DNA from: Diploscapter coronatus
Taxonomy: Eukaryota; Nematoda; Chromadorea; Rhabditida; Rhabditidae
Direction: 5' to 3'
NCBI GenBank assembly: GCA_964036155.1
Contig: OZ038422.1
Location: 3,247,201-3,311,200 of the forward strand
DNA length: 64,000 bases
Below, one piece after another: positions 1 through 64,000 of the stretch. The notes under the pieces are model-generated. The model did no database searches. It was not told the DNA's origin and saw only the letters and a list, made by a program, of their open reading frames with translations. The position numbers were made by a program, and so were the translations under genes. Position 1 is the stretch's first letter; each line of letters opens with the position of its first letter.

Positions 1-210
1 CAATCCGTAGTTGTGAACCCGACACCCGGCGAATCACGCATCAAAACGAATTCAAGCGTTCCGCCGAGAAGCACGCGGATGAAAACTCGCTCTCTGGATG
101 ATAATATGGTGAAGGACGAATCGCAATTAGCCCTGCTTACGGTTTCTCCCGAAAAATGCGACGGTGAAAATGAAACGATCTCGGCGAATAAGACTTTTAC
201 TCACGTTTGA
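1..210 (+). CDS. 3'-terminal coding exon of a gene extending left of the window
   Basis: The frame is open from base 1 to a TGA at 208-210, giving about 69 residues rich in Ser, Thr, Lys and Asn. The base composition is clearly more GC-rich than the DNA that follows, as expected of an exon. No in-frame ATG start is needed, so I read it as the tail of a gene whose upstream exons lie outside the window. The last four residues are FTHV, which fit a class I PDZ ligand (S/T-x-V at the C-terminus). That would suit the cytoplasmic tail of a membrane protein or a scaffold client. No domain is recognisable, so family and function are unknown. Confidence 0.45.
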   Translation, partial: QSVVVNPTPGESRIKTNSSVPPRSTRMKTRSLDDNMVKDESQLALLTVSPEKCDGENETISANKTFTHV

Positions 211-1507
211 GATGTTATTTATAAGAAACATTTCTAAATGAGCTAATTTAAACGTTTTAATTCCAAACTAATGATGATGTCGGGACACTTTTATCTTGCA
301 AATAACGAGACTCGATAATTTTTGAGACATATTTGATCATTTAATTTTAATTTCTTTAAATTTAAAACTGAATTTTATACAAGTTATTTTCTGAAATATC
401 GACTTTCCTCATTTCGGTGTACTTGACTTACTTTGATAATTTCGAATTTTTCAACATTTTTTCGCCATTTCGTCTCACGATGCGTTACTCGTTTTATGCG
501 ACTGGTTTTCTCGCTTTTTATGCTGTTTTTCTGCTTTTTTCACTTCAATCGGCAATTCAAATCAAATTCGGTAGAAATTTTATTTCGACTCAAAAATTCG
601 AACATTTCTGATGATAATTTTCGCAGCAGACGGGTACAATTTTGTGATAAAATACAAATTATTTATTTCCGTTTCAAGAATTTGGTGATTCAGAATAAAG
701 TCTGCTTACAAGAAAGTAACATTGGTTAAATTTAACTGAACGGAAATGTGAAGACAATTGAAAAATACAAAATGAAATGAAATTCGATAAAATAATGCAA
801 AATGATGCGAAATTTTCAAGATCGACTCTATTTTTGAGTTACAAACTGCGTAATATCAAGAACCCTTGTAAGCGCGTAAGTGGTGATTGACGTTTTAAAA
901 TTTTGTGGGATGAAAGTCGAATAATTTTTGAGTGTAATTTTACTGGCTTCAAAATTTCAAGCGTGAAAATAATGTTCAGTGTCTGATTTTATCTAAGCAT
1001 TCAAAAATTGATCGGAAATTTATGCCACTGCAGGAAACCAACATAATGCTGAATTAATCAATCAGAAACAGGAATGCAACCTGGCCGAATAGAACAATTG
1101 AAATTGGAGAAAAAAAAACTCGAAAATGGGTCGAGCTTGAAAAAGTCAAAATTCGCGTTTGATGATAAATCGAGTGGAATTGAAATTGGAACCGGCAAAT
1201 TTGAAACGAAAAATGAAATGACAAAATGGTCTACGTCAGTCTCACTCATTCTTCAATTTCTAATTCGAAGCATCTTTTCGCCTTTTTCGACCTCTCGAAA
1301 TTCAACGGTGTTTCGTTGAATTTCGCTTCTCTAAAACTCAATATTTCGAGTTTTAATTTCTCAAACATATTCTATTTTGCATGATTTGACAATATTATTC
1401 TCTCCCAATTGCATAACATTTTCTACGATTGATACTCCGAGTTTCTTCAAATCGAATAGTATTTTGTCAATATTTTCAAGTTGCTATTCTCTTGGTGATG
1501 CATGCTA
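211..1507. other. AT-rich intergenic DNA without a supported gene
   Basis: About 1.3 kb between the terminal exon on the left and the next plus-strand gene. The short open frames here overlap each other on both strands, have AT-driven composition and lack splice structure. The part near 1074-1240 is Lys/Glu-rich in one frame but has no usable exon boundaries. It may hold the 3'UTR of the left gene and the promoter of the right one. I see no other structure. Confidence 0.6.
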
Positions 1508-1515
1508 TTTTTCAG
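1507..1515 (+). promoter_or_regulatory. Splice acceptor upstream of the first ATG (candidate trans-splice site)
   Basis: A pyrimidine-rich ATTTTTCAG ends at 1515, 79 nt upstream of the ATG at 1595, and no coding exon is seen before it. In a nematode this is where a spliced leader would be joined, but an ordinary 5'UTR intron would look the same. Confidence 0.35.
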
Positions 1516-1594
1516 GCGGAAAAAGTAATTGCCGAAACTCACTCGGGACGCGGGAAGGGGCGCCGGCAATTCGATACGAGGAAACGCCGCATCG

Positions 1595-4500
1595 ATGGTC
1601 GACACTTCGGACGCTTCCCGGTCATGGATTCAAAATAAATTCATCCTATTTTCCCTAGTTTTTCTCCATTTTTCTACAATCCCAGGAAATGCTCAACTTA
1701 TTGAAAACGAGCAGTAAGTTTGTTCATCGTGATTTTTTTTTTTAAAATATGTTTCAAGAAAAATTATGAATGAATGGAGGTATTATGGCTTGTGAGGAGG
1801 TAGATATTGCACACTCCTTGCAACTCTCCTCTCGTAGACTCAACCCCCGAGGAACAGAAAGCATCCCGAAGAGACGGAATAGATAGTAAAAAAGAAAAAA
1901 AAGGGGACATGGTTTGTGCAAAAGCAAGTTGCAGAGTATGCAGTAGATACCTCCTCATAAGCCATAATAATAAAGTGGCGTTCCATTCAATATTATTTGC
2001 CTTGTAACTGATGATAACCATCTTGAAAAAAGTCATAATTTCATTGACCATCGAAACAATCTAAAGAAATTCTAAAAACGTCTAGCAATGTGTTTCAAAA
2101 ATTATTGGCATTGGATCAATTCAATTTTCAATGATTATTTCTGGATTCGATACCATACAATCAGGGGTGCGCGAAGTCGAAGTTCTCTTTTTCCTTTTAT
2201 TCGCTCTCCCCACGCTAACGTATCGACTATTTCGCTTTTCTTTGTCTTCTCTAAAACCTCGAAAAATTCCGAAATTCAAAGCTTTAGCGAAGACAGTAAA
2301 ACGAAATGATACGCTAGCGTGGAGGGGAGAATAAAAGTGAGGAAAAACTTGGACTTCGTGCAACCCTGCTTACAATACAGTTTCAAACTTACGCATATGC
2401 CTTTAGAAACTTCGAGGACAACGTCCAGGAGCGCTCGCTGAACCCGGACGACATGACGACGCCCTTCGGAGATCCCTTCTTCCAGCAGGAAATTGCCGTC
2501 GATTTCTTGGAGAAACAGGTTTTTCACCGGTTAATTCCGCGTTTTTGCTTGAAATATCGACATTTTCTAGGCGAGATGTGCCAAACGAATTCAACACAGG
2601 AAGTTGCACGGGCACAAGCTCACATTGATCGGCAGCATGGATCCACCAGTCACTTTGATCATGTCCCTGGAAAAGGTACGCAATACTAGAATCATCGAGA
2701 ATCTTGTCATATCGTTACGTGAGATAAGATAAGCATTGTTATGATACAATATCTTTATCCATGGATTGTTTCAAGTTACAAATTTTCATCAAATCCCATA
2801 AAACCTTTTTGAATTTTGATATAGTTTACGAGAGGTAAAAGAGTAGGTTGATTAAATCATTTTCTGACGACTGGCATTTTTAAAATTTGAAACATGAACA
2901 TAATTTTTAGTAATGCAACTCTCATTATATTGATTCACCGTTTACAAGCAGTAGTTACTGCATTTTCAGCGAACGAATGCTTTCCTGTACGAGTTTCTGT
3001 CTGACTGGTGCATGACTGAGGATGACGACATCAAGGCCATTCTCTCGCATTCAACCATCGTCTTCTTGTACGGGAATGAGAGGATACAGCATGTAAGAAT
3101 GATATAATGTACTTAAAACACAACCTATCAACGGATCAATTGGTACTGATAATATGTTATTTATCATCAAATTTGAAGTATATGCTATTGTACTGAACTA
3201 GAGGATGCAACATGTAAGAGAATTATTTGGCTGATCTAAGGAATAGATCAGCACAATATCAAATGGGGTCAGCAGTATGCCATTCATGATTTATTTCATG
3301 CTTATTTAATCTATGAGAATAAGAGAATATAATGTGATATAGTTTGATCATATGAGTCAAAATTATGTCTATCCAAAATAAATCATAATTTCATCGAAGG
3401 ATAAGGCAAAGTTTTATACCGATATTTATCTTAACCTTATGTCTTTACGCGGATAACAAATTGCCTACTTATCAAATATCATACTGAAATATGCAAATAT
3501 GTTACTCTTTACAAAATTTAAAACATTAATTTTCAGAACTCCTGCCGAGAATATACAAGTGCGCAATTCGTGGAGCCATTACTGGCAAAACTGCATCCTT
3601 ACATCGGATTCAACTTGGTTATCATGTTAGCAACTGGAGGCGTCAAGGTATCAATTCACTGTTTCTCAGATTTTATTTGAGGCGTGTTAATTTCAAAATA
3701 CGTTTCAACAAATTAGCTAGTTGTATACAATTCAAGGGAATCGATTTTAGCCGCAGTTGTTGGCATATAAATCCAAATATAAATAAGCGAAAATATGCAG
3801 GTCCGTTACTTTGGGCCGCGAAACGGATGGGCAGAGTCTCTGGCCCACACCTATAGGCAGAATCATTTGGCGATGGGCATTACATCCAGCACTGAACTTT
3901 GTGGTCAACCATTCTCATACAAAAATAAGGACATGTTCAAGGGTAAGTCATCAAAAATGTATGTTTCAAAGTTTTCTTTCTCTAAAATTAAAATCATGAT
4001 TTTTGTCAACACTGCATGTACATTGTTATCATTATACTTATATAGAAGTTTGGATTTATTATGCTATGTTTCATAGTTTTAGATCCAAGAAATTCATCTA
4101 CGGGCTTTGCTGTAAATGAATCAATGTCCAAAAATAACGCTAAAAATTTATAACGGGGATTATTTATCAACAAGTTTCGAAATTTTGAACCTCTAGCATC
4201 AAATTATTGATTACTGTTACATCGTCGATGTTATCATTGATTGTGGCTTCCAGAATCCGAGCTTCTGATTCGCGAAATGAAATGGAGCACTTCATTCACG
4301 TCCTACAGTGCCGCATTGTCTCATATGCATGGGCTGCTGTTGCAAGTGTCGTGCTGCTACGAAGAACTGAGAGTCAGCTATCAATACGTCGAAAATCGAA
4401 GAAGTCTCATCGAAATGTTCAAAGAAAGGTCGGTTTTAGATTATTCGTCGAAATGATGCGAATTTAAAATTGAAAATTATTGAGAATTTGCTGTGTTCAA

Positions 4501-5344
4501 AAATTTTGCATCTTATTCAAAGATTCGAATATTTATTGAATGAGTTTTTCTGAAAGCACTCAGAAAGATATATTGATTTTTGTTTATTTAACATTTCAAC
4601 CGGGATGCTGAGAGTTAGCCTCGGACTCGGCCTTGGTATCGAATCTGAAGCCCTTTTTTTTTCGAAAATTTCAAAGGCCCGAGGCCCAATTTTTTCGGAC
4701 TTCCAATATTTCGGTTTCAACGCTCTTGAATTGTAAACGATTCCATCTATACATTCATCGAAAATCATGTAACTTATTAGGATAGGTTTATTTTCTCGAT
4801 TATGCCAACCAACAATATTTATTGACATTCAATGAAAACTAGAATGTAACATCATAAAGTATCACATCATAAATTATTCAATTATGCATTAGGCAATGTC
4901 AGGACATAATCATAAAATAATATATTATTGGACGGATAGTAACGTTTCAATAACAACAACAAATTTAGAACAACCGGAATCATTCTCGAGGCCCCTGAAG
5001 CTGCTCTGATTACTCATAATCATGGACCAATTTTATTTGTCGACAAAAATACTCCCTCATTTATCCATCTCCCATTTGGTAACACGATATTGCGAGTTTA
5101 CTCCTATTCGACGAAATTCCTGCTGACTACGTTTGATGTTAATGTGAGTTTTCTATTCAAACTTATTACATTAGAAATATGCTTCGAGATATATGAAGTC
5201 AAATTAGAGGATAGATAAGACAATTGATTGTTTTTGACTCTCATGCAAATTTATTATTATAATACAAATAGGAATATTTATAAACAAAAATTTCAGCTGA
5301 ATTATACACACCCCTTCGAACGACGTCGTATCAGTGGTGTTTAG
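1595..5344 (+). CDS. Predicted secreted protein of unknown family, 369 aa, nine exons
   Basis: Exons, all phase-consistent: 1595-1713, 2407-2518, 2571-2675, 2970-3092, 3537-3647, 3801-3942, 4254-4428, 4969-5143 and 5297-5344 (TAG at 5342). The N-terminus has a hydrophobic stretch (FILFSLVFLHFSTIPGNAQ) that reads as a signal peptide with probable cleavage after NAQ. The rest is soluble, with no second membrane segment. Scattered cysteines include a CC pair near residue 275 (QVSCCYEEL). Well-formed segments such as RYFGPRNGWAESLAH and LEAPEAALITHNHGP look globular and folded. I do not recognise the family. I considered a calcium-channel alpha2/delta or VWA/Cache fragment and saw no MIDAS or Cache signature. 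Intron 1 (1714-2406) carries two inverted-repeat elements. Confidence 0.8.
1781..1972. repeat. Foldback (MITE-like) element in intron 1 of the secreted-protein gene
   Basis: The ends are near-perfect inverted repeats of about 45 bp. The left arm starts TATTATGGCTTGTGAGGAGG and the right arm, reversed, starts TATTATGGCTTATGAGGAGG. The interior is unique and about 100 bp long. No coding capacity, so this is a non-autonomous hairpin-type element. A TA duplication is possible but not clear. Confidence 0.7.
2162..2368. mobile_element. hAT-like MITE, 207 bp, with 8-bp target duplication
   Basis: The terminal repeats begin CAGGGGTGCGCGAAGTC on the left and CAGGGTTGCACGAAGTC on the right (reverse complement), and the homology continues for about 60 bp. 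The flanks are catacaat (2154-2161) and cttacaat (2369-2376), an 8-bp duplication with one mismatch. CAGGG ends plus an 8-bp duplication are the hallmark of hAT-superfamily transposons. There is no transposase, so it is non-autonomous. It sits in intron 1 of the secreted-protein gene, 38 bp upstream of exon 2. Confidence 0.78.
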
Positions 5345-6226
5345 TTGGGAATTTTGTTCAGTTGAGATCTAAGTGCAACGTGTCATACCTTGATACCGGT
5401 ACATTGTTCAATTATTATAATTTCTGTATAAATTTTTATTGATTATGTTCTACGGTAATTGGATTAAGTATATGCGCGGAATGATGATATCTCAAGTAAA
5501 GGAGCTGGCTGAGCATAACACATTGAAATTTACATAATGCAAAATAATGAATTGCGGTCCCTTAGAGTTAATGATATTACTTGTCACAAATAAGTACATC
5601 AAAACAGAATCGAAGAAAACATCGAACTCTGAGATTTGGTGAATTATCGTATTTTTGAAAAATCTCAAAACTCGAAGTAATTTAGTTCTTGAGATCCAAA
5701 ATGAGGTAAAACATCTAATGTATGTTATGCGAAATTGTTCGTAGATCGAGTTCTTAGGTAATGTATTATTCGCGGGAACACGTTATGATATCATAATCAA
5801 ATAGTGCAGAATCAAACGCATTATCTTAATCTTGGCACATGTTATGCATGCTATGATATCATGTATTTTTAAAGCAATTTCAATAAAATCCAAATTTTCT
5901 TCTCTATCTAGGTAAAAATTTAGGAATGTGATGATTTCATTGGTTTTTTAAATAATTCAAGATAAATATTTAAAATTAGATGAGATCACCAAGATTCCTA
6001 GAAAGTTCCGGAATGACGGAAGTTTCTCCTCAATTTCCCGAATCAGAAATTAAGGGTGGCTGATTTTCGTCCGACAGACGTTCCGCCATTCCATCAAACC
6101 GACCTCGGCTAATAAAACTCACAACTTGGAAATTCGCCGACGAAAAAGAATCGACCATTTTAGCTTCCAGGACAAATTCCCAAATTGCGACGTTTCAAGC
6201 TATAGATTATCTCAAATAGCCACAAA
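5345..6226. other. AT-rich intergenic DNA between convergent genes
   Basis: About 880 bp between two 3' ends facing each other. The short open frames here show no splice structure. I see nothing beyond probable 3'UTR sequence on both sides. Confidence 0.55.
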
Positions 6227-7203
6227 TTATTTGCCATCCTGGAGATTCGCGCGAAACTCGTCGATACACGTCTTGAATATGGAATTTTTGAAGCAGCTCT
6301 CCCTGAAAATACAATTTTTGGATATTGAATTTTATAGTGAGTAGAGAACTCTTATGTGTAATATCGTAGAAGAGTTTGATTATGGTATGGTTGGCTTGTA
6401 AAATCATCATCAATATCATGTGGTTTTCAAGTTGAATAAATTTGAAGCATATTTAAAATTTACCTGCACTTTCCCAACAAATCTGGCTGCTCATTTGAAT
6501 GAAGTTTATGGCACAAAATGCAGACATTACTGAAAACGTCCAATTCCGGTCGACTTTCAAATTCACAGAGCTTAAAAAGTCATAGTCAACTTTAAAAGTA
6601 GCAAACCACCAAGTCCTGCTCATCAACCAAGGCAATCATGCCTTCTTTACTCTCAAAATATGTATACAGCAAAGAAATATTCCAGATGGCATTGCATTCT
6701 TGTTGCTTTTCCACTTCCTTTTGTCTGGCTCTTTTCCTATAGGGGAAATTTTTTGCCCGTATTGAAGCACAGAGGCAAAATAATATATCTTTTCGCGTGA
6801 AAAAAGCGAGGAATCAAAAATGGCAGTTAATAAGGCGGCCAACATCGAAGTACAGTATTGGCGGAACTAGCAGGGTCCCTTTGCCCCGCCCACCATTCTC
6901 GAAGTCGGCAAAGTCGGCAAAAGGCCTTCGTTAATGAGAACAGGACTAAATGCAAATGTTACCTTCTCATTGACGATTCTATTCGCCAAATCTTTATCGT
7001 CATCCACCAGGAGAATTTTCCGATTTAGAAACGACTGGAAAACCAGATAGTTTTCAAAAACAATGAAAAATTCATACCAACTGTGGCTCATCCTTTAAAA
7101 GCGATTCCGGATTTTTGAATATCCGCGGCAAAACGCAAAATACGTACTGAATACACAATGCAAGTAGCAGAAAATAGACGAATATGTGTGCGAAACGGTA
7201 CAT
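6227..7203 (-). CDS. Secreted precursor with CHH/ITP-like (crustacean neurohormone) cysteine motif
   Basis: Exon 1 (7203-7078) starts with a clear signal peptide (MYRFAHIFVYFLLLALC...). Exon 2 (7034-6963) adds 24 residues. The last two exons, 6529-6464 and 6302-6227 (TAA at 6227-6229), are phase-matched. They read NVCILCHKLHSNEQPDLLGK, then a Cys-Arg pair, then ESCFKNSIFKTC and a short charged tail. The spacing is C-x2-C-x14-C-x3-C-x8-C, and the signature CRxxCFxNxxFxxC matches CHH/MIH/ITP neuropeptides (usual spacing C-x2-C-x12-C-x3-C-x8-C). The exon(s) between 6963 and 6529, where the family's first cysteine should lie, are not resolved. One path puts a Lys-Arg just before the motif but lacks that cysteine. 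The likely role is a neurohormone. The family call rests on the C-terminal half only. Confidence 0.55.
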
Positions 7204-9530
7204 ATTCTGAAATTTGATAAGCTGAAGATTATGCTAAATGAAAATACGGTAACGAAGTGCATTGTAACGATTCAATTATATGTAAAACTTAATAAATAAA
7301 TGAAACATAGCGAAATTTACACAAATTGCGAACGAAGCTTTCAAGTATAATCCATCAGCATAAAATAATACAGTAAAATAAATGGCTTCTTGGAAAACCA
7401 CAGATTTATCGTCTCTTCCTTCGAGCTTTAAAAAGATAAGTCGGCGTTAAGCATCTAGAGCAAAGAGAGGATGTAAATTGGCTGGCGTCAATGCAAATCG
7501 TGGCGGTTAAAAGAATACCTGCGCATACCCGAGGTAGGCCTGAAAGAGATACCTGAAGGCGGGGGGGCGATAATGAATCGAGATCTAATCATTATGCAGC
7601 AGACTTATGTAGAGGAGCAGAGGAGGATGAAGTCAGAGGCGACAGACACAAGACGAGACGAGATGATCTGCTTATTCCAGAGCTAGCATGTCAATGAGAT
7701 TACAGAGGTGTGGGATTGCGTAGATTTGAAAATTAAAAAAAATATATCATGATAATGTGAAGGGCTGATTAATCGTGAAACTACAATCCATCATAATGCC
7801 TTGAAAATTTTGAAGTAATCATTATATATTATAAATAACATTCTATCACACTAAAAGTGAATGAACGGCGAGATACACCAATTGATTGTAATGAGTCGAT
7901 GCTATGAATTCTCAAACATTGACACCTATTTAGTCGAAATTCTCAAGTATGATTTCTATTTTGCCACTTTTCGGCGTATATCAAAAGTGACCACCGCAAT
8001 TGTGAAATAATAGTTTTTATTAGTTTAATTTCGAAAATTATGAAATATACTTTTCACTAAATAAAATGACAATATTTCGCATTTTGATGCATAATAGCGT
8101 AGCCGCATAACGTGGATTTGGGGGAGGATTTATGAGAGAGTTCATCGTCTCGAGGGATCAACTTTTTTGATATCCCTCAAAAATATTCAACGTTCAAAAC
8201 AAAAGTGTCTACTGTAAAGACATGTGCAGATTTGAGTCTTTAGGTTTTTCATGACGAATTTGCTTTATTATTTATTGCAAAATTTGCTGAGCATAATCCG
8301 ATTTATGTGATAAAGACACCCTTTGCTATTCATACAGAGTGCATTCTAAAGAATCATAACCTATTATAATAGATTGTAAAAATAGAATTTTGATAGAATA
8401 AATTTGTTCATATTCCCGTATCATATTGGTTTAAATTATTGATAAAGGTATGAAATAAAACTTGAAACATAGCTGAAAAGTATTAGATCTCTCTTCTGAA
8501 TAGCTGAAATTTATTTAAGTTATTCCAATAAATAATATAAAATATCTATTAGCAGAAAAAGAAATGAAAATTCTCCTTAAAAGATATTGGTTTGTATATA
8601 AGCCTTTGAAGCTTAATCACGTAATAGATTGAAATAATGGTATGAAATTGGACAAACAAGCTACCTACCACTCCAGACATACTCCGAACCTCGTATAAGG
8701 TGCACAAATGTTAATGGATGTAAATGAAGAGTGTCAACGATGGATAAAATATACGGGTAAACTAAGCGTCCCAAGGAGATGCAATTCTAGAAAACATTTA
8801 GAAAAGGAAATATCGAAGAGAAACGCGAGCTAAAAGACATTGGACGACACTGAGTCGAAAAACTCACTTTACTTGCAATGAAATGTGGATAAGAAGACGT
8901 TTATTTTCGGACGATGCAAAACAAATTGCGTCTAAAAATATTGAAACAGAATGTAAAAATAAATTCAGCCACTGACCAAACTTCCAAGACTATTAACCAC
9001 TTGGAATAAAAACGGTTGATTATTCTGAATTCTGAAAATCTAAAACTTCTATATCTGAATATTAATGATCAAAATTTTCTTTAAACTTTTATATTGTTTT
9101 TATGAGTCTGACAAAGTTTATCTAGTATTTTATCGCAGCTATAAGTTTTATTTTGTTATCATATATGAGACGCGTAACACACATGTGAACCATTCGTCAG
9201 CTCGCGAAATATTATTGAAAAGACGCTTAGAAATCGAAAATATCGATTCGCTTTGTATTAAAAGTGAACTGAATTTCAAACGCGGAATTCTTCAGATTTT
9301 GGCACTTTATTTTCGTTAAACTTTCGTAATCACTCCGTGAAATTCATAAAAACTGACGCGATTTTTAAAGCTTTCCTAATTATTTTTACAAATATTTTCT
9401 TATGCAGACTATTCAATCGAGACATTAAACGGTGAATTTGTGGAAACTAGCTCTTGATCTTATTTTTTAAAATCTTATTTCGCAAGTTTTATTCGACGAT
9501 ACTTAAATGAACGAAATTTCTTTTCAAAGT
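7204..9530. other. Intergenic region between divergent genes
   Basis: About 2.3 kb upstream of both the CHH-like gene (minus) and the RBR ligase gene (plus). The stretch 7440-7700 is richer in purines and GC, including a run of seven G at about 7561, and may be promoter or 5'UTR of the minus gene. The frame at 9065-9319 is AT-driven and I do not count it as coding. No RNA gene was recognised. Confidence 0.5.
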
Positions 9531-9539
9531 TAATTTTAG
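9531..9539 (+). promoter_or_regulatory. Splice acceptor 3 nt before the ATG (candidate trans-splice site)
   Basis: TAATTTTAG ends at 9539 and the ATG of the ligase follows at 9543. An acceptor this close to the start, with no exon seen before it, is the usual position for spliced-leader addition in nematodes. It supports the chosen start codon. Confidence 0.45.
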
Positions 9540-9542
9540 GAA

Positions 9543-12500
9543 ATGGCACTCAACAATTATATAGATTTCGAACTGGAGATGGCTTTAGCAGCCACTCAAG
9601 ACGATGATGAAGAGGCCTTCATTCGACGACAAATCGAGTTGATCAATGCCATGGAAGGCAGGAATCAGCTTGAAACAATTGATAGAAACACGAATGAACA
9701 TAATCGACCACTTGTTGACAATGGGGTAATTTAGTTTTTTTTGTTTCGTGAAATATCCAAAGCATGAGTCATATTTAGAGAGCGCAAGTTCCGCCCACTC
9801 TGTGAAGTCAAAGTCAAGGAGAGCAATTTCGCTAAAATTTTCAGAAATTGCTAGAAATTTTTCGAATTGACTTTTTGCTGAAATAATGCAATACGAAACT
9901 ACTTGGCACTTGTTTCATGGATTGTTGCGCTCAAATTGCAGAATAGACGTGGCCTATCATTTTGGGAATGATAAAAACCCATAGAAACTTCAGAACGTCC
10001 CAGAAACAAGCGAAGAAGTTCAAACAAGCGTCCTTACAAAACCGTTCTCCCTTCGAAACAGCTCTTGCTCTATTGTGTGTAAAAGGCAGGGCACGCTTTT
10101 CTCCGTGCGAAAATCGCCAAGCAAAAAGAGGCTTTCGCATATACTCTTCAAAAATTCATATCTTTGATTACACTGATTCGTTTTTCATGCGGTTTTTTTT
10201 GCTATTATCCTATCTAGCCCTACAGAATCCTAGAAAAATACTTCCATGAATTTGTCTTCACAACGGGAATATCGCTTGCACCCCCAGTCATATTGTCCAA
10301 ATTGAAATAACTTTTGAATTTAGCCTCATCCATTTCTAAGAATTCTTACTATTTTCTATGATTGTATGAGTGCTTTCATCTGGTATTTCATTGGATATTT
10401 CACGGTACCGAGGTTTACACTCGTGAATTTATCATTGGCTCGTTTTCATTTCCCACACTCTATCCTCTTTTATCAGATAAAGTAGCCAATGATAAATACA
10501 GCAGGAGGCTCTGGAATTTCAATGATTCAATTTCTGTTCGTTTCAGCAACGCAACACTTCCACCAGTCGATCTCTGAATGCCCGAGAGAAGAGGCTCCAA
10601 GAAGAGAACATTGAAGTCACTCTAGCGGCTCAGAGAAAGCTCTTCGATGAATCGATTAGAGCCATCAAATCCAGCAAAACTAGCCAAGCAGTCAAGGATA
10701 AGATGGGAAAAAATCAGCTACTGGATGTTCTGAAGCAAAGATTTCCATCAGTAGGTGATCAAGGATTTTCTTTTCTAAGTCGCAGTTAAGGTGAATGAAG
10801 AGTTCCTTGAAGCCGCGATTAGTTGGTTTCCACCAGTGGCATGCTTCCTGATAGCCAACTTGGTTGAAATTGGGATGGAGCAGAATCTGCTGGCGAGCAA
10901 TGGTAACTCAAGTTTTCGTATTATGTATGGAACAGTTTTCAAATAAACAAAATGAATGTCTTCCATAGCGATGTCAAAAATTATGAAGCATAAATTCTTC
11001 ATCAATGCTATTAAGAAAGCCGCTTGTTGACCCTCTTCGAATACCCAACTCACTCGGAGCGCGGACCTCGAGTTGAGACGAATTGCGAAGTACCAGAGTG
11101 GATGGTCGAGCAGTGGCAAAAATACATAGACATTGTTAAGAAAGTAGGCTTTTTCAGGAATTCTCACTCAAATCAACGTGATTTCAGGATTATGCCACTG
11201 AAGTCTCTCAATTCGAATGCCAGGTTTGCTTCGACACTCATCACATCGCGAATGGGGTCTATTGCGCGAATTTGTATAAGGAACAGTTCATCAACGACCT
11301 TGATGGGATTACGAGGGGTTCATCATTTTTGAAAATAGCTTCCCTCAAACACTTCAATATTTTCAATTTAAGCTGAATATCATGGGAGAAAATCATTTGT
11401 TCCTTTATCAAGGATACCTGGAAATTGTATGACATCACAGCGCGAGACATGTCTAAATAGTATGATAAGAGATGCTTTTGTGCTCCATCCCCCAACACAA
11501 TTTTACATATACGTCCTTAGTCATGATGTTATACGTTTTTCAATTTTCCTTTATTAGCATCAGCATTATCTTGCCAGACTATAGTGTTTATCTGAATTTC
11601 TTCCAGACGACGGTCACCGCGTGTGTGCCGACTGCCTCCGAGAGATGGCGAAAGCAGCTTCAGACGACGCTGCAGTCGCCAAGGGTGGAGTTGGGTTGAA
11701 ATGCGTCGATCCAAACTGCTCTGGAGTTATTTTGTATGGTGAGTTTATTTTTCTTGAGTCGTCGTTTTTGCAAACTAATCAAAATGAATTTAGCTCATGT
11801 GAGTCCGCATTTGCATGATGAAGAGGTGAGGAGCAGACTGCATAAGCGACTCCAACAAGAGGCCATCGTTGTCTTGCAAGGACTCGAAAGGTTAATTCGT
11901 GTTTTTGCTAACACTATTTAGATGCGTTATTCTTCACAAGTTATCCAAGAAAGCTAGCACCTTTTTATGAATCATACAGCAATTGCAAAATAAAATAACG
12001 CCACTTTTGCAAGAGCTTGAGACCTTTATAGGCTTCTAAATCATAATAACGAAGAAAACGATCATGCAAAAGAATAAACTGAATTTTTTTCTGAACCAAG
12101 AAGATTTTCTTTTTCAGCTGCAAGAAATGCCAGTACACTATGCAAATCGAAATTCCAAAAGAAGAACTGCAAACTTTTCAATGTCCAGAATGCCAGGCGG
12201 AGTTTTGCAGGTAAGCATATCATTTCGAAATTCACGGTCAAAAAACAACCTAGAACCTGCAAAATCGATTGGAAGGACCACGTCAACAATTCTGGACAGG
12301 CAAAACGATGCGAAGACGTCATGTCCCCAGAGGACTACAAAAGGATCAAATTGTAGGAATTTGGCGAAAAGTCGAAATAAATCCTTCATTTCAGAGAAGA
12401 ACAACTCACTAACGCTGTTATTCGTCAATGTGAGTGTGGGGCGTCGTTCATCAAGACTGAGGGATGCAACAAGATGACGTGCAGGTTGGATTGGCAAAAT

Positions 12501-12816
12501 GATGTTGAAGAAGGGGTGATCAAATGATCGAATAATCTGCACCTTCATCAATATGGTTTCTCATTATGGTATCCGCAAACTGTTTTTTAGATGCGGTAAG
12601 AAAATGTGCTACCTCTGCAGGCAGAAGAACATTGAATATAGTCACTTTGGGTAGGATTTAGCTTGTTCAATAAAGAAGTTACGAATCTTTTTTAGGGAAG
12701 GAAGATGCAACCTCTGGGAGAACCCCGCTCAGGTGGATTTGAATGCGACTGAAGATGTCTTACGGGAGGCAAGAAGAGATCAAGCTCTTCACAACGTCAT
12801 TGGGAAACTGCAGTAA
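9543..12816 (+). CDS. RBR-type E3 ubiquitin ligase, RNF216/TRIAD3-like, 485 aa
   Basis: Twelve exons: 9543-9725, 10547-10754, 10786-10902, 11016-11143, 11188-11317, 11607-11738, 11794-11890, 12118-12210, 12254-12352, 12395-12484, 12591-12650 and 12696-12816. Together they give 486 codons in one frame. RING1 is seen as CQVCFDTH...GVYC, then HRVCADC, then LKC...C. The IBR is CKKCQYTM...QCPECQAEFC, then C...C. RING2 is CECGASFIKTEGCNKMTC, then RCGKKMCYLC and a late H/C pair. The cysteine ending GCNKMTC is at the position of the catalytic, ubiquitin-accepting cysteine of RNF216. RBR ligases take ubiquitin from E2 onto this cysteine and then pass it to substrate. The N-terminus is acidic with a weak UIM-like stretch (FELEMALAATQDDDEE), and residues around 65-130 are probably helical. 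The intron 10755-10785 is only 31 nt, so that junction is the least certain. Human RNF216 is longer, with an extra N-terminal part not seen here. Confidence 0.9.
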
Positions 12817-13014
12817 TCAATTTCTACGTGTATTGTAAACTATTTTCTTCAAATATCACTAATCGCTATTATTATGACTTATAAAGTTGCGTAAAATAAT
12901 GAATATGTATTATTGAAACTTCTATGCATTGATGCATGGTTTACTTTGGGAGCTATGAATATTTGTGCAACATATCAAATCAAGCGAATAAAGCTTTTGA
13001 TTTCCTCCAAATTA
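12817..13014. other. 198-bp gap between convergent 3' ends
   Basis: The ligase stops at 12816 and the minus-strand receptor stops at 13015. The whole of both 3'UTRs must fit here or overlap. AT-rich, no other feature. Confidence 0.7.
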
Positions 13015-16000
13015 CTACTGCTGTTTATCGTCATCCTTGGGATACTTTCTCTTGAGTGGGTTTGTAGAGCCAGATGGTATAGTCTGAAAAAACATTATCT
13101 TTGCATGGAAGATAATCACCTTTATGGAGGATACTGTTCTGGCGCTCGAAAGAGTTCCTCTACTATCTCTTGACGATATTAGCTAAAATATAATATATGC
13201 TAAAATTTTTTTTTTTTTTTTAATTACCGTGTCATTCCTAGCCCTATAGCTCTCTGATGAGGAATTATCAGTGTTGTTTTCCATCGAATCATCATCATCA
13301 GAATAAATGCCCAATCGTTCCTAAAATTTAGTAAATTAAAATGTGGTTGGAAATTTTTACGGATAAAAACGTTTTACCCAACGCCGACGACGTAAATTAC
13401 TGGGCATCATCCAGCTAGGCCCTGGAACATCCAGTTGATTTCCAGTCTAAAGGTTTCTTCGACTTATTTTAAAGGAGTACGAAATGACTTCTTGAGGACG
13501 CTCGGCTCTAACAGTCGGATACGGAGTGTCTTGCGGACTCGTTTCCGGACTTGCATTGGGAGTCATTACGAAGTCCATTGCGTTGTATTTTTTCACTTCT
13601 TCTTTCTGAAATAATTGATGGTCTTTGTTTTTAAAAATGGCAATTTTGAAATGACGGGATGATGTGAGGACGTTTGCTATAGTTAGGAATAGGGAAGGGA
13701 AAGAAAGTAGGGAGAAATATTATGAAAAAAGATAGGTATCGTCCTCATATCATCCCGCCATTTTTCAGTTCCCTAAAAGAGCTCCAATGAGCATATAAAT
13801 CGATCGAAAAAGTAGCATCTAAGCAAAGATGTTACCGGCCGCTGATTCGAAACACTGCTAGCCAGCGACGATATATCAGAATCATCTTGATTCCTCACGA
13901 AAATCGATTCTTCGTGTCTTTGTCTCTGAAAAATTACATTCTCAGTTTTTCTTGAAAATTTTGCCACCATTGCTTGTCGATTCTTTCTTGAGATGTCATT
14001 CAATTCAATTTCATTTCTAGGCGGTGAACTTCCAATATCGGGTGAACGGAACATCTTAAAAATGTTTTCTCTAATGTTTTTTTTTTTTTTAATTTTTTAA
14101 ATTTTATAATTATGAGTTTATTTATTACAATAAATAAAAGGTCTTACATTCCAAATATTCGACATTATGCCACTTCGATCTGTTTGAGAAGAATCTTGAC
14201 TTGTAGACGGCACTTGATTATCGTTCTTAAACTAAAAATTATTTGTACAACCTTTTAAAATCACATTCTGAATTCTGAAGCTCTTATTTGAATCGCTATC
14301 TGCATAGAAAGCGTTCAATGGATAGGGAGTATCACTCTCGGACTGAGGCTAAATAAAATTATAACGCTTCTTTATCAATAAAAAATCGAACTATTGAGAT
14401 TGAATCAATCCTGCTAAGGTCATCAATAGTAGACTCAGAAGAATCGGGATTAGTCAAATTTGGATCCTTAGGACCACTGTCAGGTACTGACTAAATTTAT
14501 AAACCAATACGCTTCTAAGGGCAACTTGCAAATCTCAAGCCCTCAAACCATGCCAAATAGTGTGAGAAAAGAATCGTTTTCCCTACCATCCCTCACCCTA
14601 TTTCGCATGGCTTGAGGGTTTGAGGTTTCTAAATTGTCTTTTTAAGCTAAACTTCGTTGATACTTATATTACAATTACCGTAGTTAATGTATCAGTTCTT
14701 TCAGCTCCTCCCTGTGAAGAACTATCATCCGATTTACTAAATTTTCAGATTTGATTTTTTCGATTGGAAGTTAATACGTAATACTTATAGATTTATGTTT
14801 ATAGGATTTATGAACATATAAAAAAGCCATTTTTTCAAATATTTCCAGCTAACTTACTCTGATACACTTTGCCCAGAAAGACGATCGAAAATGGTCTGAC
14901 TGGTTTTTCTTATACCAGGTGGGATCGTCATTCCAGCTCTGTAGATCCAGACCCCAACACAGACGATGATGATCAATGTTATGAGTACAGCAATTATCAC
15001 TCCGGTTTCAGTACCGGTCTTTAAATTTTGTGCTAATTTACGAACTTCAAATGATACTCTCCATTACTCCTGAGATCAGTATGGTCATTCTTTCTGGGTA
15101 AAAGGATGATGCCAAGCCTTTCCAGTTATTCTGCGCACCTTGCTCTTTTCGTTGTCTTCACTTTTCACACTATTTTCGCGGTTCGCGTGGCGTTTGCACC
15201 TTCCTTTTTTCCCATAGACAGAAGCAACACCGATCTCGGGATAAAAGAGTGTGGCTAAGCTTACAGTTGAATATTTCGAGATGCAATAAGTATAGCAACA
15301 TTTACAGTCGCCAGATCTAAATTTGCAATTGAGCAAAAATTAAAATATACGGCAAATTTCAATATGACCCCCTAATGCGAAGGTATTTTTGTTGATAATT
15401 TCTTTTTATAAATTTGAAAAGTGAAAAATAATATCTAATAGGTCAGTGCTTTACTGACTAATTGTAAGGCTGGAAGAATGTTCGATTTCTATTTTGTTTC
15501 GGAAATTCTTCAGGAATAGGAAAAACTACTTTCGATTTTTGTGTTTCAGGATTTTACCTTTCATCCAAGCCTGTTCGGCTGTTATTAAATGACGAACTGG
15601 CGTACTAACCAGAAGTTTACGTAAATTTCGTTTACATTTACGTACACCTTCGGTACTGACGGACCATATAGTTTAGGAGTAGAGAAAATATGCTAGGTAT
15701 ATAGTGAAATAGTGTGGGAGAAGGAAAGGGTCCGTCAGTCCGTCAAACATTACTTGCCCTCTGTTCCTGACCTAGATTCTCCCTTATCGTAACATTCGGC
15801 GGGTTCAGGAGACGGATAAGGCCTGCATTCGTGATCAGGGTTTGAACAATTCTGATTTTCCCTGAATAATTCATTATCGAGCCAGAAATATGAGAAGTTG
15901 AAAATAAGGGGAAAGATGAAAGAATTTTAGGTCCGTTATTAATTCCCACGTGATATTTGTCCATTTATAACAAACTGAAAGGCAATCCGGGCAGGGCAGT

Positions 16001-19000
16001 GCCTAAAGAGATCCCACATTTTCAATAGAAGATCTCTTTAGGCGTTGTCAAATAACCGTGCATCCACTTGCACCTCTCAGATAACGAACCAAATAATTGA
16101 ATATTGGATTGAATAAATTTAAATGAAATATTAATGAAATTTCTTACGAGCATATTTGTGCTCTCAGTTGTTTGCTGCAATCCGAAGGATCCATGGTGCA
16201 CATGCAGGGTGTTAAACTGGTATTTCCCTAAATTTTTCCCATTTAATTTCCATTAGAGCTTAACAGTTTTGTATTGGGTTGTTCCACAAGTATCCAACCC
16301 TTTCTAAAAAATTCCATAATCTTCTTTGGGATTTATGAATCAATATGGGGTCTTCGGTATATATGCAAGTTGGATAAGGGCTTTAAATAGTAATTTTAAG
16401 TCGACACTTTTCGAATTACGCATAAAACGCATGCATGAAAAGTAGTAGGTTTTCCCAGATCTGGTCTGCTGCAGCGGATGCGTATTTCTGGACAATCTCC
16501 ATCATTTTGAAGCATTAGTCAGGTACTTATTGCGGTAAAAAATTGGCATTTCAATTGCAACCTTACGTTTTTTGTGCGCAAAGATATGCATTTTCTCTAT
16601 ATAAAATCAGCAAAATCAACTTTAAAAAATCGATCGTAGAATCGATGAGATTATACGAAACTTTTGAACGCCAATTTATAACTCTTATAGTTTCTAAACA
16701 ATTTTAAAATTACTTTTTGATAGCCGGTACCAATATTTCCGCATCGCACGCACAATTCAGAAGACGAGTTCAAGCTGTATGGTTGTTGACATGCCAGACT
16801 CGTGTTACTTACATCGCAAGCACTGTAGTAATTTATAGGTCTAAAAATTATCGATTTAACACATTAGTTTCGAATTAATAATTCGAAATACTTACTCTGG
16901 ACACTTAATGACATTGCAATCACTTAGATGTTTTCCATAGGTTCCATTTGTGAATGTAAGATAGGGACAGTTCGAGCATTCACCACTCTCCGACTGAAGC
17001 TTAATTTCCTAATTATAAATATATAAAGAAAAGGTAAATTTATTACATTCCGATATTGAGTTAATGGATTATTGCAGCAGTTACCATGACACGATGCACT
17101 GCTCTGAAATAAGAGTTATTGAGCTTCATGATAAAATTCTCGAATGTTAATTAATTTGCAATGCGGAACGACCACTATTATAATTTTAGAAGAAAAAATA
17201 TCAATGGCCCTGCTTAAAGGGAAGAGGAGCGAAGGTTTTATTCACTTTGCAAAGTACGGGCCTTAAAATCAATAAAAATTCAAATTTTACGATCATTACA
17301 CCTTTCTGCAACCCATTAAATGACAGTTAGTGAGTTTAGCCTTACCTTCTGGCCAGGAGAATCATTGCACATTCCGTTTCCGCATGGGATGCAGCTTCTC
17401 TGTCCCCATTGATCTTGATAATAGTTGATGCGACACGGTTGACAACAGTCCGATGTTGAGTTATAAAAAGATCCAGCAGAGCAATTCTCTAGAAAAAAAA
17501 TTTCAATAAACCTAGAATTATTTAGAGTGATAAAGATATCAATCTCAAACACGATGAGAAAAATTCAAGAAAATTGCAGAATCTAATTTCTAATCTTTTC
17601 TTTGTCGTTATTCTTCAAGTGAATAGCTTTACTCGAACAATGAAATGATGAATTTTGCATAAATTAAACTCAATTTACTGACCCTTAAAAATCTAAAATT
17701 TAGATATCATGGTCCTTACTAATGCAATACTCAATGCTAGCAGCTCCAGGACCAGCCGTTGTTTTATTATCCGGACATCCAACGCAGCTCATCGTCGAAT
17801 TGTCGTAGAACGTTCCTCGCTCGCAATCGATGCATTTTGGATTACCTTGATCGTCGTGAGACAAGTATTTTCCGGGAGGACACGTTACTGAAATTGGATC
17901 TACTAATTGTGTAACACCAGACCAAGGTAGGGAGATCGTCAGATGTCTCTTGCGACCTATCCCCTGCATATTTACTTTATATATTTTTAGTTCTAATTTA
18001 CAACCATCCAAAAATGCTTTTCAGAAAAATGATATTTTGAATATCGTTTATTTTTGCAGTCTATTTATGGCATTTTATTTCCACTTGACGAAAGCTCTAA
18101 GTTTGTATAACAGACTAGTCACTAGAACATCTCCAGAACTATTTTTCATTTCTTCGTAAATTCTTCGCATATCGGACGGAAGCAAAGCTTACCACATAAA
18201 ATTTCAAGTATGTCCACATTAGAATGTCTTGTCAGAGCGCCGTTCCTGCCGATGTCATCAATGTATGGGTACATATGTTTTTCGGGACATTCAATGCGAT
18301 TTTCAGTATAACTCGTATTCGGCACGATCCGATAATTTGAATGTGTTAGTCGATCGACAACACTAGTGTTGATCATTATGTTGGATATTCTGAATTTCGC
18401 CCCAAATTAATCATTTCTTTTATTATTGCACAGGAATACATTTCAATCAGATAGGCAAGTTGATAGGTTCCATTCGCATTCACTTCGTCTTGACCTTCGC
18501 ATGATAGAGGCATCGTCACGTTGCAATTTTCGCCAATAGCGCAATTAGGCATCGCTTCAATGATCGTCTGATTTAGTGTTGCCGTCATCTAAATGGGTTT
18601 TTCAGATATTTTTAAGAAGTCGATTTGTTTTTCGTCAAATCTCCTTCGAAACTTCACCACTTGGTTAAGTTAGGCAGTTTATAAATGACTGAATGTGCGA
18701 AACGCTTTCTTTGTAATTGACGAATGACAGAACAGTCTTTTTCTATACTATTCCTCCCTTCTTGTACTCTCTAACATGACATTCCGTCATTCACAGACTG
18801 CGAGTAGAGACAACATAAAACATTCTTTCATCTCATCCTATCGTATGCATCAAATTTGGAATTTCCTTTCAAAAATCAAAATGTTGTTTTACATTTTCAC
18901 AAGTGGTGTTGAATCCCATAATGCTCTCGGATAGGGTCTGTCTCGGTTCCGCCATATCAGTGAATCCGCATTTATAAAGCACGATCTTGTCATCGTTGGT

Positions 19001-22000
19001 TTCTTCTCCGTACAGCCAAGATCCAGTCGAGTCGCAGACGAAGAACTCAGGTTTGTCGGGTGTGGGGTAGCTTGCATCATTGCAGTTGACCCTGACCGTC
19101 ATGTTGACATTAGATCCTTTGATATCATTCTTTTCGATGGTTCTATTCATGAATTCGATGGCTCCATTTATGGCTACGAGTTTATGCGCGGTCTCAGAGC
19201 AGCTACTCCTGTAGACGGTCACTTCGAAGGTGCACGTGGCACGATTGCCCGAGCCATCAGTCACTTCGTAAATCCCGATTGATGTTCCTCTGAAAGCGTC
19301 ATATAAACCGAATGAAGGACGGGCCGAATTCGGTATACCCTCAGGCTTCTCAGACAAAGAAAATCGAAATTGATCGATGCTTTTGCGAGTCTTAGGTTGC
19401 GTCGATTTTCTTTGACCAACATTAAGTGCTTTCAATAAACAGTAACAAATCAAATAGCAGTAAATGGACACATCTTTGCTTATTGATTTAATAATTTTTA
19501 GTTTATTGGAACAGTACTGGCAAAAATACTCTTCAGCTGATTTGTCTCTGAGGATGCAACGCATTCACCCGTTATTCATTTTTCTTAGAAAGGGCTGGTT
19601 AAATTTGGTTTATTTCAAAATTTCAATAAGCATATTGTAGAGCATCGTTCTTCATGCTGAATATTTCTCTTTATTTTGAAAATTTGACTTACACCCCAAA
19701 TCTTTGCCCCAGCAAGATATTCTGTCTGTAATCTTTGATGCATCCACTGTTGTCATAAAATATCGGATTGTTCCATAGATCCTCTGGAATTTCGACTCCT
19801 TCTGGTTCACTCGCATTTGGAGACGTATTTATTTGCATTGGATAGTAGAATGGACACGTTACGGCTATAGGTGGTTGGTTGTCAATGCAGAGTTCAGTGG
19901 GAATGTTACACACATCGGTAACATTTTTTAGCCTTCCATTGAGGCAATTCGCGTTTCGAATGACGCCGGGCGATCGCTGCTCTACGCCTCTGTATTTTCG
20001 AGTGACATTAGCAGCCAAACTCGACCAATCGAGTCGAACTTGGCCATCCTGAAAGCAAATAATATGTTCTGAGAATAACAGCGAAAATCTGTAGTGTCTT
20101 GAATCTTTATAAACTGAGAAAATGCCTACATTGAATCAGGGCTTAAAATATTTCCTACAGCTGATATGATTATGAGTTTCTGGTTTTATAAGATTTCTAT
20201 AATGAGAGTACTCACATCTTCTACGTTTGGCATATCTCGTTTTCTTATGTTTCCTTCATAGATTCGGAATTCACTAACGTATCCAACATAGAGGTTATTG
20301 TCATCATTCCTTGGTGCTAGTGTAAGATTCCATTCATTTCCGTAAGGAGCTGTCTTATTTGTTTGACAGCTTCTGCTCTGTTCCCCATTATCTCCGTCCA
20401 TGTAAAGATCATATTCTCCCATTTCATTCAAATAAATACAGTAGTAGTGGAACGTGTTTACAAGCTTGTAAATTGATATATTTTGGTTGTGCGTATCATT
20501 GATACATTCGGAAATATCATAGATGGACATGGACATCTCAAAGTTTTCTATTCCACTTATGCTCATAAAAGGCGCTTTCGTTCTCCAATCAAATGTATTA
20601 TTCTCCAAATTTTTATATATCGACGGAAGCAGATACGTACAGATTGTGATATTTTTCAAAGTATTTTCGCCGAAATAAAAAGTCTTTGATATTATCGGGT
20701 CCGAAGACACACTGCCAAGAAATAGTAAGTCGTAAGTGTAATTGCTGTTAGGTTCTGTGACATTTGCACGTATGGTACAATGTGATCCATTCTCATCATG
20801 GTATTCAGCACATTGACAGTAGGGCTGATTGGTAGTTTTATTGAGGACGCACCGACCCTTGCAGTTGTTGACGAAGTCCGCGGTGCACGGATCGTTCACT
20901 GGTTCGGAACAATTCGTTCCCGTCCAATTTGGAGAGCATATGCATCTCTTAGGACCAGTGGAAGAATTATCACAGGTGCCTCCATTCCAGCAAAGTATGT
21001 CACTGCAGTTTACAGCGCTCAACGAACAGTCCAGACCATAGAATCCATCGTTTTCATTGCAAACACAGGCAGATCCGTCAAACACTTCATTAGGCTGCTC
21101 GCATTCATATTCAATACAAAATGGTTCCAAATAGCCTAAAAGTCGTATTTCCTGCATTTCCTCGTACTTGAGTAAAGTGCAGATTTTAAGTATAGTTAAA
21201 AAAGCTACTATTCGTCGGAATGTTGGAACGTGCCTTTTTCCATAATATATCTCAATTAATTTGACATTCTTCCTATACCTATCTGCGTTCCGACATTTCA
21301 ACAAATAGAATTATCAATGAAAAGAGTGATATGAGATCAGAGTTGTTGCAGGGTGAAAAGACTCATTTCTGTATTGGAAAAATATTGATGAAAAGTATTA
21401 TCGATTGGAGAGAACGTCGATATTCAAATATTACACGCCATTCGTCTTTTTTCTCTTCTACGCGACTCACTATTTAGCTCCAAATTCGATTTCTAATTGC
21501 CGATGAATATCGACTTTCTCTCCAATCATCTATACCTAGGTCGCAATCACATTTCTGCGCTGTATCATTGCATTCTCCGTGGTAACAATCTGTTGCATTA
21601 CAGAAGTCTTCAATTTTCACACAATTCGAGTCGCTGTTATTGTAGAAACCTGGAGCAGGGATGGAACGAAATTTCGTTTCGATTTTGAGAAACATTTTTT
21701 CAGCCATTTCGTGAAATCTCGTTTCGTGATCGAAATTTGGTTTTAAATTCCGAGAAATATCGTTTCGTTAAACAAATTTTCCAACCCCAAAACAATTTTC
21801 GTTTGAAAATTTTCAAAAGTTCAAACGAAATTTCGTTTCGTAAAATTCGAAATTTTCATTTCGTTCCATTCCTGACCTAGAGGACAGATACAGGTGCATG
21901 TTCCATTTTGACTAAATTTGTAAATACAATTACAAATTTCTCATTTTTCTCTTACTCATTGGGTATGCCAGTATTGCATTGCTCTTTACCGCAAGGCACA

Positions 22001-25000
22001 GAACAGTTGTTTCCGATGTAACCCTCATCACATTTACAGGATATCTGAAGTAAGATTTTCAGAACTATCTTATGGCGAATATTCCAGGAAAAACGTGTTT
22101 GCAGAAACACACGTTGTTATTGAAGCCATCCTCTATCGTGCAGGTTCCATGATCGTTGCACCAGAAGGTATTACTACAATTCTCGCAGTGATCTCCGAAA
22201 TACTGTCCTTGGGGACAATCGCAAATGCATGTTTTGTTATTATCATCCCATGTTCCGTTTTGACCGTTGCAATCTGGTCTGCAGTCCTTCTAAAAACTCA
22301 TCTTTGGCAATGAACCAATTCTCTTCCAATTGAAGCGAGTGGATAAATTATTTCGAAGAAACTGGCGAGAGAACTCATGAAATTAGGTATAATCACGAAA
22401 AGCTTTACGTACCCAGCAATAAGTTCCATTTCCTTCGAACCCTGTATTACAAACGCACTGATTCAGTGTTATATCACATTGGGCATTTTTATCGCAGCTT
22501 TCACAAGCGGATATTTCACAGTGATCTCCAATGAAGTTAGTTCCGCTGCAGTCGCACGTGCAAATGTAGTTGGTAGAGTCTGGAGTTCTCACAGGACGAC
22601 GTGTCAGACGACCTTTGTGGAGACAATAGCAGTAGGGGGTTTCGCAGTGTTCTCCTTTGTAACCTGAAAGAAACGCATATAAAAAGAATCTTCTGGAAAA
22701 GTTAAACATCAACAACTAATGGCAGCAGTCATTGGGTATGGAGGCACGAACTGAAGCATGAATTACACACGTTTTTCAACAATATAGCTGCATGATTCCA
22801 ATCAAATCACACAATTCTTCTAAGGAATATTCGCTGTAATATTGTAAAAATATAATGCCGCCGTGCCGTCATACCGTCATTCTGTGATTTCCACCAGAAC
22901 TGGAGGAAAATTTCAGAACAAGGGATTATCTCTTTCTCTGCATCACGTGCACTTTCCTTTCTTTCTCCTCTTTTTCTCATCCTTCCGCTCTATTCGAAAA
23001 TTTCTGTCCAGCCCTGATTGTCATGTCTCTGAAGTAGCTAGAGCCAAAATAAAGAATTACTTACCACTAGCGCAGTCGCAATGGTATGTGCCATTCTCAA
23101 GATTCCTGCACGTCGCGCCATTGAAGCAGGGATCCATATCGCAAGAGCTGCGAAGATATTGACACCGATCGCCATAGTAGTTATTTTCGCACACGCAGGT
23201 CAACTCCCCAGCAACTTCACCATGACACTCGCCGTGATTATTACATGTTTCATTCAGCTTTTTGCAGAGGTCCACGAGTATCTCACAGTACCCTCCCTCA
23301 AATGCTGATATTCCCTCGTACTTTTTACACTTGCATGTCTCGTTTCCTTGGTTGTCATAGTAACATTCACCTCCGTTTTCACATGGGTCTGACACGTTGC
23401 ATTTGTGGATACAAGATGTCAGATTAAATGGGACGTAATTTTCCGAGCAATTGCAAACTTGTGTTCCATCGTTCCAGGTGATGATATGACCGTAAACGCA
23501 GTCAGTACTCGGTTCATTGGTTGCCTCATCCGCTTCATCGGATATCTCTGCACTGGGCTCGACGCAAGTTCCTCGATACTCGACCAACCCTTCGGGACAC
23601 CTTTCTCGCGCATCCAACGCCTCAAATTCGTTCGAATGACAGTAGCAATATGGTTTCGTCAGCCAGGTTCCATTTTTGCAGTAATTGTTCCCAATTAACT
23701 CACAGCTATTATCACAGGTTATATCTGCTAGTTCACCATCATAGTGAGCGGGTCGGTTGAATCTTCCGTTATTCAAGTAGTATGCCCAGCAGACTCGCTC
23801 TTCCAATTTGAAGTTTAATGGTATCCACGTATTTCCGGGGTTCTCCATCTTGCAAACTCGAATAGGTCTCGTTTCGTGATGATATACTTTTCCGTCTAAA
23901 CGATGATCTATTCTTATTATTTTTATACGAAAGTGGACAATATGTTCAACACCAAAGGCAAAAATGAATACCAAGGATGTAAAAATGTTCTCATTTATCA
24001 ATTATTTTGAAACGTTCGAGGTTATCATTTGTAATAATAAAAGGTTCTTTTCAAATAGAGAAAAGCGTATAAAAATCACCTCCAGAAGGCATATTGTAAG
24101 CCAACTTATTGAAATTCATTGTGACTTGAACTTTACTGCTAGTTATGCAGTTCTTATAGGTTAGGTTTGTCTCTATATCACAGTTTAGCACTGAAAACGA
24201 AAATTTTAAAAATAACCAATTAAAAAGTTTAACTCAAAGATTACTTCGGCATTGCGGCTCGCTAATCCATTTCCCATTGACACAGGTATTAGACACTCCG
24301 GGAATGTGGTAGTAAGGACTGAAATTATGAAGATCATAGAGGAGTTAGGAGAATTTGAAGTGGCAATATGATAAAAATTAGTATAAAATGATAAGATAAC
24401 GGTATCTTTATATATAAGGGATAGTTATTATCTCAAAATCTTACGCTGAACAGGTGTACTGCAGCGTCGTTCCATTGTAGAACTTATTCCACATGTAGGG
24501 TGCATCAGGAGGAAGGGTGACTTTTATAATTCTACCAAAAGGTAGCACTGGCAGAGGGCACGTCGCGTATTTTTCTGAAGCAGAGCATCCCGTTGGGATA
24601 TGGTGAGACCAATTCCCTCCAACTAGGCATTCGGAAAAAGTGTTCCCGATGATAGTGTAGCCTTGTGGGCAGATGAACTTCACTTGAGAGCCATAAGAAT
24701 TGTCGCCTCGCATGATCAGGCGATTTTTCAGCTCAACTTGAGGGCAGTTTTCAGAGAACATTATCGATCCCGCAAAATCACCACTGTTGGTTTCCAATCG
24801 AAGCACCGTGGACTTGGCGAAATTATTATGTCCAGCAGAAAGTTTAGCCTTGTTGTGGATCATGCCATCTATCTGAAAAGAAAGCTGTCCGTTAATAAAT
24901 TTACAAAATTGAAAAAAAAATTTATTTACCTTGATTGTTCCCAGCCGGTGGTTTTTAAAATTCTCAATCTGCCAAGTATATGATCGCCGATGATTTTCTT

Positions 25001-28000
25001 TGTAGAGCAAATCAAGCGGAGTGCGATTTCTACCCATTCTTCTGCGTAGTTGATCAGTGATGTTCCCAAACTTGGCATATTTCTTTTTAAAATTAGCTTG
25101 ATCGATAATATTCTGATCCTTTCGCTTGCGAAATGCTTGGTCTGGAAAAGAATAGTAAATGTTCCCATTTTTCTAAAAATTAAAAATTTGTTCGAACTTC
25201 TCGGAATCTCTCCGTCATCAACGCTCTCTAGCCTACGCTGCACAAGCGCATAATGCTGAGATGAGCGTCTTTCCTCATGGCAGCGTGATATAGTGGATGG
25301 CAAGTTAGGTTTTTGCCATTTCTTGACCGATAAGCAAAAGATTTCGGGCAAAAGAGCGCGCAGAGAAGCTCGGGAAAAGTTACAATTTCTGGGAAAACGA
25401 GAGCATCGAAATGTTACTAATTTCAAGTTGAACCTGGAATTCTTGGACGTAATCTTCGATCCATTTCAATTTCGATCTTTCGAACGAATCGATCACATCT
25501 TCCAAATGGCGGCTCAACAGCTTCAATTTTCATTGCCTGCTTCGCAAACCGCAATCGTTTCAGCTTATTCGTGGCCCACTTGGTGACAGTTACAGTCAAA
25601 TGAACGTTGATGTGCTGGTTCGTGTTCAGGAGAGTCAAAACGCATTTGGAATACGGGAGGATGTACAGAGTTGGATATTTATAAGTCTGCTTTATATCCA
25701 GGATAGGTTGATCGTTACACTCAAGAGTTAGTTTTGCATGGCCAGTGAATTCGTCAATCTAAAACAAACAAAATCAAAGTAAGAAGTCATTGTTGATAAT
25801 TGCGAATTTTATTTCGAATAATCTGAAACATACCATGATAATCAAATAATCATTATCATGCTCTGTTCGAATCATCCAATCACAAGTAACTGCCTCCATG
25901 GATTCATCATAGAAAATTGTGCCGTCAGATCTTGGATAGCAGGTTGTTCGATCTGGAAAATGTTCAAGTGGGGTGAAACGTTTTTTGCCGCTCATACTAT
26001 ATGTGTTGTAGAGAATCCTGAAGTTTAGCTTTTCTCCTTCTTCAAAGTGTTGATTGTAGATCTTGACGTGATTCGAGGTCAGATGATAATCTTCGCCAAT
26101 TCGCACTTCAGGAAAAGTACGCCTCCTTCCAGCAACTTCAACGAGACGTAGATTTGTCTAAAATTAACAATTCAAAATTTGTTTTCGGAAACATCTAACT
26201 TTCTCAAATGAATGCTCTCTCTGGTATTTTAATTCGCGAATTTTCAAAATAAATGGTTGTCCATCGGGAGATATGATTTCATGAAGACATTTTGCGAGAT
26301 CCTCGATTTTCCCTTTGCTTTGTCGATGGGCGGTGGATTCAAAGCATTGCAAATCGTTTTCCTGTTATAAAATATTTAATTTGTTCTAATAATTTTGGGT
26401 AATGAGTAAAGAGAAGAGAATTGTGATTGGGGCTGTGTACATGTACAAAAATTGTGCCTGTCCTTTACCACTACCTGCCACAATTATTACTCGTTTCCAG
26501 CGAAGTTGCATATAAAACTGAATTCACCAAAAGTTGCAAAAATTAGCAACCTTATTGTTTCGCAGTGTGTTCTGAGAGCTATTCATTACCGGTTAGCTAT
26601 CAATGCGAGTTGACTATTCGTGTCTTTCGTGACATTGCCCCGAGTGCTAGAATGACAATGAACAGAAAGACCTCTTATGAAAAGCGTTGAAAATGAGTCG
26701 GTAATGAGGAACCTTAACGACAGTTACCGCATTACAGAAGTTGTGTTGCTAACTTTTTCAGCTTTTGACACATCTCATTTTTTATGCAATGTCGCTGGAG
26801 ACAAGCGATAGTCGTACCTGTATCGTGCCTAGCAATGACTTGATCTGTGAGCAGCCCTGATCGAGAACAAAATTTATCTTATATTTTAACCTCACCTCTT
26901 GTATACTAGAACAAGTTTGATTCCATGTATTTTCAGTTCCATCAGCACATCTCGTTTGACTACGGGCGTTGTTCTTGTTGATGCAGTAACTATTGTCTAA
27001 ACAGCGGTACTGTTCTGAAATATAGATATTCAAGCTATTTTGAAATATTTCAAGAAGAATGTTAGATTTGTTTTCTTGAAAAGTTGTTCATTCGATAGAT
27101 CTACTCTTTTGTTTAACTACTCTCAGTAAAAGATTTCAATTACGACAAAATTACACTGACCATCTTTGCAAGCAAACGTTTGGCATAGAATCCGGAGAAG
27201 TTTATTGCAATCCTCCAGATAAAATCCGACATTATCGATAGAGGTCAAGTCCACCGCCACACAAGTCATATTTGGGTTCGTGTAATTTGACTGAAATGTT
27301 TTTCTTTTCGTAAAATTTGCAATATGTTAGCATCAGACATTTGTAGGCTGATTTCTCTTCCAAACCGACGTGTATCCCGAAATTAAGCCAGTTTGCAGAT
27401 CAGGCTTTATCAATTTCTGATTCCAAAATAGACCACTAAACTGGCGATGTAGAGTTAAAGCGATATTATTATCTGATTTTAGAGAATATTCTGAAATCCA
27501 CTTTTAAAATAACTCAAAATTCCTATCCATACCATAACTAGTCCAGTAGGTTCCATTAGCACCGATGCTTTCTAATTTTCTAAACAAATTAATTAGTTCA
27601 GGTAGGTTGAATGAATAGAGAGGGAATGAATTGTTGAATCTGAAAATTGATTCGAAACGAAAATCTGAAGAAAATCCAACGTAGATTCGCCACACAGCTT
27701 CTGTGCCTCAACAAAACTGACTGTTGGATAAGGCGTTCGATAATATGGCATGTAACAGGTTTCATCAACCAGGTACCAGTCAGAATTACCTAAAAATTAA
27801 AAGGTGATGTTTCCAGGAATCCTACTCTTTAGTAAAACCCCTGAGTCTGTTTGTCTGTCTGTTGTGTGTCCAACGCTATTGCTTGAAGTGGGATAATAAA
27901 AATATGATGATATATATATGGTTGGATGCAGAATTTTCCGGAGGTGTGCAACGTATAGGTTTTGTTTGGGTTTGATAATATAATTGGGAACTTTTACCTA

Positions 28001-31000
28001 AAAAACTGCTTTTTTCCTTACTTAAGCTATCCAATGCTATAATTTCTGCGTGTCCAACACTAATGCTTGAAGTGGAATAATAAAAATATGATGATACATA
28101 TATGGTTGGATGCAGAATTTTCCTGCGGTGTGCAACGTAAAAGACCCGATTGATTTTGGTCCAATAAATGGGTACTTTTACCCAAAAAACTGCTTTTTTT
28201 ACCTAATTTGGGTGTCCAACGCTATAGCTTCAAGGGGGGTAGATAAAAGTGGTTGAATGTGGTATGGTTGGATGCAGAATTTCCCTGCGGTGTGCAACGT
28301 ATAGGTTTTGTTTGGGTTTGATCAGATAATTGGGCAATTATCCTTATTAGAGATGATTTCGCCTTTAGCATTGTTGCTCTCTCACTCTTGCATGTTATTT
28401 TGAGGGGGGAAATGGGCTCTTTATTCCGAAGTGTCTCTGAAAGGAGAGTGAGCTCATTCCGAATGAAAGGGTCGCGAGACATGCCTGGGTGGCCGAGTGG
28501 ATAGCGCGTATGATTTCATGGTAAATATGATGAGATTGGTAGATTTGAGAGTTCGGCTCTCTTTTGCATTTTTATGGATGAAAGGAACTTTGAGTTTTGC
28601 AAAATTTTTGAAGAATATGAGAACATGATATCAATGGGATAATTGAATGATGACAAAGATCTTTGAAATGGCTGATGGTTGATTGATTTTTTAATTGGAT
28701 AGAAAATGAATATGAAGATACAGTATTGATTGACGCGAGATATGATGGATGAGATTTGGATTGATTGTTAGGAGAGATTTACATTGATTGATAGGAGATA
28801 TCCTATTTCCTTCCTATTATAGTAAAACCCATGAGTGTTTGTCTGTGTCTGTGTGTGTATATGTGTCCAACGCTATTGCTTGAAGTGGAATAAGAAAAAT
28901 ATGATGATATATATGGTTGGATGCAGAATTTTCCGGAGGTGTGCAACGTAAAAAATCCGATCGATTTTGGTCCAATAAAAGGGTACTTTTACCCAAAAAT
29001 GTGGTTCCCCTGTATAAAGTCAGAAAAGAGAAATAGCATGTGATGTGGAGAGAGCAAGCAAAAAGGAAAGGGGGGAAGGAAAGGCTCAGTGAGTCATCGA
29101 ATTTGACAGGGGGTCAAGACATGTTCCTATGGAAGAGTGGATATGATTCCTGGCTTTCAATAGCGCAGGATGATGTGAGAGCAGTGTTCGAGTTCTCTGC
29201 TACCTCCAAAATGATATGAAATTATTTTTGCAAAAACTATCCACTGGAACTTTCAATGATAAAATCCATCTTTTTGGTGAGAAAATGACAAAAACTGTTG
29301 GAAAAGGATAGTCAAGCACAGAGAATCTGAGTCTGAAGTTTATTCTCACTTTTAGATAACACAATTGTGGGTATTTACATATGAGCAGAATACGCTTGCT
29401 ATTTTTAGAATTTGATTGCCAAATGACTAAGATTGATAAAGTATGGTAAAGTAAGATAACCAAGTATGGAGCATTCGAATCTGATATCTTTCCTTCTTAG
29501 TAAAACTGCTGAGTGTCTGAGCTTAGATTTCGATACCTGAGCAAAGAAACCCACAGATGGTTCGAAGTGTAATCGTGACCAGCGTGCAATGTACAGTTTT
29601 TATGCGATTCAATATTTTTGACTCTGTCGTTAATTTCTTCTTTGATGAAAAATTGAATGATGGGTAGTCGTTATCCGACATATCTTGGTTTTGGAAGGTG
29701 GTCTCCAGGTAGTGGGAAATGGGATCAATGAGAATGAGAATTCCAAATCACTACTATTAGTATTTTTGTAAAGCGTGTATTATATGTTTGTGCACGCTTA
29801 TATCTAGAGATGTGATCATCCAACTGAGATGGGGGTTGCACCAAAAGATGGGCAACTTTCTCGCCGTATGCAGACATTTCAGAGTTTGACATTGACAGTG
29901 TCAGTGTCGCAAAAATGGGGTCATCTGGGGAATGTCTGGTGGTGTGCAATGTATAGATTTGTTTAGATAATTGGGCAATCTACTTTTTAGTAAATTGGTG
30001 ATGTCTGTTTGTCTGTATTTCCAACGCTATTGCTTGAAGTGGAATGAATAAAAGTGGTTGAATGTGATACGGTTGGATGGAGGATTTCTCTGGTGAGTGC
30101 AACATAAAAACCCGATCGATTTTGGTTCAGGAAATGGGTACTTTTAGCCAAAAGACTATTTCCTTACTTGCGAAGGTGTAAAAAGAAGAGAAATAGTGGC
30201 GCAAAGAGGAACAACACGATACATGGAGAGAATTTAGGAAAGGAATAGAGGAAAAGGGACGTAATGATGTGGTCAAGTGGATAGAGTGGTGGTTCGTTTA
30301 CAAATTGTGGCGGGTGTTCATAACCGATTGAGATCAGAGGTGGGCCGGGAGTCTCGGTGTTCGAGAAATTTTAATCCCGATCCCAGCCAAATTTTAGCGG
30401 AACTTCCGATTTTCAAAATAAGCAAAATAGTTACTTTTTAGTAATTTGACAATGGAATGAATTTTCGACTAAGGTGTGTCTCAAAATTATGAACGCACTT
30501 TGAGTTCAAGAGCCCCACACCCGCAATACCTGAATTATTCCGGCTCAAATTTTGTACCCAGATGCTCTAATATATTCCCCATATATCTGCAAGATTTCAG
30601 TCCGATTCGATTTACTATGCTGTTTCTAAGATTTTGTTCTGAAAGTATCCCTTAACTATGGAAAATGTTAAGAGAACCTTCTTCAAAAATGTCTATTTCT
30701 GAGTATAGTTAACCTATCAGAAAACTGGTAGCATGGAATGATAAGATCATTATTAGGCTTCCAAAAGATCACAACGATTTATAATGAAAAGTCTATAAGA
30801 GCCTGGAACAACATTTTAAGTTTCTTTAAATGGCATATTTTCCCATAATTAGGGCTACGTCGGATGTTTGATGAAGTGTAGATCTCCAGTAACGTGATGC
30901 AAGAGATGTACTTGGTCTCAAAAGAAGTGGAATGGTATATATTTCCAGGATTTATGTCATTTTTGCGTATATCATATGAAATTTCCATCCTTTGAATTTT

Positions 31001-33775
31001 TCGAAGAAACTTTTCTTAACATTTTCCATAGTTAAGGGATATTTTCAGAACAAAATCTTAGAAACAGCATAGTAAATTGAATCGGACTGAAATCCTGCAT
31101 ATATATGAAGAATACATTAGAGCATCTGTGTACAAAATTTGAGCCGAGATAATTCAAGTATTGCGGGTGTAGTGCTCTTGAACTCAAAGTGCGTTCATAA
31201 TTTGAGACAAGGGATTTTTAATTTTGTCGCCAACGAGTCTACTGATGAAACAGTTCAGGTGAAAAGTGGATAGATATTATTCTTCTGTGGGCTTGATAAT
31301 AGAAAATTATTTGACTTTTGATAGCATTAGTACCAGTCGGAACATTGCAAAAAAGAGGGGTGCGCTCATAATTTTGAGACACACCCTATAAGGTTTATTA
31401 TACCTTGAAAATGCTAGAAATTAAAAGATTCCCAATCCTGGTTCCGAATTTTTTTCAAAGTCGGTCCTGGCCCATCCCTGAATTGAGATATGATAATGCA
31501 ATCATAGCTCAAAAGTTTCCTTTTCGCAAAACTATCCACTGAAACTTTAATGATAAAATGCACTTTTTGATGAAAAATGACAAAAACTGATGGAAAAGGA
31601 TAATCAAGCACAGGGAATCTGAAGTTTATTCTCACTTTTAGACAACACAATTGTGGGTATTTACATATGAGCAGAATACGCTTGCTATTTTTAGAATTTG
31701 ATTGCCAAATGACTAAGACTAATAAAGTATGGTAAAGTAAGATAACCAAGTATGGAACATCCGAATCTGGGATATTTCCTTTTTAGTAAAATTGTTGAGT
31801 GTGTCTGAGCTTAGATCTCGATGCCTGATTGTGAGCAAGGAAACCCACAGATGGTTCGAAAGATAATCGTGACCCGTGTGCAACGTATAGTTTTATCGCG
31901 ATTTAGTTTTTAGCTAGCACAAATGCTAATTTTTGACTTCATTAACTTCTTCTCTTATGAAAAATTGAATAATGGGTAGTCATTATCCGACACATCTTGG
32001 CCTTGAAAGGTGGTCTCCAGATAGTGGGAAATGAGATCAATGAGAATGGGAATTCCAAATGCAGATATATAAAATTAGCAAATTATCGTATATTCCAAAT
32101 GCATAATGGCAAAGGCTTAACAAAGAATTGGTCATTATCATTAGGGTCAAGGTGGAACTAGAGAGATTCAATGGGACCAGATAATTTCTATGGTTGAGAT
32201 AAAATGAATAATGGACCGAAAGATCAATATTCATTATTTTTGCCAAATGTTCATTATATATATATATTTTTTTAAAAATAATTCAGTTTTTTTCTGCCTA
32301 ATTTACATATCTAAATACCAATATTATGCCAATTTTTAATGGTAGTCAAATTTTTGGATAAACATTTCATGTATATTTCAAATTATAAAGCGAGTTCGAC
32401 CCAAAAAGCAAGATTTTAATCTTAATTCACAATCCAAATTAAAGTCTAAATTAAAATTCAAACAGGCCAAATTCAAGTATTAGCTTCGAACATCCAAATC
32501 CATGTTCAATTTCAAAAATTCAAGGTATTTCAAGTCCAAATTAAACAAATTGAAGGTCGAAGTCAAGATCGAAAATCCCAGACCAAATTCTAACCAAGTT
32601 TGGGCTCAAAATTTCATATAAAGCTCAAATGAAAACTCAAAATCACATCTACTCTATTAGTATTTTCGTAAAATATGTTTGTCTGTTTGTGCGCGCTTAT
32701 ATCTAGAGATGTGACCACCCAATTGAGATGGGATTTGCACCAAAAGATGCGTAATTTTCCGGCGGTGTGCAACGTATAGGTTTTGTTTGGGTTTGATCAG
32801 ATAATTGGGCAATTATCCTTATTAGAAGTGATTTCTCCTTTAATGAATCGATTTTTTGCAATTTTATGGAGGAAAAGGGGCTTGAAATTTTTTTGCAAAA
32901 TCTTTGAAGAGTTTTAGAAAATGACATCAATGGGATAATTGAATGATGAAAAAGAAATATTTGAAATGATTGATTGAATTTTTTTTTCTAATTGGATAGT
33001 TTTAGTTTTATGGTTTGATGAATTCTCAGGGGGGAGAGCTATGAAATTAAAAATTTTGATAGTATGAGAGAGTATGAGCATGAAAATGAGAAATGCAACA
33101 AATGCAATGCATTCTAATTTAGAAACAAAATTGTTTTGGTGCTGGAGTTGGTGTTGTTTTGTTTTGATATTGTCTTTGGTTTGCACCAGAGATGTTGGCG
33201 GTGCAGAAATGGCGCACCGCACCGCATCACAAAATCAAAAAAGTTCCGCTCATCGTACCGCAAACATCCCTGTTTCACACTTTTGCGAAGCAAAAGTCCT
33301 AGCCGAAGGGGGCCGCGAAGCGGCCCCTGAAGGCTAGTTATATTATAATTTCTTTCGAAATGATTAAAAAAACACAAGAAATTATGTGCAATAGTAAGAG
33401 ATCGTTTCCCAACCCGTTTTTATACATACGCACCATTCTGTCACTTTTATATCGTTACAAAAATTTTAAATCACCCACTTTCAGAAAAAAAAAAACAACT
33501 GGCTATTTGGAAAGTTCAAGCCTTCAATTCATGTGAAATAGAATGAGAAATGGTAGGAAAAGGTTTCTTTCTCACATTATTTCGCATGGTTTGAGATTTT
33601 CAAGTTGCTAGAACAGCTTACTTAAGGTTTTATTGCTACAGGGGCATCGAGTTTCATTTTTCAGGAAGAAATTATCTGTATCCACAGTATATGAGGCGAA
33701 CCATTGAGATTTAGCAACATAATTATGCTTGAAATCAATAATAAATAGGCAAAATAACCGAATAAATAATTGCAT
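13015..33775 (-). CDS. Giant mosaic type I membrane receptor (CTLD-CUB-sushi-EGF-LamG-HYR-GCC2-TM), ~2,650 aa
   Basis: At least 46 exons, nearly all phase-checked. The signal-peptide exon is 33775-33622 (MQLFIRLFCLFIIDF...). A 5.8-kb intron follows, then the C-type lectin fold (27789-27161), an LDLa-like Cys patch (27014-26896) and a CUB region (26361-25434). An unresolved stretch lies at about 25200-25388. Sushi modules are at 24872-24245 (NCPQVELKN...C...GC; CVNGKWISEPQC). EGF-like repeats fill 23895-21536 and the start of exon 21135-20216, whose remainder looks like a pentraxin/laminin-G sandwich. Next come HYR (20048-18893, SIGIYEVTDGSGNRATC), GCC2/GCC3 or ephrin-receptor-like Cys repeats (17887-15265) and one TM helix (15018-14858, TETGVIIAVLITLIIIVCVG). 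A Ser/Asp-rich tail ends at a TAG at 13015-13017. This resembles polydom/SVEP1-like mosaics but is membrane-anchored. The ligand is unknown; adhesion or pattern recognition is inferred. Confidence 0.85.
13649..13763. repeat. Short palindromic element in a receptor intron
   Basis: The left arm AAATGACGGGATGATGTGAG and the right arm read in reverse, AAATGGCGGGATGATATGAG, match at about 24 of 26 positions over their full length. They are separated by a purine-rich centre. It lies wholly inside the intron between exons 13836-13925 and 13489-13605. MITE-like, no coding capacity. Confidence 0.7.
14522..14636. repeat. Palindromic MITE-like element, dispersed family member
   Basis: Inverted arms of about 45 bp: CAACTTGCAAATCTCAAGCC on the left and CAATTTAGAAACCTCAAACC on the right (reversed). 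The shared inner core reads CATGCGAAATAGGGTGAG or a close variant. Related sequences are at 33497-33608, 37770-37885 and 38679-38815, each keeping the CTATTTCGCATG-like half-core or its degenerate form. All are in introns or intergenic DNA. Confidence 0.6.
21404..21526. repeat. 123-bp MITE, copy A, next to a splice donor of the receptor gene
   Basis: The terminal repeats ATTGGAGAGAACGTCGATAT and, reversed, ATTGGAGAGAAAGTCGATAT match at 21 of 22 positions over 22 bp. A second copy is at 48108-48233. The receptor donor site (minus strand, 21535) lies 9 bp outside the element. Confidence 0.8.
21656..21874. mobile_element. hAT-like MITE (219 bp) that makes up the receptor intron 21650-21876
   Basis: The ends are CAGGGATGGAACGAAAT on the left and CAGGAATGGAACGAAAT on the right (reversed). 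The interior is rich in nested palindromes around CGAAATTTCG. The 8-bp flanks are acctggag (21648-21655) and acctagag (21875-21882). Read on the minus strand these are CTCCAGGT and CTCTAGGT. The gene splices at AG|GT in both: the donor is in the right flank and the acceptor in the left. Joining gives ...CTCTAG+GT TTC..., which translates as CICPLGFYNNSD, an uninterrupted EGF-like module. The spliced product therefore equals the pre-insertion sequence. Confidence 0.85.
26529..26767. repeat. Inverted-repeat element in a receptor intron (26362-26895)
   Basis: The arms CAAAAGTTGCAAAAATTAGC and, reversed, CAAAAGCTGAAAAAGTTAGC differ at only a few positions and enclose about 190 bp. No coding capacity. 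MITE-like; I could not see a target duplication. Confidence 0.6.
27824..28370 (+). repeat. Array of three diverged copies of a ~170-bp intronic repeat unit
   Basis: Copies start near 27866, 28050 and 28212. Each runs: GTCCAACGCTATTGCTTGAAG or a variant, then an ATAAAA-rich spacer, then GGTTGGATGCAGAATTTTCC, then GTGCAACGTATAGG or GTGCAACGTAAAA. Further copies begin near 28863 and 30019, and partial copies sharing the GTGCAACGTA end occur near 29586, 31886 and 32768. Repeated TTTAGTAAAA-like starts precede several units. Confidence 0.7.
28481..28563 (+). repeat. tRNA-like (SINE-type) patch
   Basis: TGGCCGAGTGG at 28490-28500 is a perfect class II tRNA A box (Leu/Ser type), and GAGAGTTCGGCTC about 50 bp on is a degraded B box. 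The acceptor stem does not pair, so it is not a functional tRNA. Similar but weaker patches lie at about 29105-29210 and 30259-30330. They suggest a tRNA-derived SINE component in the repeat array. Confidence 0.45.
29215..29745. repeat. Segmental repeat copy 1 (pairs with 31508-32055)
   Basis: About 530 bp closely similar to 31508-32055 in the same orientation. Both include ATTGTGGGTATTTACATATG and the later GAAACCCACAGATGGTTCGA. Copies differ by scattered substitutions and small indels, so the duplication is not recent. Confidence 0.75.
30335..31481. mobile_element. hAT-like element with 8-bp target duplication, carrying a nested element
   Basis: The left end is CAGAGGTGGGCCGGGA and the right end, reversed, is CAGGGATGGGCCAGGA (13 of 16). 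The flanks are attgagat at 30327-30334 and at 31482-31489, identical over 8 bp; one extra A lies between the right CCCTG and its duplication. No transposase frame is present. Most of its length is the TA-flanked element listed next. Confidence 0.65.
30472..31386. mobile_element. Tc1/mariner-like non-autonomous element nested in the hAT-like element
   Basis: The termini AGGTGTGTCTCAAAATTATG and, reversed, GGGTGTGTCTCAAAATTATG are flanked by TA on both sides. Inside is a long foldback: the arms at about 30478-30688 and 31003-31208 are inverted copies of roughly 210 bp around a loop of about 300 bp. The short frame at 30779-30988 is not transposase-like. Confidence 0.65.
31508..32055. repeat. 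Segmental repeat copy 2 (pairs with 29215-29745)
   Basis: Second copy of the ~530-bp repeat described at 29215, in the same orientation. It lies directly outside the hAT-like element's right flank. Confidence 0.75.
33281..33338 (+). mobile_element. Helitron-like 3' end with two GCGAAGC hairpins
   Basis: A 6-bp stem closes on a GAA loop at 33281-33295 (TTTTGCGAAGCAAAA). An 8-bp perfect stem with the same loop is at 33309-33327 (GGGGCCGCGAAGCGGCCCC). Six bases later the sequence ends CTAG (33334-33337), followed by T. A hairpin a few bases before CTRR|T is the usual 3' signature of Helitrons. CTAGCC at 33299 also pairs with GGCTAG at 33332, giving an outer stem. The matching 5' TC end was not identified and there is no Rep/helicase frame. 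Confidence 0.5.
33497..33608. repeat. Palindromic MITE-like element (family of 14522-14636)
   Basis: It shares the half-core ATTTCGCATGGTTTGAGATT and the flanking AAGTTGC with the copy at 14522. The opposite arm is a degraded inverted version (AAAGTTCAAGCCTTCAATTC). It ends 13 bp from the donor of receptor exon 1. Confidence 0.5.
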
Positions 33776-34329
33776 CGCAATTAGCGCCGCATTTGAAGAC
33801 CTTGCTGAGGAAGTGAAAAAGCGTTTTGCGATCTTATCGATAAGCCTTAGCAGATGGCACGCACAAAATGGGCGTGGCAATTATCGGCTGGTTTGATCAC
33901 TCACTATCAATTTTACCTTCACTTAAACTTGCATATTCTTCGTGATAAGTTTCTCTAAATTACAAGAACTAAATATTTCGTGCTCAATAAAACCACTTTT
34001 AAATAATTTTTCCTTCCATACTTCTTATTCGATTAATTATTGTGCGATATTCCATTTTTTCAAAAGTTATTTTGAAACATATTTATTAGCAATAATAATA
34101 ATAATAATAACATCTTAAAAGAGAAAGGAAAGCATTGAAGAAATAAATAATCTTATCAAATTTCAATATTCTTGAGCAACTTCAACCCAACTATCGATCG
34201 ATCGAAAATGAAAACGAAAGGAGGAAAATATTGGCACAGATAGCACAAAATAGAGGAAACGAGACCTGTATTCAATTATAGCTGCTAATTATTGCAGTTT
34301 CAAAATTCTATTTAAAAAATAATGATAAA
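33776..34329. other. Intergenic gap between two minus-strand genes
   Basis: About 550 bp upstream of the receptor start and downstream of the astacin stop, so it should hold the receptor promoter. The start could be extended in frame to 33880, but the ATG at 33775 puts the signal peptide at the N-terminus. An AAT/AAC trinucleotide run lies at about 34090-34112. Nothing else seen. Confidence 0.55.
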
Positions 34330-37300
34330 TTAACATAGCTGACAACTTTTTGCGCACTTGCTCTTCATGTAGTCCTGGAAGATCGGCTGGGTGCACATTC
34401 CGCTGTTCGCCCATCGTTCGCACCACGATCTAAGGTCATTCAAGCTTGAATTTAATCGATAAATTTTGAAATATATTTAAAAAATATCCGAGCATCGAAA
34501 TACAATCATCAATTTAGTCACTTAATCATTACAGTTTAGTACTGTTTTCTAGATTAGCTTCATAAAAGAAATTCCCTTCGACATCTTTGAATAGTTTATC
34601 TAAAGTTTTCTAGAATGCTTCAGAACAGTCGATATCGCGATAAAGATGAAATTGTTTGGTTTGATGATCGTCTTTGTGACATACCTTGAGTCCTGACATC
34701 CATTGTCCTCCTCTTCAATCGATGCATCACATTTATTGCAGCTTCGTGGACAATTTTCCCCCATGAACCTGACACTGAATCTGGAATCGCAATGACCGGC
34801 TCGGGCAAGGAACTCGCAGTCGCGTCGTCTGAAAGATCAACATTTTCAGTTACTAAATGACGACCTGACGACCCCTATAGTTATTGTGTCCCAAATGGCA
34901 ACACTATTTCTTTTCTTTCTTCTTTTCTAACAGTATTTTTGGGGGTGACTTTCTCTTCTCCTATCTCTCCTCGTGGTCAGCTTCTCCTCCCTTTCTTTGT
35001 GTTGAAATTATATCGCAATTGAGCGGTCTTTTATCTGTCTTGAATAAATATCCATTGTTAATCATTTTGTTGTCTGTATCTTTGTCAGCTAATTACTAAC
35101 CAACCCAGAAAGTCTCATCAAAGGTCCCTTTCTCTTCATATCGCTGTTGCCTCAACCTCAGCATTTATTTAGAATACACTTAATTGTACATGGTAAAATG
35201 CCGACGATCATTCGAGAATCACATCGATTTTTATCATTTGTCTTTCCACAATATAGCCTCCTAATTAATTTATAAGACTTACCGATCTTCACACTTCCTC
35301 TTCAGAATTAATTGCGACTTCGGCAGCTTCCCACTCTTTTCATTCGTCGTTGACCCCCCTCCACTCGCAGAATTCGTCCCAATCGCTCCATTTCCTGGTT
35401 TGACTGTAACGACGACGGGCTTTTTCGTGGCTGATTTTACTCGAGTAGTTGAAGCAGACGCTGATTCTGGGGTTGTTGCTGAAAACTCGGGGCAAATTTT
35501 GGAATATGAATAAAACTCAACTGAATAAACACTATCTCAAGGGTGTTTGAAATATTTGCAACTTGACGAGATATCGCACGATAGGTTAGAAGAAAATAGG
35601 ATATGATAAGAAAATTCTCTCCTTCTCTCACATGCTATTTTTCAAATTGCGAAATTTACAAGTTATCGGAAATCGAAATGAGAAAGATATGTTACAAAAA
35701 TGTTCCTATTTGATTAGAATTTAAAAGAATTGATGCGTTGTTTCGTGAACGGCGATTTCGATCGAATCGAATGACTCACAAAGTTGCGGGCAATTGTAGA
35801 GCTTATTGATTTTGTGCAAATCGTTCTCGCTGAACCCGACCCTCTGACCGATTTCCACGCCTTTCTCCTTCGGCTCGATCGTCGGTTTTCCGTTCTATGA
35901 TTAAATATATAGATTTTTAAAAATTACGAGAAAATGATATTTGTAACCTTAGAGAAAGCTGTTGGTGAATAATGCATAACCTAAAATTTAGTATTTTTAA
36001 GTAAGTTGATAAAAGCTCCCTACCGATCCATAATCGTACTTGGTATCCAGGTGATCGATGAGATTTAGCGAGTATTTATCGAATTGATCTAAGATTTTAA
36101 TTATTCCCTAATTCAATAGTTTATTTCTGAAAATATCACGATCGAAAATTATAATAGACATTGGATATTCAAGCTTTTTCTAAGTATTACAAATTTTCTA
36201 AAATTCAACCTTGTAATCCCGCCTCGACATTGCTCCAATTTATCGTTACGTAATCATCTCGATCTGCCCTACCTAAAATACCATTTTCCTTTATTATCTC
36301 CACAAAATTTAGTCAGAATAATTGTTCTCCATTTTCACGTTCAATGTTTCGAAACAAAAATCGGTTGTCATGGTTAGACTTGGAGATGTTTTCAACAAAT
36401 GAAAGAACAACATCCAATTGAAGAATATTTGAAGAAAGGTGATGTGAAAGAAAAACTCACTTTGTTCGTGGAAAAATCCGACCGCGTGCATCAGCTCACT
36501 AAAAATAAAAAATAAGAGAAGATCTGAAGGAAGTATTTTACTGAATTATAATTCCTTTCTGGATACATCCGTCACCAAGACTAACTGGCTGTTTCCCACC
36601 TAAAACGAAATTTTAGGTTTATTTTTTGAAAATGCGCATATTTTTCCATCCTTATAACTGGAAGGTCAACTTTTTGCAAAGTTTATAGTTTAGCATCATC
36701 AATTTTTTGCATGGGTCACCAAACTTGTAACTTTTTACAGTTGGATTGTACAACGATAATTACTCTGCTGCTGTTCTCTTTTATGCAGTAGCAAAATTGC
36801 TCCAGAGCCAGTTTTGATCCAAGCGAGGATATCGTTTTGCCAGAGGGAAAATCCGCTGGTTTCTGTCTCTCAAAATCTCATGTTATTTTCAAGATCAAAT
36901 AAAGCAAAAATCACTAGAAAAATTATGTACTTTTAACGAACAACAAGTTTAGGCAAATCAATATTTCTCAGTCAATAAAAATAAAGAAGAAGAAATACCT
37001 ATTCTTCCTACCAAAGAATAGCACCCATCGTCAGGCACAATGTGAATGTAATCCTGATCGGCGGCTGATTTTGGCGCAAAATCGATACACGTCTTTTTAC
37101 GGTACTCTTCGATTGCTTCAGCGATTTTGGAGCGGCTAAATTAAAGTTTGTTCTTAAAATGACGGAAGAAATAGTTTGATTAAGAATTGCAATGAGGCTG
37201 CTTATAAGATGATGCTTGGAACATAGAAAATAGTCGTAAAAGTTGATTTGGAAAAAGATTACCTATACGAAGAGTATTGCGAGGAAATCGTGTAGGGGAT

Positions 37301-38112
37301 CCGTCCATCAGTCCACTTCAAATACGTCTGTCGAACTGCGTTCCTCTGGACCCCGTAGATCCCGAAGGCCTGAGAGGGTCCGTCCGTCATGAAACTGCCG
37401 ATTGTGTGAGAGTTCATGCCGTAGTTTGCTAAATTGATATTATTCATGAGACTATACAAAGGCGGCAAGATTGAATTCATATTGATTGAAGAAAGTTTAC
37501 GAGAAATTTAGAAACATATATTCCGAATAACTACGTCTAATTTAGAGTTTACCAATATCTCCCTCAAACCGATTCGGCGAGTACATCGCTGTATTATTGG
37601 TATCGTTGACCGTAATCGGATCATTATGCTTGTAAACGTCCATCATTTGATAGTCGAATTCCGTCAACGACGTTTCCTCGTCCGGGACGTTTTTATTAAA
37701 AAACTGAAAATGCAAAGTTTTCAACAAAAGAGTCGACTTTTTCGGTAATTTGGATTTACCGAGACGTAGCTACATCTCGTCGTGGCAAAACAGTGTGCAA
37801 AAGCGAGATAGCATTCCTCTACAATATCTATCTCTCCTATCCTTACATCCTATTTCGCATAGTCGAGACATTTCCAAATTGCCACTTTGTCAAGAGACAT
37901 CATCACAGCTCATTCAAATTTCATGTCTAACATCGTCTAATGTCAAAAATAAACTTCGGAGATTAAAATTAAATAAACATCATAGCCAAATTTAAAAGAA
38001 AAAAAACTATAAAAATTTATAAACCCACAAAATCATGCTGTTCCTGAGCTTCTGCTACGCTCAAAATGGTCGGCAGAAACAGGTAGAAATTCGGTTTGAA
38101 GTCGAATTTCAT
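34330..38112 (-). CDS. Astacin metalloprotease (nematode NAS type) with two C-terminal ShK domains, 449 aa
   Basis: Thirteen exons sum to 450 codons in phase, from 38112-38029 (signal peptide, cleavage near AEA-Q) to 34429-34330. The propeptide ends with RFEGDI (exon 37703-37553). FEGD is the astacin aspartate switch that blocks the zinc in the zymogen. The catalytic domain begins about RNAVRQTYLKW. The zinc motif HELMHAVGFFHEQSR (HExxHxxGxxHE) is split over exons 36599-36542, 36498-36461 and 36272-36210. The Met-turn VMHY is in the 33-nt exon 35980-35948. A Thr/Ser/Lys linker (exon 35478-35283) leads to two six-cysteine ShK domains, the first from CEDRRRDC to SCNKC and the second from CQDSRSWC to the C-terminal SCQLC. 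All catalytic residues are present, so a secreted active protease is expected. The layout fits C. elegans NAS proteins with ShKT tails, but I do not assign a specific orthologue. Confidence 0.92.
37770..37885. repeat. Palindromic MITE-like element in astacin intron 1
   Basis: Contains the family core CCTATTTCGCATAGTCGAGA and ends in CCAAATTGCCAC. The other arm (GTGCAAAAGCGAGATAGC) is a degraded inverted copy. Weakest of the four copies. Confidence 0.45.
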
Positions 38113-38678
38113 ATAGAAAATGAATTGTAAATTCGCTTAATGCCGTATGTCGGTCGGGATTACGGATCGAAAGCCGGATATGTTGTCAAAGTCCAGGTTC
38201 AAAGAGGAAATAGCGTTTGAAAAGGATAGAGTGCAGAGACAATTGGAAATACAAATGGATGGCGACTCGCGCAAGCAGAAAAGGGACGAAAAGAGCCGGA
38301 AATCACTCCAGGGTAAATGGCGAAGGCACTGCGCGAAAAGGGGGCGGGCCGAAAGAAAAAAAAAACGATTTATGTGATTGTTCCAGGGCAAGTGGTTGGA
38401 TTAAATTTGTATCAGGTTTGGATACCTTTGGAATAAATTTTACTTTAGAAAGATGCTATACACATATAGGTTTCCTTGTAGTATTTAGCGTTTCTAGCTT
38501 TCTTTGTGGATTTCATTTGTTTAGATAGTTGCAAACTAATTTTAAGTTTCGACAAAATGCTAGATTTCTTTTCCAAATTTCATTTAATTTTTCCGAAATT
38601 TCAATTTTAAGTTTTAAACTTGTCCTCAATAACTACATGCTTGGAAATAAATTTTCGTACCGGAGATGCCAAGGAAAG

Positions 38679-38815
38679 GCTTTTTGGAAACCGTGAGACC
38701 ACGAGACGCGAAATAATACAGGGTTAGGGTAGGGTCTGAGATGATAGGCTTTCTTTTTCCATGCTATTTCTCAATATTTCATGTTTCGGATCTCGCGGTT
38801 TCCAAGTTGCTCAAA
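38679..38815. repeat. Inverted-repeat element, distant member of the 14522 family
   Basis: The arms TTGGAAACCGTGAGACCACG and, reversed, TTGGAAACCGCGAGATCCGA enclose a segment containing GAAATAATACAGGG and CATGCTATTTCTC. Same layout as the copy at 14522 but diverged. Confidence 0.55.
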
Positions 38816-40765
38816 GAAGCGTGACTTTTCTAAGTTCATTCGTTTCACACTTGAACTTGCACACTGTAACTACTGTGATTTACCATAAGTATGATCATCA
38901 ATTATTTACGAAAGCCAGGTGTCACAGAGTCGAAGCTTGAATCTGACTTTTGCTTTCTATCTTCCTACTGGTTATCCAGAGTTTCAAGATGTTCGACTGA
39001 AATTTAGATAACTATCACTTTCAGCAAAATACAAACTCAAGCACAACTTCAAAAAATTTAATTCTTGAAGAAGTGCGTAGTAAAAATAGTTAATGAACAA
39101 AATTGCAAACGCTTTTGGAAAGATCATATTTCAATCCTACATCCCGTGTGACGTAAATTCTCCTTCCTCCCCCCCAGACCGTGTTTTTTATCGGTCATCG
39201 TTTGTGACTGATCCCGCAGACCGGACGGCATTTCATTTCGTCCGTCTGCTTTTTCGATTTCCTTGCCGATGATCTGCCCGTTTCATCTCACTGCATTCAT
39301 CAAGCCGATCGAGTCGATTATGACCTATCAATGGGCAGCGCGCGCCAAGCATTGTTTGCAGACGCGGTCGATGGCCGACGGGGCGAGAAGTGCGAGCCAA
39401 ATCATCGACGAACGAAGAAAAATCGAATCAAGAAAAAGCAAGATGCTATATATTTAAATCGTACAAATTAAAATTACTCTACTGAAATGACGATTAAAAT
39501 TTTGTGAAGATAAATCATTTTTATCAATGCAATTTTCATGATCTCTAGTAGTCTTGATTTTAATATTAATACTCATGTTCTCCAGCCGTCAATTTTCGAT
39601 TAAAGTATATTTGAATTTTAAATTTAGAGGTTCGAAAATGAAACTCGTATCAAATTTTAGCCAAAAATCAAACAAATTCGTATTCGAAAACAAGCAGAAA
39701 AACTTTTCGAAGAAACCATTCTGTTTTAATTCATTTGGGGCCGACAAATCCAGTCTGATATGTAAAATGTTCTTCGTAGTGATATTCTACCAATTATCTA
39801 TTCGACTTCATCACATGTAGCTCATATTTTATAATTTATGCTAATAAATTATTTCGACCTTATTGAACAAGGCAAGCTATGGAAAATTCGTAAAATTTTA
39901 CTATACTTTGTTGACTTTTTACTACTTTATAAGCTTTACAGCTATCTGAATCAGTTTATTTTGTGATTCTGATTCTGATTAGACTTGCCTCCATTTCCCC
40001 AATGCCTACCCCTTTGCAGATAGTCAGATAAAGATAACGGGATTCGGGCAGATACGCCCTCTCATTCGGCTGAAGTCTTCTGATTCTTTTCCTTCTCAAA
40101 TCCTTTGTTATTTTCACGATCCATCGATATTCAAAAGACGAAGAATAGCGTGTAAATTGAAGATAACAAAGGAGAAAATAATAGATATAACGAAGCCGAC
40201 ACATGACAGAGAGATGGGTGAAATGTAGAGAGTAAATCGAAATTTGTGAACATTCACGAGTTTCGGTAAATTTGAAAATCGAGGGTGAAGATTTAAAAAT
40301 TTGGAATTTTCTTCGATGGGCATAATGCTCCGAATCTATTTGATCAATCCTCTCAAAGATGAGTAACATCATTTGAGAAAGCATGAAAATGTTCCCTTAG
40401 AAATCAATCCTAGTGTTTGCAAACTTATGGCGCGCCCTGTAACGATCTAGAGATATAGACGATGGACAATTCATAGAAGGAAAGTGAGAGAGACTGCGGC
40501 CGTCAGCAGAGACTCTGAAATGCAGAAAATCGACTAGAGATATATCTGGGAGAAACAATAAAAGTTTGGGGAGAATCTAAGAAGCAGAGGGAGAGATTTG
40601 GAAAGATCGCGAATAACTGGGAGAGATTGTGAGAAGCAGGCAGAAGCCACGAACATGGGGAAACTGAATCGCTGCTGCTGCTGCTTTGCGTCGCGCGGCG
40701 CCATTTACTGCCTCCCTGCCACAGCCGACACCACTTAAAGCCGACTGAAGCTGTAACAAGCCCGC

Positions 40766-40880
40766 TGATAACCAAGCTGATAATCACTCTACCGATAAGC
40801 AGAGATAAGATTGTTATCGGCCAAATTTGATATTCTTAGCTGTACTGATAGGATACCATAAAACTGTTATCAGATTATCG
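40766..40880. promoter_or_regulatory. Homotypic cluster of GATA-factor sites upstream of the cystine-knot gene
   Basis: Within 115 bp there are TGATAA at 40766, TGATAA at 40778, AGATAA at 40803, TGATAG at 40846 and TTATCA (reverse of TGATAA) at 40867. CGATAA or its complement occurs at 40793, 40814 and 40875. Five fit WGATAR strictly. The cluster lies 170-280 bp before the ATG at 41048. In nematodes TGATAA is the preferred site of intestinal GATA factors such as ELT-2, so endodermal expression is a reasonable inference. Confidence 0.5.
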
Positions 40881-41047
40881 CTACCATCGGCGAAAAATCT
40901 TGATATTCTGATTGCACTGATCGGCAGATTATTGTTGACTGTAAAATCAGCTTGATTTGGAGAGATATCCATTGAGGCTAATCTTGCGTATCGAAAATCA
41001 GTTCTTCTAGCTGATCGGTTTAAAAATTGTGATTTCAAATTCAATTG

Positions 41048-43796
41048 ATGGCGACTAACTTCCATCCGCTCTACGGTATTCTTACCATTCTACTACTAAA
41101 GCTGCACTATTGTTCAATGATGAAGACGATTGATTTGGAACATATTTCGGGTAATCACTTGATTTTTAATGGAACAGTCTTTCCGTGCATCGTTTCTCTC
41201 GACGAAAATCATCAATAATTAGAAGGTCTATTTCTTAAAAGTAAATTCTTTATACAAGCAATAGCATGGGTATAGTGTGTATAATTTAATTACCCCAGTC
41301 ATCTCCAATTATCGATTTTAATAGATGGCAAATCTTCACCATCGCATGCAATCGATCAGACTCATGTCATAACTTCATTCACTCAAATCCTGTTCCCCTT
41401 TCTCTTGTTCCTTCCACCGCTTCATTTCGCCGTTTTCTCTTCAATTTGCCTCATTATTTTGCTTTTTCTGCTTCTGTATATCTGATCCGAGATTTCAATA
41501 GACAAGCCTTGAGAAAGAGATTCAGGCTTCACTTCCAATTTCACTGAATTCGAAGATGCAAAATTCGTATTCACCACGAAGCGCAGCTTGCAGAGATAAT
41601 TAATGCAAGACGATCGTGATTGTTGATAATGGAAATTGACAGCTTGCAAAATTTTGAAGGGATGATTCATGAACAGGATTTGAATCTGAATTTGTGTTAA
41701 ACCATTCAAATTTTCATACTAGTTCGTGGGAACAAGAGAATTGTCCCAAATTCATGTAAAATCATTCCAATGAAGTTGTGAAAGGTATTTGAATCTTAAA
41801 AAAGTGTCAAATAGATTCCTTAAAAATTGCTTGATTTTAGTTGGCGAGCTCAAACGAATGCAGTCCTATCTATCAGATCAGCTGAAGAAAGTCGAAGAAG
41901 CTATCGAGAGGACGCGGAGGAAAAGGGCCACGTCACCTTTGTCAGCGTCGTTGCCTAACAGGTAGTGTAATTTTCACTCGTATTTTACGGTTGATAGTGC
42001 AGCCGAAATGGATGAAGAATTAACGACGAACTATTTCCAGAGAGTCCACCTATTTCTTGAATCGTATCGGAGCCTTGAGACAGTCACTCCAGGAAAAGGA
42101 AAAATCTCGAGAGCCCAAAACAACCTCGAATATCGTCAACACCACTGGAGAATCGATAGATTCGAGACCGAATAATTCGAAGTTTGACGGGCAATTACCT
42201 GCTAGTGTAGGTTTCAACATTTTCGAACACAATTGATATAGACATACGGGCAGAACTCAGTCTGACCACGGAATCAAAAACTCGAAAAATTGAAACAAGA
42301 CATTCCTATATGGAATCAAATTCCGTGCTTCAGATCAACGATACCCTTAACGAGTGCAAGCAACTAACCCAGCCCGAGCTTGTGGCCGAACTCAAGCAGA
42401 AGGGCACCTACAACCCAGAGCTGATGGCTTGGGACGCGATCGGTGTGATCAGATTCTTGGATAGGACAATCCATGATAATTACCAGGTTGGTTTCAATAT
42501 TTCAAGGGTCAGATTGATCGATACTGAAAGTAATTTTTATGTGCCGCCGGCATTTCAAAATATTCAACTTTACAAATCCCATGGTCACTTTATAAATCAA
42601 TCGTTGATCCGTCCAATAGGTTTCTTCATCATGGCACCTTTAATCATGAAACGTATTAGTTTAGCGTCAACCCCAGTCACGAAACAAGCAACAAACAGAA
42701 GAGGTGGTTGAACGAAATGTCGAGGCCCTCGCTAATCTGATGAAGGAACTCAACGTGTCTTGCGATGTTAAGACTCCAGCCATCAGAGCTCGACTTCAGA
42801 ATATCACTTTGTAAATACTTTGAACTTGAACAATCTGAAACCCCTATGACACGGATAATGTCCTCCTAGCTTTTTATCGGTCATCTTTCATGTCATAATG
42901 TTTTGCAAAGATAAACGAGTTGGGTTAGCTGGTTAGAAAATAACGACTAAAATTTAGTTCTGAGCCTCGGAGGAGTATTTTATCGCCTTCAATTCGACGA
43001 ATGAAGCGGATGGATGAAGTTGAGGAAATCTTCGCCTGGCTCAACAGCACTGACTTCTCGCACACGAATTTCGATCGACTCCACGATCAACCGCTGACCG
43101 TGGAAGATGACAGAAATGCTCCTAGGCAAAAGTTGATTGGTAAGTTATTTCATCTGTAACGTTTCAGGCCAGTAGCCAAAATGTTATATCTTTCAATAAA
43201 TAGGATGTGCATAAATTTGACACACACATCTGTACAATTATTTCATCTGATCATGCTTTCTGTTAGTCAATTCTCTTCGAATTCACGTTATCAATGCCAA
43301 TGATTATGGTTTTATTCTAGGCCAATTTGGAAATACTTGTAACATGTGTAAAATGTTCGGACGTTTTGCTCACTCAAACTTATTACTTCAGGCGAATCCC
43401 ACATAGTCCCATTTGGATGCGATAAACGTGGTGCAGAAGAGGATGGCTACTTACGTTTGTGTGGTGCTTGTCAGGCTATTCGGAAATTGCCTGACACTTT
43501 CTTCCCGCCTTTCATCAACGAAGTCACTTGTGATACGGATAAAGCCTGCCTGTATTTCTATGATTATCGTAAGCCATTATGTTTTCCCGTCATCAGTTAT
43601 CATGATAGTTTTTTGAGTTTCATGATAAATATAAGATTCATTACAGCGTAACTTGAAATTTTTAGCACACGGAAAATGTCGTCAGAAACACATGAACTTC
43701 GTGGTATTGCGAAATATCGGAACGAAAAATTGTCAAATCTGGAAAAAGTTCAACCTGAATGTACGAGTTTCATGCGAATGCTTCGTTGGTAAGTAG
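41048..43796 (+). CDS. Secreted precursor with trunk/PTTH/noggin-like cystine-knot domain, 410 aa
   Basis: Eight exons in phase: 41048-41150, 41841-41961, 42041-42204, 42254-42486, 42689-42810, 42958-43139, 43392-43568 and 43666-43796. Exon 1 is a signal peptide (PLYGILTILLLKLHYCS). A polar, helical propeptide follows, with a furin-type RRKR at about residue 58 and RRMKR near 280. The last ~110 residues hold nine cysteines: GC, LCGAC, FFPPFINEVTC, DKAC, HGKC, KNC and a final SCEC. Noggin has the similar FWPRYxKEGSC, an SxxC...C step, a TVLR strand, a C-x-W step and a CKC end. Here FVVLR and CQIW sit at the matching places. Trunk and PTTH share the pattern. I infer an extracellular dimeric ligand or antagonist. 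The exact subfamily is open. The intron-5 acceptor (42688, AAACAAG) is unusual but keeps phase. Confidence 0.8.
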
Positions 43797-44435
43797 AGAT
43801 TATAGGTTTGTTAAAAGGGATATTTTTAGATGAGATGTCATTTTTCGCCAAATACGTGTGATCTTCATTACTTCTGTTGGATGATTGTTTTGTTAAGCAC
43901 CATATTTTGATTCTGGTCACGGGTATGTCACGGAGAAAGCTTTGGATAATCTTTTTTTTTTTTTTTTTTTAAATAATTGTTAGCTTTTCCCTTATAATTC
44001 ATAACTTCGAATCTCATATAGTCTAGTCATGTTAGTTTGACAAATTAGTTATATCACTATATTTTTAAAAATATTTCAAAACAAATTGCAACATAGTCAC
44101 TTCAAATAGCGAAATTTACTTCATGCAGGTACATTCAATCTCAGATTCAGATGATGATAGTCATTTATTGAAAATCAATAATTGAGACGTAGAATTTTGA
44201 GCGAAAAATAAATTTCAATCTGGAAATCTCATGATATCAAAAGATGAAAAAAGTCTAAGAAGCACAATGCACCAAAGCTGTGATTTTCATTCGATTCTAT
44301 CTCATGTTTTGATATTACAAGATTCCAATATTCGGTTTAATTTATCACTTTTATCACAATACTTATCACTTGTTACCATTTTGTGAAATTCGGAAATAAA
44401 ATTGCCGCATAAAAATATGTTGAATAAAGTAATTC
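43797..44435. other. 640-bp gap between convergent genes
   Basis: AT-rich, with an uninterrupted T run of about 18 at 43953. I checked the minus strand for a homeodomain (WFxNxR) belonging to the MEIS-like gene and found none. Otherwise featureless. Confidence 0.6.
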
Positions 44436-47400
44436 CTACTTTCTCGATTCGACTTCTTCGTCTTGCACTTGATTTACAGCAACTTCCGAATTTTCATTAA
44501 CCAGGGCTTGACGTTGCTGTTGGACAAAGTTTGCGAGGTGAGCGAAAAATGCCGTTGGAAATAGATGCGGTGGAGTTACTACTGAAGGCTGAAAACAATA
44601 AGTTTCAAAAAAGTTGTGCATCTATAAATTCTCAATGTAAACAACAATACAATCTATAGGGATTTTACTAAAAATTATAAAAGCAATTGATAAATTTACG
44701 GATTTTGACACGTGAACAATGATTGAAAATCTGTACAAAGCGTGGAAGAATGAAAAATGCAACAAAAATCGATAAACAATTGAAATTACTTACGGTCTGC
44801 ACTTCATCAGTGTCGCTTTCCGCTGTCTGGCTACTGTTGGGAATTTGTAAAGGTATCGAGAATATTCCTTGGGGAGTTGTTAGAGTCGCTAAGGCTCCAT
44901 TTGAAAATAACGATGATGAATTTGATAGTCCATTGTCCGTTAGCTATAATTTTGCACTTATTTCAGCCATACTTGAAGTTAATAGGGTTTGAAAAGAATA
45001 GAAGAATCTTACGAGAGTCATTCTTCCTTCTGAATCTGATAGGTCATCATCACTATCCGCACTAGGACCGATAAGAGTTTCATGGGATACTAACTTTCGA
45101 ATTACGGCTAAAATTGCTATTTTAGGAAACTTTTGGAGGATTGAAAATTTACCCGTGTATTTCTGATTGAATTGTTCGGTTAATTTCGCAACTCTTTCCA
45201 ATTCTGCTAACTGTCTTCGTAAAACTCGGACGGATTCAACCATTAGATCGTCGATTTCAGAGTCGCCAGTCAACATTTTATGTCCAGATGAGGAGAGGCT
45301 TTGGAGAAGCTAAAACTCCTTTTTATTCAATAAGTTCAAAATTTTAGCTCATTTTCTGAAACTTCTGAAGGTTTGATCCAGATGCAGATTCAGTTGCATT
45401 GTCTTGACTACGGAATATTTCAAATTTTCATAAGAATATTGATAAAGTAAAATTTTTGATGTGTTCGTCAAACTAGTGATAATTATTTGCGTAATTATCC
45501 TCGAGTAATTTTAACAAGATCTACCATCATCTTCAGAACTATTATTGTCGTTTGTTTGTTGCTGCCGTCTATATTTATCGATGATTTCTGTCGTTTGACG
45601 CCTATTTTCTATTTTCTCTAGCTCATTTCAAAAGTGTCTGCTTGAGATTTGCATTTGGCTGTGTTTGCTTGTAGAGCAACCGGTAATTGTCGAGTGCTAC
45701 TTGCTTTGATCCTGCCATTCTGCTTTTGACAAGGCGCAAGTTTAGCAGCCGTGTTTTATGTCGATTGTTTGCACCGTTCTTTCAGAAAACGAGCCTATTT
45801 AGTGGGAATTGCAAGCATGATAAACGCAATTATTATAATCCGTAGTTTATGCAGCTTAGAGTTTTCTTGAGTTTACATAATTTAGCAAAAAAGCACAGAT
45901 AAATGTTGATAATTATTAGTTTTCAGAATATTTAACAAGTTCGCCAATAAATAATGACGCAGGCGACATAAACCTAGTACATCGAACTCTATAAATGATT
46001 CCAAAAGTACATTTGAAGCATATTTAACTTTTTCATAACATTGTAAATATTTCTTGTGTGAAGTGAATCAGATCTGAGTTTATCTTACACCAAATCGCGA
46101 CCAATTGAATCATAGCAAATAGTTCTTTCGATTAATGAGTGAGTATATTTCTAAATGTTCGATATTTCATTAGTTTTGAATCACCTCTGATGAACTAAGC
46201 GTTTCAAATGACAGTTTCGATTTTATAAACATGAATAATTTTTAAATGCTCAAGATATGTTTCACAGAATTTAGTCTTCAAAACTAGTCTTTAGATTTTC
46301 AATTTTTGACGTTTAGTGTTTTCTACTCAACAGCAACAGTAACTCACCTCAATATTGCGCGCATGATTTCGTTGAATCATTTCACTATTTGAATTGCGCT
46401 TTCGATAGCTTTGATTGCGGATTTTAAGATTTTCAGATATCATGAAAAACTTTTCTTTTCCCCAAGTCAAAGGGCAAAGAAATAAAGAAACAATGACAGA
46501 GTAAAGAGAGTTAGCTAAGAAAAAGACAGACAATAAGCCGGTTGTAGGTAAGTTGGAGAGAGAAATAAAGTAAATCATAAAGATAGGATAGGATATTGGA
46601 GATAAAGATAGCAAAAATCAGAAAGAGTCCGTATTTCATTGATGTCTAAAGAAAACATACAAAAAATGTCAAGCATGTTGAATAGAGGGCGGAGCACTGT
46701 TCTGAATTGAAGATGGGGACGAAGGTCGAGACATTTCTATTTTGCAGCTATAATTTCGTCTGATTCAAAAATTTCTACAATATTTTCCTGTATTCTAATT
46801 CTCAGCCGCTAAATCTACGCTATTCGCTACTTTTTCTCTTTGCAAACAATTCGCATACTATTCAACGATACTTTGTTTCTCTCCGCTAAAACTTACCGCA
46901 GTATTTCGTATTTACTCTAACGTTCTGGCACGCAATTTCACGTAATATTTCTGGTGTACTTTACGCTTTTCGAGTAAATTCACACACTATTTCGTTTGTG
47001 TTGTCTTTCCCTGGAGCCAAAAAATCGACCTCTGTTGAAAGCTAACAGAGTAGGCGTGACTCTGCGAGCTGTTTTACCCGCCAAGTGTCGAATTGTGCAT
47101 TGTCGAGGTTCGGGTTCAATCCTAGTGTCTAATTGGCGACGACGAACTCGAGACGAGATTTTATTTGAAGTATTTTTGTTTTCAGACTAGCTGTATAATT
47201 GTTTTTGTTTATTATTTTTGGTAGATATCTAATTTTTCAAAACTTATTTAGTAATCTATCAGAATTCATTTCCAAATTTTCTGCATTAACTTTTTGTCAT
47301 ACGAATCCATCAATAGTTGGCCTTTTATTGAAAGTTTTTAATTTTTCTAGATCGATATGTTTCAAGATATTCTGTCTTTTTAATCAAAATAATGAGATAT

Positions 47401-50400
47401 TTTTCGAGACATTGAAGTATCATTCGATAAAAAACGATACATTTCAGACGATCGACGCCTAACTCACATTATCGCTTCACAACATATTTATTCCTAATTT
47501 CTATACGAATAATTCGATGATTCTGCGAATATTTTTGTTGCTGGTAAGTCGTTTTTCGCTTTTCGCCATCATCATTTTTCGTTGTTTCATTACTTTGCAT
47601 TTCGAGCGAAATTTGAAACCTTGTGGCATTTTTGAACGAAAATTCGAACGTTGTTTGATATTTCTGTGAAATTTCGTTGTCAATCTTATGTGCAATGATG
47701 GAAAATTGCCCATTTGCTATGTGTAAAATACTGAAAGTTATGAAATCGCAAAACTCCTATCAACATATCAAAGTCAATGTATCAAATAAGTAGGAAGTCA
47801 GTCTTTTACAAATTATGCTATCGTAATTTCTGCAACAACTATTTTCCTCGTTCTGGATCTCATAATCCACATTCTAATACCAAATATGCAAATATGACCC
47901 TAATCTAAACTGAGAAAATGCGATTACTTGGGCAAGCAAATAATCTTCCGCTCAAGAAGAAGGTACAAGTTGAAGTGTTAATTGTCGTCTATCGCTTCTA
48001 TTTCCATTGTGTACTTGCAACTTTTTGTGAAGTGCTTTGGAAAAAATACCTTTTTTTTTACTATTGAAATAAGCGAAAAGCTGGGATTCACGCAGGTATT
48101 AATTAACTGGGAGAGAACGTCGATATTCAAAAATTACACGCTATTCGTCTTGCTTCTCTTCTACGCGACTCACTATTTCGCTCCAAATTCGACTTCTAAT
48201 TGCTGCTGCATGAATGCCGGCTTTCTCTCCAATCAACGATATCATAAATCAATCTAATAAGTTATGGATATGTATAACTTTTCCGCACCTCTGAATCACC
48301 CTCCCTTCTATATTTAATGGGAAATTTATAAGCACCCAAGAATTCTATTTATGCATGCTTGCAACTTTTCTATAAAGTATCTTTGAAAAAATAGCCTCGT
48401 TTTCCATGAAAGCAAGTGAGAAGTGAGGATGAAATTCAGCGTGTTGTTTCTGGTTGTGTTTGTTTTGGATTTGGTGCTGAACTGCGTGAGCAGATAGGCG
48501 AAAACAAACAGGAAGAAAAGGAATCGAGTTCAATACGACTGAAACATATTTTTCAAATAAATACTGCATATATATTTAGTAGCATCGCTTGATAAAAAAT
48601 TTCATCTTTCTCGGTTTCTTGACTTTTAACATTTTTTCCATCGACAAGTCACAAAGAATAATCATTTTATCTTCATATAAATGATTCAACCATTTCTTTG
48701 AAACGTGTCATTTTTAAAATATGCTGACATACCATGATTGTTTTTTAATGTCTCAATTACCTTTCAACATTAATCACATACTATCTTCAGAACTCCTAGT
48801 TCATTATGGGTATCTAATTGAGAGCAATAATTTAATCAATTTCTCAAAAATTCTATCATCTCATGAAAATATCAATATTTTTCCAAATTCTTCTTCGCCA
48901 TCTAATCAACGTTAATCTTTCGTCAGGATGTCTTTTGATTCGGCACAAGCTCAATTGCAAACAATTCCGTCGACTCTCCAGTGGCCATGAGAAAAATCGA
49001 CCGATAAAATCAGTCCGGGGAAATATTTTGAATTGATAGGCCAAGTGGCCGAAGTGCGAATTCGATCACCTCGAGGGGAAGCCAGGGTGATAGGAAAAAG
49101 GCATTACGAGGAAAAGCCGGTGCGAGATGCTGAGAAGCACCCGCTGATAGGCGCGCAAAAACGACGCAAAAGCAGATTGGCAAATGGAGCTGAGGCCAGA
49201 CCGACGCAAATTCACTATTCACACCTAGACCTGAGACTTTCGCATTGCCAAAGCAATCAACCTCGTTTTTAAAGTTCTTTTTTTCTCCATACAATCGCAT
49301 TATTTGAATAGGTTTTCCGAAAATCTTAGGCATAATTAAGTTCATCTCTATAGCGTTCTAGCGTTTTTTATGGTGCTGATATCGATCCTAATAGAATGAA
49401 ATTTACGTAAGTACTTAAGTCATATGAAACTGTTTCACGAAAATCTTCATATCAATCTATGCTCTCAATACTTTAATAATGAAAGATATGCGTTTGAAAA
49501 TGAAGTCGCCCTCCATAATCTTCTGCTAAATTATTTTCACTTAAAATATAGTATTGTTGTGCATCGTTGGTATCTTCTTCCTATTTATGTGTGCGCCATT
49601 TTTGCTCGCACCAATATTGACTCTTCCGTTCTTGAATTTCATGCAAAATGAATGCACTGCGCTATTTCGGTATTTTTGACTCGGGAAAGCTGAAGTTTTC
49701 GGAAGACAGAAGAAGCTTATTTACCGTTCAGACCAATGATTGCCAAACCTATACAATTTATTCGCTCTCATTCCTGAGCCATAACTGCAGCAGCCGCAAA
49801 TAAATTTGCTTTTATTTCGAAAAAATTGAAACACTACAAAATTTTCTCTTTCAATTCAAAAAGGCCAAATTTTTGCTTTTTCTAAATTTAAAATAGCAGT
49901 TTTCTCAAATATTTCATGGCTCAAACTACTCAATGCTTCTGTCATAAGACCTCGTTACTCAATGCTAAAACATTTTCTTCTTTCATGCACAATTACTATT
50001 GTTTTCTTTCTGATCAAGGTATTGATATGATATGAAATCTATCCTGATCAATGGACCAGTCTAAGTGATATCTCTATCGCTGAGCTCGCACAAACAGCGC
50101 ATAAAAAGTGCCGCTGCTCAAACTGCGTGTGGTGCGTGCGGTTGCGTCGCGGAGACATTCCGGTCCGTGCGCTTGCGTATTTACACGTAGCGACAAACTC
50201 TCGCCAGGGCATGTCGAAAGTCATGAGCCAATATGTCAAGTAGCTACCGATAAAAGACTCTCGGGCAAAGCAGGGGAACAGAAATAAACACCGAAGCAGG
50301 GATAATGACAGGTTCTTTGGCTCCATGATTTCATGTTGATCGAATCGAAATTTCGCCAGACCGATGCTAACGAACGCAAAATTCTTTTCGTAATCAGCTA

Positions 50401-53400
50401 TGTAAATATGAAAAGAACAGCCGAATTAATCTTGGAGGAATTTCAAAACTATAAAAAATGATAGACGACAATAGAAATTGAAAGAGTCGATTTTCTTGGG
50501 ATGTTCAATGTTTATAAGTCATTAAAAGTCAGCTTCATGAACATTCACACCAAGATTGCTAAATTCCTGTGCATTTTCAATGGTCCACATCATCACCAAT
50601 TAAGCAAAAATTTCCCAATATAGATTAATTTCATGCACCCCCGATCTCATAATGCTTACCACTGCGTCACCACTTTTCATCCAACGATGACTTTCGATTC
50701 CTGATATGCCAATCCCTCGTACTTTCAAGTACGCCTATGCGCGCATCACTATCTCTGCTCAGCACATGTGAAATTCCAACAAGACTGGTCCATCGTGGGA
50801 AACTCATCAAATATTCTCGCCCATCGCGTGAAACGTCATACATTTCGCGCTCGACTATATTCACTCTCTGAACTTTCAGAAGAAAATGCTAGCGAAAGAA
50901 TAATTTCGCCGAAATTAGACGAATGGGTTCATGGCAAATCCCGTGGTGATCTGTCGATTTCTGGTACAAGTTCGAGTATGAGACTAACCAGCACTAATTG
51001 TATATTAAACAAATTTTAGCCGCTAGACTAACTCATAATATTTGTATCGTTTGCTTATGGAATATGCATTAGCAAAAGAATATATTTTGCTGGTTTCGCA
51101 GTTCTTGCGGGCATTAAAAATCTCATAAGGTTTCAATTGAAGCTCAAAACGAAAGCTTATGTAAAAATGAAGAGTTATTTTTCAAAATTGAATTTCAAAT
51201 AATTGCAGCTTCTCTCGCCGAGCTGTGTGCCTCAATGCAACCCCTGCATCCCGGCCGCTCAGAGGCAGTACGTTTTCCGTGTTCCCGGCTATATTCCGTT
51301 CAACAATGTTGCAGTGTTACCAGCTAACCCCATCAACAGGCATGCACCGATCATTCACCTACTCAAAAAACCACGATATCATCTCGTTTCATAAAATGGA
51401 TACCTATGTTCGAAGACGAAACGCATGATAGATACTTTTTTTACCATTAGCACCTTTCAGTTAGATTTTATAGCAAGCATATCAGTTCGTCAAGATTTAG
51501 TTTCTGCAACTAATTTTCCAATCTGGTCACCTTAACATGAATAGAAATAATTTAGTTGGATTGGACCACTCTTCACTAAATCAAAAGTATTTCAAAGCCA
51601 AGCATTGATCGAAATTTTTCAGAGGATGCTGTCAAACAACCGTCTTCCAAGGAGCTTCTCAGACTGGACCTAATGCGAGGACGCAATATGTTTCATACTA
51701 TCAAGGCGAGAAAATTCGCTTATAGAAAAACACTACGCTTTCGAACTCAGAATGATATTTATATCTGATCAAATTCAACATGAATGAATCCGAATGAAAC
51801 AGGTTTTAGCTGAAAAATGTTGAATTATGTCTTTCGTATATTATTTTACGATTGCTTCCAAAAATGTCATATGTTTTAGGCGGCCAACCTTCTGCTCCAT
51901 TCTCGAATTTCAGCGGTCCAAACCAGGTAAAAACCAAAGTAAAAAATACCTCCTCTTCACATGCGAAAATCGATCTCATCTTTGGCGTTCAAATTGGAAA
52001 TTCTCAAACAAACAAATGCAAATGGGTTTCTTTGGATGAGGATAAAAATAGGTTTCAGGAAAACTCAAAATTCAAAAATTCTAACCTTCTGCAATAGTAC
52101 GACTGTGTGTATCAAATCAAAAATAAGAATCAGAGATGAAATTTTAGCCCGGAGGCGCCTATCTGAACCCCTCGACTGGCCAACCTTACAATCCATCTAC
52201 TGGTCAGCCATACAATCCTAATCAGCCGAACCAAGGGTTCTCGATCGAGTATACCTGGCAAGGTCCAGGACAAGCGGGCGGTCCTCAGCCTGGACAGGGT
52301 AACTATCAGCAGCCTGGAATGCCACCCCAGGTGAGATTTCTGCCAAGCTTTCAAAAATCAATGACAAATTACAGCAGGGAGGCCAACAGACCCTTGGTCC
52401 AAACGGAGAAGTGCCATATCAGCCATTCGTTCCTGGAGGCGGCAATCAGCCATACCAACAGCCTGATGGAGGATACAATCAGCCAAACGCAGGATACCCT
52501 ACTCAAGGACCGCCACCAGATTTCCAGGGTCAACAGCAACAATTTGAGGGACAGGGACAGGTCTGACAGAAACTAAAGTTAATATGAGAATAAGTCATTT
52601 TAGCCTCCTCCAAATTATCAAGGCGGACCACCACCCGACCAATTTGGCTCAACGCAAGGACCATACGGGTCGACTCCAGGATACATGCAGGATCAAGTAA
52701 TTTCTTAGAGCTAAATCTAGTTACCCTTTCTTCAAATTTAAGATGGGCAATCAGCAGTTTCCCCCAAGTTCAACGCCTAATCCATACGGCCCGACACAAG
52801 GCTTCCAGCAAGATCAGGGTCAGTTTGGACCGAGCTCTACTCCTAGCCCTTATGGCCCAACTCAACCCTTCCAAGACCAGCAGCAACAATTCGGTCCGAG
52901 CTCAACTCCATCGCCTGGCTTCCAGCAAGGATCTCAAAACCCATACGAGCAGTATCCCCCTGGCCAAGGCCCAACTCAGGGACCTTACTCGGACCAGCAG
53001 GGTCAATTCGGACAAACGACGCAATTTCCTTCGCCTGCCCCAGACTATCAGCAGTTTGGAAGCAGCACTCCTTATCCTGGGTTTGACCAGAATCAACAGG
53101 GCTTCACAGGCCAGCCCTACTATGGTCAGCCTCCTTATGGCTACACTTCGCAGCCGGGACAGGTAGGTTCATTTCAGAAATATTTCTTAAGAAAAAGAAA
53201 TAGGATATGGGAGGCGTGCAAGGCCAAACACAATACCCTCCAAATCAGCAACAGTTCCAAGATCAGCAGCAGCAGGGCCAGTTTGGCGGTTCAACCACAC
53301 CTTTCCCAGCAGGACCTTCATCTCAGGTATGTCGTGAAAACGGTTTCTTCCAGGCCTAATTAATTGGTTTTAAAAACTGGAAATTTTCAAGCTTGTAAGA

Positions 53401-56400
53401 TATCCACTGTCGATGCTGTCTTTTGACTTCACGTCTCTGTTTTCTTGATTATTTACTTCTTTCAATCGAATGCATAGAGGTAAAATGGGAAAGGGTGGTG
53501 ATCATGAAAATGGCAAGTGGGTCAAAAGTCGGTATTTTCGCCGAAAATCGCAACTGACATCTCCGCACTTGATGAAGCACACGATAATAGCCTTTTAGAA
53601 AGTCGTAATTATGATGAGTTGAGCTCTAGAATAACGCATGACTAGTCTATCCAATTTTGGCAAGTTGTTTCAAACAACGCTTCACTACGTTTCGAAATTT
53701 CACAACATCAATCTGAATCCAACTAGTAACGTTAGCTCTTAGACTAGAGTATCTATCCAATGCTATAATTTTTTCGACGAATCTAAGTGCTAAGCTCGAC
53801 GAACTACCACCACGCTTATCACATTCATCAAATCACACCTCCACACACTGTGCTTTCTTCTAAATGTGATCGTAGTGTATGGTAAATGTGCTAGCGCTTA
53901 GCGTTGTTTGCAGGGCGGCGGAGCGCGTCTGGTGCCGCAGTCGAGTCCGACCCTGTTCGGGCAGGACGCACAGGGTCGATTCGTGGCTCCACTCCCACAA
54001 GGTATTCCCGACTTCGACCCGAGTGTCATGCAGACGGGTGCATTCACACCTGATCCATCACTAAACACCAACAACGTGGGTGCTCGCATGCGACGAAGTG
54101 TTCCGAATGTCAGTGCATGGTCAAGCCACCCTTTTCCCTTTACCCAACAAATCCCATCTTACCGTATACGTTCAAAGAAGAGTTAGCAGTGTGATTTTAA
54201 AATTAGTGCAATAGATATTGTAAATGACCAAAAACTTGAGACGAGATAAAAGAGGCATGTTTCTTTCTTCTCCCTTCTGTGAGCTTCGGATACGCGAGAG
54301 ACGAACATTCGTTCATCAGACAATTTATTTGCTTTCTTTCCGCTTCTCGCGTTTTTAAGGACAATTATCTCTAATTAGCCGATTAATTTTCTGAGCATCG
54401 ATAGAAGAAGATAATTGTCAAGTGCTTGTTACGAAAATCTCGTTAATTTGGATGAAAGAACAAAGAAAAACGAAAAGAAAATAAAAAGAATCGCCAAAAT
54501 GAGCAAATGTCGTCAACGCACGCATTCGAGGCTCACAGAAGGAAGAGAGAGAGAGAGACTCGTTTTATTTCGTCTCAAGTTATCGATCATTTATAATACA
54601 GGCATTGCTGAAATTATAAAGCATTTGATATCAATACAATTTGAAACTTATCAAATCAATAAGAAAATTCACACTACTCTACTCTTGTAACAAATCTCCC
54701 GTTCTAATATGTACTTCCAATAATCATTCTAACAGTGAAACCTATAGAAATATTTCAATTACCCTATCGCCAAAACTAAATAGAGATGCATGAACCGCAA
54801 TTTCACCACGGGAAATGGGATCGTTGCTTTTTAGTTCAAAAATTTTGAAGTGAAACTTTGCAGCCTCAAGATTTCGGAGGTTCGAGCAGTACGCCGTTCC
54901 CTTCGACGGGAGGTATGGGAGGAACACCTTATGGACCAAATCAGCAGGGACAGTATCAGGTAATCTGGCGACTAGAATGTGTTTTGTTCAAAAAATGTTT
55001 ATATAGGGAGGTCAACAAGGCCCAGGAATGACACCTCAGTACGACTATAACCGCGACATGAATACACAATATGGACGATATGATAGTCTCTCTTCACCAG
55101 GTAAGGGATACGTTTTAGATCGTTGTAAACTGGCCAAATTATGTGTATAAGAATCTATTAAATGTCAGTAAAGCAAACACATTATAGTATTTTGCATTCA
55201 AAGTTCAGTATAGATTATCGCTTTCATAAAATGTTGAATCGTGCAATATTTTGAAACATCAAAAATTCAATGTTGTCAAAATTAATAAGGAACAATTCAG
55301 GCTCAAACCCGCAATTCGACCAATCAAGCAGTCAATTCCCCCCAATGAATGTGGCCGGTATGTTTTAATTTTAAACAAACCCAATTTTTTTTTGAAAAAT
55401 GCTATTGACCCTTCATGACGAATTTATAATTTCATTAAATTTAGCTGGCTCGACTTCGCTTCTAATGGCAATTTTCCTCAGTGGGCTCGTCTTTTTGTTA
55501 TAAGTTATCAATTTTATCGTGAATTGATTTTCATTGTAATTTTAAGCCAATGTTGTAAACGTTGCATTAGATTTAATTTTCAATGATAAATGAACGAAGT
55601 TTTATAAATCTAATGCGATGATATTCTTATACAATATTTCTTGTTGTAGGTTTTACCTTGCTCATGACTTGTACTATAATTTCTTTATGATTCGTGCATT
55701 TCTACAGTAGTATTGTTTCTGTATATTCTGTTTAGTGTCATTGTCATTCAATATCTTCATCATCCTAAAGCTTATCTTGAAGGTCTCATGAAATAGCCTC
55801 CCTCTTTCATTCTACTCCTGCCTTTCGACACCATTTACCAAATTTGTAAAATTTGCAATGCCTTAGATTTGGATTCACAAATGATTGTTGGCAATATTCA
55901 TTTGAAACATTGTTGAAACCGGTGTATTTTAGTCCCAGTGATTCAGGAACAGATTTATGAAATCCCCATAAAATCAGTGATTTGAATTTCATGGATAGCT
56001 TTCCGTTTCATTTATCGTTAATTTTGAGATCATTCAACTTAAAAACGAAAAGCTCGAAATAAAAAAAAAACTATTGAACTTTCCAAGAAGTAGACGCATC
56101 ACTTCATAAATCTCTTCTAGAGTTTTTTAAAGTTTAGATTATACTTTTGTATTTTATTGTAAATTTATTTTTAAAAATAATAAAGTAAAACTAACCTCAG
56201 TGAGATCGTCGATTTGGAACGCATTTGAATTGAGACTATACGTGGCAGCTTCGAGCTTTTCCATGAGTAACTAAATAAATAATCTTTCAAAAATTTCACC
56301 GATAAAAGATGATAAATTACCGATAAAACCGGCGCCAACGGATGCGACTTTATTCGGGCTTTTTGATCTTCAGCTTCATGATTGATTTTCGTCTTCTCTT

Positions 56401-57226
56401 TCTTGGCGATTCGTAGTCCTGATGAGCGTGATGCTTTTTGAATCTGAAAATTTCGCGTATTGATTTTTACCAATCTGGAAATTTCGACCAAAAATTAAGT
56501 TTGTGTAAGATCTTTATGATATGTTTCAATCAATAGCTTGTATGATCATGAATTGGCATATATTTTTAGCCGTTTGATTCTCATATCAACTTGTTGAATA
56601 TGACCAGTAGGTTATCACTGTCACTATCATCATATCATAAATATACGCTCGGAGCACAGTAATAAACGCTCATAAACTCTAGCACATATTTAGGGACGTA
56701 TCCGCATGTTTGCGCATTTGCTCCTGCATTGGTTCGGGTCGTAAAATTTAATGAAAACATTAATGAATGACAAGCACCTTTCTTCACTTGACAAACTCAC
56801 TAATTATCGACTCGTTATTATTGCAGAAATTTATGGGGCAGTTATGAGGTTGACAAATTTTGGAATGAAACACTAATCAATAATCAATTCATCGTATTCA
56901 TTTTAATAAAGCATCCATTCATTTTTGACAGAAATTTCAGGAATGCTTGTAAATTTAAAATTCAGTGCCTAAGAAAATCCCTAAGCCAATTCATAAATTT
57001 TCAAAATCGCTGTTCGAATAATTGAAACGTAATCAGTTGGTAATCGAATTTTTTTTGCTAGGAAAATTTAGTAGTCAATGAAAATCCCCACCTTGGATTG
57101 TCGTTGTGCCCGATTGACACTGGCTTCTGTGAGGGCTTGATGCAGCAGAGCGGTGCGCTCTTGCTGCAGGCAACCGAGATCATTCGAATTTGAAGAAGTG
57201 CTGGGCGAATCTGCTGATGTTGACAT
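44436..57226 (-). CDS. MEIS/PKNOX N-terminal-domain protein lacking a homeodomain, 312 aa
   Basis: Exons: 57226-57092, 56443-56321, 56270-56196, about 46398-46348, 45309-45153, 45107-45013, 44943-44794 and 44588-44436, giving 313 codons in one frame. The fourth exon may start further upstream. Residues about 75-110 (SHPLAPVLSLLMEKLEAAT) match the start of the MEIS_PKNOX_N domain, usually HPLFPLLALIFEKCELAT. Exon 45309-45153 has the second half, SEIDDLMVESVRVLRRQLAE followed by LERVAKLTEQFNQKY (MEIS: [20 protein letters not shown]). This region binds PBC/EXD homeodomain partners. The rest is Ser/Asp/Pro/Gln-rich and stops at TAG 44436-44438 with no TALE homeodomain. MEIS proteins normally carry one, though HD-less splice forms exist in flies and vertebrates. 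It may act as a cofactor or competitor. A 9.8-kb intron hosts a nested gene. Confidence 0.8.
46399..51208. other. Intronic/intergenic DNA upstream of the nested gene
   Basis: About 4.8 kb inside the large MEIS-like intron. GC-richer patches at 46990-47170, 49030-49260 and 50060-50280 have overlapping frames on both strands but no convincing exon borders. One of them may hold the promoter or the unseen first exon of the nested plus-strand gene. One MITE lies at 48108-48233. Confidence 0.45.
48108..48233. repeat. 126-bp MITE, copy B (pairs with 21404-21526)
   Basis: Same orientation and length as copy A. It shares GAGAGAACGTCGATATTCAA, CTCTTCTACGCGACTCACTA and the CTTTCTCTCCAAT end. Differences are scattered, including a short insertion (GCTGCATGAATG) near the right end. 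Confidence 0.8.
51209..55503 (+). CDS. Gln/Pro-rich extracellular protein with C-terminal GPI-anchor-like tail (5' end incomplete)
   Basis: Thirteen exons: 51209-~51329, 51623-51705, 51880-51926, 52148-52330, 52375-52560, 52604-52696, 52743-53162, 53204-53326, 53914-54108, 54864-54959, 55007-55100, 55301-55357 and 55445-55503. The first visible exon has SCVPQCNPC and the second GCCQTT. Most of the protein is low-complexity repeats of the form SSTPSPYGPTQ-FQ-QQQQFG, NPSTGQPYNPSTGQPY and PPGQGPTQGPY. An RMRR in exon 53914-54108 could be a furin site. The C-terminus is a small-residue stretch followed by LLMAIFLSGLVFLL at the very end, typical of a GPI signal. The start exon with the expected signal peptide was not found. 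Exon 2 ends at a GC donor (CAAG|GCGAG). The gene is nested on the opposite strand in the MEIS-like intron. Function unknown; prion-like or PQN/ABU-type secreted proteins of nematodes are comparable in composition. Confidence 0.8.
54235..54579. repeat. Inverted-repeat element in intron 54109-54863 of the nested gene
   Basis: The ends CTTGAGACGAGATAAAAGAG and, reversed, CTTGAGACGAAATAAAACGA continue with matching CTTCTGTGAGC blocks, giving arms of about 55 bp around 235 bp. A GA-dinucleotide run sits in the right arm. No coding capacity. Confidence 0.7.
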
Positions 57227-60200
57227 CTGGAATGAGGAATTTATCGATGATCAACCATCCCGATGACATAAACAAATCATACGAAGCGAATATTTGTTGG
57301 CGAACAATGCGGAGAGTTGAGGCAGAATCATGCTAGAAAATGAAGAAGTAAATAGCTATTTGTGGTAATATTAGACAATGGCTTTTGATTAAAAAAACAA
57401 ATTCTAAATCAGCGCCAGCTATCGGATAAAGTTTGAAACGTACAAAATCATATTCTCTAAATTGAATTAGAAATCTGACATAGCACAAAAATTAGAAGAA
57501 CATAACACTTCGTCGATTTTTATGATGAGGATGTGAGAGGGTTAATGACAATGCTGGTTTTGATAAATATCGATTAAATTTTTAAACGTATCAACAAATC
57601 TTCATTATTTCAAAAAAGCAAAAAGACTAAAACAGGAGAAGTTGGTAAATCAAAGAAGGCGAATTTGTCATAGGATGAAAAATGGGTTGTCGGTAAATGG
57701 ATTGCTAAGTGCCTAACGGCTGCCACATGTTTGTTCGTTATTTACAGTCAGTCGTTATTTTCATTTGCATCTCTTCTTTCTCTCGTTTCCCTTTATCTTT
57801 TAGCTGCCTTTCCTAAGGCATAAACGTCTGTCGGTAGGGCGGTCATTTTGACATTGACTCGGTAGGACGAATGCGGCAAATCAAAGGCCAGGGTACTGCG
57901 AGCAAAGAGGTGCGCGCAGTCGTAAACCTTCCAGGGAGCGGTCAGATACCATTTGTCAAGACTAGGATACGCAGATCATGTCTTCTCAGTCCATGCGTGA
58001 TTTAGATACTGTAAGCTGGCATTTCTGTTAAGATTTGTTAAATCCAGTAAACATTCATCATTTTCATGAGCTCAATAAGTGAGAATTTGAAACGTATGAT
58101 TATAAGATTGACCCTGTTTACAGACCATATTAATCAAGGATTATGACAAATTCGAAAACAAAAACGAATATTTGATGAAGTTATTTAGTTGGATATAACT
58201 TTTTACGGAACCTATTGAAAAATCGCTATCAATCAATCACATGCATCCATGATTACGGTAGGTTGGCTGCAATGAAATGGATTCGATAGCCTCTCCCCCC
58301 AGCGCACGCTCGTCAATTTTCGTGAGGACCCTCCTCACTCTCTCCCGGGGTAAGGGGAAACGCTTGAAATTGCCGTTCCGATAAGGATTTTTCGCTTGAC
58401 AATTGCTACAAGCCATCTCTATCGCAAAAATTCTTCACTATTTCATTTTCTTGTTTCTTTTCTTCTCTAATTTTCGTATATTTCTCCTGTATGACCTCTT
58501 TTTCGTCTCCTCATTCAACAGTTTCCTTTCCGACGACTATAAATCGTTTTATGATGCGACTATTGGGGCCTGCAGCAGCACGCTTGGTGCGACAGCCAAC
58601 ACAGAAAGGTATCAATTGACAAATTGTGAATAGGAGCGAAATTAGGGAACAAATAAAGAAATACATTAGACACGCAGAGTAGCTCATAATAAAGCCGTAA
58701 ACGGCGGGACAGAGCGGTTCATGGCGTAGAGTGAAGATATTGATTCGATTAAGAATGCAGCTGAGTTATGAGCTGAATGTTTGATGTAAAAGTACATTCT
58801 GGATAAGCTGGATAGGGTATAGCAGAAATATATGCTCGATGACAAATACTTTATCTTTAAAACTTTTTTTTTTTTTCGAATTTCTTCATTCATAACTTTT
58901 AGATTTGAAAATTAGCTTTTACTAAAATGCAAAACCACCGAACAGAGACGAACTTATAAAGATCAACTATGTAATTTTTTTTAATGAAACCTAGCTTTTC
59001 TGCTAGACTTTCTTTCGTCATTCTTCATTTACAGCATTTCATCAATTTCCAATTTACACGCAGCATTCACTTTATCTTTATTCTACCAATGCTCACACTT
59101 TCATTTCAAGCACCACATCACATCCCCACGCTCTACTCCTGGACCCGTACGTCGATGTGTGCTCCTCTAAGCTTTGTCCGAGTGAGCGTTGAGCGATAGG
59201 TCTGAGCCTCGATCCGCTTGTAGGCGCTTTCCCCCATTCTCTAGTTGCCTTTTTGGGGTCCTCAGGCCAATTGCCTAGATATCGAGGTCCCCGAAGACTG
59301 ACGAGACAGAAAAAGTGAACTAGGAAGAGGAAGGGGGCGCGGCCCGCATGAGGCTCAGAAAAAAAAACCCTATGTACTCAAGCATAGTTCCTGAAAAATG
59401 GCTGGATATAAAATACTCGGTGTTTTCTGATCTTCCTCATGTATGTCTTGGAAAGGAAGAGAAAGGGCAAATCGAATGCGAATGTGCGCTTGCTTACTCG
59501 GAGCTGAAGGAGCAAGGAAATTGGCGAAAAGAGAACCCGCAGCGAAGGAGGAAACACAGACGAGAAAACGTCGATTCGGTCCGAAGCGGGCTATTCCAGT
59601 GTATTCGCGAGAATATAGACCGCTTATACTTCGAGTGATAAACAAAGAAGTGAGAGAGAAGTGCCAGATTCAGATATAGGTATATATATTTTTTATATTT
59701 ATGTTTTGGCAGATAGTTTTCTGATGATATTATCATTTCTTCATAAACTTTATTTACTAGTTTATTCGTATATTAATGCGAATCGTGTTTCACTGAGCGA
59801 TAGTTTCACAATTCTCTGCCCCTTTTCAAAAAGATTCGCAACATAGTTTTTCATTTAGAGTTAAGTCGAATCGCACAATGCCAAATATCATGTGTCTGTT
59901 TGGTGCATATTCCATATGATGATTGTCGTGCATCAAAATTGAAATTTATAACGTTCTTCCTTCCAATAACTTGCGACCTAATTGTATCATTTTAAGTCCC
60001 TCAATTTGTGCAATTCCAAATATCATGTGATCCATTTTGGTATCGGCCCAACCTAGATGCTAGTCTTTCTTCCGACTTATTCTGTTCGTGTTTACAAGTA
60101 AAATTTCATTAGCCGTGTGCAAGTTGCAGTGCCGTTGTCCGACTTCTCTTCTGTCTTGCGCACATTTGCATTTAGGTCTAATTTTTTCGTTTCCTTTCTG

Positions 60201-63200
60201 CTTTGCTGACCTTTCTTCAGTCGAATTCCTGTAATTTCCTTCTAAAGTGCAGCATCAAAACACCGCGACAGACGCCTTTTGCAGACTAATTCGAATCCGT
60301 GAGAGGATGAAAGTAGACGAAAGAAAGTAGTTTTTATTTAAACTTATCAATTGGGGGAAATTTTTGTTGAAATTTGTTATGTCTCAAGACACGAATATTG
60401 AACGCTTTTATTTCGATCGTTTTCAAAAACTTGAAACTAATCGCATCCAATGTCCATACTTCGAATTACTTTATGAATATTGAAGCCGAAATATCACCAC
60501 TATTATCTCAACCATCACTTCTTAAATTTCAAAACATCATATACGAATTGAACTTATCTAATTACTTGGTTCTTCAAAATAAACCATCGGAATTTTCTCA
60601 CTCAGTCAATTTATCAACAACAATTGCCATATTTCATGTTGTTCCGATCTTCGATTCGGTTTTGCTTCCGTTGCTTGATCACTTTTGCTGCCAATCAACT
60701 CGCTCTTCTCAATCTTCTTCATTTCTCCCGTTTCTTCGAATTTCCCAATTTTTGTTCCCAAACATTCTTTCCAACGGGCGTCTGAACTGCTACAGATTCC
60801 TGGCTGTAGCCCCGGGGGAAAACAAGAGGGAAGCGTCGAAATGAAATTCGAAGAAAAATGACCGCTGAAGATGATTTATAGAGGAAGTTTTCAAGAAGCT
60901 GTAAAATCTTTATTTGGAACAACGACTAAAAGTGAAACATTCATAGACCAGAGATTTCTGTCTCATGAGGATATATAGACATAACTTGGGTTATCTTAGT
61001 AGAAGTGTTTTGGAACGGTAACAATGCTAGCCATAAACGCATCGACCTTACATTGACTTTTGCAACGCATTTGAAATATTTCTGATGGAGAAGATATTTT
61101 GAATAGGAATCGGTTGAATGAAATAGGCAGCCAGTATTCAATGTGCATGAATATATCATCTCTGCAAATGGGTGACTTTTCAAGTTAGTGCTGAGGAAAT
61201 TGGGTGAACATTCCAAATGGCCTCTGAAACACATCTCTCTGAGATCGTTGTGCATTCATCACATTTCTGCGTGTTTCTGCAGACCAACTGTCCTGTTTCG
61301 ATGCTCCGCCCTTCTGCTCTCCATCTGCTGCTGCTGCTGTGTTATGCGGTCGAAAAGCAAAGTTCTGCCATGGACATGCAAAGGAGATGGAGAAGAAAGA
61401 AAGGAGAAGAGAGCACGAGTCCTCGGTCCGTCCCTACATCCTCACTCTTTCCGAGTCTGCACGTCTTCATGCAACAAGGAGCTCATCATTCTCTTTCAGC
61501 AGCCATTTTGCTTATTTTTTCCCAATCAATGCAAGGAGCATGTTCCTTCTTCCGAGGATCTCGCACCTCAAAAGATTTATTCTCTTGCGGGTTCTGGATT
61601 CGACCATCAATCCTTACCTTTGACATGAAAGATCAGGATCTTCACTCTTTCCACCCATTCTTTCGTAAGTTTCTTCCTCAACCAATGCAAGGGCATAATT
61701 TTTCGTCTGAAGACACGCATCTTAGAACATTTCTTGTGGTTCTTTAAAAGTAGGCAATTTGCCTTCCTCATTTCTTGTTATTTACATGGATGAAGCTCAT
61801 CATTCTCTTCGCCAGACATTTTGCTCATTCTCTTCTCAATCAATTTTTGAGCGCATTTCTATTAGAGCCTTGAATACGTCAAAAAGGACTTTCGTTATTG
61901 GACTTTTGTTCTTCCTTATTGCTAGCTGTCGTCGTCATCCCTGGATCATTTTCTTCCTTCACCTTTCCCCCTGAATCCTCACAATCTTCTGCTTAAATCG
62001 ATTCTGATATATATTATCTTTTTCGGTGGACCTTTCACTTCAGTATATTCTTGTTTTCTGAACCATAGCGTTCCTTCCTTTCCTTTCTAACTAGACATGT
62101 TGTGCAATGCTCGGATGTAAATGATTCAAAAGCTGTCTACCCATGCTTTGCAGCCCAATTAGTCAAATAATCAGGCTCATGTGACTTCCCAGTTATTTTC
62201 ATCCTCTTGTACTTGTGAATATCTCGGAATGAGTGAAATTTTGAAATTTGCCTGCTCTCTTCAGGTGGTTTTTTTTATCAGCTTTGCTATTCATTCATCC
62301 GAGGAATCAATGTTGAAAGGGGACTGAGAAGCACAAGCCCATCCTAGCAGCAGCTATTGTTGTCTGCAACAAAGCCTCAAATCCCCATCAAATGTCCTAC
62401 TGCTCTATTTTTGCTGCTGAGCTGAAGGAGAGCGCTTCCCATCGAGTTATTTCCGGCATTCAGTAGTTTGGGCTCATTGATTGAAGAAGACACTCGAGTT
62501 GCAGGACAGATTAATTTTGAATTGAAACCTTCTGTTGATTATTATTTTTCCTATCCCGTTTCTAGTTCAACTGCCTATCAATTATTCAAGTCAGTCAATG
62601 CATTTTAGTTCAGAAGCATACTCAGAGAATCTTAATGACACATTGACTGTTTTCTTGTGGAAGAGTTTTCAGATAATTGTAAAACATTTTTCAGTCCTAC
62701 AACAACTCTATCATAATTAAGCTTTTTACATTTATTTTGAATAAGATATTTGCTAAAACGTGTCTACGAAATTTCGTTGAATATTGAATTAGCAGTTGCT
62801 GTGGCAAACGTAACGAATTCGTCGTATAAAAACTTCCGGTATAGATTATTTTTATATGTGCGTTCGTCAGATAAAATGTAAATAATCTCCATTTCAAAAT
62901 TTGATCGACAAATTCTCGCAAATTTGATTAATCATTGCCCATGTTTCTGTTCTTCGCTCGTCCAATTCGTTCCTGTAAAGCAAAATGTTCTTATTTTGCA
63001 AAAGAGCTTCCTCTTTTAATTCGATTTTCGATAGTTAATTTGCTCAGAATATCTTTCTCAACATCGTTGTTCCTGAATTTTCGATCAATTTCTAATTTAA
63101 TTCTAATATTCTTGAGATGACTCAGATTTCCTTCCATTTCAGAAAACCAAAGGGATTATTGCTTTATATATTCAATAGGCTTGATTTTTGTTCACCATCC

Positions 63201-63787
63201 TTCTTCCGAATAAATATTTGAGCTTTAAAGTTTCGTTTGACCATTTGGTTCAAACCTTCTCCTTCTCCTTTGTTTCCTTTGCTTATTTCGGTGTGCATTT
63301 TCGAATTTCCCGAATCTCACAATCAGTTTCCAACATCGAATCGAATTAACGCCCCGCTCCGATTGCGAAGTGTTTCCATTCTCTAAATTTGTGGGTTGAA
63401 GTCGAGCTTTCTAAGAACTTTCAAGCAGGGAAATTTCTGTTCTTGATAATTGTATAACATGACCACTTTGCGCGATATCAACAATTCGAGAGTTCTAATA
63501 AGATCGAATTTCCAAAGAAATTGACGTTTCGTGGAAGTTATTATCTGTAACCTTTGATCCTTTTAACTTAGCAAAATAAAGATTTTTGAATAGGTGTCTA
63601 ATTTCTGGGAGCGAGGCGAAAGAATATTACTTAGTTGTTCTGGTTCTTTGTACTTTTCCAATCAATTCCCTCTCCTAAATGCAGAATTTACTCGTACCTA
63701 CGATCGGCCACATCTATAAATCTTGAAAATTGCTAATCCGTCGATTATTCGTTCGCTTTTTCGGTCGTTAAATCGTGTTCATTTCTG
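57227..63787. other. 6.5-kb region without a supported gene
   Basis: Upstream of the MEIS-like gene. Short frames on both strands (for example 59348-59679, 60374-60844 and 61188-61747) start with non-ATG codons or have lopsided Ser/Leu/Phe composition, and none has splice partners. GC-richer patches at 57810-57960, 58290-58380 and 59150-59350 could be regulatory or 5'UTR. A degenerate tandem repeat is at 61478-61900. I cannot exclude small exons or noncoding RNAs. Confidence 0.45.
61478..61900 (+). repeat. Degenerate tandem repeat, about three units
   Basis: CTCATCATTCTCTTTCAGCA at about 61480 recurs as CTCATCATTCTCTTCGCCAG at about 61796, each followed by CATTTTGCT(T/C)ATT and AATCAAT. A middle unit shares AACCAATGCAAGGGCATA with AATCAATGCAAGGAGCATG. 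Units are about 150 bp and poorly conserved. Confidence 0.4.
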
Positions 63788-63910
63788 ATGGCGAATAAAC
63801 TCCAAGAAAAGTCACAAAATTTTCAGTTGATGCAAGTCGACCTTTACTTGCCAACATTGAACTTTCCCCAGGTTTTCACATCGCCTTCCTGCGCTCCGAC
63901 TCCCGTTCAG
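63788..63910 (+). CDS. Probable first coding exon of a gene leaving the window on the right
   Basis: ATG at 63788 opens 41 codons ending in GTTCAG|GTAAAC, a good donor. The predicted N-terminus is MANKLQEKSQNF, then LYLPTLNFPQVFTSPSCAPT. A second in-frame ATG lies at 63830, directly after a TTTTCAG, so the true start may be there with an upstream or trans-spliced leader. Composition is more GC-rich than the surroundings. No family recognised. Confidence 0.4.
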
Positions 63911-64000
63911 GTAAACTAAACTTCAGCATCAAGAAAATTAGTAAAATAGTTACGTGGAACTGAACAGAATAAAGATAGGAAAAAGAAAGAACCAAATTTT

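Follow-up and report, generated by a model that had tools for sequence, protein, structure and literature searches.

A single MITE that inserted at an AGGT site within an EGF exon is likely to have created a spliceosomal intron, both splice sites of which would come from the duplicated target; this reading is drawn from the sequence. It has direct support in the anatomy of the element, in the repeats flush with its ends, in an independent protein model that shows the junction, and in the presence of the element in both haplotypes.

Anatomy and genomic copies of the element

At 21656..21874 on the minus strand, the window (the whole stretch of 64,000 nucleotides that was analysed) carries an element of 219 bp that is bounded by terminal inverted repeats (TIRs) of 17 bp. 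The TIRs, CAGGGATGGAACGAAAT and ATTTCGTTCCATTCCTG, match at 16 of 17 positions (94%). On the plus strand, positions 21648–21882 consist of ACCTGGAG (21648–21655), the element and ACCTAGAG (21875–21882), and the two 8-bp direct repeats are identical at seven of eight positions. A sequence-only reading of this DNA had described a 219-bp element with CAGGG-type ends and 8-bp flanks, and these values agree with it. MITEs of the hAT type are marked by an 8-bp duplication and CAGGG ends. Because both features fit, the element is best placed in the hAT-like MITE group: it has an 8-bp duplication (7/8) and a short CAGRG TIR (16/17), its allele and duplicate are of the same kind, and TIR comparison adds relatives with 8/8 duplications.

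The order on the minus (coding) strand is TGT CCT CTA G|GT, then the element, then CTCCAG|GT TTC TAC. The AGGT-bearing duplication is present at both intron ends and is flush with the TIRs. The upstream copy, CTCTAG|GT (21875..21882, minus strand), is the putative source of the 5′ splice site, and the downstream copy, CTCCAG|GT (21648..21655, minus strand), that of the 3′ splice site. As had been claimed for the two duplication copies, they supply a GT–AG pair, and its use removes 227 nt: a predicted phase-1 intron at 21650..21876 (minus strand), made up of the element plus one repeat copy and based on the gene model and the junction in the Diploscapter pachys protein.

On both strands of the window, 167,841 GT..AG pairs lie 60–600 nt apart, and in 70 of them a flush 8-mer repeat matches at seven or more of eight positions. 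Among these 70, the TIR match was 16/17 for the pair 21876–21650 and at most 10/17 for all others. The other 19 introns of the host gene model reached no more than 6/8 for the repeat and 9/17 for the TIRs.

The genome searched comprises 169.7 Mb in three contigs of 87.7 Mb, 82.0 Mb and 13,378 bases. The smallest encodes mitochondrial proteins in the invertebrate code, and its gene order presumably resembles that of rhabditid nematodes. The two large contigs (C1 and C2) match at ~92% around the host gene. In tblastn pieces they were 86.7% and 84.1% identical to the D. pachys protein, so neither is near-identical to it. A report on the D. coronatus genome gives a paired assembly of 170 Mb, with single-nucleotide differences of 5.7%, and also describes RNA-seq of this species (PMC5483258). 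We infer that C1 and C2 are two haplotypes of Diploscapter, probably D. coronatus.

DNA searches located the C2 allele of the element at the same site (C2:3078461-3078726, 266 bp) and a 219-bp duplicate with one substitution in an inverted segmental duplicate (C1:4018422-4018640). The element differs in length by 47 between C1 (219) and C2 (266), with 10 substitutions in 215 aligned positions and 55 gapped positions, and the adjoining exons are gap-free. For fifteen other introns of the host gene, 208 differences were counted in 2,933 aligned positions between C1 and C2. As the element occupies the same site in both haplotypes and in the duplicate, the insertion is older than their divergence.

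The upstream repeat copy has a substitution in each haplotype: it reads CTCTAGGT in C1, as it does in the duplicate, whereas C2 has CTACAGGT. The downstream copy, CTCCAGGT, is identical across all three genomic copies. The simplest ancestor is therefore CTCCAGGT, encoding Cys-Pro-Pro-Gly-Phe, which is a common EGF motif.

The segmental duplication combines three parts of the window (17272–23301, 26375–27820 and 33338–34426), inverted and brought together at C1:4014000-4023000. It lies ~0.75 Mb away on the same contig, shows 95–98% identity and carries the middle exons of the host gene.

Splice junction and host gene

The partial host gene model has 21 exons at 15753..26112 on the minus strand (model ends provisional). 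According to the D. pachys protein and Pfam, it is an orthologue of D. pachys WR25_18947, and 1,637 of 1,807 positions aligned with isoform C agree. Pfam was run on eight open stretches of the gene. Sushi, EGF, EGF_2 and Ephrin_rec_like domains scored above the cut-off in four of them, and the remaining four gave no domain above it. For isoform C from D. pachys, the Pfam domains above the cut-off were astacin, EGF and HYR; by eye, there is also a hydrophobic stretch near the C-terminus that resembles a membrane span.

Three exons surround the predicted intron in the gene model (all minus strand). The exon at 21956..22044 precedes a 44-nt intron (21955–21912) and is followed by a 35-nt exon at 21877..21911 (TCAAAATGG...CCTCTAG), which encodes DQNGTCTCICPLG and has the same length and frame in C2 and the duplicate. 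Downstream of the element, the exon at 21536..21649 encodes FYNNSDSNC...CDCDLG. The first and the last of the three are supported by the D. pachys protein as well. The 35-nt exon is also present in that protein, so the short upstream exon of the sequence-only reading stands.

Splicing at the two repeat copies is predicted to give DQNGTCTCICPLG|FYNNSDSNC, and the D. pachys protein has the same reading. Isoform C (P0001), which is 91% identical over the aligned positions, is continuous across the junction: CICPLGFYNNSD. It has the 35-nt exon and contains GIPNDQNGTCTCICPLGFYNNSDSNC, which is what splicing at both repeat copies would yield; this protein model speaks to the junction only, not to the presence of the element in D. 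pachys DNA. Removal of the element and one copy restores the coding frame in the gene model and by comparison with the D. pachys protein, which reads across the predicted junction. The claim that splicing restores an unbroken EGF-like module is thereby supported.

When the 35-nt exon is given a fixed start, three in-frame, stop-free GT–AG pairs are available per genomic copy, and in all three copies the repeat-based pair has the best score. Weighted by the other introns of the gene, the donor AG|GTCAGG ranks eighth lowest and the acceptor sixth lowest of 20 gene introns, which makes both splice sites ordinary. We infer that the junction is used in vivo. It is very unlikely that it goes unused, with the element retained, other sites spliced or the 35-nt exon skipped. 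Such skipping appeared in the first automatic gene model, which kept the acceptor CTCCAG|GT and joined it to a donor at 21990; it was rejected, as the D. pachys protein contains both the exon and the junction. The alternative in-frame pairs lose EGF residues and score lower. A predicted RNA hairpin (z −4.8) pairs the donor region with the acceptor region and could hinder splicing. Moreover, two exons have a one-base alignment gap to C2, and this may reflect a frameshift in C2. Against an unused junction, the compared exons contain no stop, and dN/dS between C1 and C2 is 0.33 (dN 0.041, dS 0.124; 1,351 codons, the two gapped exons being excluded). Between the window and the segmental duplicate, dN/dS is 0.40 (1,059 codons). 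The flanking exons of the element evolve under purifying selection.

A hairpin in the element RNA is what a palindromic MITE yields, and no function is assigned to it. A known structured RNA was rejected: the Rfam scan of the window returned no family at the gathering score.

The position of the intron raises the main alternative. Three of the 11 CxC..G-type EGF motifs (CxCxxG[FY]) of the gene model, including this one, carry a phase-1 intron in the same Gly codon, with minus-strand donors at window positions 23064, 21876 (the element intron) and 21535. As two neighbouring EGF modules share codon and phase, an older intron is conceivable here, into which the MITE inserted and which it came to fill after a later deletion. 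The next intron (21535–21136) likewise holds a palindromic repeat. We regard this history as unlikely: both 8-bp copies span the exon borders and are flush with the TIRs, whereas insertion into an older intron should leave some of that intron's sequence next to the element on one side or both, and only an exact deletion could have removed it.

The palindromic repeat of the neighbouring intron, at 21407–21534, is a different one. Its ends are like TTGGAGAGAACGTCGATATTC, it begins ~11 nt inside the donor, and another copy in the window (48110–48241) is 88% similar to it.

On the preferred reading, a non-autonomous hAT-type transposon would have inserted into CTCCAGGT of an uninterrupted EGF exon (TGT CCT CCA GGT TTC) in an ancestor of the Diploscapter lineage, duplicating the 8-bp target. 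The upstream copy would then provide the 5′ splice site AG|GT, with donor positions +4 (A) and +5 (G) supplied by the terminal CAG of the element. The 3′ splice site AG|G would come from the downstream copy, and the inverted repeat in front of it may serve as the pyrimidine-rich stretch (TTTCGTTCCATCCCTGCTCC, in which 17 of 20 bases are pyrimidines). Excision of the element together with one repeat copy (227 nt) by the spliceosome would restore the frame.

An ancestor without the intron was sought among related genes. All 18 matches in the search for an intron-less paralogue fell at the three known places. No intron-less orthologue was found, and no orthologue at all beyond Diploscapter: one search returned 44 proteins, which were the D. 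pachys protein and generic EGF proteins, a second gave three weak matches beside the D. pachys protein, and a third gave none. The length limits of these searches may hide shorter or longer orthologues.

Relatives of the element and the question of an introner family

Related TIR ends are common in the genome. Three patterns found 51 places against 1 in the control, 48 against 0 and 176 against 5; the 176 are places rather than distinct elements, and 100 of them were listed. For the 48-place pattern, 16 of 30 loci had flush duplications matching at 6/8 or better, and the locus, the allele and the duplicate account for three of these. A script looking for paired ends in 20 short stretches found them in nine; short stretches can miss ends, and a 38-bp MITE (see below) was under its length limit.

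Seventeen distinct duplications, hand-picked and including this element and two 1.4-kb elements, had T at position 2 in 13 cases and A at position 7 in 14. The set excludes two 6/8 cases (L063 and L069) as well as near-repeats of TTGGATAT. T at position 2 with A at position 7 is the hAT target pattern. The duplication of this element, in plus orientation, has only the A at position 7, i.e. half of the group pattern.

The hAT dimerisation domain (PF05699) was matched at nine places in the genome. Two of these belong to elements of 1.4 kb whose TIRs match at 14/14, begin with CAGGGATG and are flanked by 8/8 duplications. The 219-bp element shares only the first 8 TIR bases with them, CAGGGATG, and a longer TIR match to a transposase-domain element was not found among the nine hAT-domain loci. 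The two 1.4-kb hAT-domain elements (C1:32250068 and C1:44036272) have TIRs CAGGGATGTTCGCGGT and look recent. Elsewhere on C1, positions 60016082, 60032297 and 60048568 share both a TIR end and its 8-base flank. Their spacing of ~16 kb suggests a tandem triplication.

The sequence-only reading had spoken of introner-like intron birth and had looked to a genome search for element copies that coincide with introns. DNA searches with either the C1 or the C2 element returned only the locus, the allele and the segmental duplicate (counts are lower bounds), and no further copy that would demonstrate mobility of the element. Similar copies serving as introns elsewhere, which mark an introner family, were thus not seen in these searches. 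The DNA-transposon signatures of such families (TIR and target-site duplication) are present in the element.

Patterns combining the TIR end with AGGT within the duplication found five and four places, with 0 in the controls. Three places in each are the locus, the duplicate and the allele, so that three further places remain. A shorter AGGT pattern gave 2 hits and 2 control hits, and a second hAT TIR gave none.

The first of the three is a 38-bp MITE at C2:1132511-1132548 with the duplication GCAGAGGT/GTAGAGGT. The frame is open without the element and one copy. It was rejected as a second case by eye: in the gene around it, a donor further upstream is joined to an exon further downstream, and the MITE seems to sit in a pre-existing intron. 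Pfam found no match on the stretch around it. The second place, C2:33796988, was rejected for want of a partner end.

The third, a 92-bp MITE whose family is present in high copy number (TIR CAGAACTGAGACGAAAT), lies exactly on a 5′ splice site at C1:59131009-59131100 (positions 210–301 of locus L081). Its duplication GAGGTGAG is perfect, and C2 has the empty site (C2:55432380-55432640, L099). As C2 lacks it, this MITE moved after the haplotypes parted and duplicated an existing donor; it was rejected as a second intron maker because the donor was already present. It also means that relatives of the element have been mobile since the haplotype split and are able to land on genic AGGT sites.

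The abundance of related TIR ends and this mobility would suit a true introner family, with introns created at several places in the genome. We consider such a family extremely improbable, in view of the three copies returned with either allele, the fate of the three further AGGT-flanked places (an existing donor, an apparent existing intron and no partner end) and the results of the shortest pattern and the second TIR. The genome-wide TIR and AGGT patterns revealed no second intron-making insertion, and the TIR relatives include copies that do not coincide with splice sites, which counts against a family and not against the single event. As far as the patterns can see, this is a single intron-making event and not an introner family. 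The mechanism behind the introner-like label is upheld by the sequence, the D. pachys gene model and the three genomic copies, and a family that makes introns again and again is not supported by the genome searches.

Comparison with known intron gains

Introns made from DNA transposons were reportedly described by Huff et al. in 2016. The origin of new spliceosomal introns is mostly obscure; here the borders, the inverted repeats and the target duplication are all still readable.

In PMC3443670, a model of intron gain by transposon insertion at AGGT uses both duplicated copies. The present case is like it in the AGGT target, the duplication of the site on both sides, the donor and acceptor from the copies and the unchanged coding length. 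A table in the same text lists transposon-insertion introns from Oryza, Drosophila, Oikopleura and Zea. Our case differs from these in the nematode host, the hAT-type MITE and the presence in two haplotypes and a duplicate.

Introners were reported in 175 of 3,325 genomes and in only two animal groups, and some take both splice sites from the insertion site, as in Florenciella (PMC9860276). The word nematode does not occur in the main text of that survey. Like introners, the element is a non-autonomous DNA element predicted to act as an intron, with TIRs, target-site duplications and splice sites from the insertion site. Unlike these multi-copy families, it represents a single insertion event (PMC9860276).

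For ten Caenorhabditis species, PMC9169325 reports 168 new introns, a source for none of them and 166 of 168 novel GT–AG introns without exon indels. Ours is likewise a nematode GT–AG intron (those of Caenorhabditis being lineage-specific), with the difference that the type of source is recognisable.

A tentative and rather doubtful extension is that hAT ends are pre-adapted as intron makers and that part of the nematode intron gains with no source are old, eroded MITEs of this kind. The terminal CAG would complete an AGGT donor, and the opposite end would form a pyrimidine-rich stretch before the duplicated AG, in either orientation. If so, a hAT-type MITE with a duplication ending in AGGT would be spliceable at once. 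As a search rule, annotated introns of any nematode could be screened for a flush 8-bp repeat that contains AGGT, together with CAG...CTG inverted repeats.

In the literature searched, which lay mostly outside subscription papers, no description of this intron, or of Diploscapter introns made by transposons, was found. As far as the searches reach, the novelty is a nematode case with a readable source. A further animal parallel is the Doc1053 intron of Drosophila sechellia GM26034, one transposon-made intron and likewise a lone insertion turned intron (PMC3296678). Doc1053 is a retrotransposon, and the second copy of its duplication lies 15 nt beyond the end of the intron; in our case, the source is a DNA element and both copies are flush. 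The mechanism is already known, and a nematode intron with a recognisable transposon source seems to be rare.
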